This document shows, piece by piece, positions 1-64,000 of a stretch of 64,000 nucleotides of DNA; within the stretch, counting starts at the first letter, position 1; the number at the start of each line of letters is the position of its first letter. The stretch comes from Hyalangium gracile (GTDB taxonomy: Bacteria > Myxococcota > Myxococcia > Myxococcales > Myxococcaceae): NCBI RefSeq assembly GCF_020103725.1, contig NZ_JAHXBG010000004.1:310001-374000 (forward strand), given 5' to 3'. The notes under the pieces are model-generated. The model was not told the origin of the DNA and did not search any database. It saw only the letters and a program-made list of their open reading frames with translations. Position numbers and translations under genes: made by a program.

Positions 1-202
1 CGCGCTGGCAGAGCTCCAGGCCGCCCATGCCGGACATGTTGAGGTCGGTGAGGACGACATCGACCTCCTCGGACTCCAGAGCGGTGAGAGCCGCGGCGCC
101 GGAGGTGCGGAAGACGGCGTCGAAGTCCATCGTCTTGAGCTTGAGGACGAGCAGACGACACAGATGGTCGTCATCATCCACGATGAGCACGCGGCCTTTC
201 AT
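1..202 (-). CDS. Response regulator receiver domain, 5' part only (runs off window)
   Basis: The first 67 codons of a two-component response regulator are present; the rest lies outside the window. The ATG at 202-200 follows a GGAGAG-type ribosome site. The peptide opens with the receiver signature VLIVDDDDHL, giving the acidic pocket near residues 9-12, and has the phospho-acceptor Asp in VVLTDLNM at about residue 53. The TDLNMSGMGGLEL wording is common in NtrC-type sigma54 activators, but the output domain is not visible, so this is inference. It lies 70 bp downstream of the usher gene on the same strand and could belong to that sigma54-driven operon. Confidence 0.85.
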   Translation of the reverse strand, partial: MKGRVLIVDDDDHLCRLLVLKLKTMDFDAVFRTSGAAALTALESEEVDVVLTDLNMSGMGGLELCQR

Positions 203-272
203 CGAGAAACCTTCTCTCCTCAAGGGCCTGCCGCGCAAGGGGCCGTTCCGCCCCCCGGTCGGCTCCAGGGCA

Positions 273-2636
273 TTAATCGTCCCCTGACTGTGAGACGCAA
301 GGCACTACATCCAGCTCGATCAACTTCCCTTCCGTCGCGGGGATCTCCAGCCTGGCGCGGCACACCCCGCCCGCGTAGGTGATGCGCGCCTCGTGGGTTC
401 CGGTCGGGACTCCCTCCAGCTCGAACTCACCCTTGCTGCCGATGGGCGAGCGGAGGACCTCGCTGCCCACCTCGAGGGTGAGATCGCCGTAGGCGAGGAC
501 GGAGGCGTCCGTGCCATGGAGGGCGACGATGCCACGGATGGGACGGATGCGACGGGTGGGGAACACGACGGCGGCGCCGCGTCGGGAGTAGGGCGCGACG
601 AGCATCTCCAGGTTCGGGACGCCAAAGTCCTCCGGGACATCCTGATCGGAGATCGACAGTCGGTTGCCGTGGTACGGGAGCAGGTTCGGGATGAGCGCGT
701 TGCCCTGCTGGTCGGTCTGGGCGACCTCGCGGTTGTTGAGGAAGACCCGCGCTCCGGACAGGCCGGGCACACGCACCAGCGCGAAGCCTTGGTCGATGGG
801 ACGCGCCAGCATGAGCTGACCGCCGACGGCCACGACGCTGCCTGCGAGCTCCGCCGTGGGCGTGAGCGCTCCTTGAATCCACTCGAGCCCCGCCGAGTAT
901 CTGCCCATGGTGCCCTGATAGCTCGCCATCGCCTCTCCCCAGGGATGCGCCGCGGCCTCGGCACGCACGCGGTAGCCGAAGCCGGTCTCGTTGGGGATGG
1001 TGCTGCTGACCTCCACTCCGGCGCTCGGGCTGGCGGCATCCTTCCGGCCCGAGACGCTGCCCGTGGTGTGGGCGCCCAGCATGAAGTGGACCGTGAGCAG
1101 GCTGGTGAACTCCGTGCCGGACACCTTCCGGTGGAGGGCGCCTCCAGACAGGGTGAGCGTGCTCGTGTCGCTCAGCCGCAGCGTGCCGATCAGGGCGGCG
1201 CGCGACTGCGCGCCTACGTCCCGGTAGACCGCCGTGGAGAACTCGCCGCCGAGCCGGAAGCTCTGGTTGAGCGACACGCTCACGTGCGTGCTGGCGTTCA
1301 GGAGCGGGCGGTCATACGCCGACGCCAGGGACAGCGTGGCGTAGGAGCGGCTCATGCCTCGGAGGAAGGCCTGCAGCCCCAGCCTCCCGGTGACGTACCC
1401 ATAGGACACGGAGCCCGCCACGCCGGGGCGGTTCTCCTCGATGCTGCCGGCCACCGCCAGCTCCAGCTCGCCAATGGGCAGTCCGAACGAGGCCGTGGCC
1501 CCACCGCTGGCGAGCCCTCGCGCCAGCTCCAGGCGCAGGCCCCCCGTGAGCCGCGGGCTCAGGCCTCTGCGGTACCTCCCCAGGAAGGCCGGCCCGCCGT
1601 AGTGGAAGCTCTCCGTGGCCAGCTCCCTGCGTCGCAGCCCGAGCGAGAGGTTGAAGGCCGAGACGCCCGGGGCCAGGAGCCCGGCCGACACGTACTCGAG
1701 GCTCTCCACCAGGCGCTCCCGACCGAAGGCATCGCGCAGCACGTACCGCGTGCCCACCTGGCCTCGGGTGAGCGGCAGGTTGGCCAGCTCGAAGGGGCCG
1801 GGGGGGAGCTCCGCGTGGCGGATGCGGTTGCCATTGACGAAGACGTCCACCGTGGAGGGCGTGGCCACGCTCCCCGAGAAGTGGGCCGAGGGCGTCTGCA
1901 GGAAGTAGGGATCGAGCTCGAAGTTGCGCGAGAGGTGGAGTCCTCCGATGACGGCTCCACCGCCCAGCAGCCCGCTGCCCACCTGGTCATCTCCCACCAC
2001 GGTCCTCAGCATCTGCCCGGGCTTGTCCACCGTGAGCCGGGACAGTCCCCGGACGGGGCGGCTGCCGGGACGCCAGAACGCCGTGGTGGAGACCAGCAGC
2101 TCGCCGATGCCCGCCGCCGTCTCGGTGGACAGTGTGAGCTGCCGACCGCGCAGGCTCGCCCCGTAGTTCATGAAGGCGCTCGCGCCCTGGTTGAGCTGGA
2201 ACCGCGCGGGACGCAGGCTGGAGCGGAGATCCACCCGGGTGAGGGGCAGGAGCTCGGGAGGCAGCGTCAGGTTCAGCTGCGCGCGCTCCTCGTCCACCTC
2301 GTAGGTCACGCTCGGGCTCAGCGAGCGGAGCGACACGTAGGCCTTCCCCTCGAGCGTCTCCCTGCTTCCGCCCAGCGCCTTCACGTCGACCTGGGCCCGC
2401 TGCAGGTCCTCCACGGGCAGCAGCACGTCATCCTCTCGGAGCACCGGGAACACCTCGTCCCGGAGCGAGTGGTTCAGCTCGAGCACCAGCACCGCGCGCG
2501 TGCCGGCCCCGGCGCCAACGGAGGCCAGGGGGAGCAGCATGAGCAGGACGAGGAGCAGCCGGGAGCATCCGCCCTCGAGGCCCGTCCAGGCATGAGGCGA
2601 CCGCTGCACGCGCTGTGGGAGAGGGAGGAAGCGCAT
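273..2636 (-). CDS. Outer-membrane usher of archaic chaperone-usher pathway
   Basis: FimD/CsuD-type usher of about 787 residues, which in this family forms the outer-membrane pore where chaperone-bound pilin subunits polymerise. After a long, probably over-extended signal region (hydrophobic stretch about residues 26-42), the N-terminal domain begins near VLVLELN. The barrel/plug region includes FSGSVATPSTVDVFVNG and LAPGVSAFNLSLG, both typical of ushers, and the C-terminal plug-like domains end in a Cys-containing tail. It starts 12 bp after the chaperone stop, so pilin, chaperone and usher read as one operon. The closest known system is the myxobacterial mcu pathway, reported to export spore-coat protein U. 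The exact start codon is uncertain because no clear ribosome site precedes 2636. Confidence 0.92.
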   Translation of the reverse strand: MRFLPLPQRVQRSPHAWTGLEGGCSRLLLVLLMLLPLASVGAGAGTRAVLVLELNHSLRDEVFPVLREDDVLLPVEDLQRAQVDVKALGGSRETLEGKAYVSLRSLSPSVTYEVDEERAQLNLTLPPELLPLTRVDLRSSLRPARFQLNQGASAFMNYGASLRGRQLTLSTETAAGIGELLVSTTAFWRPGSRPVRGLSRLTVDKPGQMLRTVVGDDQVGSGLLGGGAVIGGLHLSRNFELDPYFLQTPSAHFSGSVATPSTVDVFVNGNRIRHAELPPGPFELANLPLTRGQVGTRYVLRDAFGRERLVESLEYVSAGLLAPGVSAFNLSLGLRRRELATESFHYGGPAFLGRYRRGLSPRLTGGLRLELARGLASGGATASFGLPIGELELAVAGSIEENRPGVAGSVSYGYVTGRLGLQAFLRGMSRSYATLSLASAYDRPLLNASTHVSVSLNQSFRLGGEFSTAVYRDVGAQSRAALIGTLRLSDTSTLTLSGGALHRKVSGTEFTSLLTVHFMLGAHTTGSVSGRKDAASPSAGVEVSSTIPNETGFGYRVRAEAAAHPWGEAMASYQGTMGRYSAGLEWIQGALTPTAELAGSVVAVGGQLMLARPIDQGFALVRVPGLSGARVFLNNREVAQTDQQGNALIPNLLPYHGNRLSISDQDVPEDFGVPNLEMLVAPYSRRGAAVVFPTRRIRPIRGIVALHGTDASVLAYGDLTLEVGSEVLRSPIGSKGEFELEGVPTGTHEARITYAGGVCRARLEIPATEGKLIELDVVPCVSQSGDD

Positions 2637-2648
2637 GGGCTCGAGACA

Positions 2649-3422
2649 TCAACGACCGCAGTGGTTGCCCGACAGCGCGGCGGTGGCGGGGAAGGTTCCG
2701 CTGTCGGTCTCGACCTTCACCGACAGCTCGCGGAGGCGGTGGCAGAGCTCGCCCGGCACCTGGAGCGAGAACTGGCGCTCGTCTCCCGCGAGCACGTACC
2801 AGCCGACCTGCGCCTGGTCGAGCACGGTGCGGCCCTCGGCATCCCGTCCCTTGACGTAGGCCTTCTTCGCGAAGACGTGGGTGTTGCCGGTGTTGCGCAG
2901 GGAGAAGGAGACCGCCCCATCCTGAAGCGCCAGGCCCTCCACTCGCCCCTGGGGGGCGCTCTTCGCGGGGGCAAAGAACAGGGGAATGGACATGCGGGTG
3001 AGCACGTGGATCTGCGTGCCAGCGCTGCTCGGAGGCTTGTTCGTGGGCAGCTGCTCCACGATGATCCGGTAGGTCTTCTCCTCGTCTCCCGCGGTGAGCT
3101 GGCCGCCGACCCGGATGTTGCGCGACTGCCCCGGCTCCACCATCAGCAGGGAGGGGAAGTGGGTGAGGTCCCGGGTCGGTGAGAGCTCCACCCTGCCCTG
3201 GGCATCCTGCGTCCACTCGTACAGCGAGACCTGGAGGCGGAGGGACTCGGCGCTCGAGTTCTGGACCGCGAGCAGCGCCGTCCGGGTCTTGTCATTGAGA
3301 TCGATCCGCACCGGGTTCACCTGGAAGTCAGCGGCCAGGGCCGAGCCGGCGGGCACCATCCCCACGGTCGTTGCGAGCAGGAGCCGGGTCCACCAGGGAG
3401 CGTTCGGGTTCTTGAGGGACAT
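2649..3422 (-). CDS. Periplasmic pilus chaperone (PapD/CsuC-like)
   Basis: Protein of 257 residues with a signal peptide ending at SALAA (about residue 31) and a two-domain immunoglobulin fold typical of PapD-like chaperones. The N-terminal domain shows FQVNPVRIDL and VQNSSAESLRLQVSL, where chaperones hold subunits, and LMVEPGQSRNIRVG is the family's F1-G1 region. A second domain runs from about residue 155 and contains FSLRNTGNTHVFAKK. In this pathway the chaperone donates a beta strand to pilins and delivers them to the usher encoded directly downstream. A strong inverted repeat (3457-3490) separates it from the pilin gene, which may let pilin mRNA accumulate above chaperone mRNA. Confidence 0.92.
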   Translation of the reverse strand: MSLKNPNAPWWTRLLLATTVGMVPAGSALAADFQVNPVRIDLNDKTRTALLAVQNSSAESLRLQVSLYEWTQDAQGRVELSPTRDLTHFPSLLMVEPGQSRNIRVGGQLTAGDEEKTYRIIVEQLPTNKPPSSAGTQIHVLTRMSIPLFFAPAKSAPQGRVEGLALQDGAVSFSLRNTGNTHVFAKKAYVKGRDAEGRTVLDQAQVGWYVLAGDERQFSLQVPGELCHRLRELSVKVETDSGTFPATAALSGNHCGR

Positions 3423-3456
3423 GGGGGTTCTCGGAGGAAGTGAGGCGGAAGGAAAG

Positions 3457-3490
3457 CAGGAGGGGAGCCGCGGACGCGGGTCCCCTCCTG
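3457..3490 (-). terminator. Intergenic stem-loop between pilin and chaperone genes
   Basis: The arms CAGGAGGGGA (3457-3466) and TCCCCTCCTG (3481-3490) are perfectly complementary over 10 bp, with a 14-base GC-rich loop. There is no T-run after either arm, so it is not a standard intrinsic terminator. Its place 31 bp after the pilin stop and 35 bp before the chaperone start fits a partial terminator or 3'-end stabiliser that raises pilin over chaperone and usher expression. That role is inference; the inverted repeat is directly visible. Confidence 0.6.
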
Positions 3491-3520
3491 GGTCATGATC
3501 GAGGAACGCTGGTCAGCCCT

Positions 3521-4030
3521 CTAGAACGAGACGGTGGCGAGCAGGGTGTCGGCGTAGGCGCCGGCCGGGACGTTCTGGCCACTGGGGATCTTCGCGTAGA
3601 CGGTGTGGTTCTCCGCGGAGCCCGTGCCGATGGACCCCTTGCCCGAGTTCGAGGAGTCGCCCCAGAGCGTGGTGAGCGCCGCGTCCTGGTAGAGCTCGTA
3701 GTTGAGGTAGCTCGTCCCGAAGTTCATGCGGCGCAGCGGGGCGTCCGGGGACGAGGCGGCGTCGGCGTAGGAGCCCTCACCGAGCATGATGGACAGCGGC
3801 GCGTCCTGGGTGCAGGTGACGCTCACCGAGCTGGTGCCGTTGCCGGGCTGGCCGCTGGTCGGGCTGAACGCACCGAACGCGAGGGCGGTGGTGCTGATGG
3901 TGCAGCTGTTCGACACGGTGGCGCTGACAGACATGTTGGCGGTGGCGGTGCCGGCCAGGGCGGACGAGCCGAGCAGGAACGCGATGGAGGCGCACAGGGT
4001 GGACAGGCGGTTGTTCTTGATCGTCTTCAT
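3521..4030 (-). CDS. Spore coat U-type pilin subunit (SCPU domain)
   Basis: Small secreted subunit of 169 residues. A signal peptide ends near TATA (about residue 31), followed by a donor strand and SCPU beta-sandwich: MSVSATVSNSCTIS, FGAFSPTSGQ, VSVTCTQ. Two cysteines (in NSCTI and VTCTQ) are placed for the conserved disulfide, and the protein ends in LLATVSF, the hydrophobic C-terminal strand of archaic pilins. Myxococcus protein U is the founding spore-coat member. The start is fixed by an AAGGAG site 6 bases upstream. It is first in an operon with chaperone and usher, preceded by a sigma54-type promoter at 4101-4116. Whether it forms a spore coat or an adhesive pilus cannot be told from sequence. 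Confidence 0.93.
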   Translation of the reverse strand: MKTIKNNRLSTLCASIAFLLGSSALAGTATANMSVSATVSNSCTISTTALAFGAFSPTSGQPGNGTSSVSVTCTQDAPLSIMLGEGSYADAASSPDAPLRRMNFGTSYLNYELYQDAALTTLWGDSSNSGKGSIGTGSAENHTVYAKIPSGQNVPAGAYADTLLATVSF

Positions 4031-4100
4031 GACAGACTCCTTGGTGGGTTTTGAGGTGGCTTGTTGCGCCAGGCTTCATTGCCTGGACGCAGACTCACTA

Positions 4101-4116
4101 AGCACTCGGTGTGCCA
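4101..4116 (-). promoter_or_regulatory. Sigma54 (-24/-12) promoter for the chaperone-usher operon
   Basis: Read on the minus strand this is TGGCACACCGAGTGCT. It has the full -24 element TGGCAC and a -12 element TGCT, with GG and GC at the exact sigma54 spacing (consensus TGGCACG-N4-TTGCW). It lies about 70 bp upstream of the pilin ATG, leaving a leader of roughly 55-60 nt. Sigma54 promoters need an NtrC-type activator; a response regulator gene sits at the end of the same gene run and a complete NtrC-type activator lies at 19864-21273, but no link is shown. Confidence 0.65.
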
Positions 4117-4242
4117 CGCCCCTCGCGCGTGCCTCCCGAGGGAAGACGTGCGGTGGTGCCCGTGCGGCCATGTCGCGCTTCGCGACGATGTGGCTGGACA
4201 CGGCGTTCACGGGCGCGGAAGGTTCGTCCATTCCCCCTTGGA

Positions 4243-4260
4243 CATGGCCTGGAGGCCATG
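4243..4260. promoter_or_regulatory. Perfect palindrome abutting the dienelactone hydrolase ribosome site
   Basis: CATGGCCTGGAGGCCATG contains two 8-bp arms (CATGGCCT / AGGCCATG) separated by 2 bp. It ends one base before the AAGGAG ribosome site at 4261-4266. As DNA it looks like a dimeric repressor operator. As RNA a 2-base loop is too tight for the full stem, though a shorter hairpin could form beside the ribosome site. Function is inferred from position only. Confidence 0.45.
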
Positions 4261-4275
4261 AAGGAGCATGACGTG

Positions 4276-5052
4276 ATGAGAAGCCTGGGTGTGTTGGTGG
4301 GGCTGCTGGCGCTGACGGCGGTGGCGAAGCCCGTCCAGAAGCCCGTGAAGTACGAGCTGAGCGGGACGAAGCTCGAGGGTGTGCTGATCTACGACGACGC
4401 GGTGAAGACGCCGCGCCCGGGCCTGGTGCTGGTCCCCAACTGGCTGGGCATCAACCCGGCCAACCTGAAGCAGGCGGTGGAGATCGCGGGCAAGGACTAC
4501 ATCATCTTCGTCGCGGACATGTACGGCGGGACGGTGCGGCCCAAGACTACGGACGAGGCGGGCAAGGTCTCGGGCGCGGTGAAAGGCGATCGCGTCCTCA
4601 TGCGGGCCCGAGTGAACAAGGCGCTGGAGATGCTGCGCGCGGAGGGCAAGGCGGTGGGGCTGGACGGCAAGAAGCTGGGCGCCATCGGGTTCTGCTTCGG
4701 CGGCACCAGCGTGCTGGAACTGGCGCGGAGCGGCTCGGACGTGGCCGGGGTGGTGTCCTTCCACGGCGGGCTGGATGCGCCCACGCCGGCGGACGGCAAG
4801 GGCATCACCGCCAAGGTGCTCGCGCTGCACGGGGCGGAGGATCCGTACGTGCCGCCCGCGGAGGTGACGGGCTTCCAGGAGGAGATGCGCAAGCTGAAGG
4901 CGGACTGGCAGCTGGTGTCCTACGGCAACGCGGTGCACAGCTTCACCGACGTGGACGCCAACGTCCCCGGTCAGGCTCAGTACAACGCGAAGGTGGCCAA
5001 GAGGGCCTACAAGGCGATGAATGACTTCTTCGCCGAAGCCTTCGGCGGCTGA
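4276..5052 (+). CDS. Secreted dienelactone hydrolase family protein
   Basis: Alpha/beta hydrolase of 258 residues with a short signal peptide (MRSLGVLVGLLALTAVA). The cysteine-type dienelactone hydrolase triad is visible: nucleophile Cys in GFCFGG, Asp in HGAEDPYVP and His in NAVHSFTD. Family members open lactones or cleave esters; the natural substrate here is unknown. The ATG at 4276 is chosen because AAGGAG at 4261-4266 lies 9 bases upstream and the hydrophobic signal begins there. Earlier in-frame ATGs at 4111 and 4258 would add a charged leader and overlap the palindrome. It is transcribed divergently from the pilin operon. Confidence 0.9.
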   Translation: MRSLGVLVGLLALTAVAKPVQKPVKYELSGTKLEGVLIYDDAVKTPRPGLVLVPNWLGINPANLKQAVEIAGKDYIIFVADMYGGTVRPKTTDEAGKVSGAVKGDRVLMRARVNKALEMLRAEGKAVGLDGKKLGAIGFCFGGTSVLELARSGSDVAGVVSFHGGLDAPTPADGKGITAKVLALHGAEDPYVPPAEVTGFQEEMRKLKADWQLVSYGNAVHSFTDVDANVPGQAQYNAKVAKRAYKAMNDFFAEAFGG

Positions 5053-5153
5053 GCCAGGCGCTGCCTCGGGCCGGCAAGCAGGTTCGGCCCTGAGGAGCGG
5101 CACGCTCGGATAGGATGGCTCCGCCCGCGATGCCCCCCAGGGCTGGAGCCTCC

Positions 5154-6113
5154 ATGTCCCCCATCCTTCGTGCCCTCACCCCCCTGGCGCTCGCCGGGCT
5201 GCTCACCCACTGCGCGACCTCCTTGGGCGCGGGGGGCGCGGCGGGAGACGCCGTGACACTGCGCTTCGCGTGGCCGGCGGGGTTCTCCTTCCAGGTGGAC
5301 TCCTCCACGACGACGAGCGAGAACAAGCAGCCCCCGGAGCAGTCGGCGCAGAGCCTCCTGGTGCGGCTGGAGGAGCAGGGCGGGGAGCGGAAGCTCATCA
5401 CCGAGCAGGTGATGTCGCCGGAGGAGAAGGAGGCGCTCGAGAAGCTCGGGCTGATGTCGATGCCCGTCATCGTCGTGGGGCCCAAGGGAGAGCTGCGCCG
5501 CATCGAGGGCATCGAGTCGCGAGTCGAGCAGATGGCCCGGCAGGCCGAGGACCAGGGGCTCCCGAAGGAGCAGCAGACCGAACTCTCCGAGCTGATGCGC
5601 GAGGCCCTGGAGCAGGCCACGCGGACCTGGTGGGAAGCGCTGGTGGGGAAGTGGAGCGGGCTCTCCCTGAAGCCGGGCGAGGTGGTCGAGCGGAGGAGCC
5701 AGACGACGGTGCCGCGGCTGGGAAGCAGCGCGGACACAGTGGAGCGTGTGTCCCTGAAGGAGCGGGTCGCCTGCACCGAGGGAGCCGCGGAGCAGCGCTG
5801 CGTGAGGGTCGTGCTGGAGTCCTCGCTGGATCCGAAGGGGCTCGAGCAGGCGCAAGCGGGGGCGTTGAAGAGGCTGACGTCCCTCATGAAGGCGAGCATG
5901 GGCCGGCGGGATGAGGCGATCCCGGAGATGAAGGTGACGCAGCTGAGGATCGACAGCACCGTCGAGTTCATCGCCGAGCCGGACACCCTCGTGCCCCACC
6001 GCCTGCGCACCGTGAGGAGCTCCCTCCTCGTGCTGCAGTTCCCCGATGGAGCTTCGAACAACATCGAGCTCCAGAGCGAGCAGCTCGAGCGCTTCACGCC
6101 CCAGGCTCGCTAG
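5154..6113 (+). CDS. Predicted lipoprotein of unknown function
   Basis: The 319-residue product starts with MSPILRALTPLALAGLLTHC, a lipoprotein signal with the lipid-modified Cys at about residue 20, followed by a long soluble domain with mixed helices and strands. I do not recognise the domain. The ATG at 5154 is preferred over an earlier one at 5115 because GGAG precedes it and the signal peptide begins there. Its stop shares the four bases CTAG with the stop of the convergent RtcB-family gene (6110-6113), so the two transcripts must overlap. Confidence 0.8.
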   Translation: MSPILRALTPLALAGLLTHCATSLGAGGAAGDAVTLRFAWPAGFSFQVDSSTTTSENKQPPEQSAQSLLVRLEEQGGERKLITEQVMSPEEKEALEKLGLMSMPVIVVGPKGELRRIEGIESRVEQMARQAEDQGLPKEQQTELSELMREALEQATRTWWEALVGKWSGLSLKPGEVVERRSQTTVPRLGSSADTVERVSLKERVACTEGAAEQRCVRVVLESSLDPKGLEQAQAGALKRLTSLMKASMGRRDEAIPEMKVTQLRIDSTVEFIAEPDTLVPHRLRTVRSSLLVLQFPDGASNNIELQSEQLERFTPQAR

Positions 6114-7255
6114 GAGCGCGCGCCCCCGCGCTTCTTGTAGGTGAGCAGCGGGGCCAGCGTGGCCACCACCCGGACGAGCCCCGCCTCCACCAGGTCCGTC
6201 ACCACCCGGTCGATGGCCTTGTACGCGGGCGGGGCCTCCTCGAAGAGCAGGTCGCGGTCCTCGCAGATGACGTGGCTCTTGAAGGAGGTGCGGGTGAGGG
6301 ACTCGGCGCTGAAGCGCTCGCGCATCCGCTCACGGGCGGTGGTGCGGTTCCACTTGCGGCCGGCGCCGTGCGCCAGGCTGTGCGCGCTCGCGGAGCCCTC
6401 TCCCACCGGGAGGACCAGGTAGCTCAGCGCGCCGCGGCTGCCGGGAATCACGACGGGGCCCTGGTCCGAAGGCGCCGCGCCCTTGCGATGCAGCCAGCAG
6501 GTACAGCCCTCCACCTCTCGCGACACGACGCTGTTGTGGCAGACGTCCAGGACGCGCCGGCCGCTGGCGCCGATGCCGTCCATCATGCGGTGGGCGATGA
6601 GCGCCCGGTTGGCTCGGCCCCAGGCCACCGCGTGGTCATGCCGCGCCAGGTACGCCCGCGCCTCGTCCGAGTCCTCCGCGAGGCCGCCGGCGCCGTGCCG
6701 GTCCACATGGGCCCTCAGCGTCGCCTCGCCCAGCCCGCGTGAGCCGGAGTGGACGAGCAGCAGCAGCCGGTCCTCCCTCAGCCCCAACGACGCGAAGGCC
6801 GGCGCGTCGTGCACTTCATCCACCCGCTGCACCTCCGCGAAGTGGTTGCCTCCGCCCACCGTCCCCAGCGCCTCCTCGAAGCCGGAGCTCTTCACCCCTT
6901 GCTCCGCGAGGAAGGCCGCCGTGTTCCCTTCCCACGGCCCATCGAGATCCAACCGCGCCGCCCACCGCTCTGGCTTCGCCTTGCGCACCGCCAGCTCCAC
7001 GTCCCACAGCCCCATGCCACAGCCGATGTCATTGCCGACGAGGAAGGGGTAGAGGAAGCCCTCGGAGGCGAGCGCGGCGCCCACCGGCGCTCCCTTGCCT
7101 GGATGGAGATCCGGCAGCCCTACCGCCAGGCGCATGCCGGGAAATCGCGCCACCGCTTCCAGCTGCCGGAGGGCCTCGCCTTCCATCCAGGATTGGGAGG
7201 AGGCAATGACTCGAACTCGGGCGCTCGGGGGACTCGCAGTGGGGGAGGTCATCAT
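6110..7255 (-). CDS. RtcB-family RNA ligase, release-factor-H-coupled subfamily (RtcB2-like)
   Basis: The 381-residue product is the short RtcB subfamily often named release factor H-coupled RctB. Visible metal and catalytic motifs are GNDIGCGMG (Asp/Cys pair), GTVGGGNHF, LVHSGSRGLG and SLAHGAGRKWNR, the last carrying the guanylylated His. RtcB enzymes join RNA 3'-phosphate and 5'-OH ends using GTP; RtcB2 paired with PrfH has been shown to repair ribosomes cut in the decoding centre of 16S rRNA. Here neither neighbour is prfH: a lipoprotein gene converges from the left and rlmH/rsfS lie upstream on the same strand. Start at 7255, with an adjacent alternative ATG at 7252; no clear ribosome site. 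Confidence 0.9.
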   Translation of the reverse strand: MMTSPTASPPSARVRVIASSQSWMEGEALRQLEAVARFPGMRLAVGLPDLHPGKGAPVGAALASEGFLYPFLVGNDIGCGMGLWDVELAVRKAKPERWAARLDLDGPWEGNTAAFLAEQGVKSSGFEEALGTVGGGNHFAEVQRVDEVHDAPAFASLGLREDRLLLLVHSGSRGLGEATLRAHVDRHGAGGLAEDSDEARAYLARHDHAVAWGRANRALIAHRMMDGIGASGRRVLDVCHNSVVSREVEGCTCWLHRKGAAPSDQGPVVIPGSRGALSYLVLPVGEGSASAHSLAHGAGRKWNRTTARERMRERFSAESLTRTSFKSHVICEDRDLLFEEAPPAYKAIDRVVTDLVEAGLVRVVATLAPLLTYKKRGGARS

Positions 7256-7306
7256 GGGCCGCCGGACGCCAGGCCCGAAAACCTCCTGACGCTCCGACGC
7301 CCCGCG

Positions 7307-7771
7307 TCACTTGTGGTACGGCTCACCCTTGATGAGGGTGAAGGCGCGGTAGAGCTGCTCGACGAGCACCAGCCGTGCCAGCCGGTGTGGCAGCGTCATC
7401 CGGGACAGCGAGAGCGTGAGGTGGGCAGCCTGGCGGACGCTCTCGTCCAGCCCCTCGTCTCCGCCGATGACGAAGAGCAGATCCTTCGCGCCCGTCTGCG
7501 CCTTGGCCACGTATCGGCTGAGCTCCACCGAGTCCAGCTGCTTGCCGCGCTCGTCCATGGCCACCAGCCAGTCCTGGGGCTTGAGGCGCCCGAGGATGGC
7601 CTGGGCCTCGGCGGCCTTGGCATCTCCGGGCTTGAGCTTCTTGCCGCTGGCCTCGGGCAGCTCCACCAGCTCGAAGCGCGTGTAGTGCGCCAGTCGAGAG
7701 GCATACTCCTGGACGCCCGGCGCGAAGAGGCCCGAGCGGTCCTTGCCTATCGAGAGGAGGCGGACCTTCAG
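7307..7771 (-). CDS. rlmH: 23S rRNA (pseudouridine1915-N3) methyltransferase RlmH, apparent CTG start
   Basis: SPOUT methyltransferase that methylates pseudouridine 1915 in helix 69 of 23S rRNA using SAM. The sequence [13 protein letters not shown] through [13 protein letters not shown] to [15 protein letters not shown] matches RlmH from end to end, at 154 residues versus 155 in E. coli. The family starts M-K-x-x-L, and the codon in the Met position is CTG at 7771-7769; no in-frame ATG, GTG or TTG gives a better fit. CTG overlaps the rsfS stop as CTGA, implying translational coupling. Third gene of proA-rsfS-rlmH. Confidence 0.93.
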
Positions 7772-8307
7772 GAGAGCTTCTCCCGGGGCGCGTCGGCCCA
7801 GAGGCCCTCGAGATCGTAGAAGGCGCGCACGTCGTTGAGGAACAGGTGCGCCACCACCTCGCCGTAGTCGAGCAGCACCCACTGGCCCGTCTCCGTGCCC
7901 TCGGTGCCCGTGGGGTGGAGGCCGTCCTCCGTCTTCACCTTGACGTGGACGTTCTCGGCCATGGCGCTCACCTGTCGGTCGCTCTCGCCCGAGGCCAGGA
8001 CGATGTAGTCCGCGTAGGAGGCCATGCCGCGCACGTCCAGCACGAGCACGTCCGAGGCCTTCTTGTCGAGCAGCAGCTGGGCAATCTTGTGCGCCAGCGC
8101 CTTCGCGCGGGGGTTCTCGGGTGGGCCGGCGGGCAGCTCCGGCGGCGCCGCGGGGAGGGTGGACTTCTTCCGCGCCCCCTTGGTGGGTGCCAGCCTGCGG
8201 CGCGCCGGGAGCTTCTTGCCCGTCGGCTTCTTGCCGCGCGCCGCCGGTGTCTTCTTCGCGCCACTCTTCGCCTTCTGGGAACTCGTCTTCTTCTTCTTCA
8301 GTGCCAT
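7768..8307 (-). CDS. rsfS: Ribosomal silencing factor RsfS with basic N-terminal extension
   Basis: RsfS binds ribosomal protein uL14 and blocks subunit joining under poor growth conditions. The conserved domain starts about residue 68 ([26 protein letters not shown]) and includes [28 protein letters not shown] and [14 protein letters not shown]. At 179 residues it is longer than typical RsfS because of about 65 N-terminal residues rich in Lys, Ala and Pro, likely disordered. It starts 15 bp after proA and overlaps rlmH by 4 bp, so the three are co-transcribed. Confidence 0.95.
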
Positions 8308-8322
8308 GTGTGGGGGGCCACC

Positions 8323-9591
8323 CTAGCGCACCTGACCGCGTCCGTGGACGACGTACTTCTGACTCGTCAACTCTCGTAACCCCATGGGGCCGAAGGCGTG
8401 CAGCCGGCTGGTGGAGATTCCAATCTCCGCCCCCAGCCCCAGCTCCCCCCCGTCGTTGAAGCGCGTGGAGGCGTTCCACATCACCCCGCTGGCCGTCACC
8501 TCCCGGGTGAAGCGGCTGGCCGCCGCCTCGTCCGCGGTGACGATGGCCTCGGTATGTTCACTGCCGTAACGGGCGATGTGCGCCAGCGCCGCGTCCAGGT
8601 CCTTCACCACCCGTACGGCGAGGATGAGGTCCAGGAACTCGCGGCCGTAGTCGTCCTCGGCGGCGGGCTTCACCGGCACGCCGGCCCGGCTGAGCACCGC
8701 CACGGTGGTGGGGCAGCCGCGCAGCTCCACCTGCTTGTCCACCAGTGCACGGGCGACGGTGGGCAGGAAGCGCTCGGCCACGGCCCGGTCCACCAGCAGA
8801 CACTCGGCGGCGTTGCAGACGCCGGGGCGGCTGGCCTTGGCGTTCACGGTGATGCGCGCGGCCATGTCCAGGTCCGCCGCCTCGTGCACGTACACGTGGC
8901 AGACGCCCTTGTAGTGCTTCACCACGGGGATGCGCGCGTTCTCCGCCACGAAGCGGATGAGCCCCTCGCCGCCTCGGGGGATGCACAAATCGATGAGCCC
9001 CTCCAGCTTGAGCAGTTCCAGGAGGGACTCGCGCTCGCCGGCGGGCACCACCTGGATGGAGTGCTCGGGGAGCCCCGCCTCTTGCAGGCCCGCCTGGAGC
9101 GCCTGGGCGATGGCCTGGTTGGAGCGCGCGGACTCGCTGCCGCCGCGCAGGAGCACGGCGTTGCCGCTCTTGAGGCACAGGGCGGCGGCGTCGCTCGTCA
9201 CGTTGGGGCGGGACTCGTAGATCATCAGCACCACGCCCAGGGGCAGGCGCACCTTGCGAATCTGAAGGCCGTTGGGGCGCTTCCAGTGCTCCGTCTCCTC
9301 GCCCACGGGGTCCTTCAGGTCCGCCACCGCTTCCACGGCGCGGGCCATGGCCTCCAGGCGCTGGGCGTCCAGCAGGAGCCGGTCCACGAAGGCCGCGTTC
9401 CTGCCCGCCGAGCGGGCGGCCGACACGTCCTCGGCGTTGGCGGCGAGGATGGCGGGGGCGGCCGAGCGCAGGTGGCGGGCCATGCTCCGCAGCGCCTCAT
9501 CCTTCTGGCGCGTGGGGGCGATGGCGAGCGTCCGGGAGGCCGCCCGGGCGTTCTCGGCGAGGGGGCGCACGTCTTCCTTGGCAACCGTCAT
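8323..9591 (-). CDS. proA: Glutamate-5-semialdehyde dehydrogenase (gamma-glutamyl phosphate reductase)
   Basis: Second step of proline synthesis: NADPH-dependent reduction of gamma-glutamyl phosphate to the semialdehyde. The 422-residue product shows the ALDH-like fold of ProA with [31 protein letters not shown], the active-site region [11 protein letters not shown] (catalytic Cys), and a C-terminal [15 protein letters not shown]. The ATG at 9591 has a strong GGAGGAG site; an earlier in-frame ATG at 9645 is unlikely. Its first codons and upstream region form repeat copy A (9562-9633), seen again at 13204-13274. No proB is in the window. Confidence 0.97.
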
Positions 9592-9633
9592 GGCTCCTCC
9601 TCTATCAGAGGTGCATGAGCAATGCCCGGTTGG
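9562..9633. repeat. Junction repeat copy A (proA start plus dead TPR-gene start)
   Basis: Direct repeat of about 72 bp matching 13204-13274; by my manual alignment about 66 of 72 positions are identical, with one single-base gap. Left to right it holds the intact start of proA (reverse strand) and, facing right, a copy of the TPR gene start (ATGAGCAATGCCCGGTTGG) that leads nowhere. It ends about 9 bp before the stop of the DUF1501 gene, marking the left edge of the inserted cassette. Confidence 0.85.
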
Positions 9634-9641
9634 CGCGAGGC

Positions 9642-11111
9642 TCAAGCCATGAAGCCCAGGTCCTTCACCGAGAAGTGCGAGAGGTTGGGGAAGATGAGCT
9701 CCAGGTCCGTCTCGGACACCCCGAACCAGCGGGCCAGCGTGGCCGCGTACTGGTCCACGGAGAGCGCGGGCAGCAGCGCGCCGTTGCCCAGCAGATCGGG
9801 GCTGAGGAAGTCATCGCCGCTGGCGGACCGCAGGCTGTAGTCGGGGAAGCGGCCGTACAGGTCCCCGCCCTTGACGGCTCCGCCCATGACGAAGTGGTGC
9901 GAGCCCCACCCATGGTCCGAGCCACCGCCGTTGGTGCCCAGGGTGCGGCCGAACTCGGAGGAGGTGAAGGTGGTCACCTGGTTGCGCATCCCCAGGCCTC
10001 CCAGCACCGCGTCGAAGTAGCCCAGCGCGTGGCTCACCTGCGAGAGCAGGTTGGCGTGGTCCCTGAGCTGGTTCTGGTGCGTGTCGAAGCTGGACAGGCT
10101 GGCGAAGAACACCTGCCGCTTGACGCCCAGGGCCTGGCTGGCGGTGATCATCCGGGCGATGATCTGGAACTGGTGCGCCAGCGGGCTGTACATCTTCGTG
10201 TACGTCAGCGGGTTGTCGTACTGCAGGAGCGGATCCATCCAGAAGGGCGCGCTGCCGTAGGGCGCCACGTTGGGGTTGGGCAGCGCGCCGCGCAGGATGC
10301 GCTCGCTGTTCATGGAGCGCTGCGACACCGCCACCACGTCCGCTTCGAGCACGTGGCTGCTCCGACTGCCGCCCACCACCCGCTCCAGCGCCGAGGCCAG
10401 CTGCGTGGAGCCATACACCTGGTTGCCGCCGTCCGAGCCCATCCGGATGGCGCCCGTCGCGCCCAGCTGGTACTGGCGCGCGGCGTTGCCCACCAGCCAC
10501 AGGGCGTTGCCGGTGGCCGACACGCAGGTGAAGTTGCTGGCGCTTCCGTTGGCCGCCAGCATCAGGTCCCCCATGCGCCCGCCCCAGCCCTTGAGGTTGC
10601 CTTCCGGCTGGAAGGCCTGCCAGACGGCCTGCTGATCACTGTGGGAGAAGAGCTTGGGCGGGCGGGGGTAGTCGGAGGTGTTGTACTGCTCCTTGGTGGT
10701 GGGTTGGCACAGCGGGCCCACGTTGGGCACGATGGCCAGGCGCTTGAGCGCGAACAGCTCCTGCAGCCGCGCGAGCCTCGGGTTCAGCGCGAAGGTGCGG
10801 CCCCGCGCGTTGACGGGGGAGATGGGCAGCAGCTTGCTCGGGTCCAGGGCCAGCACCTCGAGGCTGCTCGCGCGCGCCGTGGTGTAGGCCCTCCAGGAGC
10901 TGGCATCCGTGGCGAGCACGGTGTTGAAGGGATCATTGCCACCCGTGAGGAACAGACAGACCAGGGCCTTGTAGTCGGTGGGGGCGCTCTGGGCGGCGGC
11001 CTCGCCCAGGGACATCAGGTTCAAGGCGAACGGCGCCCGGGCCACCCCCAACAGCGAGGTCAGCAGGCCGGTGCGGCGGAGGAACTCTCGGCGAGAGGTA
11101 GCGCGGCTCAT
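9642..11111 (-). CDS. DUF1501 family protein with Tat-type signal
   Basis: The 489-residue product begins with a twin-arginine leader ([17 protein letters not shown]) and contains the hallmark DUF1501 segments [16 protein letters not shown] near the N-terminus and [14 protein letters not shown] ... [13 protein letters not shown] toward the C-terminus, within an alkaline-phosphatase/sulfatase-like fold. Function is unknown; the family commonly sits next to DUF1800, as here (16 bp gap to the upstream DUF1800 gene). The ATG at 11111 is chosen because the Tat leader starts there; a longer reading from 11300 overlaps the upstream gene. The stop lies right beside repeat copy A. Confidence 0.93.
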
Positions 11112-11127
11112 GGAGGCCTTTCGGGGC

Positions 11128-13032
11128 TCACTTCTGGACGATGAACTCGGGTGAGGCCACGGTGAGGAGCGCGGCGGCGCGCACCCGGTTGCGGCGCGCC
11201 GCCTCCACCTGGGCCTGGTTGGAGCCGTTGGGCACGGGCACCAGGATGGCGCCCACGGCGGCCACGAGCTCGCTCCGCAGCGTCGGGGGCATCTGCCCAT
11301 AGAGGAACAGCTGGTTCATGCGCTCCACCAGCTCGGTGGGCGAGTCGGCGAGCGCCAGCTCCGGCGACGAGCCGCTCACGTTGAAGTCCAGCTGCACGTC
11401 CCGGCGCGTGGCCCGCGCATCCAGCCCGAAGTGGCCCACGCCATACTGGAGCGCGTCCCGCATGAAGTTCACGTAGCCCGCCGCGGAGGTCTCGTGGACG
11501 AGCTGCATCTCGGGCACGGTGAGCCCCAGGGCTCCGGCCTGGGTGCCAGGGGGCACATGGCCGGGCATGAAGAAGTTGAACACGCTCGGGGCGCGCAGCG
11601 GCGTCTGCCCCAGGAGGTAGCTCGGGTCATCCGTGAAGCCCACCAGGAAGGAGGCCGAGTCGGAGTGAGCCCTCAGCGCTCGCAGCACGTTGGTCAGGCG
11701 CACCACCGGCTCGCGAATCTTTCCGAAGGTGGGGTCCGCCAGCTTCGTCATGTCCCGGGCCTCGGGATCCAGCAGCACCGCGCGGATGACGGCCTTCATG
11801 TCCCCGCGGACGCCCGCCCCGTTGTTGGCGAAGGCCGAGGCCACCCGGTACACGTAGTCCGGCGAGGGGTGGCTGGTGACGAGCCGCTGGATGAGCTGCC
11901 GGGCCAGGAAGGGCCCCACGTTGGGGTGCTGGAACAGCGTGTCCAGGGCCACCTGGAGGCTGGCGGCCGGATCCGACTCGGCCTGGGGAGCGATCACCGC
12001 CCTGAGGAAGCGCTTCTCCTGCCGCGAGTGGTACTGGGGATAGCTGCGCATCGCCCTGTAGAGCCGGGTGAAATCCTGCTCTCCCTCGGCGGTGCGCCCC
12101 GCGTAGAAGCAGTTGATGTCCGGGCCGGCGGGGCAGGCCCAGCTCCAGCCGGTGAACACCCGGGCCAGGTTGACGACGTCGCTCTGCGAGTAGGTGAGCA
12201 GGGCAGTGCCATCCGCGCCCAGCACCCGCGTGCCGTCCGGGTTGAGCACGTGCAGCCCGATGGAGAACAGCTGCATCACCTCGCGTGCGAAGTTCTCGTC
12301 CGGGTGACGCCCCAGCAGCGCGTTGCCCTTCTGGTTGCGGATGTGGGACAGGTACAGGCCCATCATCGGGTGGAGCGACACCGCCTCCAGCAGCTCGCGG
12401 TAGTTGCCGAAGCCCTTCTGGCCCAGCATGTCCAGGTAGCCGGCCGCGCCCTGCGGGCTCTCGCCCACGGAGGTGTCCACCATGGAGATGACGAGGATCT
12501 CGGACAGCGCGAAGGCCACGCGCTGGCGGAGCTGATCCGTGCCGGTGACGGCCTGCTTCCAGAAGCTGTCGAGCACCTCGCGCTGGCCGGCGCTGGCCAG
12601 GGGCTGGGTCGCCTTGAGCCGGCTGTCCGCGGCCTCCCAGGAGAGCCGGTGCAGGCTCTGGGGCAGCGCGAACTGCTCGTCGAGCCAGGCCCTGTAGCCG
12701 ATGGCCATGAGCCGATCCACCTCCGCGTCGGTGGGGCCGAACGTCGCCTGGGTGAGGAAGCGCGCCGCCTCGGCGCGGGTGGCCGGTAGGTCGGAGGGGG
12801 CCAGTGGGCCGCCACCGTCCGTGTTCATGCCTCCGTCCGACATCGACGCGTCCCCGTCCTCCTCTCCGCACATGGGGCTCGAGAAGCTGCCGCCGTGGGC
12901 GAGCCCCTCGTCGGAAGCTCCGCCGCACGCGAGCAAGCCCCAGGCCGCCACGAGGGTGAAGAGGGGAACGAGGAGGTGACATCGCGGACGAGAGGCCCGG
13001 GCGTCTGAGAAGGGATTGGACGGGAGACGCAT
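11128..13032 (-). CDS. DUF1800 family lipoprotein
   Basis: The 634-residue product has a lipoprotein signal (LVAAWGLLACGG) followed by an acidic Ser/Asp/Gly linker and then DUF1800. Family landmarks visible are FLTQATFGPTDAEVDRL, GTDQLRQRVAFALSEIL, HPDENFAREVMQLFSIG and a C-terminal LLTVASPEFIVQK. The role is unknown; it is co-transcribed with the DUF1501 gene, and both products are exported (lipoprotein and Tat routes). The start at 13032 gives a sensible signal peptide, but no ribosome site is visible; an upstream ATG at 13125 would add 31 unlikely residues. The 13020-13090 stretch is AT-rich for this genome and probably holds the promoter. Confidence 0.92.
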   Translation of the reverse strand: MRLPSNPFSDARASRPRCHLLVPLFTLVAAWGLLACGGASDEGLAHGGSFSSPMCGEEDGDASMSDGGMNTDGGGPLAPSDLPATRAEAARFLTQATFGPTDAEVDRLMAIGYRAWLDEQFALPQSLHRLSWEAADSRLKATQPLASAGQREVLDSFWKQAVTGTDQLRQRVAFALSEILVISMVDTSVGESPQGAAGYLDMLGQKGFGNYRELLEAVSLHPMMGLYLSHIRNQKGNALLGRHPDENFAREVMQLFSIGLHVLNPDGTRVLGADGTALLTYSQSDVVNLARVFTGWSWACPAGPDINCFYAGRTAEGEQDFTRLYRAMRSYPQYHSRQEKRFLRAVIAPQAESDPAASLQVALDTLFQHPNVGPFLARQLIQRLVTSHPSPDYVYRVASAFANNGAGVRGDMKAVIRAVLLDPEARDMTKLADPTFGKIREPVVRLTNVLRALRAHSDSASFLVGFTDDPSYLLGQTPLRAPSVFNFFMPGHVPPGTQAGALGLTVPEMQLVHETSAAGYVNFMRDALQYGVGHFGLDARATRRDVQLDFNVSGSSPELALADSPTELVERMNQLFLYGQMPPTLRSELVAAVGAILVPVPNGSNQAQVEAARRNRVRAAALLTVASPEFIVQK

Positions 13033-13203
13033 GAATATTTGATACAAAAGCGAAGAATTTCCATGCACGAGACTTTGGCCTGTCCTGGAGTTCAGGATGC
13101 CTTTTGACCCGGTAAAGACAGACATGGCTTTGTGCTCTGGACACCCAGGTGTGGGAGGGCACGCGGGGGGCTTGACTCAGGGGCTGCGAGCAGTGGAGGG
13201 CCA

Positions 13204-13274
13204 GGGGCGCACGTCTCCCTTGGCAACCGTCGTGGCTCTCCTCTATCAGGGGGGCATGAGCGATGCCCGGTTGG
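13204..13274. repeat. Junction repeat copy B (dead proA start plus intact TPR-gene start)
   Basis: Partner of the repeat at 9562-9633 in direct orientation. Here the leftward proA start has mutated from ATG to ACG and the coding sequence is lost after about ten codons, while the rightward ATG of the TPR gene (13256) is functional. The copies are complementary in what they preserve, as expected if a proA/TPR intergenic region was duplicated around inserted DNA. Confidence 0.85.
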
Positions 13275-13570
13275 AGCAGTTCAAGCAGATGGCGGCGGAG
13301 TTTCCCGACTCGCCCATGGCGCACTTCTCCCTCGGCAAGGCGTATCTGGAGCGCCGGCAGTATGCCGAGGCGGTGAAGAGCCTGGAGGCGGCGGTCCGGC
13401 TGGATGCCAGCTATGCGGCGGCCCTGGTGTCCCTGGGGGATGCCCACGTGGGAGCGGGGCAGGAGGCCCAGGCGCGCGAGGTGCTCGGAAGGGCGCGGGA
13501 GCTGGCGCTGGCCCAGGGCCACCCGGGGCTCGCCGAGGAGATAGACGAGCGGCTCTCGGAGCTGTCCTGA
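13256..13570 (+). CDS. Small TPR-repeat protein
   Basis: The 104-residue product consists of about two and a half tetratricopeptide repeats: MAHFSLGKAYLERRQYAEAVKSLEAAVRLD then AAALVSLGDAHVGAGQEAQAREVLGRARELA. TPRs bind protein partners; no catalytic motif is present and no signal peptide is seen, so it is probably cytoplasmic. The ATG at 13256 has AGGGGGG just upstream. Copy A beside proA carries the same start, so this gene was probably the original divergent neighbour of proA. Confidence 0.88.
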   Translation: MSDARLEQFKQMAAEFPDSPMAHFSLGKAYLERRQYAEAVKSLEAAVRLDASYAAALVSLGDAHVGAGQEAQAREVLGRARELALAQGHPGLAEEIDERLSELS

Positions 13571-13637
13571 GCAGGCCGGGGCGTTGATGTCCAATTCTGG
13601 CGAGCGCCCCGGATCCAGGCCTGCCATCTCTTCCTCC

Positions 13638-15122
13638 ATGGCACCTCAAGATCTTCTCGATCAGGACCTCTGCTACCGGGCGCTCTCGGGGAGGGATGCT
13701 CGGTTCGACGGGCGGTTCTTCACCTGCGTGAAGACGACCGGCATCTACTGCCGGCCCATCTGCCCCGCGCGGACGCCGAAGCGTGAGAACTGCGTCTTCG
13801 TCCCGAGCGCCGCGGCCGCCGAGGCGCTGGGGTATCGCTCCTGTCTGCGCTGCCGGCCGGAGACGGCGCCGGACACGCCCGCCTGGGCTGGGACCGAGGC
13901 GAGCGTCGCGCGGGCCCTGAGGTTGATCGACGAAGGGGCGCTGGATGAGGGCTCGGTGGAGCAGCTCGCCACGAGGCTGGGGGTGGGCGTGCGCCAGCTC
14001 CACCGCGTGTTCGTGCGGCACCTGGGGGCGAGTCCACACGAGGTGGCCAGCAGCCGGCGCTTGCTGGCGGCCAAGCAGCTCATCACCGAGACGTCGCTGC
14101 CGTTCAGCGAGGTGGCCAGCGCCGCGGGCTTCCAGAGCCTGCGCCGGTTCAATGATGCGGTGCGGAAGGCCTACGGTCGCAGCCCGAGCGCCCTGCGTCG
14201 TCCCACGAAGAGCACGGAGGCGGGGGCTTCGGCGGCCATCTTACTCCGGCTCGGCTATCGCCCGCCGTTCGACTGGGAGCGGGTCCTAGCCTATCTCGGA
14301 GGGCGAGCGATCCCGGGGGTCGAGGGGGTGACGGCGGAGACCTACCGTCGGACCTACCGCCTGGGCGGCGGCACCGGCCTCATCGAAGTCTCTCACCAGC
14401 CGGAGCAGCGCTCCCTCTCGGTTCGCATCGACGGTGCGGGGACCGCGCCTGTTCGGCAGATCGTGGCGCGCCTGCGCAGGCTGTTCGATCTCAACGCGGA
14501 CCCCGCGGCCATCGGCCTGGCGCTCGGAGGCGATCCGATTCTCGGGCCTCGCCTCGCGCGGGCGCAGGGCCTGCGCATCCCCGGCACGTTCGAGCCCTTC
14601 GAGCTGGCGGTCCGCGCCGTGCTGGGCCAGCAGGTCTCCGTGAAGGGAGCGACGACGCTGGCGGGACGCCTGGTGCAGCGCAGCGGCAAGCCGGTGGGCG
14701 ACGCGCGAGATGGGCTCACTCACCTCTTTCCGACGCCCGAGGAGCTGGCCCAGGCGGACCTGTCCGGGCTCGGGCTCACGGGGGGACGCATCCATGCCTT
14801 GAAGAGCCTGGCGGCGGCGTGCGCGTCGGGGGCGTGTGAGCTGAAGCCGGGCCAGAGCCTCGAGGACAGCGTGGCGCGGCTCGTGACGCTGCCGGGCATC
14901 GGCGAGTGGACGGCGCACTATGTGGCGCTGCGCGCGCTCGGTGAGCCCGATGCGTTCCCCACGGCGGACCTCGGCCTTCGCAAGGTCGCGGGCGGCGGCG
15001 TGGCCATCGAGCCTCGGGTGCTCGAGCGCATGGCGGAGGCCTGGCGCCCATGGCGGGGCTACGCGGCGCTGTTGCTGTGGACGGAGCCCATGCTCGACGC
15101 AGTGCCGAGCGTGGCGGCCTGA
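13638..15122 (+). CDS. DNA-3-methyladenine glycosylase AlkA fused to Ada-type Zn/AraC regulator domains
   Basis: About 494 residues combining two adaptive-response functions. N-terminus: Ada methylphosphotriester-accepting zinc domain with four Cys (GIYCRPICPART and SCLRC), then an AraC helix-turn-helix (VEQLATRLGVGVRQLHRVF; FSEVASAAGFQSLRRFN). C-terminus from about residue 200: AlkA N-domain and HhH-GPD glycosylase with LPGIGEWTAHYVALRAL and catalytic Asp in FPTADLGLRK. Such fusions sense DNA methylation and excise alkylated bases. The Ada O6-methyltransferase half is instead the separate gene 17 bp downstream. The start at 13638 fits the domain beginning; TTG 13584 or ATG 13587 are possible. 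Confidence 0.93.
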   Translation: MAPQDLLDQDLCYRALSGRDARFDGRFFTCVKTTGIYCRPICPARTPKRENCVFVPSAAAAEALGYRSCLRCRPETAPDTPAWAGTEASVARALRLIDEGALDEGSVEQLATRLGVGVRQLHRVFVRHLGASPHEVASSRRLLAAKQLITETSLPFSEVASAAGFQSLRRFNDAVRKAYGRSPSALRRPTKSTEAGASAAILLRLGYRPPFDWERVLAYLGGRAIPGVEGVTAETYRRTYRLGGGTGLIEVSHQPEQRSLSVRIDGAGTAPVRQIVARLRRLFDLNADPAAIGLALGGDPILGPRLARAQGLRIPGTFEPFELAVRAVLGQQVSVKGATTLAGRLVQRSGKPVGDARDGLTHLFPTPEELAQADLSGLGLTGGRIHALKSLAAACASGACELKPGQSLEDSVARLVTLPGIGEWTAHYVALRALGEPDAFPTADLGLRKVAGGGVAIEPRVLERMAEAWRPWRGYAALLLWTEPMLDAVPSVAA

Positions 15123-15139
15123 GCGCGGAGGACACAAAC

Positions 15140-15655
15140 ATGAGAATCCCCATGGCGGATGCCCTCGCCACCACGCGTCTCGACACTCCCATTGGAGAGC
15201 TGCGGCTCGCCGCGAGCCCGGAGGGCCTGGTCGCCATCCTCTTTGCTTGCGACGAGAAGACGCTGCCCGCGGCGCGAGGCACCGCGCCTGCTCGGGCTCA
15301 CCTGGACCGGGCCTGCACGGCGCTCCAGGAGTACTTCGCGGGCCGCCGGACGACTTTCGAAGACGTGACGCTCGCGGCGGGTGGAACGGAGTTCCAGCGT
15401 GAGGTGTGGCGCGCCGTGAGCGGCATTCCCTTCGGCCAGACGGTCAGCTACGCCCGGGTGGCAACCCGGATTGGCCGCCCCAAGGCGGTGCGCGCGGTGG
15501 GGCTCGCGAACGGGCAGAACCCGATTCCTCTCATCGTGCCGTGCCACCGGGTGATCGGCTCCAACGGGAGCCTCACGGGGTTTGGCGGGGGCCTGCCCAC
15601 GAAGAAGTGGCTGCTCGAGTTCGAAGGGGCGCTGGCAGCCGCGCATCGCTCCTAG
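15140..15655 (+). CDS. ogt: Methylated-DNA--protein-cysteine S-methyltransferase
   Basis: Suicide repair protein that transfers methyl groups from O6-methylguanine to its own cysteine. The 171-residue product has the N-terminal Ogt/Ada-like domain (LDTPIGELRLAASPEGLVAI) and the C-terminal DNA-binding domain with YARVATRIGRPKAVRAVG and the active site IVPCHRVIG, Cys at about residue 135. The ATG at 15140 is 17 bp after the Ada-AlkA gene with GGAGG upstream, so one transcript would encode the whole alkylation response. The stop shares CTAG with the convergent gene at 15652. Confidence 0.95.
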   Translation: MRIPMADALATTRLDTPIGELRLAASPEGLVAILFACDEKTLPAARGTAPARAHLDRACTALQEYFAGRRTTFEDVTLAAGGTEFQREVWRAVSGIPFGQTVSYARVATRIGRPKAVRAVGLANGQNPIPLIVPCHRVIGSNGSLTGFGGGLPTKKWLLEFEGALAAAHRS

Positions 15656-16830
15656 GAGATGACGCCGCGCAATTCGGCGCGGATCGCATCCGCCCGGTGG
15701 CGGATGTAGACGTCCGGGTGGGCCGCCGCCAGCCGGAGCACCTCCGCCAGCCGGCTCCGGAGCCCCGAGTCCATCGCTCTCCAGTCGATGCCGGCCAGCT
15801 TCGTGAGCGCCGTGCGCCGCACGTCCAGGTCCGTCTCCCGCTGGAACGCATCCAGCAGGCCGCGCGCCGTCTCCTTCACCGAGTCCGCGTCCGGAGGCGG
15901 GCACCAGTACAGCGCCCGCATCGCCCCCGCCTTCTCGGCGTCCACGCCCTGCCGCATGTACCAGAGCAGCCGCTCGTGCACCTGCGCCAGGCCCACGCCT
16001 CGCACCGCCGCATCCACGAAGTGCCGGTTGCGGCTCGGGTCCTGCTCGTAGATGGCCGCGCAGATCAGCGGCTCGAGCAGCTTCGGGTGCACCGACTCCG
16101 TCAGCCGCACCAGCCGCACCACGAACCACTTCTTCCGCTCGTCATAGAGCGCGCTGCCCAGCCACTTCAGGTCCTCCTCCGAGGCCTGCAGGTAGTGCGC
16201 CGCCATGGCCGGCAGCCGGGCCGCCTCCTCGTTCGCCTCGGAGTGAGCGGAGGGCGGCTCCGTCTCTCCTGGGTATGGGTAGGCCATGTGGAAGCGGCTC
16301 AGGCGCAGGAAACCCTCCGCCCGGGCTTCCCAGTCCCGCGTGTCCGGGTGGCTGCGCGCGATGGCCTCCAGCACCGCCGCGCGCAGGCGCAGCCGCTCGA
16401 TGCCCAGCATCTCCAGCGCCAGCTCGCCATGCCCCGGCGAGTCCAGCGGATCCGCCGGCCCCGCCGTCACATCCAGCCGGTCCGGCCGCAGCGCCAGCAG
16501 CAGCGAGCCCGTCGTCTGCAGGCCCAGCAGGTTGCCCTCGTCCTGCACGTGGAGGATGACCGAGGCCAGCGGCCCCGACAGCTCCTTGGGGCCCTGCAGC
16601 ACCAGCGGCTCCGGCGTCACCGCCAGCTCCTCCAGCGGGTGCTCCACCCGCTCGGCCGTCAGCCCCAGCGCGGCGCACGCGGTGCCCGCATGCCCGGTGT
16701 CTCGCACCAGCGCGCGCAGGAGATCTCCCGTCGTCAGGTGTGGGCCTCGCGAGAGCTGCTTCGCACGGACCAGGTTCTCTCCCACTTCACGGCCGAGTCC
16801 CTGCTCGTGGGCATAGGCGGACCAGTCCAA
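15652..16830 (-). CDS. Unknown protein with Clp-N-like start and HEAT-like tail
   Basis: The 392-residue cytoplasmic product has no recognised family. The first ~75 residues (GREVGENLVRAKQL ... HLTTGDLLRALVRDTG ... ACAALGL) recall half of a Clp R (N-terminal substrate-binding) domain; the last ~150 residues have the helical, regularly spaced look of HEAT-type repeats (DVRRTALTKLAGIDWRAM, LAAAHPDVYIRHRADAIR). Both assignments are by eye and tentative. The start is TTG at 16830, chosen because GGGAAGGAG sits 7 bases upstream; an in-frame ATG at 16881 lacks a site. Its stop overlaps the ogt stop by four bases. Confidence 0.75.
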   Translation of the reverse strand: MDWSAYAHEQGLGREVGENLVRAKQLSRGPHLTTGDLLRALVRDTGHAGTACAALGLTAERVEHPLEELAVTPEPLVLQGPKELSGPLASVILHVQDEGNLLGLQTTGSLLLALRPDRLDVTAGPADPLDSPGHGELALEMLGIERLRLRAAVLEAIARSHPDTRDWEARAEGFLRLSRFHMAYPYPGETEPPSAHSEANEEAARLPAMAAHYLQASEEDLKWLGSALYDERKKWFVVRLVRLTESVHPKLLEPLICAAIYEQDPSRNRHFVDAAVRGVGLAQVHERLLWYMRQGVDAEKAGAMRALYWCPPPDADSVKETARGLLDAFQRETDLDVRRTALTKLAGIDWRAMDSGLRSRLAEVLRLAAAHPDVYIRHRADAIRAELRGVIS

Positions 16831-16957
16831 CGGGTGTCTCCTTCCCTGGAATGAAGAGGGGCGCTGCCTGAGAAGCGCCATGCTCGCACATCCCGGCGCT
16901 CGATGATCTCTCCCACCCCCCGCGCCTTCGTGCGGAAGGCCACAAGTCTACCCGGAC

Positions 16958-18043
16958 CTACATGCGCCAGGTCAGCCCCACCCCCGCAACCTGCCGGAGA
17001 TAGGACAGCTCGTTGCGCGGCAGGCGGGTGCCATAGAGGGAGTAGGACAGCTCCACGTCCAGGTGCTCGCCCATGGGGCGCGCCAGCTTGAGCGACAGCG
17101 AGTTCTGCCCCTCGTCCTCCTCCAGGAGGACGATCTCCGGCGAGAGGTAGATGCCGTCCGGGTAGCGGCTCAGCCCCAGGGCTCCCTGGGCCAGCAGGGT
17201 GACGTGCCACGGCAGCCGTAGCCCCGCGCTGGCGCTCAGCCGGTGCCGCAGCATCGTCTCGCCGAAGCTGTTGGAGCTGATCTCCTGGAAGGAATAGGTG
17301 AGCCCCAGCGCCACCGGTCCGCGGTAGGTGTAGGTGGCTCCCGCCGCCAGCGCCCCGTCCCTCCGGCGGCCCAGGGAGAAGCCCTCGAGCCCCTCCGGGG
17401 GGAGACGCGCCTCCACGCTGTAGCGCCGCGCGCCGTAGTCCCCGAAGACGCTCAGCGAGTGGCGGCGGTTGAAGCGGTAGCGCCCCAGGAAGCCCACCTC
17501 GGAGCCGCCGAAGTTCGCCTGCCAGTCCGGGCGGTAGACGAAGCGGTGGGCTCCGGCGCGGATCCGCAGCGCCAGCCGCACGTCCGGCACGTACTCGAGG
17601 AAGACACTGGCCCCCAGGTCCGAGTAGTCCCGGCTGCCGCCGCGCCGGTCCTTGGCTCGCCCCTCCACGCCCAGGCCCAGCTGGGTGCCCAGGGCCGTGG
17701 AGCCCTCCAGCGCCGCGGCCTGCACCAGGACGTCCTCGGTGGGGTAGCGGATGTACTTTCGGCCTCCCAGCTCATAGCGGCCCACCAGCTGGAGGCTCTC
17801 GCCGGTGACGCGGCCCTCGCCAGCGGCCAGCAGGCTCAGGCCCATGTCCGGCAGCGGCGCCGGCGTCTGGGAACTGTGGAAGTCCCGCGGCGCGTTCGAG
17901 TCCACCATCAGCCGGGTGGTGAGGCGCAGGGCTCCCTCCGTGTCGGCGGCGCGAGCTCCCCCAGGGAGCACGAGAGCGGCGAGCAGGAGCGTGGAGAGGG
18001 GCCGTAGCACGCACACCCACCATACCGTGGGCTTTGCCTGCAC
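16958..18043 (-). CDS. Predicted outer-membrane beta-barrel protein
   Basis: About 361 residues. A signal peptide (LSTLLLAALVLPGGARAA) is followed by alternating polar/hydrophobic strands with aromatic girdles (SRDYSDLGASVFLEYVPDV, FGDYGARRYSVEARL, LDVELSYSLYGTRL) and a final GVGLTWRM, resembling a porin-like barrel of perhaps 14-16 strands. No specific family recognised. The start is uncertain: ATG 18043 gives a slightly long leader and no ribosome site stands out. It diverges from the lipoprotein gene at 18117, sharing a 73 bp promoter region. Confidence 0.75.
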   Translation of the reverse strand: MQAKPTVWWVCVLRPLSTLLLAALVLPGGARAADTEGALRLTTRLMVDSNAPRDFHSSQTPAPLPDMGLSLLAAGEGRVTGESLQLVGRYELGGRKYIRYPTEDVLVQAAALEGSTALGTQLGLGVEGRAKDRRGGSRDYSDLGASVFLEYVPDVRLALRIRAGAHRFVYRPDWQANFGGSEVGFLGRYRFNRRHSLSVFGDYGARRYSVEARLPPEGLEGFSLGRRRDGALAAGATYTYRGPVALGLTYSFQEISSNSFGETMLRHRLSASAGLRLPWHVTLLAQGALGLSRYPDGIYLSPEIVLLEEDEGQNSLSLKLARPMGEHLDVELSYSLYGTRLPRNELSYLRQVAGVGLTWRM

Positions 18044-18116
18044 GCCTTGTTCACGAGAAGCCGGGGCCGCCCGCCTCGCCGGTGACGGGGCGACGGACCC
18101 CCGTTACAGTCCCCTC

Positions 18117-18656
18117 ATGCGTCTCGCATCTCTGATCCCCCCCTGGGCCTGCCTCGCGCTCGTCGCCTGCGCCCCTGCCTCCTTTCCTACGGAGCTCAAG
18201 GGCGAGAGCACCGTGCCCTCCGGCCCCCCCGGCACCACCACTGGCCTCAACGCCTTCCCCCCCATCGCCAGCTTCAGCGGGCTGGACTTCAACCAGAACC
18301 AGGACTTCAAGAACCAGGGCATCACCAAGGACGAGGTCAGCTCCGTGCGCGCCAAGTCCCTGGAGCTGCGGCTGCTGAGCCCCGGTACCGCGGACTTCAC
18401 CTTCCTGGACACCCTCGAGTTCTTCGCCAAGGCCGGCGATCAGGAGGAGCGCATCGCCCGCAAGCAGGACATCTCCCGGCTGAGCCTCTCCGCTCCCAAC
18501 CCCGTGCTGAGGATGGACATGGTGGACGCGGAGCTGCAGCCCTTCGTCGCCGCGCCCTCCATGAGCTTCATCGTCCGAGGCAAGGGCCGCATGCCCGAGC
18601 AGGAGGTGCGCCTGCAGGCCGTGCTCGTGCTGGATGTGCAGGTGGACCTGTTCTGA
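18117..18656 (+). CDS. Predicted lipoprotein of unknown function
   Basis: The 179-residue product has a lipoprotein signal MRLASLIPPWACLALVAC, with Cys at about residue 18 the likely lipidation site. The mature part is mostly beta (KSLELRLLSPGTADFTFLDTLEFFAK; RLQAVLVLDVQVDLF), suggesting a single beta-sandwich. No family recognised. The ATG at 18117 is the one that gives a correct signal peptide. Its stop is 16 bp from the stop of the convergent coiled-coil gene. Confidence 0.78.
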   Translation: MRLASLIPPWACLALVACAPASFPTELKGESTVPSGPPGTTTGLNAFPPIASFSGLDFNQNQDFKNQGITKDEVSSVRAKSLELRLLSPGTADFTFLDTLEFFAKAGDQEERIARKQDISRLSLSAPNPVLRMDMVDAELQPFVAAPSMSFIVRGKGRMPEQEVRLQAVLVLDVQVDLF

Positions 18657-18672
18657 GCCGGCCCGGGGGCGC

Positions 18673-19689
18673 CTACTTCAGCTCGCGCACCCGGCGCTCG
18701 ATGGCCTGGGCGCGTGCGTCCAGGTCCTTCGCCAGCGACTCCAACTGCCTCGCCTCGGCCTCGAGGGTGGCCAGGTTGTCGAAGTCTCCGGCGGCCAGCT
18801 GCTGCGCGCGCACCCGGTTCACCTCGGGCCGGTGATCGCTCGCGCGGACGGGCTCCGACGCGGTGGACACGCCCGGGGTGGTCTCCGGCGGCGGGCGCTG
18901 CGGCGTGCCATCATTCTCGATCAACAAGCCCGGAGGGCCGTCGCGGGGAGGCGTCGGCTCCGCCTGGAGGTCCTTGTTGGAGTTCATCCGCAGGCGCATG
19001 CGCCGGTCCTGCTCGTCGAACATGGCCTCCTCGCCGAGGAAGTCATTCATCCGGCGCTCGAGATCCTTCTCCTCGCGCAGCTCGGCGATGCGCGTCTTCA
19101 GCGCGCCCAGCCGCTGCTTCACCTTGTCCTCGGAGTCGCGCAGCGCGTCCGCCTGCTCGAGCAGATCCTCGGGGTCATCGCTCGCGTCGGCGGGGCTCAG
19201 GGCCGGCACGCGCGAGGCGGGCAGGGCCGCGCGCACCGCGTCCCGCTCGGTGCGCAGCTCGCGCATCCGCGACAGGAGCCGGGAGCGCTCCTGCCTGTCG
19301 CTCGTGGCGTCCCACGCCGCCCGCACCCGCGCCAGCTCCTCGGACAGCGCCGCGTGCAGCGCCACGTGGGCGCGCTCGGACTCGCCCTCCGCGCTCGCCA
19401 CCGCCTGCGCCAGCCCGGTCAGCTCGCCGCTCAGCTCCTGCGAGCGCCGCAGCGCCTGATCCAGCTCCGCGCTCGAGGTGAGCTTGCCCTGGCGCTCCGC
19501 CTTGAGCGTCTCGATGCGAGAGGCCAGCCCGTTCAGCTCTCCGCGCAGCGCCTGCTGCCGCTCGCGCAGCGCGCGCACCCCCGCGCGTGCCGCCTGGGCC
19601 TGCGTGCGTACCGCCTCCAGCCCCGAGGCCGCCCATGCGGGCGCTCCAACGAGCAGGCACAGCAGCAGCAGGGGCAGGGGGCGCTTCAT
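18673..19689 (-). CDS. Secreted long coiled-coil protein
   Basis: The 338-residue product has a signal peptide (MKRPLPLLLLCLLVGAPAWA) followed by long Arg/Glu/Ala/Leu-rich heptads from about residue 25 to 230, interrupted by a Pro/Gly-rich linker (EPTPPRDGPPGLL to PPPETTPGV), and a final coiled coil. It likely acts as a periplasmic rod, comparable to periplasmic spacer or envelope-tethering coiled coils; no named family. ATG 19689 has GGGAG upstream. Confidence 0.8.
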   Translation of the reverse strand: MKRPLPLLLLCLLVGAPAWAASGLEAVRTQAQAARAGVRALRERQQALRGELNGLASRIETLKAERQGKLTSSAELDQALRRSQELSGELTGLAQAVASAEGESERAHVALHAALSEELARVRAAWDATSDRQERSRLLSRMRELRTERDAVRAALPASRVPALSPADASDDPEDLLEQADALRDSEDKVKQRLGALKTRIAELREEKDLERRMNDFLGEEAMFDEQDRRMRLRMNSNKDLQAEPTPPRDGPPGLLIENDGTPQRPPPETTPGVSTASEPVRASDHRPEVNRVRAQQLAAGDFDNLATLEAEARQLESLAKDLDARAQAIERRVRELK

Positions 19690-19863
19690 GACTCCCCCAT
19701 CCTCAGCAAAGCAGATGCCAGCTCGCAAGCCCGCACTGGGCTTCCGCTGCGAACAGAAGCCCAGCAGTTCCGAGGGGTTCGGAACCGGGGGCGCACACCC
19801 CCGAGCGGGCTGGGGCGGTGGAAAGTCACGGGGGAGCGGACGTAACCATGGTTTTTCGAGGGT

Positions 19864-21273
<1,410 letters not shown>

Positions 21274-21391
21274 GGCTGCCTTCTCCCCCAGGTCGGGGGC
21301 GGGTGTCACTACAACACATGGCGTCGGCTCGCGGCACCCGGGGACGCGCGCGCCTGTCCGCCACCAGAAGCCGCTGGCGCCGCGTGGCCAC

Positions 21392-21991
21392 ATGCGCTTT
21401 ATCCGCGCCATGGCCTCGACGACGGACTCCGCCCTGCTGGAACTGCTCTCCCACCACGCGCCCGCGGACGCCAAGGAGCGCGAGGACCTGGAGCGCATGC
21501 GCGCCTTCGCCTCCGAGCTGCCCAGCCCCTTCTCCCGCTCGCAGCCCACGGCGCACTTCACGGGCAGCGCGGTGGTGGTGGACCCGGCGGGTGAGCGCGT
21601 GGTGCTCATCCACCACGGGAAGCTGAAGCGGTGGCTGCAGCCCGGAGGGCACGCGGAGGTGGAGGACGGCGGCAGCATGGAGGCCTCGGCGCTGCGCGAG
21701 GCCCGCGAGGAGACGGGCTGCCAGGTGCGGCTGCACCCCGCCGCGCCGCGCCCGCTGGACGTGGACGTCCACCGCATCCCCGCGCGAAAGGACGAGCCCG
21801 AGCACCTCCACCTGGATGTGCGCTACCTGGTCATCGCGGAGAACCCGGAGGCGCTGGTGCATGATCCGAACGAGTCCTTCGGCGCCCAGTGGCTGGGGTG
21901 GGCCGAGGCGCTGGAGCGGGCCGATGAAGCCCCCTTGCGCCGGCTGCTGGAGAAGGCCCGCGCCGCCGCGCTCGGCGGCAGGGCGGGTTGA
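21392..21991 (+). CDS. NUDIX hydrolase
   Basis: The 199-residue product (or 193 if it starts at the in-frame ATG 21410) hydrolyses a nucleoside-diphosphate-linked substrate by family rule. The Nudix box is clear: [10 protein letters not shown] followed by [10 protein letters not shown], matching GX5EX7REUXEEXGU, at about residues 90-112. An N-terminal helical stretch ([22 protein letters not shown]) is typical of this NUDIX subgroup. Substrate unknown. It is divergent from the NtrC-type gene with a 118 bp gap; neither candidate start has a good ribosome site. Confidence 0.88.
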
Positions 21992-22139
21992 GACTCGGAA
22001 GGTGGGCAGGCATGGGCTCAACCCATGGCGGGGGGAGTGGGACACCCAGTGAAGGGGGGCGTCCAGCTCTCCTGAATTGAGAGCTTTCCGCGCTTTTTAT
22101 TTGGAAGGGCAGTTCACAGCGGCGGATTTCTTGGCTTGA

Positions 22140-23945
22140 ATGGCGCCCGTGGATCCTTCCAACGACGATCAGCTCATTCGCGACTTCTCCAAGCGCGGGA
22201 GTCTGCTGTTCCTGATGTGGGTGCTGGCACCCTTCCTCATCTGCGCGTACCTCATCGCCATGGCGCTGGGAGTGCCCAGCACCGAGGCGCTGACGTCCGT
22301 GGTGCAGTACATGCTGCCCATCTCGGCACTGTGCTGCGTCGCGTACCCGTACGTGGCGCTGCGCTATCTGGCCTCCGAGACGCTGCGGCAGCTGCCCGGG
22401 GACGCTCCGGGAGACAGGCTGCGGCGCATCCTGCGGATGCCCTGGCGCGCCAGCCTCTTCATCTCGTACGCGGCCTGGACGGTGGGAGGCTTCGCCTTCG
22501 CGCTCATCGTGAGCCTGGTGCACGACAAGGGGCCCATCCGGGTGCTGCTGGGCACGCTGATCGCGTTCTGCTTCGGCGTGGTGGTGTCCTTCCCGTTCGG
22601 CATCAGCCTGGAGAGGCTGGGGCTGCCGCACGCGATGAAGGAGCGCAAGGCGCACGCGTCGCTGCTGCTGCAGGGCTCGGGCGCGTTCTGGCCGCGGCAG
22701 ACGTGGTTCCTGCCCTTCACGTTCGTGGCCTCCATCATCGCCACGCTCATGCTGTGCATCTGCGTGGTGGTGGTGAAGCTGCTGGGGCTGCGCGACGCGC
22801 TCCACGCGCAGCTGGTGGCGGAGGGCGCCACGAAGTCCGCGCAGACGATCCAGGACTTGAGCGGCTCGATGTTCTCGGACCTGGCCTTCGTGCTGCCGTG
22901 GGTGGCGGTGCTGGCGCTCATTCTTCCCACCATCACCGCGTGGATGCTGGCGCGGCGGCAGGCGCAGGGTGCCAGCGCGGTGGGCAAGGCCATCGAGGGC
23001 CTGGCGGTGGGGCGCATCTCCTCTCCGGAGTGGGTGTCCACGGATGAGATTGGCGACCTGGCGTTCGCGCTGAACTCGGTGCTGGGCAAGCTGCGGCAGA
23101 TCCCGGAGACGCTGGCGTCGTCGGCCACGCGGCTGGTGGCGGCGGGCAAGGAGCTGAGCGAGGCGAACAACGAGCAGCAGCAGAGCCTCAACCAGCAGGC
23201 GGCGGCGATCCAGGAGACGCAGGTGACGTCCCAGGAGATCAAGCACACCTCGCAGATGACGTCCGAGCGGGCCGAGTCGATGCTCCGGGTGGCGCGGCGC
23301 GCCGAGGAGCTGGGCCACGAGGGCGAGGCGGCCATCGAGCAGTCCATGCAGGGCCTGGCGACGATCCAGCAGTTCGTGGACGCGATGCAGGTGAAGCTGA
23401 ACCGGCTGGCGGAGAGCGCCACGCAGATCGGCGAGATCACCGAGGCCGTGAAGGACATGGCGGACCAGTCGAACCTGCTGGCGGTGAACGCGGCCATCGA
23501 GGCGGCGCGCGCCGGAGACAACGGCAAGGGGTTCGCGGTGCTGGCGCGGGAGATTCGAGCGCTGGCGGACCAGTCGGTGAAGAGCACCACGCGCATCCGC
23601 ACCATCCTGGGCGAGGTGATTGGCGCCATCCGGGCGGCGGCGCAGATGGTGGAGCAGGGCTCTCGAGACATCGCGGGCGGCCTGGAGCGCATGAGGGCGT
23701 CCAGCAACAGCCTGCGCGAGCTGTCCAAGCTGTCGCAGGAGAACTCGGCGGCGATGCGGCAGATCGTCGCGGCGGTGAATCAGCAGAACGCGGGCATCTC
23801 GCAGATCTTCAGCGCCATCGCGGACCTGTCGCAGATCATGGACAGCACGCTCAAGCGGCTCGAGTCCACGCAGCAGGCCACGGGCACGCTGGAGGCGGTG
23901 TCCACCGAAGTGAGCGAGATGGCCCAGCAGTTCACCGTGAACTGA
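22140..23945 (+). CDS. Methyl-accepting chemotaxis protein with multi-helix membrane sensor
   Basis: The 601-residue chemoreceptor lacks a large periplasmic domain. Residues 1-280 contain about six hydrophobic helices (LLFLMWVLAPFLICAYLIAM, ASLFISYAAWTVGGFAFALIV, FTFVASIIATLMLCICVVVV, LPWVAVLALILPTITAWML), then a HAMP-like linker (DEIGDLAFALNSVL) and the MCP signalling domain with hairpin tip VKDMADQSNLLAVNAAIEAA. It would couple to CheA/CheW, but no che genes are in the window, so it probably feeds a cluster elsewhere. The upstream 60 bp are relatively AT-rich and likely hold the promoter. Confidence 0.93.
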   Translation: MAPVDPSNDDQLIRDFSKRGSLLFLMWVLAPFLICAYLIAMALGVPSTEALTSVVQYMLPISALCCVAYPYVALRYLASETLRQLPGDAPGDRLRRILRMPWRASLFISYAAWTVGGFAFALIVSLVHDKGPIRVLLGTLIAFCFGVVVSFPFGISLERLGLPHAMKERKAHASLLLQGSGAFWPRQTWFLPFTFVASIIATLMLCICVVVVKLLGLRDALHAQLVAEGATKSAQTIQDLSGSMFSDLAFVLPWVAVLALILPTITAWMLARRQAQGASAVGKAIEGLAVGRISSPEWVSTDEIGDLAFALNSVLGKLRQIPETLASSATRLVAAGKELSEANNEQQQSLNQQAAAIQETQVTSQEIKHTSQMTSERAESMLRVARRAEELGHEGEAAIEQSMQGLATIQQFVDAMQVKLNRLAESATQIGEITEAVKDMADQSNLLAVNAAIEAARAGDNGKGFAVLAREIRALADQSVKSTTRIRTILGEVIGAIRAAAQMVEQGSRDIAGGLERMRASSNSLRELSKLSQENSAAMRQIVAAVNQQNAGISQIFSAIADLSQIMDSTLKRLESTQQATGTLEAVSTEVSEMAQQFTVN

Positions 23946-23976
23946 GCTGCTCGAGGCTCGGGGAGCGAGGCCCCTC

Positions 23977-25446
<1,470 letters not shown>

Positions 25447-25456
25447 GGCGCTCGGC

Positions 25457-27238
25457 TCAGCCCGCCTTCTTCTCCTCGGCGGCGTCCTTCTCGAAGAGGC
25501 TCTCCAGCTCCGCGCGCGCCCGGGCCGCCATCTCGCTGAGCTTCTTCTCGTCCTTGTGGTACGGGTAGGTGGCCAGCATCAGGTCCTCGTCATGCTGCCG
25601 GAAGCGCTCCAGCGTCTTGCGGCTCTCCGAGTAGGTCAGCCCCAGCTCCTGGAGGATCTCCCCCGTCATCTCCAGGCTGGAGACCCACGTCTCGCGCATG
25701 ATGTGCTTGATGCCCAGGTTGAGCAGCCGGTAGGCGTGCTGCCGGTTTCGGGCCCGCGCGAAGATGGTGAGGTGCGGGAAGTGCTGAATCACCGTCTCCG
25801 CCGTCCGCACCGACGCCTCTACGTCGTCGATGGCGAGCACGAAGATCTTCGCCTTGTCCGCCCGCGCGGCCCGCAGCAGGTCCAGCCGCGAGGCGTCCCC
25901 GTAGTAGACCTTGTTGCCGAACCGCTTGATGAAGTCGATGTGCTCGGAGCTGATGTCCAGCGCCGTGAAGCCGATGCGCTTGGCGCGTAGCAGTCGTGCC
26001 GTCACCTGTCCCACCCGGCCCATGCCGGCGATGAGCACGGGGTTGTCCTCCGAGGGAGCCACGTCGAACTCCCGGTGCGTCTTCCTCGTGAGCCGGGGGC
26101 GCAGCCACCGCGCGTACGCGGTGAACAGCAGCGGGGTGGTGACCATGGAGAGGCTGACCACGACGACCATCAGGTCCGCCAGCTTCGCGTCCATCACGTG
26201 GAAGCCCACCGCGAGCCGGAACAGCACGAAGGCGAACTCGCCGCCCTGCGAGATGACGATGGCCATGCTCAGCGCCTGCTCGTTGCCCCCGAAGGCCCAG
26301 CGGCCGATGGCGTAGAGCGCCGCCGCCTTGAGCACCACCAGCCCCAGCACCAGCCCCAGCACCAGGAGCGGGCTCGTGGAGACCAGGCCGATGTTCACCG
26401 ACATGCCCACGGCGATGAAGAACAGCCCCAGCAGCAAGCCCTTGAAGGGCTCGATGTCCGCCTCCAGCTCGTGCCGGAACTCCGAGTCCGCCAGGAGCAC
26501 GCCGGCGAGGAATGCGCCCAGCGCCATGGACAGCCCCACCGCGCTCACCAGCGCCGCGGTGCCCATGACGAGCAGCAGCGCGGTGGCGGTGAACAGCTCC
26601 TGGCTGTGGAACGAGGCCACCACCTTGAACACCGGACGCAGCGCGTAACGGCCCGCCAGGACGACGCCGACGAGCACCCCCGCGCCCTTGAGGGCCGCCA
26701 GCCACGTCGGCTCGGTGGACGGGGTGTCCGAGGTGCCGAGGAGCGGCAGCAGCGCCAGCAGCGGGATGACGGCCAGGTCCTGGAACAGCAGGATGCCGAA
26801 GGAGGCCCGGCCGTAGTCGGCCGTCAGCTCGTTCTTCTCAGCCAGCAGTTGGAGGGCGAAGGCCGTGGAGGACAGCGCCAGGCCCAACCCGACGATGAGG
26901 GCCGTGGAGGCCTGCAGCCCGGCCACCATCCCTGCTCCCGCCAGCAGCACCCCCGTGCCCACCACCTGCGCCCCACCCAGTCCGAACACGGACTTGCGCA
27001 GCTCCCAGAGCCGGGAAGGTTGCAGCTCCAGTCCGATGAGGAACAGCAGGAGCACCACGCCGAACTCGGCGAAGTGCAGGGTGCTCTCCACCTCCGAGAT
27101 GGCGCCGATGCCCCAGGGGCCGATGATCATCCCCGCCGCCAGGTAGCCCAGGACGGAGCCCAGCCCCAGGCGCTTGAACAGCGGGACGGCTACCACGGCG
27201 GCCGCCAGGAAGATGAGGGCCTGCTGGATGAAAGACAT
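25457..27238 (-). CDS. Kef-type K+/H+ antiporter with TrkA-N (RCK) domain
   Basis: The 593-residue CPA2-family transporter has about 12 membrane helices (residues 5-385), including FAEFGVVLLLFLIGLEL and the discontinuous-helix regions, then a cytoplasmic NAD-binding RCK_N domain with VLIAGMGRVGQVTARLL (GxGxxG) and GDASRLDLLRAA. This is the KefB/KefC layout; in E. coli these channels release K+ and acidify the cell when glutathione adducts bind. The start at 27238 has GAGGAG. It heads an operon with the histidine kinase downstream and diverges from an NhaP-type antiporter over an 82 bp region containing an inverted repeat. Confidence 0.94.
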   Translation of the reverse strand: MSFIQQALIFLAAAVVAVPLFKRLGLGSVLGYLAAGMIIGPWGIGAISEVESTLHFAEFGVVLLLFLIGLELQPSRLWELRKSVFGLGGAQVVGTGVLLAGAGMVAGLQASTALIVGLGLALSSTAFALQLLAEKNELTADYGRASFGILLFQDLAVIPLLALLPLLGTSDTPSTEPTWLAALKGAGVLVGVVLAGRYALRPVFKVVASFHSQELFTATALLLVMGTAALVSAVGLSMALGAFLAGVLLADSEFRHELEADIEPFKGLLLGLFFIAVGMSVNIGLVSTSPLLVLGLVLGLVVLKAAALYAIGRWAFGGNEQALSMAIVISQGGEFAFVLFRLAVGFHVMDAKLADLMVVVVSLSMVTTPLLFTAYARWLRPRLTRKTHREFDVAPSEDNPVLIAGMGRVGQVTARLLRAKRIGFTALDISSEHIDFIKRFGNKVYYGDASRLDLLRAARADKAKIFVLAIDDVEASVRTAETVIQHFPHLTIFARARNRQHAYRLLNLGIKHIMRETWVSSLEMTGEILQELGLTYSESRKTLERFRQHDEDLMLATYPYHKDEKKLSEMAARARAELESLFEKDAAEEKKAG

Positions 27239-27250
27239 GTTCTCCTCATT

Positions 27251-27284
27251 GCACAGGCTCCCGCCCGGGAACAATCTCCTGTGC
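27251..27284. promoter_or_regulatory. Inverted repeat in divergent antiporter promoter region
   Basis: GCACAGG (27251-27257) and CCTGTGC (27278-27284) are perfect 7-bp complementary arms, 20 bp apart and 27 bp centre to centre, inside the 82 bp region between the divergent Kef- and NhaP-type antiporter genes. The spacing suits a dimeric regulator spanning two to three helical turns, or an RNA hairpin in either leader. No regulator is identified. Confidence 0.35.
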
Positions 27285-27320
27285 CTCGCCGGGTAGAGTG
27301 AGGGCATCCTCCGGGGCCTG

Positions 27321-28796
27321 ATGGAGCCGCTTCCTACCGCCTTCCTCCTCGTCATCGCCGGCGTGCTGATGGCGCTGAGCGTCCTGCTCAGCCGCGCCTC
27401 GAGGCGCTTCGGGCTCCCTGTGGCGATGCTCTTCCTGGGCATCGGCATGGCCGCGGGCTCGGACGGGCCCGGGGGCATCGAGTTCAACGACTATGGCGCC
27501 GCCTTCCGCCTGGGCACGGTGGCGCTCGTCCTCATCCTCTTCGACGGCGGCCTCAACACGCCCCTGTCCGCCGTGCGTGCCGCCATCCGCCCGGCCTCGG
27601 TGCTCGCCACGGTGGGCGTGGTGGCCACGGCGGGCTTCACGGGCGTGGCCGCGCACCTGCTGTTCGGCTTCTCCTGGCCGGTGGCCCTGCTCTTGGGGGC
27701 CATCGTCTCCTCCACGGACGCGGCGGCCGTCTTCTCCGTGCTGCGCGGCAGCGGGCTGCACCTCAAGCGCCGCGTGGGCACGACGCTCGAGCTGGAGTCC
27801 GGCCTCAATGACCCGATGGCCGTCATCCTCACGATGACCCTCACCCAGAACCTGGTGAGCGGAGCGGCGCTGGCCTGGCGGGAGGTGCTGCTGGATATCA
27901 TCATCCAGATGGTGGTGGGCGGCGGGATGGGCCTGGGGATTGGCTGGGTGGGCCGGCAGATCCTCAAGCGGCTGCGCCTGCAGGCAGCGGGCTTGTATCC
28001 GGTGATGACGCTGGCGCTGGCCTTCCTCGCCTTCGGCGTGCCCACGCTCTTCCAGGGCAGCGGCTTCCTGGCCGTGTACACGGTGGGCGTGATGATGGGC
28101 AACGAGACGCTGCGCTACCGCACGGGCCTGCTGCGGGTGCATGACGCGCTGGCGTGGCTCTCCCAGGTGGTCATGTTCCTGGTGCTGGGGCTGCTCGTCT
28201 TCCCCGAGCAGCTGCTCGATGTGGCCTGGGTGGGGCTGGGGCTCAGCCTCTTCATGGCCTTCGTCGCCCGTCCGCTCGCGGTGCTGCTCTGCCTGCTGCC
28301 CTTCCGCTTCCCGGCGGGGGAGATCGTCTACACCGGCTGGGTGGGGCTGCGCGGCGCGGTGCCCATCATCCTCGCCACCTACCCGGTGCTGGCCGGGGCG
28401 CCGGATGCCAACGCGGTCTTCAACGTCGTCTTCTTCATCGTCGTGGTGAACGGCTTCATCCCCGGCGCCACCGTGCCCTGGGTGACGCGCAAGCTGGGGC
28501 TGGCGGCCAACGTGCCAGAGCCGCCCCCCGCCGTCCTCGAGATCGCCTCCACGCAGCTGCTCAACGGCGAGCTGAGCGCCTTCTACATCGAAGCGGCCTC
28601 GGCCACGGCGGGGGCGCGCATCGCGGAGCTGCCGTTCCCGCCCGAGTCCGCCGCCATGCTCATCGTCCGCGGCCTGGAGCTGCTGGCGCCCAAGGGCGAC
28701 ACCGTCCTCCAGGCCGGGGACCACGTGTACGTCTTCTCTCGCTCGGAGGACCTGCCCTTCCTGCGCCTCATGTTCGGCCAGCGGGAGGACGAGTAG
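27321..28796 (+). CDS. CPA1 potassium(sodium)/proton antiporter with TrkA-C domain (NhaP2/CvrA-like)
   Basis: The 491-residue product has about 12 membrane helices with CPA1 landmarks: LILFDGGLNTP, GAIVSSTDAAAVFSVLRG (the DP/DA-type ion site), ELESGLNDPMAVILTMTL (conserved ND). The C-terminal ~85 residues form an RCK_C/TrkA-C regulatory domain (IAELPFPPESAAMLIVRG ... LQAGDHVYVFS). NhaP2/CvrA proteins exchange K+ or Na+ for H+ and aid osmotic and pH adaptation. It is transcribed away from the Kef-type gene. Confidence 0.93.
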   Translation: MEPLPTAFLLVIAGVLMALSVLLSRASRRFGLPVAMLFLGIGMAAGSDGPGGIEFNDYGAAFRLGTVALVLILFDGGLNTPLSAVRAAIRPASVLATVGVVATAGFTGVAAHLLFGFSWPVALLLGAIVSSTDAAAVFSVLRGSGLHLKRRVGTTLELESGLNDPMAVILTMTLTQNLVSGAALAWREVLLDIIIQMVVGGGMGLGIGWVGRQILKRLRLQAAGLYPVMTLALAFLAFGVPTLFQGSGFLAVYTVGVMMGNETLRYRTGLLRVHDALAWLSQVVMFLVLGLLVFPEQLLDVAWVGLGLSLFMAFVARPLAVLLCLLPFRFPAGEIVYTGWVGLRGAVPIILATYPVLAGAPDANAVFNVVFFIVVVNGFIPGATVPWVTRKLGLAANVPEPPPAVLEIASTQLLNGELSAFYIEAASATAGARIAELPFPPESAAMLIVRGLELLAPKGDTVLQAGDHVYVFSRSEDLPFLRLMFGQREDE

Positions 28797-28851
28797 GGGG
28801 CTGACCGGATCCGCTTTACGGGATGCCACTGCGCGTAGTACCTGCATTCAC

Positions 28852-29361
28852 ATGCGCTCCGGAGCCCTCACAGCACCGCTGCTGATCCAGGGACGGGGAG
28901 CGCTCTGGCGAGTGCTGGCGGCCAGTGGGGTCCTCCTGGCACTCGGAGTGTTGGCGGGGGCCTTCGAGCCCGAGGCGCCGGCCGGGGTCTCCGTCACGCT
29001 GGAGCGAGGCTCCCGGGAGGGCGCCCAGGTCGTTCGTGGGGCCAGGCCCTCGCTGGGAGCCGCTGCCCAGCGCTCCGGCATGCAGTCCCGCTCCTCGGCG
29101 CTTCAGGAGCAGGACGCCATCGCGGGGGGCTCGCAGTCGTCCGGCTCGCTGCCACAGCAGGTGCAGGCGCCGCGCGGGCGGGTGAGGTTCCAGACGGACA
29201 CGCAGGCGGTGCTGCGGCTGGTCCGCGAGCGGCAGGACGCCATCATCACCGCGTTCTCGCACCGGCTGCGCGATGCCTCGACGCCCGGGGCCGCCAGCCA
29301 CCCGGCGGATCGCCCGAGCATCGTCACCAGGCCCCTGCGCGGTCCTCCCGCCCCCGGCTGA
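28852..29361 (+). CDS. Small exported or membrane-anchored protein of unknown function
   Basis: The 169-residue product has one hydrophobic segment (WRVLAASGVLLALGVLAGAF, about residues 19-38) followed by a low-complexity Ser/Gln/Arg/Gly-rich region. A short helix (QTDTQAVLRLVRERQDAIITAFSH) is the only ordered-looking part. No family recognised. It lies 55 bp after the NhaP-type gene in the same direction and before another antiporter, so a role linked to ion transport is possible but unproven. Confidence 0.6.
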   Translation: MRSGALTAPLLIQGRGALWRVLAASGVLLALGVLAGAFEPEAPAGVSVTLERGSREGAQVVRGARPSLGAAAQRSGMQSRSSALQEQDAIAGGSQSSGSLPQQVQAPRGRVRFQTDTQAVLRLVRERQDAIITAFSHRLRDASTPGAASHPADRPSIVTRPLRGPPAPG

Positions 29362-29490
29362 TGTGCCCCTGAGTCGCGGCCCCCCGGGCCGCCCTTGCTG
29401 TCCGGCCATCCGCCCTGGCTCTCGCCCGAGGTCCGCGTCCGCGGAGCTCCGTGTGGGGGCGGGGTGCCTCTCCGTTCCAGGTGAACTCCC

Positions 29491-31566
29491 ATGCATGGCG
29501 CTCACGAGCTTCTGCAGGCCATCGCGGTGGTCCTGTGCGTCGCCGCGGTCACGACGGTGCTGTTCCAGCGACTGCGCCAGCCCGTCGTCCTCGGCTACAT
29601 CCTCGCCGGCCTCATCGTCGGCCCCTATGTGCCCATTCCGCTCGTCGCGGACGCGGGCGTCGTCCATACGCTCTCGGAGCTGGGCGTCATCCTCCTCATG
29701 TTCTCGCTCGGGCTGGAGTTCAGCCTGCGCAAGCTGTTCTCCGTGGGGCCCACGGCGGGGCTCACCGCCGTCATCCAGTGCAGCCTCATGGTGTGGCTCG
29801 GCTTCGTGGTGGGCCGCGCCTTCGGGTGGACGTCGCTCGAGAGCATCTTCACGGGTGCGCTCATCGCCATCTCCAGCACGACAATCATCGCCAAGGCGTT
29901 CGATGAGCAGGGCATCCGAGGCCGGCTGCGCGAGCTCGTCGTCGGCGTGCTCATCGTCGAGGACCTGATCGCCATCCTCCTCATGGCGATGCTCACGGCG
30001 GTCTCCACGGGCAGCGGCCTGTCCGCGGGGGGCCTGGCGCTCACCGTCGGCAAGCTGGCGGCGTTCCTCGTGGGGCTCGTGGTGGTGGGGCTGTTGATCG
30101 TCCCTCGGGCCATGCGGGCGGTGGTCCGGCTCAACCGGCCGGAGACGACGCTGGTGGCCAGCGTGGGCCTGTGCTTCGCGGTCTCGCTGCTGGCCCAGGC
30201 GTTCGGCTACTCGGTGGCGCTGGGCGCCTTCCTGGCGGGCTCCCTGGTCGCCGAGTCCGGGGTGGAGAAGGAGGTGGAGCACCTGGTCCAGCCCGTGAAG
30301 GACGTGTTCGCGGCCATCTTCTTCGTGTCGGTGGGCATGCTCATCGATCCGACGCTCATCGCCCGCCACTGGGTGGCCATCTTCGTGCTCACGGTGGTGG
30401 TCATCCTCGGGAAGATCCTCAGCGTGTCGCTGGGCGCCTTCCTCACGGGCAATGGCACCCGCACCTCCGTCCAGTCGGGCATGAGCCTGGCGCAGATCGG
30501 CGAGTTCTCGTTCATCATCGCCAGCCTGGGGCTCACGCTGAAGGCCACCGGTGAGTTCCTCTACCCGGTGGCGGTGGCGGTGTCGGCCGTCACCACGCTG
30601 ACCACGCCCATGCTCATCCGCGCCTCGGACCCCGTGGCCACCTTCGTGGACCGCAAGCTGCCGAAGCCGCTGCAGACGTTCGTGGCGCTGTACGGCAGCT
30701 GGGTGGAGCAGCTGCGAAACGCTCCGCCGCGCCAGACACGGGGCGCCAATGTCCGGCGGCTGGTGAGCCTGCTGCTCGTGGATGCGGTGCTGCTGGTGGG
30801 CCTGGTGATCGGTGCCTCCCTCTCGCTCGACAAGGGCTCCGCCTTCGTCGAGGAGAAGGCGGGCCTCGATCCGGTGCTGGCGAAGCGGCTCATCATCGGG
30901 GGCGTCTTCGTCCTCAGCCTGCCGTTCCTCGTCGGAATCGTCCGGGTGGCGCGCCGCCTGGCGGCGGAGCTGTCGGCGGTGGCGCTTCCCCTCAAGCCGG
31001 AAGGGAAGACGGACCTGGCGGCGGCGCCTCGGCGGGTGCTCGTCGTCACGCTGCAGGGAGTCATCGTGCTGCTGGTAGGCGTCCCGCTGGTCGCCATCAC
31101 CCAGCCGTTCCTCGGTGGGTTCGCGGGCCCGCTCATCGTGCTGGCGCTCCTCGTGGCGCTGGGCATCTCCTTCTGGCGCAGCGCGACGAACCTGCAGGGG
31201 CACGTCCGGGCGGGAGCGCAGGTCCTCGTCGAGGCCCTCGCCGCGCAGTCCCACGCGAAGGCGCACGGCGCCGAGCACGGCGCCACGCCTGAACCCCTGG
31301 CACAGGCCCATCAGCTGCTGCCCGGCCTGGGCACCCCGACGCCGGTGCGGCTGGAGGAGACGAGCCCCGCGGTGGGCAAGACGCTGGCGGAGCTGAACCT
31401 CCGGGGCGTGACGGGCGCCACGGTGCTGGCCATCCACCGAGAGGGCGCGGATGTCTCCATTCCCACGGCGGGGGAGGTGCTCCAGCCCGGGGATGTGCTG
31501 GCGCTGGCGGGGACGCATGACGCCGTGGAGGCCGCCAGGGGCCTGCTGACGGCGCCGGCGTCATAG
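29491..31566 (+). CDS. Kef-type cation:proton antiporter with TrkA-C domain
   Basis: The 691-residue CPA2 transporter: residues 1-390 carry about 12 helices with VLGYILAGLIVGPYVP, LSELGVILLMFSLGLEFSL and VLIVEDLIAILLMAML (conserved ED), all Kef/YbaL-like. It lacks the RCK_N nucleotide-binding domain of the 25457-27238 protein; instead there are extra helices (about 430-560) and a C-terminal RCK_C domain (VGKTLAELNLRGVTGATVLAI ... LQPGDVLALAG). Likely K+ or Na+ for H+ exchange. Third antiporter within 6.2 kb. Its stop is 12 bp from the convergent radA stop. Confidence 0.93.
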   Translation: MHGAHELLQAIAVVLCVAAVTTVLFQRLRQPVVLGYILAGLIVGPYVPIPLVADAGVVHTLSELGVILLMFSLGLEFSLRKLFSVGPTAGLTAVIQCSLMVWLGFVVGRAFGWTSLESIFTGALIAISSTTIIAKAFDEQGIRGRLRELVVGVLIVEDLIAILLMAMLTAVSTGSGLSAGGLALTVGKLAAFLVGLVVVGLLIVPRAMRAVVRLNRPETTLVASVGLCFAVSLLAQAFGYSVALGAFLAGSLVAESGVEKEVEHLVQPVKDVFAAIFFVSVGMLIDPTLIARHWVAIFVLTVVVILGKILSVSLGAFLTGNGTRTSVQSGMSLAQIGEFSFIIASLGLTLKATGEFLYPVAVAVSAVTTLTTPMLIRASDPVATFVDRKLPKPLQTFVALYGSWVEQLRNAPPRQTRGANVRRLVSLLLVDAVLLVGLVIGASLSLDKGSAFVEEKAGLDPVLAKRLIIGGVFVLSLPFLVGIVRVARRLAAELSAVALPLKPEGKTDLAAAPRRVLVVTLQGVIVLLVGVPLVAITQPFLGGFAGPLIVLALLVALGISFWRSATNLQGHVRAGAQVLVEALAAQSHAKAHGAEHGATPEPLAQAHQLLPGLGTPTPVRLEETSPAVGKTLAELNLRGVTGATVLAIHREGADVSIPTAGEVLQPGDVLALAGTHDAVEAARGLLTAPAS

Positions 31567-31578
31567 GGCCACCGCGCC

Positions 31579-32940
31579 TCAGTCGAACATGGCGCTCAGC
31601 GCCTCGCCGAGCGTCTCGACGCCGACCACCTTCAGCCGCGTCTCCTCCAGGCGCCGAGCGCTGCCGCTGGGCAGCACCACGCGCTGAAAGCCCATCTTCA
31701 CGGCCTCGGCGAGCCGGGGCTCCACCTGGCCCACCGCGCGCACCTCGCCGGCCAGGCCCACCTCGCCGAGCACCAGCGTGTGTGGGTCCATCGGCCGGTT
31801 CTGCAGACTGGACACCAGCGCCGCGCACACGGCCAGGTCGCACGCGGGCTCGGACAGTTGCATGCCGCCGGCCACGTTGACGAACAAGTCACAGCCCACC
31901 AGGGGGATGTCCTCCTTCTTCTCCAGCACGGCGGCCAGCAGCGCCACGCGGTTGCCGTCCACGCCGATGGCCGTGCGCCGCGCGGTGCCGTAGCCCGTGG
32001 GCGCCACCAGCGCCTGCACCTCCACCAGGAGGGGCCGGGTGCCATTGAGCGTGGATGTCACCACGCTGCCGGACTTGCCCACCGGGCGCTCGGCCAGGAA
32101 GAGGGCGGAGGGGTCCGGCACCTCCACCAGGCCCAGCCCCTTCATCTCGAAGACGCCGATCTCGTTGGTGGAGCCGAAGCGGTTCTTGTGCGCGCGGAGG
32201 ATGCGGAAGGGGTGGCCGCGCTCGCCCTCGAAGTAGAGGACGGTGTCCACCATGTGCTCCAGCACGCGAGGGCCGGCGATGGAGCCCTCCTTCGTGACGT
32301 GGCCCACGATGAAGGTGGGTACCCCCGAGCGCTTGGCGAAGGCCATCAGCCGCCCGGCCACCTCGCGCACCTGGGTGATGCTGCCCGGCGCGTTGCCCAG
32401 CTCTGGCAGGTACATCGTCTGGATGGAGTCCACCACCAGCGCGGTGGGCTTGAGCGACTCGGCGGCGGCGAGCACCCGGTCCGCGTCCGTCTCGGCGAAC
32501 AGGTGCAGGGCCTGGCTCTCCACGCGCAGGCGCTCGGCGCGCATCTTCGTCTGCCGCAGGCTCTCCTCGCCGGAGACGTAGAGCACCGGCCCATGACGGG
32601 ACAGCCGATCCAGCGCCGCCAGCAGCAGGGTGGACTTGCCGATGCCGGGGTCCCCTCCGAGCAGCACCAGCGAGCCGTCCACCACGCCGCCGCCCAGCAC
32701 GCGGTCGAACTCGGCGATGCCGGTGCGGCGCCGCACCTCCGCCTCGCCGCTCACGTCCTTGAGGAGCACCGGCTTGGAGGCTCCGCCCGAGGCGCCCCAG
32801 GCCGGGCGCTTCTCGTCCACCTTCGCCGCGGTCTCCTCCAGGAGCGAGCTCCAGGCGCCGCAGTCCGGACACTTCCCGAGCCACTTCGCCGTCTGGTACC
32901 CGCACGCCTGGCAGGTGTAGTGCGTCTTCGCCTTCGCCAT
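31579..32940 (-). CDS. radA: DNA repair protein RadA (Sms)
   Basis: RecA-like branch-migration helicase for recombination intermediates. The 453-residue product has the N-terminal C4 zinc finger (CQACG ... CPDCG), Walker A GDPGIGKST, a Walker B region ALVVDSIQTM, the RadA-specific KNRFG motif and the C-terminal Lon-protease-like domain (VNVAGGMQLSEPACDLAVCAAL, LGEVGLAGEVRAV). Full family length with no visible defects. The 214 bp upstream also serve the divergent glsB-type gene. Confidence 0.98.
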   Translation of the reverse strand: MAKAKTHYTCQACGYQTAKWLGKCPDCGAWSSLLEETAAKVDEKRPAWGASGGASKPVLLKDVSGEAEVRRRTGIAEFDRVLGGGVVDGSLVLLGGDPGIGKSTLLLAALDRLSRHGPVLYVSGEESLRQTKMRAERLRVESQALHLFAETDADRVLAAAESLKPTALVVDSIQTMYLPELGNAPGSITQVREVAGRLMAFAKRSGVPTFIVGHVTKEGSIAGPRVLEHMVDTVLYFEGERGHPFRILRAHKNRFGSTNEIGVFEMKGLGLVEVPDPSALFLAERPVGKSGSVVTSTLNGTRPLLVEVQALVAPTGYGTARRTAIGVDGNRVALLAAVLEKKEDIPLVGCDLFVNVAGGMQLSEPACDLAVCAALVSSLQNRPMDPHTLVLGEVGLAGEVRAVGQVEPRLAEAVKMGFQRVVLPSGSARRLEETRLKVVGVETLGEALSAMFD

Positions 32941-33073
32941 GGGTAGGGTTCTCTAGCCGTTCCCCCTGACGTTTCCCCCACTTTTTGACGGTTCTCTCGA
33001 AGCCGGGGGCAGGCAGCCGTCCGGAGAGCAGGCGGGCAGGGGAGCGCTCGCGATGCAAGGGGCTGCTGTCAAG

Positions 33074-33090
33074 TTGTCCCCCGGGGACAA
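33074..33090. promoter_or_regulatory. Perfect 17-bp palindrome upstream of glsB-type gene
   Basis: TTGTCCCCCGGGGACAA has 8-bp perfect arms (TTGTCCCC/GGGGACAA) around a single C. It lies 65 bp before the glsB-type start and 134 bp before the divergent radA start, a typical operator position. It does not match CIRCE or the LexA boxes I know. It could bind a stress regulator controlling either gene; function is inferred. Confidence 0.5.
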
Positions 33091-33154
33091 GCACCTCACC
33101 TTCCTCCCCAATGGCGCCGCACGCTGCGGTGCTCTCCATTCAAGGAGGCAGTCA

Positions 33155-33421
33155 ATGAGTATCATTGCGTTCCTGGTGATTGGTCTGCTGGCCGGTCTGA
33201 TTGCGCGAGCGCTGATGCCGGGCAATCAGTCCATGGGCCTCATCGCCACCACGCTGCTCGGGGTCGCCGGCTCGTTCGTGGGCGGCTTCGTCGCCTCGTT
33301 CTTCTACTCCGATGGCCGCAGGTTCGATCTGCACCCGACGGGGCTCATCTTCTCGGTGATCGGCGCGATGCTGGTGCTCTTGTTGGTGGGCCTGGCCGGA
33401 CGCAGCAGACGCGTCGTCTGA
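33155..33421 (+). CDS. GlsB/YeaQ/YmgE family stress-associated membrane protein
   Basis: The 88-residue protein has three hydrophobic helices (IIAFLVIGLLAGLIARAL, GLIATTLLGVAGSFVGGFVA, GLIFSVIGAMLVLLLVGLAG) and the family motif RALMPGNQSMG after helix 1. Proteins of this transglycosylase-associated family are small inner-membrane proteins often induced by stress; biochemical role unclear. ATG 33155 follows a near-ideal AAGGAGG (33142-33148). The upstream palindrome at 33074-33090 suggests specific control. It is the last gene before the tmRNA scar. Confidence 0.92.
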   Translation: MSIIAFLVIGLLAGLIARALMPGNQSMGLIATTLLGVAGSFVGGFVASFFYSDGRRFDLHPTGLIFSVIGAMLVLLLVGLAGRSRRVV

Positions 33422-33440
33422 CGCACACGCGGTAGCGAGG

Positions 33441-33474
33441 GGGAGAGCGGCGGGTTCGATTCCCGCCGCCTCCA
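33441..33474 (+). other. Isolated 3' end of a tmRNA (ssrA)-like gene: attachment-site scar
   Basis: 33450-33466 forms a perfect T-arm: GCGGG, loop TTCGATT, CCCGC. It is followed by CGCCTCC (33467-33473) and discriminator A. In tmRNA the acceptor strand pairs with a 5' GGGGGCG end, leaving the G3-U70 wobble that alanyl-tRNA synthetase requires; the T in CGCCTCC is exactly that position. No 5' half is present because the glsB-type gene occupies the upstream DNA, and CCA is replaced by TCC. 3' ssrA fragments are the usual product of integration by ssrA-targeting integrases. No integrase is visible nearby. Confidence 0.7.
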
Positions 33475-33489
33475 TCCTGTCACGTGTTT

Positions 33490-33558
33490 GTCGAGCATGG
33501 GCAGGTGCACCTGGAACCTCGTGCCCTCACCCTCGCTTGAGCTCACGGTGATACGCCT
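33490..33558 (-). pseudogene. Remnant of a histidine kinase C-terminus
   Basis: On the minus strand about 23 codons read RITVSSSEGEGTRFQVHLPM, the last two strands of a HATPase_c domain (compare the common pattern GRIxVxSxxGxGTxFxVxLP). The sequence then runs into the antisense of the tmRNA scar without its own stop, and nothing upstream continues the kinase. It looks like a gene tail cut by the recombination that left the ssrA fragment. Identification rests on a very short match. Confidence 0.4.
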
Positions 33559-33600
33559 GGGCGGGACAGGGGCACTGCCTCCGGGTGATAACCTCCCGAG

Positions 33601-33876
33601 ATGGCAACCCGCCCAGCCGACCCCTACGAGACGCTCGCCCAACGCCTCGCAGGGCGACTCATCCGACGGTGGACGCTTCACGGCGGGGTCTCCGCCAAGG
33701 TCCAGGCCCTCGATCTGGAGGCGCTCGCGCTCTGGGAGCTCCTCGTGAGCTCGGCGGCCCTGACATTCATGGACCGCTGGGGGCTCGAGCCTCGGGTGGA
33801 GGCCGAGAGGCGCTCGAAGACACGAGCCTTCCTGGATCGTGCGGTGGCCACGCTGGTCCGAAGAGACGGTCGCTGA
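33601..33876 (+). CDS. Small protein of unknown function
   Basis: The 91-residue predicted helical protein (LAQRLAGRLIRRWTLHGGV, LDLEALALWELLVSSAALTFMDRWG) has no signal peptide and no recognised family. It starts just downstream of the ssrA scar and kinase remnant, so it may be the first intact gene of acquired DNA. No convincing ribosome site precedes ATG 33601, which lowers confidence that it is expressed. Confidence 0.5.
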   Translation: MATRPADPYETLAQRLAGRLIRRWTLHGGVSAKVQALDLEALALWELLVSSAALTFMDRWGLEPRVEAERRSKTRAFLDRAVATLVRRDGR

Positions 33877-33997
33877 ATCGACCCCCGCCGAAGAAGCTCG
33901 AGGAGCCCTCGGAGGAGAACGTCTCCTCGCCAGCGTGCTGGGCGCTCGATCGCCTGTTCGTTCCCCGCGGCCCTCCTCTGGAAGATCCTCGCGGGCC

Positions 33998-35308
33998 ATG
34001 AGCCCACGCCCCCTCCTGAACCGTCGCGCGCTCCTGCGCGCAGGTGCCTCGCTCGCGCTCCCCTTCGCGCTGGGCCGCTGCCACCCACCCGAGTCCACCG
34101 AAGGGCTCGAGCCGGACCCCGCCGGCATCCTGGACCTGCCCGAGGGCTTCAGCTACCGCATCCTCGAGCGCCGGGGCGCGCTCATGGATGACGGATTCCG
34201 CGTCCCGGGACAGCCCGATGGCATGGGCTGCTTCGCGGGACCGGCCGGCAGCAACACGCTGGTGCTGATGCGCAACCACGAGCTGGAGCCGGGGCAGGAC
34301 GCCATGGGCCCATTCACCGAGGGCCAGCGGCCGGACCTGGCCTACCGCCCGGAGGAGCTCAGCCCGGGAGGCGTGACGCGCGTGGTGGTGGATGCCACCA
34401 CCTTCACCCGGCTCTCCAGCAACCTCGTGCTGGCGGGCAGCATGCGCAACTGCGCTGGCGGCACCTCTCCCTGGGGCTGGCTCTCCTGTGAGGAGACGCT
34501 CGCGGAGGGCCATGGCTACGTCTTCCTGTGCGACCCGGCCGCCAGTAGCCTGCGGGCCCCGGTGCCCATCCCCGGTCTCGGCAGGATGAACCACGAGGCC
34601 GCCGTGGTCGACCCGGAGAGCTTCGTCACCTACCTCACCGAGGATCGCAACGACAGCTGCTTCTACCGCTTCGTGCCCGAGACGCCTGGCGCCCGCCTGG
34701 GCCCGGAGTCGCGCGGCCGGCTGCAGGCCCTGCGCATCGAGTCCATGCCCCGGGCCGTGAGCGCGGAGGCGAAGCGGGGTGACACCTTCCGGGTGGACTG
34801 GGTGGACCTGCCGAGTCCGAGCGCGCAGGACGACACCCTCCGGCGGCAGGGCGTCGAGCGCGGGGCCGCCCTCTTCCGCCGGGGCGAGGGCCTCTTCCTC
34901 CACGGTGGCGCCGTCTTCTTCTGCGCCACCACGGGCGGTCCCCAGGGCGGCGGGCAGATCTGGCGCTACCAGCCCGAGGGGCTCCAGGGCGGCAGGCTGG
35001 AGCTGCTGGCGCAAGCGGAGGAGCGGGGCTTGCTCGACATGCCGGACAACCTCTGCGTCGCCCCATGGGGTGACGTGGTGCTGGCCGAGGATGGGGACAA
35101 CGCGCGCTGGCCCAACGAGTTCCTGCGCATCCTCACGCCCTCGGGGGAGGTGCGAAACCTGGCGCGCGGCGCGCTGGGCTCGGGGGGAGAGTTCGCGGGC
35201 GTCTGCTTCTCGCCAGACGGGCGAGCCCTGTTCGCCAACATGCAGAGCGATGGCCTCACGCTGGTGATCACCGGCCCCTTCCAGGAGTACACCGGCACGG
35301 CGCTGTAG
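33998..35308 (+). CDS. PhoX-like (DUF839) secreted phosphatase family protein
   Basis: The 436-residue product has a twin-arginine leader (NRRALLRAGASLALPFALG) and a beta-propeller of the PhoX/DUF839 type. Conserved family pieces are visible: MRNHELEPG, GWLSCEETL, GRMNHEAAVV, VTYLTEDRNDSCFYRFVP and DMPDNLCVAPWGDVVLAEDG. These include the Cys and Glu residues that hold the Fe/Ca cofactor in PhoX. PhoX enzymes are calcium/iron-dependent phosphomonoesterases folded before Tat export. Substrate is not inferable. ATG 33998 is chosen because the Tat leader begins there. Confidence 0.85.
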   Translation: MSPRPLLNRRALLRAGASLALPFALGRCHPPESTEGLEPDPAGILDLPEGFSYRILERRGALMDDGFRVPGQPDGMGCFAGPAGSNTLVLMRNHELEPGQDAMGPFTEGQRPDLAYRPEELSPGGVTRVVVDATTFTRLSSNLVLAGSMRNCAGGTSPWGWLSCEETLAEGHGYVFLCDPAASSLRAPVPIPGLGRMNHEAAVVDPESFVTYLTEDRNDSCFYRFVPETPGARLGPESRGRLQALRIESMPRAVSAEAKRGDTFRVDWVDLPSPSAQDDTLRRQGVERGAALFRRGEGLFLHGGAVFFCATTGGPQGGGQIWRYQPEGLQGGRLELLAQAEERGLLDMPDNLCVAPWGDVVLAEDGDNARWPNEFLRILTPSGEVRNLARGALGSGGEFAGVCFSPDGRALFANMQSDGLTLVITGPFQEYTGTAL

Positions 35309-35405
35309 CGCCCACATGCTCCGAGCCTCCCTGCGGCACTGGGCCCCGGAGGGAGGGCTACCGCCCTCTTCGCGCGTGGCTACGTTTCCACGGCGAAGGG
35401 GAGGT

Positions 35406-36692
35406 ATGGCTCGGAAAAGCAGAGGCAGCTCGACCTGGCTGCTGGCGGGGATGGCCTGCGGGTTGCTTTCGGCCTGTCAGGCCGTGAACGGCTGGGGTGA
35501 CACCCTGCCAGGCTGCGAGGCGCTCCTTTCCACCGCCCTCCACGCCGAGGAAGACGGGCTGCCGGTCTTCCATCTCTTCCTCTCGCCCTCCCTGCCGGAG
35601 GCGGATGGTGATCAGCAGGCGCGGCTCGTCTATCGGGACCGCTGCCATTCGGTGGAGGTGAAGGTCCGCGGCAACACCTCCCGCGCGTTTCCCAAGCTCA
35701 GCTACACCCTCACGTTCGCGCCCAGCGCTCCGTTCGAGGAGCCGCTCCTGGGCGACGGCTTCACCGCCCGGCGCAAGCTGGTGCTGATCAGCCCCTTCAA
35801 CGACAACTCCTACCTGCGCTCCAGGCTCGCGTTCACGCTGTGGAACCGCATGTCGCCGGACCACCTCCAGGTGAAGACCGGCAGCATGATCCTCTACCTG
35901 AACGGCGAGTACTGGGGCCTGTATACGGCCGCTGACCACGTCGACCGTGAGCTGTTGGCGGCGCAAGGGCTCAACCCCATGGGAGAGCTCTTCAAGGCCG
36001 TCGAGCCCGAGGCCAACTTCTCACGCCACACGTCCGAGGGCTCGCGCAAGTCCTCGCTCATGGCCGGCTTCGAGAAGAAGGCGGGCCAGCCCGAGCTCGG
36101 GCCAGAGGCCTACGAGAGCATCCTCGCGCTCACGGAGTTCGTGTCGGGCGCGGACGCGGAGACCTTCCGGGCCGAGCGAGGCTCGTGGATGGAGACGCTC
36201 GACTACGAGGACTGGTGGATCTTCGCGACCCTGGTCCACGCGAATGACTCGGTGGCGAAGAACGCCTACCACTACCGCTCCCCGGGAGCGGAGGGGCGGT
36301 GGCGCTACATCCCCTGGGATCTCGATGCCAGCTTCGGCCAGGAGTGGAACACCTGGCGGAGTGCTCCGGAGCTCTTCGCTGACTTCGCGGATCGCAATCA
36401 CCTCTTCGCGAGGATGCTGGCCGACCCCTCCATCGCCGAGCCGATGCGCGAGCGCTACCGGACCTTGCTGCGCGACGAGCTGAACGTGGAGCGGGTGCTC
36501 GGGCTCATGGAGCAGTACGCGCGGGAGCTCGCTGCGGCGGCGCGGCGCGACGAGGCCCACTGGGGCGGTGCCTACCGCGACTTCCGGCGGTGGAGAGACC
36601 GCACGGACTTCACCACCCATGAGGAGGAGATCGAGTACCTCCGTCAATGGGTCCGCAGGCGGTGGCACGGGCTGGAGCAGCAGCTCCCCTGA
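35406..36692 (+). CDS. CotH-family kinase-like lipoprotein
   Basis: The 428-residue lipoprotein (signal WLLAGMACGLLSAC) has a CotH domain. Visible signatures are VKVRGNTSRAFPKLSYTLTF, RKLVLISPFNDNSYLRSRLAF, GEYWGLYTAADHVD and the catalytic-type RWRYIPWDLDASFG. Bacillus CotH is an atypical protein kinase that phosphorylates spore-coat proteins, and related domains occur on surface proteins and cellulosomes. In this cell it would be membrane-anchored; the partner is unknown. ATG 35406 has GGGGAGG upstream. Confidence 0.88.
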   Translation: MARKSRGSSTWLLAGMACGLLSACQAVNGWGDTLPGCEALLSTALHAEEDGLPVFHLFLSPSLPEADGDQQARLVYRDRCHSVEVKVRGNTSRAFPKLSYTLTFAPSAPFEEPLLGDGFTARRKLVLISPFNDNSYLRSRLAFTLWNRMSPDHLQVKTGSMILYLNGEYWGLYTAADHVDRELLAAQGLNPMGELFKAVEPEANFSRHTSEGSRKSSLMAGFEKKAGQPELGPEAYESILALTEFVSGADAETFRAERGSWMETLDYEDWWIFATLVHANDSVAKNAYHYRSPGAEGRWRYIPWDLDASFGQEWNTWRSAPELFADFADRNHLFARMLADPSIAEPMRERYRTLLRDELNVERVLGLMEQYARELAAAARRDEAHWGGAYRDFRRWRDRTDFTTHEEEIEYLRQWVRRRWHGLEQQLP

Positions 36693-36928
36693 AAACGCGG
36701 ACAGGCGCGGGTGGGCCCATGGCTGGCCGCCGGAGCAGAGACGGCGTCTGGCAGAAGACGGCCTGCAAGCTACTGGGGTAATGGTCGGCTCTTCCCTCCA
36801 TTCCTACTCTCGGGCGCACGGTTGCAGGGCGAGGCCTCCAGGCATTGCCCCGGATCGTCTGAACCCGCCACCCTCTCAATTCTTGTCATGCAACCGCCGA
36901 GGGGGCGCGCGCACGGAGAAGGAACCCT

Positions 36929-39244
36929 ATGAAGAAAGCATGCACTCACCTGATGCTGGCGCTCACGGTCGCGCTGCTGGCAGGTTGCTCGGCATCGTCC
37001 CCCGACACAGGCTCGGCGCGCTTCGCCGTCTCCGCGCCCCAAGCCCTCTCCTCCAGCCTCGCCCGGGTCTCCGTCACCTCCAGCGCTGCGGACATTCCCA
37101 CCGTGACCCTGGACCTCGCGCTCTCCAATGGCGTGTGGGGCGGCATCATCGGCGACATCCCCGCGGGTGCCGACCGCTCCTTCCATGCACGGGCCTTCGA
37201 CGCCACGGGCACCCTGCTCTTCGAGGGCTCCGCCTCGGGCATCACCATCTCCGCGAACCAGATGTCGCTCGTCGCCATCACCCTCCAGCAGCTCAATCCA
37301 CCGCCTCCCTTCGACAACGAGGCCCCGCTCATCGACTCCCTGTACGCCACCGCCACCTCCGTGCCAGCGGGTGACCTCATCTTCTTGAGAGCCACCGCGC
37401 ATGATCCCAACCCTGGCGATACCCTCACCTACGCCTGGAGCGCCACCGCGGGCTCCTTCGGCTCTCCCTCCAGCGATTCCACCTGGTGGACGGCTCCCAC
37501 TTCCACTGGCATCCAGACCCTCACCCTCACCGTGACGGACTCTCGGGGCCTGTCCTCCAGCATTGCCCTGGCCGTCAACGTCACCCACAGCGGAGGCGAG
37601 GGCGATGCGCTGCTGTCCATCTCCTTCAACAGCTCACCCGTGGTGGCCTCGCTCAGTGCGGCTCCCACGCGGCTGGCCGTGGGGCAGACGACGGCTGTCT
37701 CCGTCTCCGCTTCCGATCCGGATGGCGACAGCCTGTCCTACTCCTGGAGCGCCACCTGCGCCGGTTCCTGGAGCAATGCCTCCTCCAGCTCGGCTCAGTT
37801 CACCCCTTCGCTGCTGCCCGCTGGGGCCTGCAACAACTGCCGCCTGACGGTCTCCGTCTCGGACGGGAACGGAGCCGCGACCACCGGCTCCGTCGCCCTG
37901 TGCGTCAGCAACACGCCTCCCACCAACCACCTCGCCCCTGTCATCGTCCGCTCCTATCGCTCCTCGGACACCGCCTCCCTGGGGCAGGTGCTCACCTATG
38001 AGGTGGTGGCCAGCGATCCGGAGGGTTCCGCCCTCAGCTTCTCGTGGGAAGCCAATCTCGGCACGCTGGGCACACCCACCCACGACGTCTCCCGCAGCCG
38101 CATCTCCTGGACGGCGCCCTCCTCCTGCATCAGCACGGGCGCTCCCCCCACCATCACCGTCACCGTGACCAATGCCTTCAACCTCACCGCATCCCGGAGC
38201 TTCACGGTGAGGGGGCTGCCGACCTGTCAGGCGCATTGGATCTACACGGGCTCCATGACCGAGCGTCGCTCGAGCCACACGGCGACGCTGTTGACCAGTG
38301 GCAAGGTGCTCGTCACGGGGGGCGGAAGAGATGAGGACTTCTTCCTCGCCGAGGCGGAGCTGTACGACCCGGCCACGGGCACCTGGAGCCCCACTGACGC
38401 GATGAGCGATCTTCGCGCCGCCCACACGGCGACACTGCTGCCCGACGGCAAGGTGCTCGTCACGGGGGGAGCCAACAACATGTTCGGCGAGCTCGAGACG
38501 GCGGAGCTGTACGACCCGGCCACGGGCACCTGGAGCCCGGCCAGCCCCATGGGCGAGGGCCGCTACTTCCACACCGCGACGCTGCTGCCCGACGGCAAGG
38601 TCCTCGTGGCGGGCGGAATCGGCCCGAGTGCCAACCCCGAGGTGGCGGAGCTATATGACCCGGCCACGGACACCTGGAGCCAGACCGGCGCCATGGCCGA
38701 AGCTCGCTGGGCCCACACGGCGACGCTGCTGCCCGATGGCAAGGTCCTCGTGGTGGGGGGCATCGGTCAGGGCTATGTCCGTCTCGCGACCGCGGAGCTG
38801 TACGACCCGGCCACGGGTACCTGGAGCCCGGCCGGCGCCATGGCCGAGGCTCGCGCCGACCACACGGCGACGCTGCTCCCCGGCGGCAAGCTTCTCATCA
38901 CAGGTGGAGATGGGGATGGTTTCGTCACTCTGGCGACGGCGGAGCTGTATGACCTGGCCACGGGGACCTGGAGCGCGGCCAGCGCCATGACCGAACCTCG
39001 AGAGAGCCACACGGCGACGCTGCTGTCCGACGGAAAGGTCCTCGTGGCGGGGGGCTTCAGTGACGACGCCCTCGCGACGGCGGAGCTGTACGATCCGGCC
39101 ACGGACACCTGGAGCCCCACCGACTCCATGGCGGACCCTCGCAGTGGCCACACGGCGACGTTGCTACCCAACGGGCAGGTGCTCACCGCGGGAGGGGGCA
39201 CCACCGATGGCTGGCTCTCGACGGCGGAGCTGTATACGCCCTGA
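36929..39244 (+). CDS. Kelch-repeat lipoprotein with Ig-like domains
   Basis: The 771-residue lipoprotein (signal ALTVALLAGC) has two parts. Residues ~60-425 hold Ig/PKD/cadherin-like beta domains with repeated SDPDGDSLSYSWSA and WTAPTSTGIQTLTLTVTD patterns. Residues ~430-771 hold seven kelch blades, each with HTATLLPDGKVLVTGG and AELYDPATGTWSP, enough for a closed seven-bladed propeller. Such proteins are common on myxobacterial cell surfaces and probably bind glycans or proteins; function unknown. GAGAAGGA precedes ATG 36929. The 236 bp upstream holds no gene I can see. Confidence 0.92.
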   Translation: MKKACTHLMLALTVALLAGCSASSPDTGSARFAVSAPQALSSSLARVSVTSSAADIPTVTLDLALSNGVWGGIIGDIPAGADRSFHARAFDATGTLLFEGSASGITISANQMSLVAITLQQLNPPPPFDNEAPLIDSLYATATSVPAGDLIFLRATAHDPNPGDTLTYAWSATAGSFGSPSSDSTWWTAPTSTGIQTLTLTVTDSRGLSSSIALAVNVTHSGGEGDALLSISFNSSPVVASLSAAPTRLAVGQTTAVSVSASDPDGDSLSYSWSATCAGSWSNASSSSAQFTPSLLPAGACNNCRLTVSVSDGNGAATTGSVALCVSNTPPTNHLAPVIVRSYRSSDTASLGQVLTYEVVASDPEGSALSFSWEANLGTLGTPTHDVSRSRISWTAPSSCISTGAPPTITVTVTNAFNLTASRSFTVRGLPTCQAHWIYTGSMTERRSSHTATLLTSGKVLVTGGGRDEDFFLAEAELYDPATGTWSPTDAMSDLRAAHTATLLPDGKVLVTGGANNMFGELETAELYDPATGTWSPASPMGEGRYFHTATLLPDGKVLVAGGIGPSANPEVAELYDPATDTWSQTGAMAEARWAHTATLLPDGKVLVVGGIGQGYVRLATAELYDPATGTWSPAGAMAEARADHTATLLPGGKLLITGGDGDGFVTLATAELYDLATGTWSAASAMTEPRESHTATLLSDGKVLVAGGFSDDALATAELYDPATDTWSPTDSMADPRSGHTATLLPNGQVLTAGGGTTDGWLSTAELYTP
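38276..39220 (+). repeat. Seven tandem ~147 bp repeats encoding kelch blades
   Basis: The codon pair His-Thr of HTATLL recurs at 38276, 38423, 38570, 38714, 38861, 39008 and 39149, giving periods of 147, 147, 144, 147, 147 and 141 bp. The similarity is strong at DNA level (shared cacacggcgacgctg and gagctgtacgacccggcc words), not only protein level, so blades may be homogenised by recombination. Confidence 0.9.
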
Positions 39245-39389
39245 GCCCTGGGCGCCATCCGCTGCACGGGCCACCACGGCCCGTGCAGCGGCGTCACCGC
39301 GCTGAACCCCGGGTGCTAGTGCGGCTGACGCGCTCTCTCTAGTATCCGCGTTGGCTGGAGCACCAGCCGACCTCGAGAGGGAGCACATC

Positions 39390-40163
39390 ATGAAGCGGTT
39401 GCAGGACAAGGTCGCGGTCATCACCGGCGGCGGCAGTGGCATCGGAGCGGCGACGGCCGCCCTCTTCGTCCAGGAGGGCGCCCGGGTGCTGCTGGTGGGC
39501 CGGAACGCGGAGAAGCTCCGCAAGACGGTGCAGACGATCAACCACGAGAACGTCACCTATGCCGTGGCGGATGTCTCCCAGGTCGAGGACACCCAGCGCT
39601 ACCTCCGCGAGACGGTGGAGCGTCACGGCGGGCTCGACATCCTGGTGAGCAACGCGGGCATCCAGGGGGAGTTCGCTCCCATCTCCGACATCTCCGTGGA
39701 GGCCTTCGACTCGGTGATGGCCATCAACGTGCGCGGGACGTGGCTGGCCATCAAGTACGCGTTCCCCGAGCTGCGCAAGCGCGGCGGCGGGAGCATCATC
39801 CTCACCTCCTCGGCGGGAGGGCTCGGCGGGATGGGGATCTCCTCGCCGTACGTGGCCAGCAAGCACGCCGTCGTGGGGATCGCGCGCGCGGCAGCGATCG
39901 ACGGCGCGCCCCACCGCATCCGGGTCAACGCGGTGTGCCCGGGCCCCGTCGACAACGACATGATGACCAATGTGGAGCGGATGATGGGAGCCGGCCACGA
40001 GGCCGAGGTGCGGGCCTGGGTCGCCGGGCGCGTGCCCCTCAAGCGCTTCGCCTCCAACGAGGAGGTCGCCAGGCTGAACCTCTTCCTCGCCAGCGAGGAC
40101 AGCAGCTACTGCACCGGCGGCGCCTACACCGTGGACGGTGGCTGGTCCTCCAGCCTGCCCTGA
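39390..40163 (+). CDS. Short-chain dehydrogenase/reductase
   Basis: The 257-residue classical SDR has the cofactor motif ITGGGSGIGAATA, structural NNAG variant VSNAGIQG, catalytic Ser in LTSSAGG, YxxxK in SPYVASKHAV and C-terminal YCTGGAYTVDGGW. It is cytoplasmic and NAD(P)-dependent; the substrate cannot be assigned. The ATG at 39390 has GAGGGAG 6-7 bases upstream; an in-frame ATG at 39351 is less likely. It appears to be a single-gene unit, followed 77 bp downstream by a hairpin. Confidence 0.93.
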   Translation: MKRLQDKVAVITGGGSGIGAATAALFVQEGARVLLVGRNAEKLRKTVQTINHENVTYAVADVSQVEDTQRYLRETVERHGGLDILVSNAGIQGEFAPISDISVEAFDSVMAINVRGTWLAIKYAFPELRKRGGGSIILTSSAGGLGGMGISSPYVASKHAVVGIARAAAIDGAPHRIRVNAVCPGPVDNDMMTNVERMMGAGHEAEVRAWVAGRVPLKRFASNEEVARLNLFLASEDSSYCTGGAYTVDGGWSSSLP

Positions 40164-40239
40164 GTACGTCACACAGCGGTGGCTGGCGCAGTGGTGCGTG
40201 ATGCAGCGCCCGTTGGGACCGTTGCTGTCGGAGCTACAT

Positions 40240-40260
40240 GCCCGAGTTTTTTTCTCGGGC
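40240..40260 (+). terminator. Perfect hairpin with T7 loop after the SDR gene
   Basis: GCCCGAG (40240-40246) and CTCGGGC (40254-40260) are perfect arms around a loop of seven T residues. It lies 77 bp after the SDR stop and 59 bp before the next gene. The T-run is in the loop, not after the stem, so it is not a canonical intrinsic terminator, but a strong stem here could stop or trim the SDR transcript. Confidence 0.35.
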
Positions 40261-40318
40261 CTCCAGTCATCGTCGCCTCTCGGTTGGATGGGGGCCAACG
40301 CGATAGCCTGTGGCCTCC

Positions 40319-40933
40319 ATGAGCGATGACTCCTTCGATGTTCAAGCAGCGGCTGAGCGATTCTGGAGCGCCTTTCTGGCGCTCGTGGCACCGCTGCGGC
40401 CCGGTTTCGAGGAATCCCCGAGGAGACTCTTCGAGGCGGTGGAGCAGGCACTTCAAGATGCTGGCTTCGACCTCGCCTTTGATGTCACCGCGGACAGGGA
40501 CTCGACCGTCCTGCTCATTCTCACTCCGGAAGGGGACGCGGAGGTCGCGCGTGTCGTCGACGCCATCGTCGCGTGCGCACCCACCCTTCCGGGATGGCGG
40601 GTATTCGGACGCCGGCAGCGCGTACGCTCCTGGCGCGATGCGTTGACCCTCGTCGGCAGCATCGCGGATGTGGACCTGGGGGACGCCCGGTTCTGGATGT
40701 CCCCGCCTTCACCTGGCGGTATCCACATCTCGATGGTCGCGGCGGCGCTCGGCGACTTCGAGCCACGGAGTGCCCGAACGGTGGCCATGCTGACGCTTCA
40801 CCACCTGCTCGGCGAGGCACTCGTGATGCGGGTGGTCCGCGAAGTCTCGGCCTCCGCCACGGACCAGCAAGGCCGAGAGTACATGTCTCCGGAGAAGCTG
40901 GTCCTGACGCTGCTTGCCAACAACGAGGAATGA
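40319..40933 (+). CDS. Cytoplasmic protein of unknown function
   Basis: The 204-residue soluble alpha/beta protein has no signal peptide or transmembrane helix. N-terminal helices (AAERFWSAFLALVAPL, RRLFEAVEQALQDAG) are followed by strands (FDLAFDVTADRDSTVLLILTPEG) and a helical C-terminus. No family recognised. It resembles, only in general build, stand-alone immunity or regulatory proteins; I do not assign that function. ATG 40319 is preferred over the in-frame ATG 40310, without a strong ribosome site. Confidence 0.65.
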   Translation: MSDDSFDVQAAAERFWSAFLALVAPLRPGFEESPRRLFEAVEQALQDAGFDLAFDVTADRDSTVLLILTPEGDAEVARVVDAIVACAPTLPGWRVFGRRQRVRSWRDALTLVGSIADVDLGDARFWMSPPSPGGIHISMVAAALGDFEPRSARTVAMLTLHHLLGEALVMRVVREVSASATDQQGREYMSPEKLVLTLLANNEE

Positions 40934-41230
40934 GCCCTGGAGCATGAAGCGCGGCACGGAGGGCCTCCCACTGCGCGGCATGCGTCGGTGTGGCCAGAGA
41001 TGACTTGTCCTGGCTGAGTCGCGGCTCATCGGGCGGCTGTCGCTGCGCGCGGGGGGCAGCTGCCTGGAGCCCACCGGGAAGCTTCGTCCGCTGTTCGGCC
41101 TCAGGCTCGATGCCCTTCGCCAGGCGGTGGCTCGGCGTGTCCGCTCTCCGCAGGAGCTTCGAGGCGAGCACGACCACCGGTCCTCTCGCATCCCTTCGTC
41201 TGAGCGCCGTCTTCCGACGGTTGCGAGCGC
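40934..41230. other. Non-coding stretch with a possible decayed gene fragment
   Basis: There is no start-to-stop gene here. In one forward frame, about 41032-41190 reads like protein (SLRAGGSCLEPTGKLRPL, LRLDALRQAVARRVRSPQEL) without an upstream start or recognisable family, and the frame then runs antisense into the neighbouring gene. It may be a relic of a deleted gene. The convergent ends of 40319-40933 and 41231-41869 border it. Confidence 0.35.
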
Positions 41231-41869
41231 TCAGCTCCGGCGGCGCCGGAACAGGGCCAGGCCCGCCAGCAGGAGGCCCCAGGCTGGCGCGCTCCCAGCG
41301 GCGGCGCATCCGCCACCGTTGTCCTTCTCACCCTCTTCTTCCTCTTCTTCGCCTGGGACATCGACGGGCGTGCCCTTGCCCACCGTCACACTCAGTTGCG
41401 TGGCCGCGGCCCTGTCTCCATCGCTGCCCAGATCTCCGTTGGAGGAGTTGCCCGCCGCGAAGAGCTTGAGGGTGACATCCTTCGCGGGCGCGACGAGCGT
41501 GAAGCTGAAGCGCAGCTCCCCGGCGGTGAAGGGCTGGGCAGCGGAGTGCGTCAGCTCGGTCCCCAGCTTCTTCATCCCGGTGGCGCCGGCCTGGAGGCTG
41601 GCCTCCGCGTTGTCCACGGCGATGTTCAGCCCTCCCGTCTTCGCGGCGCCGCCTTGGATGATGAAGGTGTACTGGCCCGTGGCCCCGGGCTCCAGGGTCG
41701 CGGGGCCCTCGAGCGCCACGGTGGGGATCGCTCCCCCCCTGTGACACGTGTTGCACGTCGTCCCGTCCTTGCCGGACTGGCCGGTGATGCCCGTGCTGGT
41801 GGCCAGGGCAGGAGAGGACCACAGCGCCGAGATGGCGAACACACTCGCGATACGGAACAGAGGATTCAT
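41231..41869 (-). CDS. Secreted CxxCH protein with myxobacterial C-terminal sorting signal
   Basis: The 212-residue product has a signal peptide ending at PALA (about residue 23), then SGKDGTTCNTCHRGG with a CxxCH heme-binding-type motif, a beta-sandwich domain (residues ~50-165), an acidic linker (GEEEEEEGEKDNGGG) and a tail with Cys, hydrophobic helix and RRRR. That tail is the MYXO-CTERM layout, processed and surface-anchored by myxosortase. I recall this architecture as the MXAN_6652-type family. One CxxCH could hold a single c-type heme, but the short spacing also allows metal binding. Function unknown. Confidence 0.85.
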   Translation of the reverse strand: MNPLFRIASVFAISALWSSPALATSTGITGQSGKDGTTCNTCHRGGAIPTVALEGPATLEPGATGQYTFIIQGGAAKTGGLNIAVDNAEASLQAGATGMKKLGTELTHSAAQPFTAGELRFSFTLVAPAKDVTLKLFAAGNSSNGDLGSDGDRAAATQLSVTVGKGTPVDVPGEEEEEEGEKDNGGGCAAAGSAPAWGLLLAGLALFRRRRS

Positions 41870-41917
41870 CGAAGCTCCAAGAGAGGGGGAGAGCCTCGCG
41901 GGGCTCGTGCTGGGCTG

Positions 41918-44005
41918 TCAGGGCGTCGTGAGCGGCGAGACATCGAGCGCCCAGCAGTAGAAGCTCAGCTCGTCGACGTCCTGCTCGATGAGCGCCGTCA
42001 GCGTGGTGCCGCCGCCGTGTCCCGAGTCCCGGAGCGGCAGCAGGAAATAGGGGCCGCCCTGAGTGGCCTCCGCCTGGAGCCTGGCGACCATCTTGAGCGG
42101 ATCGTGCGGCGGCGCGATGCGGTCGTTCAACGCCGACACGAAGGTCATCACCGGGTAGCGGCGGTCGGCTCGGACGTTGTGGTACGGCGAGTAGCCAGCG
42201 AGATACGCGCCCTCGACGGGATCGTCGGGCGAGCCGTATTCGATGACCGCCGAGCTCATGTGGCCGAACGTCGGGAAGCGCAGCATGTCGAGGGTCGGCG
42301 CACGGCAGTAGACGGCTCCGAAGGCCTCGGGCGCTTGCATGGCGGCGACGGCGACCAGCAGGCCGCCGTTGCTGTTGCCTCGCGAGACGAGCCTGGAGGG
42401 AGTCGTGTAGCCCGCGGAGACGAGCCAGCGCGCCGCGGCGATGTAGTCGTCGAAGGCGTTCTGCCGCCGCGTCTTGCAGGCCGCCTCGTGCCAGGCGCGG
42501 CCGTATTCGCCGCCTCCTCGCACGTTGGCGAAGGCGAGCACGCCGCCCAGCTTCAGCCAGGTGGCGTGGAGCGCCGAGAAGCGTGGCTCCAGCGCGATGT
42601 TGAAGCCTCCGTAGCCGTTCAGGCGCACGGCCTGCCGGCCATCGCGAGGCACTCCCTTGCGGTGGACGATGAACATCGAGACCCGCGTTCCATCGAGCGA
42701 CTCGTACCAGACCTGATCCGTCACGTACTCGGAGGCGTCGAGCCCGACGTCGGGGACATGGTACGGCGACAGGCGATCCGTCGCGTAGTCGTACCGATAG
42801 ACCGACGGCGGCTGCACGTACGACATGAAGCTCACCCACACCTCGTCACCGCTCCAGGCGCCGCTGATGCCGCTGACGATGCCTTCTCCCTCGTTGCGAT
42901 TCACCGAGCCCAGGGCTGGCAGCGCGAGATCGCGCAGCCACGTGCCGTCCTCGGCGTGGATGCGCACGCGGTGCGACGCCGCATGCGAGTAGACGGCGTA
43001 GAGCCGGCCGCCGACACCCGTGACCGTCTGCAGCGTGTCCTCGCTCTCGGGGATGAGCGTTCGCCACTGCGTGGGCGCCGACAGCGGCGCGATACAGAGC
43101 CGGCCGCGTGGCGCGTCGAGGTCGGTCTGGACGAGCAGCGAGTCGTCGATCACCTGCACTTGATTGAGCGACCGCATGTCCGGAGCCACCGGCACGAGCG
43201 CGTCATCGGCGAGCCGTAGCAGGGAGACGACGTTGGCGTGCACGTAGTCCCACTTGTAGAGCACGGCGAAGCGGCGGCACTCACTCATCTTGACGGAGCA
43301 CCAGTACTCCTTGTCCCGGTCATCGCCGAACACCCGGCGAGCCGGTGCCCCCGACCCGAGCCGGTGCTCATAGATGGCGTTCCAGTGAGCCTCGTCGCCC
43401 GGCGGCACCTCTCCCGGTTCGGGACACGCGGCATAGAAGAACCCGGACGCGTCGGGCCTCCAGGCCACCGACGTGTGCATCGTTCCTCGGGGCCGGTCGG
43501 GAAGCAGCTTCCCCGTCTCGACGTCGAGCACGTGGATCACCGCGGCATGGGTGCTTCCGACGGACTTGCCGAAAGCGACTCGAGCACCGTCGGGGGAGGG
43601 CACGGCGAAGACCAGGGCCTCGTTGCTCGCCCAGGTGTTGGGGTCGAGCAGCGTCTCGAGCGGCGCGCCCTTGCCACGCCGGAGCATGAGCTTGAGCTTG
43701 TCGTCGCTGGCATCCGCCTGCCAGAGAAACTCGCGACCGTTCGGCCCTGCGGGAATCGGCGGCGAGCGCCTCGCATGGCGCGTGGAGCGAGCGACTGCTG
43801 CCCGCAGCTCGTCGCGTCCCGGCATCGTGCGCAGCACCCCGTGCGTGACGGCCTCCTGCGCCGAGATCCACGCCTGGGTCTCCTCGGAGTCGAGCCGCTC
43901 GAGCCAGGTGTAAGGGTCGTCGAACCGCCTGCCGTGCAGCGTGTAGCCGCTCTCGGGATCGCGTCGCGTCGGGGGAAACTCCAGGGGCCGGTTCAGGGGC
44001 TTCAT
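41918..44005 (-). CDS. Prolyl oligopeptidase family serine peptidase (S9A)
   Basis: The 695-residue product has the full S9A layout: an N-terminal helix (DDPYTWLERLDSEETQAWISAQE), a seven-bladed propeller (about 70-410) and an alpha/beta-hydrolase domain. Catalytic triad: Ser545 in SRGNSNGGLL, Asp in SALNDRIAPPHD, His in DSGHGGG. These enzymes cut short peptides after proline. No signal peptide, so cytoplasmic. The start ATG 44005 has no clear ribosome site. It diverges from the xylulokinase gene over a 122 bp region. Confidence 0.94.
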   Translation of the reverse strand: MKPLNRPLEFPPTRRDPESGYTLHGRRFDDPYTWLERLDSEETQAWISAQEAVTHGVLRTMPGRDELRAAVARSTRHARRSPPIPAGPNGREFLWQADASDDKLKLMLRRGKGAPLETLLDPNTWASNEALVFAVPSPDGARVAFGKSVGSTHAAVIHVLDVETGKLLPDRPRGTMHTSVAWRPDASGFFYAACPEPGEVPPGDEAHWNAIYEHRLGSGAPARRVFGDDRDKEYWCSVKMSECRRFAVLYKWDYVHANVVSLLRLADDALVPVAPDMRSLNQVQVIDDSLLVQTDLDAPRGRLCIAPLSAPTQWRTLIPESEDTLQTVTGVGGRLYAVYSHAASHRVRIHAEDGTWLRDLALPALGSVNRNEGEGIVSGISGAWSGDEVWVSFMSYVQPPSVYRYDYATDRLSPYHVPDVGLDASEYVTDQVWYESLDGTRVSMFIVHRKGVPRDGRQAVRLNGYGGFNIALEPRFSALHATWLKLGGVLAFANVRGGGEYGRAWHEAACKTRRQNAFDDYIAAARWLVSAGYTTPSRLVSRGNSNGGLLVAVAAMQAPEAFGAVYCRAPTLDMLRFPTFGHMSSAVIEYGSPDDPVEGAYLAGYSPYHNVRADRRYPVMTFVSALNDRIAPPHDPLKMVARLQAEATQGGPYFLLPLRDSGHGGGTTLTALIEQDVDELSFYCWALDVSPLTTP

Positions 44006-44127
44006 CGGGAACTCACGAGCAAAAGGACGAAGAGCTCTCTACTGATGCTTGACCTGGAAAAGTAGATATCCGCCGCTGAGGATACGTAAAACCGAAGCTC
44101 GTTCGATGTCAGTCAAGGGGAGCGCGC

Positions 44128-45576
44128 GTGTACCTCGGCATCGATGTGGGGACGTCGTCCGTGAAGGCGGTACTCGTGGATGCCCAGGAGCGCATCCTCG
44201 CCAGTGCCAGCGTGGCCCTGGAAGTCACTCGGCCGCGCCCAGGCTGGTCCGAGCAGGAGCCGGATGCCTGGGTGCGTGGCTGTGAACTCGCGCTGGACGA
44301 GCTCGCGGCCTCCCACCCGGCGGAGCTGGCGGCCGTCGAGGGCATCGGCCTGTCCGGTCAGATGCACGGCGCCACCCTGCTTGGTGCTGATGACCGGCCG
44401 CTGCGTCCCGCCATCCTGTGGAACGATGGCCGCTCGCAGGCCGAGTGCCCCGAGCTGGAGGAGCGCTGCCCCCGCTCCCGGGAGATTGCCGGCAACATTG
44501 CCATGCCTGGCTTCACCGCGCCCAAGCTGCTGTGGGTCGCCCGGCACGAGCCGGATGTCTTCTCCCGCACGCGCAAGGTGCTGCTGCCCAAGGACTATCT
44601 CCGCCTGTTCCTCGTGGGCGAGCACGTCTCGGACATGTCGGACGCCGCCGGGACGCTCTGGCTGGATGTGGCCCGTCGCGCCTGGTCCGAGGAGCTCCTC
44701 GCGGCCACCGGGCTCCAGCTCTCGCACATGCCACGGTTGGTGGAGGGCTCGGAGCGCTCCGGCCAGTTGCGGCCCGAGCTGGCTCGGCGCTGGGGCATGA
44801 CGCGCTCGCCCGTGGTGGCGGGCGGTGGAGGAGACAACGCGGCCAGTGCCATCGGTATCGGCGCGGTGCGGCCTGGCGAGGCCTTCGTCTCCCTCGGAAC
44901 GTCCGGCGTGCTCTTCGTCTCCAACGCACGCTTCTCCCCAAACACGGAGGGCGCGGTGCACGCCTTCTGCCACGCCGTGCCCGGCACCTGGCACCAGATG
45001 GGAGTCATCCTCTCCGCCGCGGCGAGCCTCGAGTGGTTGTCCACGCTGCTCAGCGAGCCTGCGCCCTCGCTCGTCGCCGCCCTGGGAGAGCGCGTCCAGG
45101 CTCCCTCTCCCGTGAAGTTCCTTCCCTATCTCTCCGGCGAGCGCACGCCGCACAACGATGCCTCGGCTCGGGGCGCGTTCGTGGGACTGGCTCATGGAGA
45201 CGGCCGCGCGGCGCTGACCCAGGCCGTCCTGGAGGGCGTGGCCTATGCCTTCGCCGACTGCCTGCGGGTGCTCTCGGAGGCGGGGACACAGGTGGCTCGC
45301 GCTTCGGCCGTGGGCGGTGGCTCCCGCTCACCCCTGTGGCTGAAGATCCTCGCGAGCGTGCTGAACCGGCCGCTGGACGTGCACGCGGAAGGTGACTTTG
45401 GCGGCGCGTTCGGAGCCGCCCGCCTGGGCCGGCTCGCGGCCACGGGCGAGGACCCTTTCAAGCTCGCGGTGCCTCCCCCCGTGGCTCGAACGATCGAGCC
45501 CGATGCGGCGCTCGTCCACCGCTATGCCCAGGAGTACCCGCGCTGGCGCCGTCTGTACCCCGCGCTCCGGGAGTGA
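44128..45576 (+). CDS. xylB: Xylulokinase (MtlY-type)
   Basis: FGGY-family kinase that phosphorylates D-xylulose to xylulose 5-phosphate. The 482-residue product has MYLGIDVGTSSVKAVLVD (phosphate-1), GIGLSGQMHGATLL, ILWNDGRSQAEC, GGGGDNAASAIG and AVGGGSRSPLWLKILASV (adenosine motif). The start is GTG at 44128 with AAGGGGAG upstream. It is convergent with the mannitol operon, ending 5 bp from the fructokinase stop. In Pseudomonas fluorescens mtlEFGKDYZ the equivalent mtlY lies within the operon, where it serves arabitol breakdown via xylulose. Confidence 0.95.
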   Translation: MYLGIDVGTSSVKAVLVDAQERILASASVALEVTRPRPGWSEQEPDAWVRGCELALDELAASHPAELAAVEGIGLSGQMHGATLLGADDRPLRPAILWNDGRSQAECPELEERCPRSREIAGNIAMPGFTAPKLLWVARHEPDVFSRTRKVLLPKDYLRLFLVGEHVSDMSDAAGTLWLDVARRAWSEELLAATGLQLSHMPRLVEGSERSGQLRPELARRWGMTRSPVVAGGGGDNAASAIGIGAVRPGEAFVSLGTSGVLFVSNARFSPNTEGAVHAFCHAVPGTWHQMGVILSAAASLEWLSTLLSEPAPSLVAALGERVQAPSPVKFLPYLSGERTPHNDASARGAFVGLAHGDGRAALTQAVLEGVAYAFADCLRVLSEAGTQVARASAVGGGSRSPLWLKILASVLNRPLDVHAEGDFGGAFGAARLGRLAATGEDPFKLAVPPPVARTIEPDAALVHRYAQEYPRWRRLYPALRE

Positions 45577-45581
45577 GCCCC

Positions 45582-46571
45582 TCAGCCAGCGGAGGGCCGT
45601 GCCTCGGCCGCCAGCGCGGCGAGGTCCGCCCGCCGGGGCAGCGCGGCGTAGGAGCCGGGCCGGGTCACCGTGAAAGCCCCACAGCGGCAGGCCAGCTCGA
45701 GGGCCCGCGTCAGCTGCTCCCTGTCCGCGGCCCAGGCGGCCAGCGTGTCCCGGGTGAGCCGCGCTTCCACCACCGCGGAGAGCAGCCCGCCGATGAAGGC
45801 ATCTCCCGCGGCCGTGGTGTCCACGACCTGGACCTTGGGCGGAGTCACCTGAAACCGGCCCTGCGCCGTCACGGCCGTCACGGGCTTGCCTCCGTCGGTG
45901 ATCACCACCAGCACGGCGCCCCTGGCCCGCCGCTCCTCCAGCCAGCGCTCCTCGGGCACGCCGTTGCGCAGCAGCTCCAGCTCTTCGCTCGCCAGCTTGA
46001 TGAGCTGCGCCCTGTCCAGCAGGGCGGTGACGCGGGCGATGTCCACGCGGTGGCCGGGCCACAGGTTGGGGCGGAGGTTGGCATCCACGCTGATGAGCGC
46101 TCCCGCGGCGGCAGCCCGGTCGGCCACCGCGAAGGTGGTGGCGGTGATGGCCTCCTCGGTCAGCGTGTTGGAGCACAGGTGCAGCAGCGCCTGAGCGTCG
46201 AACAGGTTCGCGGGGAGGTGCTCGGGGCGGTAGAGCAGGTCGGCCGAGGGCGGCCGGTAGAAGTCGAAGCGGCGCTCGCCCGAGGCATCCCGCGAGACGA
46301 AGGCCAGCGCGGTCTTCGCCTGGTCCGTGCGCTCCACGTGGCGGATGTCCACCCCGTGCGAGGCGAGCTCTCCGAGGATGAAGTCCCCGAAGCGGTCCTT
46401 TCCCAGCATGCCCACGAAGAGGCTCGGCACCCCGAGCCGGGCACAGGCCACGGCGACGTTGGCCGGTGCCCCTCCCGCGTAGGGCGTGAACGTCTCCGGC
46501 GCGGTGGAGTCTCCCAGCCGGCTGGACAGCATGTCGACCAGCGCTTCACCGAAGGCGATCAGTCGCGTCAT
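45582..46571 (-). CDS. mtlZ: PfkB-family fructokinase (MtlZ-type)
   Basis: The 329-residue ribokinase-fold sugar kinase shows the N-terminal motif FGEALVDML, the substrate segment YAGGAPANVAVACARLG and the catalytic signature VVDTTAAGDAFIGGLL (anion hole and Asp base). It would phosphorylate fructose made from mannitol or sorbitol by the dehydrogenase encoded 14 bp upstream. It is the last gene of the polyol operon. KDG kinase is an alternative PfkB activity, but context strongly favours fructokinase. Confidence 0.9.
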   Translation of the reverse strand: MTRLIAFGEALVDMLSSRLGDSTAPETFTPYAGGAPANVAVACARLGVPSLFVGMLGKDRFGDFILGELASHGVDIRHVERTDQAKTALAFVSRDASGERRFDFYRPPSADLLYRPEHLPANLFDAQALLHLCSNTLTEEAITATTFAVADRAAAAGALISVDANLRPNLWPGHRVDIARVTALLDRAQLIKLASEELELLRNGVPEERWLEERRARGAVLVVITDGGKPVTAVTAQGRFQVTPPKVQVVDTTAAGDAFIGGLLSAVVEARLTRDTLAAWAADREQLTRALELACRCGAFTVTRPGSYAALPRRADLAALAAEARPSAG

Positions 46572-46585
46572 GGCGGGCGGCTCCC

Positions 46586-48082
46586 TCAGGCGGCGGGCGG
46601 GGAAGGGTGCTTCGCGTTGAGCTCCCGGAGCGTCGCCACCACGCCCTTCGCATCGAGCTGCTTGCGCAGGTCCAGGTACAGGTCGACGAAGCCCTGGTGC
46701 GCCGGCATCCGGGGGCCGACGAGCTCGGGAATGCCGAGCAGCGTCATCGGCGAGTCGCTCGGGACGACCTTCTCCAGCACCACGCGCGCGTTGGGCTCGT
46801 TGATGGGATAGCGCTCGCCCTTCTCGTCCGCGCCGCCTCGCAGGTAGCGATCATAGGCCGCGAGGAAGAACGCGATGCGATGGTAGGGGCGGCCCTTCTC
46901 CAGGATGAGGTTCACCGTGGGCAGCAGGAAGCCCGGAATCTTCGAGCCGCCATCGATGCACAGCCGCGCCAGCTGATCCCCCACGGCCTGGTTGGAGAAG
47001 CGCCGGATCAGCGTGGCCTTGTACTCCTCGAGCTCGAGCCCGGGGAGCGAGCGCAGCCACACGCCCGCGTCATGGTCGAGGAAGTCGCGCAGGTAGCCCG
47101 AGAAGAGCGGGTCGCGCAGGGCTTCGTCCACCTTGCGGTACCCCGAGAGGTAGGCCGGGTACGAGAGCATGGTGTGGCTCGCGTTGAGCAGGCGGATCTT
47201 CGCCTCCTCGTACGGAGACACGTCCTTCGTGATCATCACGCCCCCGGCCTCCCACTCCGGGCGGCCGTTGCGGAAGTCGTCCTCCAGGACCCACTGGATG
47301 AAGTCCTCGCAGATGACGGGAGCGCCGTCGTCGACGTTGGTCAGCTCGCGCAGCCGCTTGCGAGTGGCATCATCCGTGGCGGGGGTGATGCGGTCGACCA
47401 TGGCGTTGGGGAAGCCCACCTCCTTCTCGATCCACGCGGCGAGCCGCGGGTCTCGCGCCTGGGCGAAGGCGACGCAGGCCTTCCGGGCCTGGACGCCGTT
47501 GTGCCGCAGGTTGTCGCAGGACATCACCGTGAAGGGCTGCACGCCCGCCTTGCGCCGGCGGTCCAGCGCCTCGATGAGATAGCCGAACACGCCCTTGGGC
47601 TCGTGGGGGTGCGCGAGATCCTCCACCACCGAGGGGTGCTGGAGGTTGAAGCGGCCCTGCGCGTCGATGAGGTAGCCGCCCTCGGTGATGGTCAGCGAGA
47701 CGATGCGGATGTCCGGGTGGCTCAGCCGGTCGAGCACCGCCTGGGGCTGCTCGGGCGCGTAGAGGTACTCCACCATGGCCTCGACGACACGCGAGACGTG
47801 GGTGCCATCCGGAGCCATCTCGCTCACCGTATAGAGCCCATCCTGGCGCTTCATGACGGCGGCCATGGAGGCGTCCTGTGGCAGCAGGTTGATGCCGCAC
47901 AGGCCCCAGGCCTCGTGGCCGGGCCGCGAGAGGATCCGATCGAGGTAGATGGCCTGGTGCGCGCGATGGAAGCCGCCCACGCCGATGTGCGCGATGCCCG
48001 CGCGCAGCTTGCTCCGGTCATAACCAGGGCGGACGATCGACTTCGGCAGCGAGGAGAGGTGAGCCTGATCCAGGGTATGCAT
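46586..48082 (-). CDS. mtlD: Mannitol/polyol 2-dehydrogenase
   Basis: Long-chain polyol dehydrogenase of 498 residues, the usual length. The Rossmann region is GIAHIGVGGFHRAHQAIYLD; VVDRITP appears as the family motif MVDRITPATD; catalytic Lys lies in the C-domain around RRFSNQAVGDQLARLCIDGGSKIPGFLLPT. It oxidises mannitol to fructose and in relatives also arabitol and sorbitol. The ATG at 48082 is 10 bp after the ABC ATPase stop; an upstream in-frame ATG would overlap that gene. It fits the transporter, fructokinase and xylulokinase genes around it. Confidence 0.95.
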   Translation of the reverse strand: MHTLDQAHLSSLPKSIVRPGYDRSKLRAGIAHIGVGGFHRAHQAIYLDRILSRPGHEAWGLCGINLLPQDASMAAVMKRQDGLYTVSEMAPDGTHVSRVVEAMVEYLYAPEQPQAVLDRLSHPDIRIVSLTITEGGYLIDAQGRFNLQHPSVVEDLAHPHEPKGVFGYLIEALDRRRKAGVQPFTVMSCDNLRHNGVQARKACVAFAQARDPRLAAWIEKEVGFPNAMVDRITPATDDATRKRLRELTNVDDGAPVICEDFIQWVLEDDFRNGRPEWEAGGVMITKDVSPYEEAKIRLLNASHTMLSYPAYLSGYRKVDEALRDPLFSGYLRDFLDHDAGVWLRSLPGLELEEYKATLIRRFSNQAVGDQLARLCIDGGSKIPGFLLPTVNLILEKGRPYHRIAFFLAAYDRYLRGGADEKGERYPINEPNARVVLEKVVPSDSPMTLLGIPELVGPRMPAHQGFVDLYLDLRKQLDAKGVVATLRELNAKHPSPPAA

Positions 48083-48092
48083 GGAGGGACGC

Positions 48093-49175
<1,083 letters not shown>

Positions 49176-49189
49176 GAGTGGAGCTCCGC

Positions 49190-50023
49190 TTACTTGACCG
49201 CGCCGAAGGTCAGACCGCGAACGAGCTGCTTCTGAGAGAGCCAGCCCAGCACCAGGATGGGGGCGCAGGCGAGCGTGGAGACCGCGGACAGCTTGGCCCA
49301 GAACAGGCCCTCGGGGCTGGCGAACGAAGCCACCAGCGCGGTGAGGGGCGCGGCCCGGGTCGTCGTCAGATTCAGCGACCAGAAGGCCTCGTTCCAGCTG
49401 AGGATGAGCGACAGCAGCGCCGTGGAGGCCAGCCCGCCCCGGCTCACCGGCAGCAGCACCCGGATCATCTCCTGCGAGGTGGTGGCGCCGTCCATCCGCG
49501 CCGCCTCGAGGATGTCCTTCGGGATGTCGCGGAAGTACGTGTAGATCATCCACACCATGATGGGCAGGTTGATGAGCGCGAACACCACGACGAGCAGGAT
49601 GCGCGAGTCCAGCAGCCCCAGGTCCCGCGACAGCAGGTAGATGGGCACCAGCACGCCCACCCCGGGCAGCATCTTCGTGGAGAGCATCCACATCAGCGTG
49701 CCCCGGGTGCGCGCGCTCGGGTGGAAGGCGAAGCTATAGGCGGCGGGGATCGCCACCAGCATGCCCAGCAGCGTGGCCCCGCCGCTGGTGAGCAGCGAGT
49801 TCCAGGCGTAGTGCAGGTACTGGGTCCGCTCGAAGATCTCCCGGTAGTTCTCCAGCGTGGGCCCGAAGAACAGGTCCGGAGGCATGGAGAACGCCTCCAG
49901 CTCCGTCTTGAAGCTGGTGAGCACCATCCAGAAGATGGGGAAGAAGATGATGAGGGCCACCAGCCAGGCGCCCACCGCCCGTGCGGTCTCCGCCACGCGA
50001 CGTCGTTGTTTGAGCTTCGACAT
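49190..50023 (-). CDS. mtlG: Polyol/sugar ABC transporter permease (MtlG type)
   Basis: The 277-residue inner-membrane protein of the MalG class has about six helices, beginning AWLVALIIFFPIFWMVLTSFK, and the cytoplasmic EAA loop EAARMDGATTSQEMIRVLLP that docks with the ATPase. It pairs with the permease encoded upstream. ATG 50023 follows a GGAG-containing leader and lies 11 bp after the previous stop. Confidence 0.95.
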   Translation of the reverse strand: MSKLKQRRRVAETARAVGAWLVALIIFFPIFWMVLTSFKTELEAFSMPPDLFFGPTLENYREIFERTQYLHYAWNSLLTSGGATLLGMLVAIPAAYSFAFHPSARTRGTLMWMLSTKMLPGVGVLVPIYLLSRDLGLLDSRILLVVVFALINLPIMVWMIYTYFRDIPKDILEAARMDGATTSQEMIRVLLPVSRGGLASTALLSLILSWNEAFWSLNLTTTRAAPLTALVASFASPEGLFWAKLSAVSTLACAPILVLGWLSQKQLVRGLTFGAVK

Positions 50024-50034
50024 GGAGGAGGCTC

Positions 50035-50910
<876 letters not shown>

Positions 50911-50955
50911 CACGCACTCCTGCTGGAAAGGGATTGAAGCGGAAAGGAGTCGCGC

Positions 50956-52281
<1,326 letters not shown>

Positions 52282-52343
52282 GCGGTGCCTCCGGCTGAGC
52301 GACCTGCAGCGTAGGCCCCTGTTTCCTAAAACCACGCATCACT

Positions 52344-52361
52344 ATGGGTCCTAGGTGCCAT
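52344..52361. promoter_or_regulatory. 18-bp imperfect palindrome upstream of the polyol operon
   Basis: ATGGGTCCTAGGTGCCAT is symmetric at 14 of 18 positions (ATGG..CCTAGG..CCAT), centred on CCTAGG, 63 bp before the mtlE-type start and 31 bp before the divergent lipoprotein start. This is a typical place for a sugar-responsive repressor or activator. No regulator gene lies next to the operon in the window. Confidence 0.4.
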
Positions 52362-52391
52362 CTGTTAGAAGCTGGACACACTGGAGGATAC

Positions 52392-53678
52392 ATGCGCAGT
52401 AGTTCGTCCCGGCTTCTTCTCTTCTGGGTGTTCGTCGGTCTGTGGAGCGTTGCCTGTGGCGAGGACTCCGCTCCTGGCAACCAGCCCCCGACCCTCACGG
52501 GCCCGACCGCGCAGACGCCGGAGGTGCGCTCCGGCGCCCCGGTAGCGCTCACCCTGGAGGCCACGGATCCGGACGGGGATGCGCTCACCTATGCCTGGGG
52601 CCAGACTCCTCCGTCTCCGGCGGGTACCTTCAGCGATGCCGCCAGCGCCACGCCGAGCTGGACGGCTCCCCAGGTGACGGTGGAGACCCAGTTCCAGCTT
52701 GGCGTCACGGTCTCGGATGGGAAGAACGGCTCCGTCCACAAATCCGTGACGGTGCGTGTCCTCCCGCCGCTGCCCGCCAACCGGGCTCCGGTGCTCTCCC
52801 AGGCGCCCATGGCCTCTCCCTCTTCCGTGACGGGTGCCGCGTCCGTCCAGCTCTCGGTGGCTGCGAGCGACCCGGACGGAGACACGCTCTCCTATGCATG
52901 GAGTCAGGTGTTTCCCGCCGCCCCGATGGGGACGTTCAGCAGCGCCTCCTCGGCCAACCCCACCTGGACGGCCCCGAACGTGAGCGCAAACAGCGTCTAC
53001 GCGCTGCGTGTCACCGTGACGGACGGGAAGGGCGGCAGTGTGCAGGGCACCGTCGAGATCAACGTCGGCGTCAGTCAGGGGAATCGGCCGCCCACCGTGG
53101 CCGCCAGCATCACCGGCCCCAGCACACTGCTGGCGGGTGACACGGGCACGTTCTCCCTCACCGCGAGCGATGCGGATGGCGATCCGCTCACCTGGTCGTG
53201 GACCCAGTCGGCTCCGGCCACGCAGGGAACCTTCATGGGCTCCACCACCAGCTCGAGCGCCCAGTGGTTCTCGCCCGTGGTGGCCACGCAGACCTCCTTC
53301 ACCCTCTCGGTGACGGTCACCGATGGCAAGAGCCCCGCGGTGGCCCGCACCCTCACCGTGCCCGTCACGGTTCCTCGCTACACCGACGTCCAGAAGACCT
53401 GGGAGGCGGTGCCCTGCACGAGCTGCCACGGCACGGCCGGAGGCGTGAACCTCCGGTTCGGTATGAGCTACGCCAGCCTGGTCAATGTGAACGCCAACGC
53501 GTGTGGCCTGAAGCGGGTGGTGCCCGGCGATCCGAACAACTCGGCGATCGTCCTCAAGATGGAAGGCAATGCCTGCGGCACCCGCATGCCCTCCAACGAC
53601 CAGGCCTATTTCGATGACAACCCTGGCATGGTGGTCCGTGTGCGCTCGTGGATTCTCGCGGGCGCCGCCAACGACTGA
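52392..53678 (+). CDS. Ig-like-repeat lipoprotein with terminal CxxCH domain
   Basis: The 428-residue lipoprotein (signal FVGLWSVAC) has three PKD/cadherin-like domains, each with an ATDPDGDALTYAW-type calcium-site motif (about residues 45, 165 and 265), and a C-terminal domain with PCTSCHGTAGG, GDPNNSAIVLKM and GTRMPSND, a layout of single-heme cytochrome-c-like modules. Likely surface- or periplasm-facing; function unknown. GGAGG precedes ATG 52392. Confidence 0.85.
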   Translation: MRSSSSRLLLFWVFVGLWSVACGEDSAPGNQPPTLTGPTAQTPEVRSGAPVALTLEATDPDGDALTYAWGQTPPSPAGTFSDAASATPSWTAPQVTVETQFQLGVTVSDGKNGSVHKSVTVRVLPPLPANRAPVLSQAPMASPSSVTGAASVQLSVAASDPDGDTLSYAWSQVFPAAPMGTFSSASSANPTWTAPNVSANSVYALRVTVTDGKGGSVQGTVEINVGVSQGNRPPTVAASITGPSTLLAGDTGTFSLTASDADGDPLTWSWTQSAPATQGTFMGSTTSSSAQWFSPVVATQTSFTLSVTVTDGKSPAVARTLTVPVTVPRYTDVQKTWEAVPCTSCHGTAGGVNLRFGMSYASLVNVNANACGLKRVVPGDPNNSAIVLKMEGNACGTRMPSNDQAYFDDNPGMVVRVRSWILAGAAND

Positions 53679-53750
53679 CCCTCATGGCGGGCGTGCGTGC
53701 CTGCTAGAATGCCCGGCTCGACGTTCCCTTCCGCGTGAGGATGGTCGATC

Positions 53751-54185
53751 TTGCACTCAACCCTGTCCCTGAAGCGCCTCTCCACCGCGTTCTCCCTTCC
53801 GCTCCTGCTGACCCTGGGGCTGGCCACCACCGCCTGCGGTGACGGCGAGGACTGTGCCGTGGGCTCGGAGCAGTTCCGCACGGAGCTGTTCTTCGGCCTC
53901 GACCGCGAGAACGCCGCGCCCATCAGCGAGGCCGAGTGGCAGAACTTCGTCGACACCTCCGTCACGCCCCGCTTCAAGGACGGGCTGACCATGTTCGACG
54001 CCAACGGTCAGTACCTCATGGACAACGGCACCCTCGTCCATGAGAACAGCAAGGTCATCGTCCTGCTCCACGATGGCGCCAAGGCCCGCTCCCAGGACAT
54101 CGACACCATCCGCGAGGAGTACAAGAGCCGGTTCTCCCAGGAGGCCGTGCTCCGCGTGGACTCCACCTCCTGCGTGGCCTTCTGA
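53751..54185 (+). CDS. DUF3574 lipoprotein
   Basis: The 144-residue lipoprotein (signal LLTLGLATTAC) matches DUF3574 along its length: TELFFGLDRENAAPISEAEWQ, VTPRFKDGLTMFDANGQ, ENSKVIVLLH and YKSRFSQEAVLRVDS. Function unknown. The start is TTG at 53751, with GAGG about 10 bases upstream; the only nearby ATG (53741) is out of frame. It lies 72 bp after the Ig-repeat lipoprotein and 11 bp before a GNAT gene, so the two are probably co-transcribed. Confidence 0.88.
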   Translation: MHSTLSLKRLSTAFSLPLLLTLGLATTACGDGEDCAVGSEQFRTELFFGLDRENAAPISEAEWQNFVDTSVTPRFKDGLTMFDANGQYLMDNGTLVHENSKVIVLLHDGAKARSQDIDTIREEYKSRFSQEAVLRVDSTSCVAF

Positions 54186-54196
54186 GCCTGTCCCCA

Positions 54197-54664
54197 ATGC
54201 AACCCATGCCTCCCGTCCTCTTCCGCACCGCTGTGGCGAAGGATCTCCCCACCATCCTGGCCCTGCTGGCCGATGACGCCATCGCGCGCGAGCGCAAGGG
54301 CTACGTCGTCGAGCCCACGCCCGCGCTGGCAGCCGCATTCGACGAGATTGCGGCGGACCCCAACAACGAGCTGCTGGTTGGGGAGCAGGAAGGAGAGGTG
54401 GTGGCCTGCCTGCAGCTCACGTACATCCCGGGCCTGAGCCGTGGTGGGATGCGACGCGCGTTGGTGGAAGCGGTGCGCGTGCGCGGTGACCTACGGGGGC
54501 AGGGCGTAGGGGCTCGGCTGATGGATGAGGCCTTTGCCCGTGCCCGCGCGCGTGGCTGCGGCCTCATGCAGCTGACCACCGACAAGCGTCGGCCGGCGGC
54601 TCACCGCTTCTACGCACGGCTCGGCTTCGAGGCTACCCACGAAGGGATGAAGCGCGCTCTCTGA
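54197..54664 (+). CDS. GNAT-family N-acetyltransferase
   Basis: The 155-residue single-domain acetyltransferase has the acetyl-CoA motif A VRVRGDLRGQGVGARLMDEAF (R-x-x-G-x-G) and C-terminal RPAAHRFYARLGFEATHEG. It transfers acetyl to an amine; substrate unknown. It follows the DUF3574 lipoprotein by 11 bp. Confidence 0.93.
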   Translation: MQPMPPVLFRTAVAKDLPTILALLADDAIARERKGYVVEPTPALAAAFDEIAADPNNELLVGEQEGEVVACLQLTYIPGLSRGGMRRALVEAVRVRGDLRGQGVGARLMDEAFARARARGCGLMQLTTDKRRPAAHRFYARLGFEATHEGMKRAL

Positions 54665-54700
54665 ACGGGCCCCCGAGAGGGTGACGAGAGACAGCCGCCG

Positions 54701-55204
54701 TCATGCTCGCGCGGGCGGCGGCCCCAGCGCGAAGGGGGCGCTGGCGCGCTCGAGCACGAAGTAGAAGTGGCGACCCTCGTGGAGCACGTTCTTGCCGTTC
54801 ATGATGCCCATCAGCGTGCGGTCGTCGACCTTCTTGAAGTGATCGAAGGTCGGCGCTCCGTCGTAGGCCATGGTCGCGGTGACCTCGCCGCGGAACTCGA
54901 TCATCCAGACGCTCGCCTCTCCCTTGCCCAACTCCCGATGGGAGAAGAGCGAGCCGTCGGGAGCGCGGCACACGAGCGGCTGCACGTCCAGCGGTCCGCC
55001 GAAGTGCTTGCCGACCCAGCCCACCTTCCCCAGCAGCTTCGACAGCGGGTGCCCCGTCGCGAGGTCCGCGCCTTGCCAGCTCCCCCAGAGGTCGTCGAGC
55101 GACGCCGGAGGGAGCTCCTTCCAGAACGCATCGAGCTCAGCGGTGTCTCCCCGCTCTCGAGAGCGGAGCACGTCGAGGCGATTCCGCGCGGCCGAGGGAC
55201 TCAT
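54701..55204 (-). CDS. GXWXG / DUF4334 domain protein
   Basis: The 167-residue soluble protein has an N-terminal GXWXG motif (LDDLWGSWQGADLATGHPL) followed by the DUF4334 barrel (PLVCRAPDGSLFSH, GEASVWMIEFRGEVTATMAYDG, PTFDHFKKVDDRTLMGIMNG). The fold resembles small-molecule-binding barrels. Its start overlaps the stop of the dehydrogenase gene by four bases (ATGA type), so the two are translationally coupled and may act on the same compound. Specific role unknown. Confidence 0.9.
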   Translation of the reverse strand: MSPSAARNRLDVLRSRERGDTAELDAFWKELPPASLDDLWGSWQGADLATGHPLSKLLGKVGWVGKHFGGPLDVQPLVCRAPDGSLFSHRELGKGEASVWMIEFRGEVTATMAYDGAPTFDHFKKVDDRTLMGIMNGKNVLHEGRHFYFVLERASAPFALGPPPARA

Positions 55205-56328
55205 TCGATTCCTCCGAAGGTCAAGACGGGTTTGAGGACCGACCCGTCGCGCATCTTCGCGAGCGCTTCATCGAGCCGATCGAAGGCAAAGGTCCGCACT
55301 ATCCGCTCCAGGGGGAGCTGCCCGGCACGCCACATGCGCACCAGCTCGGGGATGAACGCCTGCGGGTCGGCATCTCCCTCGATGATGCCGACCAGCGTCC
55401 GCCCGTAGAGCAGGTGCGTCTGGCTGATCGACACCGGGTTGGCGCCGCCACGAAGCGCGAGCGTGGCGCACACACCGGGCGTGCCGAGCGCGTGCAGGGC
55501 CTGGGTGATCACCGCCTGCGTCCCCACGGTGTCGATACAGAAGTCGAGCCCTCCCCCGAGCGCCTTCCTGAGCCCCGAGCCGCGCTCGCCGACCTCGTCC
55601 GGCGCCAGCGCGTGGGTGGCTCCCAGCTCGAGCGCGAGCTGGCGCCGCGAGGGCAGCGGGTCGACCACCACGATGGGCGAGCAGCGCGCCGCGACGGCGG
55701 CCATCAGCGCGCCCGCACCCACCGCTCCCGCGCCGAAGATGGCGATGCCCTGGCCGGCCGAGGCCTTCAGCGCTCGCAGCACGGTTCCAGCGCCGGTCTG
55801 GATGCCGCAGCCCAGCGGCGCCAGCAGCGCGAGTTCATTCGAGCGCGGCACTCGGACCGCGTTTCGCTGGCTCGCGACCGCGATTGACGCGAGGGAGGAC
55901 TGCCCGAACCAGCCTCCATGCACGGGCCCCGCTGCGTCGCGCAGCGTCGTGGTCCCATCGGAGCGCGCGCAGGCGTAGTTGAGCGCGCGTGCGTGGTTGC
56001 AGTACCCCGGCAGGCCTCGCTGGCAGGCGGGGCAGGCGCGGCAGGCATCGAAGCTGAGCACCACGTGGTCGCCCGGCTCGAGCGCTGTCACCGCCGAGCC
56101 TCGCTCCAGCACCACGCCCGCGCCCTCGTGCCCCAGCACGATGGGCAGCGGCACCGGGACGACGCCTTCCATCGCCGAGAGATCGGTGTGGCAGATGCCG
56201 GCGCCCACCATCCGCACGAGGACCTCGTCGGGGCGAAGCGCGTCGCAGACGATCTCGGTGCGCTTCAGCGAGCCTCCGACCTCGCGCAGAACGGCCGCGG
56301 TCCCCGTCCGACTCGCTCGCTCCAGCAT
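55201..56328 (-). CDS. Zinc-dependent alcohol dehydrogenase (class III / aryl-alcohol type)
   Basis: The 375-residue MDR enzyme has catalytic-zinc ligands in AGICHTDL (Cys) and LGHEGAG (His), a structural-zinc four-Cys loop (CRACPACQRGLPGYC), CGIQTGAG at the second catalytic Cys, and the NAD-binding GAGAVGAGAL. It most resembles aryl- or S-hydroxymethyl-type dehydrogenases. It is coupled to the GXWXG/DUF4334 gene downstream. Confidence 0.94.
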   Translation of the reverse strand: MLERASRTGTAAVLREVGGSLKRTEIVCDALRPDEVLVRMVGAGICHTDLSAMEGVVPVPLPIVLGHEGAGVVLERGSAVTALEPGDHVVLSFDACRACPACQRGLPGYCNHARALNYACARSDGTTTLRDAAGPVHGGWFGQSSLASIAVASQRNAVRVPRSNELALLAPLGCGIQTGAGTVLRALKASAGQGIAIFGAGAVGAGALMAAVAARCSPIVVVDPLPSRRQLALELGATHALAPDEVGERGSGLRKALGGGLDFCIDTVGTQAVITQALHALGTPGVCATLALRGGANPVSISQTHLLYGRTLVGIIEGDADPQAFIPELVRMWRAGQLPLERIVRTFAFDRLDEALAKMRDGSVLKPVLTFGGIE

Positions 56329-56415
56329 CCGTCACCCTCCCGCAGAGGCTTGTTGGCAGGGTGTACAATAACAGCGCTCGGAGCTCCCCGCGAGCATTCC
56401 CGACATCTCGGGCGC

Positions 56416-56601
56416 TCAGGGAGCCGGAACGCGCTCGACCGACAGCTCGGCGAAGTTGACGTCGAGCAGCTTCGGCTGGTCGAACTCGAAGCCCTTCACC
56501 TTTCCCCCGTCGACGCGGACGTGCGGCATGGCGATGTTCTTCGCCGCCTTCAGGTCTCGATAGAAGGCATTGGCGAATGCCTCGTCGCCGTACCTCGCCA
56601 C
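56416..56601 (-). CDS. Small unknown protein, GTG start, possibly coupled
   Basis: The 61-residue frame begins with GTG two bases after the TGA of the upstream gene. The sequence (FANAFYRDLKAAKNIAMPHV, KGFEFDQPKLLDVNFAEL) looks like genuine protein but reads more like the C-terminal piece of a larger protein than a complete domain. It may be a coupled small gene or the remnant of a truncated one. No family recognised. Confidence 0.45.
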   Translation of the reverse strand: MARYGDEAFANAFYRDLKAAKNIAMPHVRVDGGKVKGFEFDQPKLLDVNFAELSVERVPAP

Positions 56602-56603
56602 CC

Positions 56604-56966
56604 TCAGTCCAGGTAGCCCCAGCGGTCTTCCTCGAAGACGTAGTAGGGGCGTCCGAAAGGTATCCGGTCCGTCCAGCCCAGCACGTGCCTGGGCGGCTCG
56701 GACGCCGCGTCATAGGTGAAGCCGAAGTGCGGGCCGTCGTACAAGGCCCTGGGCAGCGAGGGGAGGAACTCCGGGATGAGCTCCTCCAGCTTCTCGGGAA
56801 GCCGGCCCTCCTTGCGCTCGAAGGCGCGACAGGCGGCGATGATTCGCTCCGCGTTCTGACGGGCCCGCTCGCGGCCGGCCCGCTGGGGCAGGAGCATGGA
56901 GACGAGCTGCAACGCGCCACTCACCACACTGAAGAGCCGGCGAACGGGGCCACCTCGTCGAGACAT
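56604..56966 (-). CDS. Small protein with pseudopilin-like soluble domain
   Basis: The 120-residue product has a basic start (MSRRGGPVRRLFSVV), a mildly hydrophobic helix, then ACRAFERKEGRLPEKLEELIP and a Tyr/Pro-rich end (GPHFGFTYDAASEP, PYYVFEEDRWGYLD). The 'short helix, GRLPEKLEELIPEFLP, aromatic strand' pattern recalls the soluble part of pilin-like proteins, but no prepilin motif is present. Start ATG 56966 with AAAGGAG 8 bases upstream. Confidence 0.7.
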   Translation of the reverse strand: MSRRGGPVRRLFSVVSGALQLVSMLLPQRAGRERARQNAERIIAACRAFERKEGRLPEKLEELIPEFLPSLPRALYDGPHFGFTYDAASEPPRHVLGWTDRIPFGRPYYVFEEDRWGYLD

Positions 56967-57022
56967 GTTCAGCGCTCCTTTCGGGTGGACGCTACACCCT
57001 CCGGGCGCGGCTCCTCACAGGC

Positions 57023-57457
57023 TTATCGCCGCTGAGCCAGGCGCCCGCCCAGCCATCCGCAGGGAAGGGAGCTCGCGGCCAGGGCGATCGGGTACCAGCC
57101 CGGCCCGGCGCCCCACATCGCCACCGCGCCCGCGATGCTCAGGACCAGCCCGATGATGCCCAGCACCATCGAATGCCACATTGGCCGTGTCGGCGCGAGG
57201 CGGGCGGTGAGGTAGCAGCCAGCCACCTGGTAGATGAACCGGTACGAGAAGGCGAACAGGAACAGCCCGTCGGACATGGGGGGCGCGTCCATCGGGGGGA
57301 ACACACCGGTGGCGTGCATCACCACGTCGGTCACCGTGGACGTCACGAAGATGGCCACCAGCCCCGCGAGCACGGCGCCGATGCGGCGGAGCCCCTGGCG
57401 CGGGGCGTCAGGGTGCGAGGGGGAGCGGGACGGCTGAAGGGCAGTGGCGGCAACCAT
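57023..57457 (-). CDS. Four-helix integral membrane protein of unknown function
   Basis: The 144-residue product has about four hydrophobic helices (GAVLAGLVAIFVTSTVTDVVM, FLFAFSYRFIYQVAGCYLTA, SMVLGIIGLVLSIAGAVAMW, YPIALAASSLPCGWLGG). Similar small proteins occur widely in bacteria without known function. Start ATG 57457 with GGAG upstream. Confidence 0.8.
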   Translation of the reverse strand: MVAATALQPSRSPSHPDAPRQGLRRIGAVLAGLVAIFVTSTVTDVVMHATGVFPPMDAPPMSDGLFLFAFSYRFIYQVAGCYLTARLAPTRPMWHSMVLGIIGLVLSIAGAVAMWGAGPGWYPIALAASSLPCGWLGGRLAQRR

Positions 57458-57550
57458 GGGATTCTCCAGGGTAGGGCGCCCTCATTGGCGCTTTCACCCG
57501 GGAGTCGGAGCCGGGGATTTCTCCTCGACATCGCCCTCGCCGATTTTTTT

Positions 57551-57564
57551 ACCTGGGCCCAGGT
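57551..57564. promoter_or_regulatory. 14-bp palindrome next to a T7 tract, upstream of the WD40/phosphoesterase locus
   Basis: ACCTGGGCCCAGGT is perfectly symmetric and is preceded by TTTTTTT (57544-57550). It lies in the 217 bp region between the divergent membrane-protein gene (start 57457) and the fused locus beginning at 57675. Reading either way, the T-tract is on the wrong side for a terminator, so an operator is more likely. The rest of this region holds nothing I can support. Confidence 0.35.
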
Positions 57565-57674
57565 GCTCCAAAATGGTGCACCCCTCCGACAGCAGCGAAG
57601 GCACGGGGTCTTCGTGGATCTGCCAGCTCGCTGGAGAGGCACGTAGACTCGAATGGCTTCTGGCAGGGGGTTAC

Positions 57675-57806
57675 GTGGCGCAGCTCAACTGGCCTCATCT
57701 TTCGGATCTGCACCTGGGCCTGCGCAGTTCACGGCTGCTGCGCCCCGAATACCGGGAGGCGTTCGAGTTCGATCTGCGGAGGCTTCATGAGCGCTCGGGT
57801 CCGTGG
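57675..57806 (+). pseudogene. Broken 5' end of a metallophosphoesterase gene
   Basis: GTG at 57675, with AGGGGG 4 bases upstream, opens 44 codons reading MAQLNWPHLSDLHLGLRSS ... FDLRRLHERSGPW. HLSDLHLG is the first metal-binding motif (D-x-H) of calcineurin-like phosphoesterases. Immediately after this the frame becomes meaningless and stops at 57935, while a WD40 sequence starts in the +1 frame at 57805. The remaining phosphoesterase motifs are missing here, so this is the truncated start of a once longer protein. Confidence 0.65.
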
Positions 57807-60414
57807 CACCCTCGTGCTCTGGGACATGCAGACGGGAGAGCTGGTCAGCACCCTGCCATCCCCGCTGGGCCCCACCACGGTGGTGCATGGCCTGGCCTGG
57901 TCTCCCGATGGGCAGACCCTCGCCTGTGGTTGTGAGGGGGACGTCCGCCTCGTGCTGTGGAAGAAGCAGCTCGTGCATCAGCTCTTTCTGCGGGACTCGG
58001 CGCTGGCCCTGATGGTGATGGAGCCCGCGCGAGGGGACACCGCGCTGAGCGTCATCGAGGGGTGGAACCAGCGCCTGATGGCCCAGGCGGGAGCGAGGAG
58101 CCTCCGCAAGCTGCTGGTAGGCAGCAAGGTGGACAGCGAGCACGCTCCCGAGAATCGCACCGCCATCGAGAGCCTGGTGAGCCGCTGCCAGTTCACCGAC
58201 TATGTGCCCACCAGCGCCAGGACGGGCCGGGGCATCCCCGAGCTCAAGGCGGCGCTGGAGCAGGCCATCGACTGGGGCTCCATCGAGAAGGTCAGCCGCC
58301 CCGAGTTGTTCCAGCGCCTGCGCCAGCACATCCAGCGGCTGCGCGAGGATCGGCGGGTGGTGCTCACCTTCTTCGAGCTGGAGAACGAGCTGCGCCGGCA
58401 GATGGGGCGCGACTTCGATCCCGAGGCGCTCCGGGCCGTGGTGGGCCAGCTCAGCCGTCAGGGGCTCGTCGCGGACACCCGCATGGGGGATGGCACGCGG
58501 GTGCTCATCCTCGAGGTTGAGCAGGTGGAGCGCTACGCGGGCTCGCTCATCCTCGCCGCGCGGGACAACCCCCACGGCGTTCCCGCACTGGATGCGGCGA
58601 AGGTGCAGTCTCCCACGATGCGCTTCCTGCGCATCCTTCCCGAGGAGCGGCTGCGCCGCGACCAGGAGCTGGCGATCCTCGACTGCGTCATCGAGCTGCT
58701 GCTCGAGCACGGGCTCTGCCTGCGACACGAGGGGCTGCTCATCTTCCCCTCCTTGTTCCGGCCCGCTCCCACCGAGCCCGGCGCGGAGTTCTCCCACTCC
58801 GTGTCGCTGCACTACGACTGCTCCGGTCCCATCGACAACGTCTACGCGTCGCTCATCAGCTGGCTGGCCATCAGTGAGCGCTTCGGCGCCATGCGCCTGT
58901 GGGAGGATCGCGCGGAGTTCGGCCGGGCTGGCCTGGAGTCCTCGGGGGTCCGGCGCGTGCAGCGCGGCGGTGCGGAGGGCGGGGGCTTCGCGCGGCTGGA
59001 CGTCTATTTCGATCCGGGGACACCCGAGGCCACGCGCGAGCTGTTCGTGAACTTCGTCGAGCACCACCTCCGCGAGCACGGGGTGCAGCTGCTGGAGCAG
59101 CTCGTCATCACCTGCGCGTGTGGCAATGTCTTCGCGGAGAAGGTCGTCCGGGAGCGCATGGCCGCCGGGCATCCGGACATCGGCTGTCCGGCGTGTGACC
59201 GGCGAACGCCGCTCACGCTGGGCGCGCAGCAGGCCCGGGAGCGCAATCCGGAGCTCCTCAAGCAGCTCCAGGCGCTGCGGACCAACATCCGCCAGCAGCG
59301 CTCTCAGGACGTCATCGAGGTGAAGGTGGCGATGGAGGAGGCGCGCCGCGTCCAGGTGTCCCAGGAGGTGCCGCTGAGAATCCTCCACCTGAGCGATCTG
59401 CACGTCGGGGCGGGCGCGGATCCGCTCAGCCTGCTCCAGCCGCTCGAGGCGGACCTGAAGGACCGGAGCCAGGGGCTTGGGGTGGATCGTCTGGACTACC
59501 TGGTCATCTCCGGGGACATCACCAATCGCGCCGCACCCGAGGAGTTCGAGAAGGCCCGTGGGTTCGTGTCCGAGCTCATCGCCCGCTTCGGGCTGACGGC
59601 CGAGCGCTGCATCCTCGTGCCGGGCAACCATGATCTGGACTGGGACACGGAGGTCTACATCCGGAAGAAGAGGCGGCAGGTGGATGCCCGCGCGCTCATT
59701 CCCGGCGCCTACAAGGAGGATGGGGATGGGTACTACCTTCGGGACGAGGCGAAGTACCCCGAGCGCTTCAGGAACTTCTCGCGGCACTTCTACCACCCGC
59801 TGACCCAGCGGGAGTATCCGCTGGCGCCCGAGGAGCAGTGCCTCTCGTTCCTCACGGACTCACGGCTGCAGTTCCTGGCGATGAACTCGGCCTGGGAGAT
59901 CGACGAGTACTTCACGGAGCGCTCCGGCATCTGCGAGCAGGCGCTGTCTCGCGGGCTCGACGCCGCCAACAGGGAGCTGACCGCGGCTCGTGGGAGGAGA
60001 GAGCTTCAGGCGGGGGAGCCAGTCCTTCGGCTGGCCGTCTGGCATCACCCCATCACAGGCAACGAGAAGATCCAGGCCGATGCCTTCATGAGCCGGCTGC
60101 TCCAGGCGGACGTGCGGGTCTGCCTCCATGGCCACGTTCACGAGGAGCGGGTCGATCTGATCAACCCCCTTCACCCGGAGCGGCGAATCCAAGTCGTGGG
60201 AGCCGGCAGCTTCGGAGCGCCCACCCACCATCGCCCGGAGTCCGTGCCGCGGCTGTACAACCTGCTGGAGATTCCGCGCGACCTGCGGAGCCTGCGCGTC
60301 CACACGCGATGCCAGCGCAGGCAAGGCGGCGCCTGGGAAGGGTGGGCGGTGTGGCCCTCCTCTCAGCCCGGTGAGAAGCGGGCCTGGTACGAAGTCACCT
60401 TCCCGGGCCTGTAA
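57787..60414 (+). CDS. WD40-blade / P-loop-less Roc-like GTPase / C4 cluster / metallophosphoesterase protein
   Basis: The 875-residue product is a patchwork. About 7-50: one WD40 blade (GTLVLWDMQTGELVSTL, LAWSPDGQTLACG). About 55-165: second half of a Ras/Roc-like GTPase with LVHQLFLRDSALALMV, an NKxD-like GSKVD (about 112) and SAK-like TSARTGRG (about 142), but no P-loop or switch regions. About 170-260: COR-like helical/winged region. Cys443, 445, 467 and 470 could form a zinc ribbon. About 530-860: complete calcineurin-like phosphoesterase with HLSDLHVG, SGDITN, PGNHDLDW, HHP and GHVH. ATG 57787 has GGAGG 4 bases upstream, so it can be translated. It overlaps the broken upstream gene start. 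Confidence 0.85.
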   Translation: MSARVRGTLVLWDMQTGELVSTLPSPLGPTTVVHGLAWSPDGQTLACGCEGDVRLVLWKKQLVHQLFLRDSALALMVMEPARGDTALSVIEGWNQRLMAQAGARSLRKLLVGSKVDSEHAPENRTAIESLVSRCQFTDYVPTSARTGRGIPELKAALEQAIDWGSIEKVSRPELFQRLRQHIQRLREDRRVVLTFFELENELRRQMGRDFDPEALRAVVGQLSRQGLVADTRMGDGTRVLILEVEQVERYAGSLILAARDNPHGVPALDAAKVQSPTMRFLRILPEERLRRDQELAILDCVIELLLEHGLCLRHEGLLIFPSLFRPAPTEPGAEFSHSVSLHYDCSGPIDNVYASLISWLAISERFGAMRLWEDRAEFGRAGLESSGVRRVQRGGAEGGGFARLDVYFDPGTPEATRELFVNFVEHHLREHGVQLLEQLVITCACGNVFAEKVVRERMAAGHPDIGCPACDRRTPLTLGAQQARERNPELLKQLQALRTNIRQQRSQDVIEVKVAMEEARRVQVSQEVPLRILHLSDLHVGAGADPLSLLQPLEADLKDRSQGLGVDRLDYLVISGDITNRAAPEEFEKARGFVSELIARFGLTAERCILVPGNHDLDWDTEVYIRKKRRQVDARALIPGAYKEDGDGYYLRDEAKYPERFRNFSRHFYHPLTQREYPLAPEEQCLSFLTDSRLQFLAMNSAWEIDEYFTERSGICEQALSRGLDAANRELTAARGRRELQAGEPVLRLAVWHHPITGNEKIQADAFMSRLLQADVRVCLHGHVHEERVDLINPLHPERRIQVVGAGSFGAPTHHRPESVPRLYNLLEIPRDLRSLRVHTRCQRRQGGAWEGWAVWPSSQPGEKRAWYEVTFPGL

Positions 60415-60504
60415 GGGCCCCTCCGCCTCCTGAGGGTTGAGGGCGGGAGAGCCAATAGCCCCAGTACCGCCTCGAGACGCTGCTCGAAGAACGAGACCGA
60501 AGCC

Positions 60505-61797
60505 TCAGCGGCTGCTCGATGAGAAGTAGGACTGACGGCCGGCACGTGTGGGCATGGGCATGCGCGCGGGAGCCTCAGGCGCTGGCTCCTCGGGGGCCTG
60601 GAGCTGCCGCACCACGTTCCCGTAGAGCTCCGTCCAGGCGACCGGCGGCAGGGCCTCGATCGCGGCCGGCGGCGGCAACGCCAGGTAGAGGATGGAGTCC
60701 TGCGTGAGGCGGGCCATGCCTGGATCCAGCTTCGGGAAGGCCGTCGCCGCCAGCTCGCAGAGCAGCTCCACCCGAGGGCGCTCCAGGGAGAGCGACAGGG
60801 ACACATGCGCGGCGCCCGGTGCCCCCGGCGCGGGAGACGCCACCACCGTCACTCCCCGCGACGTCCGCTTGGAGCCAGGTGCGTCCGGCACAGCTTCCTC
60901 CAGGCAGGCAGTGGTGGCGCTTCGCACCTCCTCGAGGTGCGCGGGGGCCAGCAGGTGGCGACGCGGCTCCAGGGCGTGCCGGAGGGCCAGCGAGGCCACC
61001 ATCAGCGCGGCCAGAAAGCCCAGCATGGCCAGGTCGCGCACGTCTGGAAAGCCAGGGCGTGCTCGCTCGATGAGCACGACCGCCAGCGTCACCTCGACGA
61101 GCGACATCCACCGGGCCTGCGAGAGCCCGAGCAGGTGCGGACGCTTGTCTCCGCGAAGCCCCTCCAGCCCGAAGCGCATCACCGCATAGCCCATCAGGAA
61201 CCACACCAGCACGCGGCCCGGCGCCGGCTCGAAGGGCAGCGCCACCAGCCCCACCAGCCCGATGATGGTGAGCCCCACCGCTTCGATGGCCTGCACCGGG
61301 AACAGCCGGATCCCCACCAGGTAGCGCGGGAAACCATCGCTCGCGCATGACTCGGGATAGCGGATCCCCAGCGCGGAGGGCTTGCCGTGACAGCACCCCA
61401 CGAACAGGCACCCCACGCGCCCTCCTGTCAGGAAGAAGGCGAGGCCCACCGCCACCGCATCCAGGTATGCGACTACGGATTCCCCCAGCAGCAGCAGCGT
61501 GCCGGTGGCGCAGGCGAGCGCGAACCACACGTGCTCCAGCAGGACGAGCTCCTCGTGGCCCGTGATGGCCCGGCGCAACCAGGTGTAGATGAAGAACGAC
61601 AGCGCACACACTCCCGAGAGCACCGCCAGCACCAGGAGCGAGCGCCCCGCGATGAGCCCCGCGCCCAGGGTGGTGATGACGGCGACGTAGTAGCCGACGA
61701 TGCCGCAGGTGCGGTGTACGGGAACCTCGGTGCTGCCCCGACCAAAGCGGGTGCGTGGCAGCGAGTCGAGGAACCGATTGAGCGATTCACCAGCCAT
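60505..61797 (-). CDS. Lgt-like membrane protein with long soluble C-terminal extension
   Basis: The 430-residue product: about seven membrane helices in residues 30-285 and the Lgt-family segment LTGGRVGCLFVGCCHGKPSALGIRYP, typical of divergent prolipoprotein diacylglyceryl transferase homologues (GRxGCFxxGCCxG). Residues ~290-430 are soluble and not part of Lgt; they include SLSLSLERPRVELLCELAATAFP and a Pro-rich region. Whether it retains diacylglyceryl transferase activity is doubtful; it may be a paralogue acting on a special substrate. ATG 61797 has GGGGAG upstream. It diverges from the DUF4157 gene. Confidence 0.82.
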   Translation of the reverse strand: MAGESLNRFLDSLPRTRFGRGSTEVPVHRTCGIVGYYVAVITTLGAGLIAGRSLLVLAVLSGVCALSFFIYTWLRRAITGHEELVLLEHVWFALACATGTLLLLGESVVAYLDAVAVGLAFFLTGGRVGCLFVGCCHGKPSALGIRYPESCASDGFPRYLVGIRLFPVQAIEAVGLTIIGLVGLVALPFEPAPGRVLVWFLMGYAVMRFGLEGLRGDKRPHLLGLSQARWMSLVEVTLAVVLIERARPGFPDVRDLAMLGFLAALMVASLALRHALEPRRHLLAPAHLEEVRSATTACLEEAVPDAPGSKRTSRGVTVVASPAPGAPGAAHVSLSLSLERPRVELLCELAATAFPKLDPGMARLTQDSILYLALPPPAAIEALPPVAWTELYGNVVRQLQAPEEPAPEAPARMPMPTRAGRQSYFSSSSR

Positions 61798-61866
61798 GAA
61801 GCTCCCCGGTGGATCCGAGAATGCGTGACGCCCCCCGAACCTGGCCGGAAAAACCGCGTGTGGGAC

Positions 61867-61905
61867 TTCCCGCCCTTCAGACAAGGGGGCTACATTTTCC
61901 CGCCC
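61867..61905. promoter_or_regulatory. Direct repeat TTCCCGCCC x2, 30-bp period, in divergent promoter
   Basis: TTCCCGCCC occurs at 61867-61875 and again at 61897-61905, exactly 30 bp apart (about three helical turns), in the 112 bp region between the Lgt-like and DUF4157 genes. Same-face direct repeats suit a tandem-binding regulator. The second copy ends 4 bp before the DUF4157 ATG. Confidence 0.35.
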
Positions 61906-61909
61906 GTCC

Positions 61910-64000
61910 ATGTCCAAGGGAAGCGCCAAGCGATCCGGGAAGGGAACTGCTCACGCCCGGGCTCCGGCGCAGGCGGAGAAGCGCTCCGCCGAGGCGAAGG
62001 CCCAGCCGACGAAGGCGGCCCCGAAAGCGCCCCCCTCGGCGCCCGTTCGCCCGAACCCCATCGCGTTCCGGCTCGCCACCCACGTGCGCGGAACCGGCAA
62101 TGCCGCGGAGCGGGCCGCGGATCAGGTAGCCACCGCGGTCGTCCTCCCTCCAGCGCCGCCCACCTCCGCCGGAGGAGCGGCGATGCCGGGCAATCCTCCG
62201 GGCGGAGCAGGGACTCCTCCCCCGGGAGACCCCGGCGCTTCTCCGAGGCCGCGCGCGCCCTTCGGGATCCTCGTCGAGGATGGGCTGCCCGTCGGCCCCG
62301 GGCAGGTGGGGCGCTCCGCATTCCTCGCGACCCTCACCGAGAGCGTCACCCGCGCCGCCGAGGAAGAGCTCGCGCCCTTCGGACGAACGACGCGTGACTG
62401 CCCGTATCTGGCGCACTGGCTGGCGTTCTACCGGCAGCGGCCCGCGGAGGCGATCGAGCGCGCCATCGAGCGCTACGCGCGCCCGGGGCGGACCGATGCG
62501 GCCTCGCTGACGGACGCGGTGGTGGCCCGCGTCCGCGCCGCCGCGCGGGAGTGGGGGAGGTCCGGCAACATCACCCAGGTGCCCCTGGGCGTTGCCTGGC
62601 TGGGGACCACTGACGGCGTGGGGGAGCCGAGTCCCTCGCTCCAGGCGATGGCTCCTGCGGCGGTGCCCTCGGCCTCGGGCGAGGCGGGCGCGGTGCTCGC
62701 GCGGCTCGGGCCGGGACGGCCGCTCGACCTCGGAGTGAGAACACCTCTCGAGCGAGGCTTCGGCCAGAGCTTCGCCGACGTGCGCATCCACACGGACAGG
62801 GCGGCCGACGAGGTGACTCGCGGCTACTCGGCCTGGGCGCTCACCGTGGGCCGCGACGTGGCCTTCGGGGCAGGCCAGTTCCGCCCCGGCACGATCGAGG
62901 GGGACCTGCTGCTCGCCCATGAGCTGGCGCACGTCGTCCAGCAGCGCGGCGCCTCCCGGCCTCCCGCCCCGAAGCGGCTCGAGACCGGCCCGGCTCCCTC
63001 CCTGGAGCGGGACGCGGATCGCGCGGCGGTGGGGGTGGTGGCCTCCACCTGGCCTGTCGGCCTCCAGGAGGAGGCGCTTCGCAAGCACGGCCTCGCCCAT
63101 GACGCCGCGAAGCTCACCACCCTGGCGGAGACCGAGGCGCGCCCCACGTTGACCAGCGGGCTGCGACTCTCTCGGTGCCTGGGCGAGGACACCGAGGCAC
63201 CAACGACGGACGGACGGCTCCGCGCCCCCGCGGTGCCGCGGACCTCGGAGACCTTCCAGACAGGGAATGTCCCGGGGCAGGTGGATCCCGGCACGGCCCT
63301 GACCACCGGCGGCCTCGAGTTCCGCTTCGACGCGGACGGCGACCAGATGAAGGAGATGCAGGCGCGCATCCGCTGGCTCGACGACGGCAGCCGCACCGTG
63401 GTCGTCGACGTCACCCAGCTCTCCTCCGGTGTCACCCGGACCGTGCGCTTCCAGATCCTCGATCTGAACATCACCGGAGCACGGCCCCACATCCAGGAGG
63501 TCACCGACGGACGGCGCCCCACGCGGATCCGCTTTCCCTCCACCAGTTCGGGCTTCCAGGATCTCCTCATCGATCCCGTGGAGCGCACGGACCATGGCAT
63601 CCGCCTCCACGCCCGGTTGGAGCAGCGCTCTCTGAACGGCTCTCCGTGGGGAGATCCACCCCAGCCCCAGAGCGTGGAGTTCCCGGCCGAGACGACGCCC
63701 ACCCGCCGCGTCTTCGGGGTGGACCGCAACGAGCTGGACCAGCCGAGCCCTCCCCAGCACGTCGGGGACCTCTGGTTCATCGACGCGAGCGTCGGCGCCT
63801 ACAACGACCGGTTCCGGTTCACCTTCCGCAAGCGCAACCCCACCCAGGAGGCGGTGGATTGCTCCGTGGCCGTGCTCTCAGGGGGGACCCCCGTCGGGGG
63901 CCGCGGCTTCACCACCTTCGTCCAGGGCGCGCTCAACGTGCGCATCGTGGATGCCAACGGGGTGCGGCTCGCCATCGACCTCAACGGCGATGGGACGGAG
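61910..64000 (+). CDS. DUF4157 (eCIS-core) protein with HELAH motif, 3' end beyond window
   Basis: At least 697 residues, still open at the window edge. It starts with a basic, Ala/Pro-rich disordered stretch (about 1-125) and a helical region (about 130-240). The DUF4157 domain at about 270-350 contains LDLGVRTPLERGFGQSFADV, VRIHTD, YSAWALTVGRDVAFGAGQF and the metallopeptidase-like HELAHVVQQRG (337-347). A mostly beta C-terminal part follows. DUF4157 proteins are associated with extracellular contractile injection systems as cargo or processing factors. The ATG at 61910 is the first in-frame start after a stop at 61826; no ribosome site is obvious. Confidence 0.88.
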   Translation, partial: MSKGSAKRSGKGTAHARAPAQAEKRSAEAKAQPTKAAPKAPPSAPVRPNPIAFRLATHVRGTGNAAERAADQVATAVVLPPAPPTSAGGAAMPGNPPGGAGTPPPGDPGASPRPRAPFGILVEDGLPVGPGQVGRSAFLATLTESVTRAAEEELAPFGRTTRDCPYLAHWLAFYRQRPAEAIERAIERYARPGRTDAASLTDAVVARVRAAAREWGRSGNITQVPLGVAWLGTTDGVGEPSPSLQAMAPAAVPSASGEAGAVLARLGPGRPLDLGVRTPLERGFGQSFADVRIHTDRAADEVTRGYSAWALTVGRDVAFGAGQFRPGTIEGDLLLAHELAHVVQQRGASRPPAPKRLETGPAPSLERDADRAAVGVVASTWPVGLQEEALRKHGLAHDAAKLTTLAETEARPTLTSGLRLSRCLGEDTEAPTTDGRLRAPAVPRTSETFQTGNVPGQVDPGTALTTGGLEFRFDADGDQMKEMQARIRWLDDGSRTVVVDVTQLSSGVTRTVRFQILDLNITGARPHIQEVTDGRRPTRIRFPSTSSGFQDLLIDPVERTDHGIRLHARLEQRSLNGSPWGDPPQPQSVEFPAETTPTRRVFGVDRNELDQPSPPQHVGDLWFIDASVGAYNDRFRFTFRKRNPTQEAVDCSVAVLSGGTPVGGRGFTTFVQGALNVRIVDANGVRLAIDLNGDGTE

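What the first reader, a model, noticed from the sequence alone, without database searches (positions are those of the whole stretch)
57675..60414. Deletion-built WD40 / P-loop-less Roc GTPase / metallophosphoesterase protein
The sequence shows two seams. At 57805 a metallophosphoesterase start (44 codons, HLSDLHLG) switches frame directly into a WD40 blade. Around residue 55 a WD40 strand (GDVRLVLW) runs directly into the middle of a Roc-like GTPase (LVHQLFLRD), losing the P-loop and switch motifs. What remains is an open 875-codon frame with a plausible ribosome site and an intact C-terminal phosphoesterase active site. Full-length relatives would be large WD40-GTPase signalling or conflict proteins; this may be a slimmed nuclease or phosphatase module that no longer needs GTP.
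Basis: partly seen in the sequence, partly recalled or inferred. Interest (0 to 1): 0.75.

Follow-up and report, generated by a model that had tools for sequence, protein, structure and literature searches.

The report
Deletion-broken bacterial GTPase–phosphoesterase gene
A large myxobacterial gene that joins a sensor propeller, a GTP switch and a phosphate-ester-cutting enzyme has lost two big pieces here, so what is left is most likely a recently broken copy rather than a new slim protein; its intact relatives, an unusual branch of the Roco family that resembles immune proteins, are the more interesting part.

Summary
The 44-codon piece (57675-57806), a WD40 scrap and the 3' part (57967-60411) match, in order, one gene: a 1605-aa Hyalangium versicolor protein with the order degenerate phosphoesterase (MPE_N) - WD40 - Roc - COR - cysteine-bearing linker - phosphoesterase (MPE_C). 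Against it the window gene lacks about 1400 bp (out of frame; cuts off the native start) and 672 bp (in frame; takes P-loop and DxGGQ). All 21 homologues scored for these motifs keep a P-loop and DxGGQ (18) or DxAGQ (3); no relative found has this compact form. In a tree the window copy sits in a clade whose six other members are full length, so the short form arose by loss. The missing parts are not elsewhere in the genome as close matches. The remaining 815 codons have no stop, no acceleration and intact MPE_C motifs, so the loss is recent or the remnant is constrained; I favour recent pseudogenisation (0.75). The intact parent is a patchily spread Roco variant with a phosphoesterase related to DS-9/DS-8 and varying terminal domains, resembling immune/conflict proteins; that role is inferred.

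The parts
57663..57670 (+). ribosome-site-like stretch (GCAGGGGG) before the native start GTG 57675
   Evidence: read in the sequence; H. versicolor has CGGAGGGGGG before its GTG
57675..57806 (+). first 44 codons of the degenerate N-terminal phosphoesterase (MPE_N) with its native start; the frame runs on to a stop at 57933-57935 (86 codons)
   Evidence: 70% identity to residues 1-44 of the 1605-aa H. versicolor protein, E 2e-19; frame
57787..60414 (+). open reading frame of 875 codons (P0001) from an internal ATG; remnant of WD40-Roc-COR-MPE
   Evidence: the frame is open from 57475 with no ATG, GTG or TTG before 57787
57805..57960 (+). blade-sized WD40 scrap (residues 7-58) between the two seams
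   Evidence: Pfam WD40 E 0.0029 at 19-55, 18.5 bits, below the cut-off of 27; DNA match 57878-57929 to L009 10848-10899; mean pLDDT 23-39 in the blocks of residues 1-70
57967..58290 (+). C-terminal half of the Roc GTPase from QLVHQLF (GSKVD and TSAR kept; P-loop, switch I and DxGGQ lost)
   Evidence: alignment; only Ras profile positions 66-153 of 162 match, E 0.055
58291..59106 (+). COR domain (residues about 169-440; boundaries approximate)
   Evidence: Foldseek on the model: C. tepidum Roco RocCOR 3dpu_A E 5.3e-10, COR 3dpt_A E 6.6e-9
59107..59373 (+). linker with zinc-ribbon-like cysteines (C443, C467, C470 nearly invariant) and a long helix
   Evidence: conservation list, secondary structure; zinc binding inferred
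59374..60411 (+). C-terminal calcineurin-like phosphoesterase (MPE_C) with SDLH, SGD, GNHD, HHP, GHVH
   Evidence: read in P0001; Pfam Metallophos E 2.1e-12; NF053862 E 7.3e-26, below its cut-off; fold match to Rv0805 Z 18.4

Best explanation
A recently degraded copy (pseudogene or near-pseudogene) of a Roco-type protein. In the intact parent the WD40 propeller would sense a trigger, the Roc-COR GTPase would switch with GTP, and the C-terminal phosphoesterase (MPE_C) would then cut a phosphodiester, most likely a nucleotide; MPE_N, which lacks the GHxH motif, would bind rather than cut. In this strain a loss of about 1400 bp joined the first 44 codons out of frame to a WD40 blade, and a loss of about 672 bp joined that blade in frame to the second half of Roc. 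Ribosomes that start at the native GTG make an 86-aa dead end; the 875-codon frame needs a chance internal ATG, and its product would have no complete propeller and no P-loop. Shown: both losses, the domain order of relatives, intact MPE_C motifs. Inferred: loss of function, and the parent's trigger, substrate and immune role.
For: Three collinear matches to one full-length gene. P-loop and DxGGQ/DxAGQ in 21 of 21 scored relatives (16, 3, 2). Full architecture in the 6 nearest relatives, which with the window copy form a 7-row clade at 100/100. No relative with this compact form. Missing parts not elsewhere in the genome as close matches: best are a 37-38% phosphoesterase pair on C19 and other WD40 proteins. 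Native-start frame ends after 86 codons. The WD40 scrap is below the Pfam cut-off and modelled at low confidence (it had no aligned relatives in that job, so this is weak). Another member of the same genus, the MAG G005, holds besides a longer homologue an isolated 42-residue C-terminal stub, 76% identical to the window copy, in an open frame of 43 codons: such genes do decay.
Against: No stop in the 815 retained codons; dN/dS against relatives (0.22-0.40) lies in the range of intact pairs (0.15-0.43); 9 of 250 otherwise invariant columns changed, against 5 of 246 and 12 of 253 in H. versicolor and G061; end branch 0.24, second shortest in the clade of seven; MPE_C motifs intact. These fit a recent loss or a constrained remnant equally. 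The second loss is in frame (chance 1 in 3).
Confidence: 0.75

Rival explanations
1. The 875-aa product is made and works: a GTP-independent, constitutive or dominant-negative phosphoesterase (for example pairing through COR).
For: Open frame, intact MPE_C motifs, normal constraint and short branch; COR blocks mostly at pLDDT 79-94 and MPE_C 78-95 up to residue 750; catalytically inactive effector versions are common in related conflict systems (PMC7159879, passages).
Against: Native start leads to an 86-aa dead end; the internal ATG and its GGAGG are inherited coding sequence; no second genome with this form found; no close intact paralogue in this genome to interfere with, the other matches being 29% and 37% over the phosphoesterase only.
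Confidence: 0.15
2. Assembly artefact: the gene is intact in the organism and two segments were collapsed.
For: Draft genome of 81 contigs; reads could not be inspected.
Against: In two intact relatives the longest exact word shared by the two sides of either gap, within 120 nt of approximate borders, is 8 nt, and no 20-mer repeats inside the window gene; the missing parts are not on another contig as close matches. The real ancestral sequence is unknown, so the repeat test is by proxy.
Confidence: 0.08
3. Compact ancestral form: the large relatives gained the missing parts.
For: None found.
Against: The window copy sits inside a clade of six full-length members, and WD40-Roc-COR-MPE is shared with other phyla; its N piece is the start of a domain that it does not have.
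Confidence: 0.02

Closest known systems
Roco family (Roc-COR GTPases; C. tepidum Roco, LRRK2)
   Same: Intact relatives have a Roc domain with P-loop followed by a region that in the window model matches the COR fold
   Different: WD40 in front instead of the LRR that a 2019 review gives for all prokaryotic Roco proteins then identified (PMC6337361, passage), and a C-terminal phosphoesterase; the window copy has lost half of Roc
DS-9A and DS-8 anti-phage metallophosphatases (DefensePredictor)
   Same: MPE_C matches NF053862 (E 7.3e-26) and NF053861 (E 2.6e-15); DS-8 pairs such a domain with a NACHT NTPase (PMC13092281, passages)
   Different: Scores 91 and 55 against cut-offs 420 and 790, so not a member; the switch in the parent is Roc-COR, not NACHT; no HAD match among 6 flanking proteins scanned
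Rv0805, GpdQ and SMPDL3A phosphodiesterases
   Same: MPE_C fold: Rv0805 3ib7 Z 18.4, rmsd 3.5 over 234; SMPDL3A 5fc1 Z 17.4, rmsd 4.1 over 275; GpdQ 3d03 Z 17.3, rmsd 3.5 over 229; tied or nearly so with purple acid phosphatases and others
   Different: 12-22% identity; substrate untested. The best row, Z 24.9, is chain B of 9a6c, an entry titled 'Integrative model of YYDD-YYDB'
NTP-dependent conflict systems of multicellular bacteria (Kaur et al. 2020)
   Same: Calcineurin-type and PNPase effectors in variable slots, COR-linked NTPases among the parts, many inactive enzyme copies (PMC7159879, passages)
   Different: The WD40-Roc-COR-MPE layout was not met in the passages seen; the paper was not read whole

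Membership tests
Roco (window copy) | Roc domain with P-loop (G1) and switch II (G3) | tested here: not met
   no GxxxxGK[ST] and no DxGGQ in P0001
Roco (intact relatives) | Roc domain with P-loop and G3 | tested here: met
   21 of 21 scored: 18 with DxGGQ, 3 with DxAGQ; Pfam Roc E 1.8e-19, 5.3e-16 and 7.6e-19 in three proteins
Roco | COR domain behind Roc | tested here: met
   Foldseek 3dpt_A E 6.6e-9 and 3dpu_A E 5.3e-10 on the window model; no Pfam COR row in the tables shown (two of the tables were cut at 25 rows)
Roco, prokaryotic group of the 2019 review | LRR in front of RocCOR | tested here: not met
   no LRR row in the complete Pfam lists of P0001 and L010; WD40 there instead
Calcineurin-like phosphoesterase | DxH, GD, GNHD, H, GHxH motifs | tested here: met
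   SDLH, SGD, GNHD, HHP, GHVH in P0001; Metallophos above cut-off. Among relatives 14 of 16 show all five; L027 and L028 lack HHP and GHVH
DS-9A anti-phage phosphoesterase (NF053862) | score above the curated cut-off | tested here: not met
   91 bits against 420
DS-8 anti-phage protein (NF053861) | score above the curated cut-off; NACHT domain | tested here: not met
   55.2 bits against 790; no NACHT in the Pfam list of P0001
Pseudogene | native start cut off by a frame change and parts lost that all scored relatives keep | tested here: met
Pseudogene | further decay (stops, frameshifts, relaxed constraint) | tested here: not met
   no stop in 815 codons, no excess of changes, short branch
Pseudogene | not expressed or without function | not testable with these tools
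   no RNA or protein data at hand

The most novel reading that the evidence does not exclude
Loss of the sensor and of the nucleotide pocket has turned a GTP-gated, immune-type Roco phosphoesterase into a smaller ungated protein, held together by COR and MPE_C, made from an internal start and kept by selection, either as an always-on phosphodiesterase or as a dominant-negative partner of other COR proteins.
Probability: 0.12. Interest if true: 0.6.

Novelty: new member of a known kind. Interest (0 to 1): 0.33.

Why it matters
As a broken gene it is ordinary: large accessory genes of this sort come and go, and a second genome of the genus holds a 42-residue stub of the same family. It matters as a pointer to the intact relatives: bacterial Roco proteins with WD40 in front and a phosphoesterase related to anti-phage ones behind, with a phosphoesterase, a nucleoside phosphorylase or a CHAT-like stretch added at an end in some. 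Testing one intact member against phages, with P-loop and phosphoesterase mutants, would tell whether Roc-COR switches, best known from LRRK2, gate bacterial immunity.

Tried and rejected
Split-gene or second-copy reading: the missing domains are not elsewhere in the genome as close matches. Empty-site comparison: the downstream Lgt-like gene has no match at E 1e-20 in the six other genomes of the genus, and the upstream 144-aa gene matches only G006, on another contig (C46) than the homologue (C14), so no syntenic empty or intact site was found. Operon partner: in the neighbourhoods fetched (gene calls by a crude codon-bias filter) no neighbour family was seen in more than two independent loci; pairwise matches exist, for example a protein of about 190 aa near the genes in L039 and L041, and a 1054-aa protein of L040 matching something in L029/L041; L021 and L022 share neighbours as near-identical loci. 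The cyclase beside the G005 homologue was seen only there. Mobile context: 10 weak viral-contig matches, all to the phosphoesterase part; two cyanobacterial plasmids, 29.5% over 92% of the query and 26.5% over the front 55%. PADLOC hits PDC-S60, 'Effector' and PDC-S10 cover only the phosphoesterase. No PADLOC match in 4 flanking proteins. PHROGs: only weak matches. VIA-align rows covered almost only the phosphoesterase; nothing is concluded from it for Roc or COR. The PDB profile search listed mostly Ras-like GTPases for the Roc half and one phosphoesterase among the 60 of 372 shown. A neutral simulation of the 875-codon frame (substitutions only, AT-biased, assumed rates) kept it open in 43% of runs at 1%, 18% at 2%, 6% at 3% and 0.25% at 5% divergence, a loose limit only. 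NG86 dS values are high, so dN/dS is rough. L031 was missed by the motif script and scored; L042 and L043, distant homologues without MPE_C, were scored. Not scored: the Calothrix plasmid hit (not fetched), and L029/L041, L032 and L034, which show no Roc. One search prints an open frame of 199 aa for the G005 stub, one search gives 43 codons; I did not resolve the difference. Papers: search listings (two searches returned none) and passages of PMC7159879, PMC8195603, PMC13092281, PMC6337361 and PMC10907252; no paper was read whole.

Full report
What was checked. The same-genus genome G006 is Hyalangium versicolor, recognised by its contig of 275570 bases, the record NZ_JAHXBF010000020.1. The finding covers GTG 57675 to stop 60414. 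The frame from 57675 runs 86 codons. The frame from ATG 57787 runs 875 codons; it is open from 57475 but holds no start codon before 57787.

The parent gene. Blast of the two pieces, kept apart, against the H. versicolor protein (L009 9245-14059, GTG start, 1605 aa) gives residues 1-44 for the first piece (70%, E 2e-19) and residues 777-1598 for the second (66% of 823 columns). At DNA level three collinear blocks match: 57689-57806, 57878-57929 and 57967-60354. From these coordinates the net loss is about 1400 bp at seam 1, not a multiple of three, and 672 bp (224 codons) at seam 2. Seam 1 goes from ...SGPW to ...GTLVLWDM; seam 2 goes from ...GDVRLVLW through KK to QLVHQLF. Intact relatives have an LxLW or similar word in that WD40 strand and [VI]LWD[LM]GGQSEY[QR]LVHQLF in Roc, so similar short words sit on both sides of seam 2; but the longest exact word shared by the two sides of either gap is 8 nt in the two relatives tested. 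How the losses happened is not resolved.

Architecture of the family. Mapping six segments of the H. versicolor protein on ORFs of the fetched loci gives MPE_N - WD40 - Roc - COR - linker - MPE_C in six genes of five genomes: H. versicolor, G061, G031, two genes in G041, and Sorangium cellulosum; they are 1579-1615 aa from the MPE_N start. Acidobacteriota, Bradyrhizobium, Verrucomicrobiota, Deltaproteobacteria MAGs and the MAG G005 have WD40 - Roc - COR - linker - MPE_C without MPE_N; L025 starts at a contig end, and in L030 no WD40 match passed the cut-off. Two distant homologues, L042 and L043, have WD40 - Roc - COR without MPE_C. The front slot varies: MPE_N in the six genes above, a nucleoside phosphorylase domain before WD40-Roc in a Symploca contig (L035). 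A Nostoc plasmid copy carries a C-terminal stretch that looks like a CHAT peptidase (recognised by eye, not by a search). MPE_C also occurs on other bodies: behind a phosphorylase and a protein kinase in Corallococcus llansteffanensis (L041) and in a 751-aa protein of a MAG (L032). MPE_N lacks GHxH in 6 of 6 and departs at other motifs in several, so it is probably not a normal enzyme. MPE_C motifs are all present in the window copy and in 14 of 16 relatives.

Derived by loss. In a 17-row tree of the shared part the window copy falls in a clade of seven at 100/100, whose six other members all have the full architecture. Searches with P0001 in 96 genomes of the family (9 with matches at E 1e-30, the window's own included) and 195 of the phylum (7 at E 1e-50, an overlapping set) gave no homologue of this compact form; only up to 9 and 4 candidates a genome were scored there. 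The genome-contig scan gave 18 loci, also none of this form, though some are contig ends or fragments and cannot be judged. Of 21 relatives scored for motifs, 21 have a P-loop, 18 DxGGQ and 3 DxAGQ. The MAG G005 also holds an isolated 42-residue C-terminal stub, 76% identical to the window copy, so another member of this family has decayed in the genus.

State of the remnant. In 815 codons there is no stop. Pairwise dN/dS with relatives is 0.22-0.40, within the 0.15-0.43 among intact pairs. It departs from 9 of 250 columns that are otherwise invariant among the seven, against 5 of 246 for H. versicolor, 12 of 253 for G061 and 24 to 38 for the other four. GC3 is 0.90. Its end branch is 0.24, against 0.21 and 0.28 in H. 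versicolor and G061. None of the nine changes lies in an MPE motif; one is the loss of a single residue near 689. So there has been no long decay: either the losses are recent or the remnant stayed under constraint. The neutral simulation puts a loose limit of about 3-5% divergence on an unconstrained remnant.

Structure. An AlphaFold2 model of P0001 on 17 sequences has mean pLDDT 78.6. Residues 1-71 are below 50 (they had no partner rows, so this is weak evidence), the half Roc is about 70-88, COR mostly 79-94, and MPE_C 78-95 up to residue 750 but 50-94 beyond it, with 50-66 in several blocks that hold the HHP and GHVH motifs. Foldseek finds C. tepidum Roco and LRRK2 for Roc-COR, and Rv0805 and GpdQ for MPE_C. 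VIA-align gives 9a6c_B Z 24.9 (an integrative model), Rv0805 Z 18.4 and SMPDL3A Z 17.4, the last two tied with several others.

Function of the parent (inferred). MPE_C matches the DS-9A and DS-8 anti-phage profiles, well below their cut-offs; in DS-8 mutations in the phosphatase or in the NTPase abolished defence (PMC13092281, passage). Solitary genes in differing neighbourhoods, patchy spread over phyla, presence of a full-layout copy on a conjugative plasmid and varying enzymatic ends fit a conflict or immune protein of the kind described by Kaur et al. (PMC7159879, passages). The working model, WD40 senses, Roc-COR switches, MPE_C cuts a nucleotide or another phosphodiester, was not tested in any step. 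The flanks of the window gene are not a defence island by PADLOC (4 proteins).

Novelty. A 2019 Roco review states that all prokaryotic Roco proteins then identified belong to the LRR-RocCOR group (PMC6337361, passage). Nine searches of the held library with combinations of Roco, Roc-COR, WD40, calcineurin, metallophosphoesterase, anti-phage and related words listed no paper that by title or shown abstract describes WD40-Roc-COR-phosphoesterase proteins; that does not prove that none is in print. For the finding itself, a deletion-broken member of such a family, I file it as a new member of a known kind.

Verdict. Observation confirmed; interpretation partly supported. Most likely a recently broken gene (0.75), a working remnant at 0.15, an assembly error at 0.08, an ancestral compact form at 0.02.

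Noticed in passing
L009 9245-14059; L020, L037, L038, L039, L040: Six myxobacterial proteins with two phosphoesterase domains around WD40-Roc-COR; the front one lacks GHxH in all six, so an intact and a degenerate copy sit in one chain.
   Followed up: partly
L065 4834-9165 (Nostoc sp. C057 plasmid p057_H, typed conjugative): WD40-Roc-COR-MPE protein with a C-terminal CHAT-like stretch, near NACHT genes and a transposase.
   Followed up: partly
L036 5421-5549 (MAG G005, contig of 24564 bases): Isolated 42-residue stub of the C-terminus of this family, 76% identical to the window copy.
   Followed up: partly
L035 2004-4601 (Symploca contig): Nucleoside phosphorylase domain in front of WD40-Roc, in the slot held by MPE_N in myxobacteria.
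   Followed up: no
L041 6208-9840: Corallococcus llansteffanensis 1211-aa protein: nucleoside phosphorylase, protein kinase and MPE_C, the same phosphoesterase on another body.
   Followed up: no
L010 6560-12770: In the MAG G005 the Roco homologue lies directly behind an FHA-TPR-nucleotide cyclase gene (frames abut within about 20 nt), a possible cyclase/phosphodiesterase pair; seen only there.
   Followed up: partly
L044 (window's genome, contig C19, about 27800-29650): Two neighbouring phosphoesterase genes 37-38% identical to MPE_N, one with an intact HGHMH.
   Followed up: partly
L002 1-2352 (window's genome, contig C1): Phosphoesterase fused to a STAND-like NTPase with a P-loop (GMPGLGKT), possibly of DS-8-like layout (domain call by eye).
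   Followed up: no
window 60505-61929 (-): 474-aa protein with an Lgt (prolipoprotein diacylglyceryl transferase) match at 149-287 and a long C-terminal extension; no match at E 1e-20 in the six other genomes of the genus.
   Followed up: no
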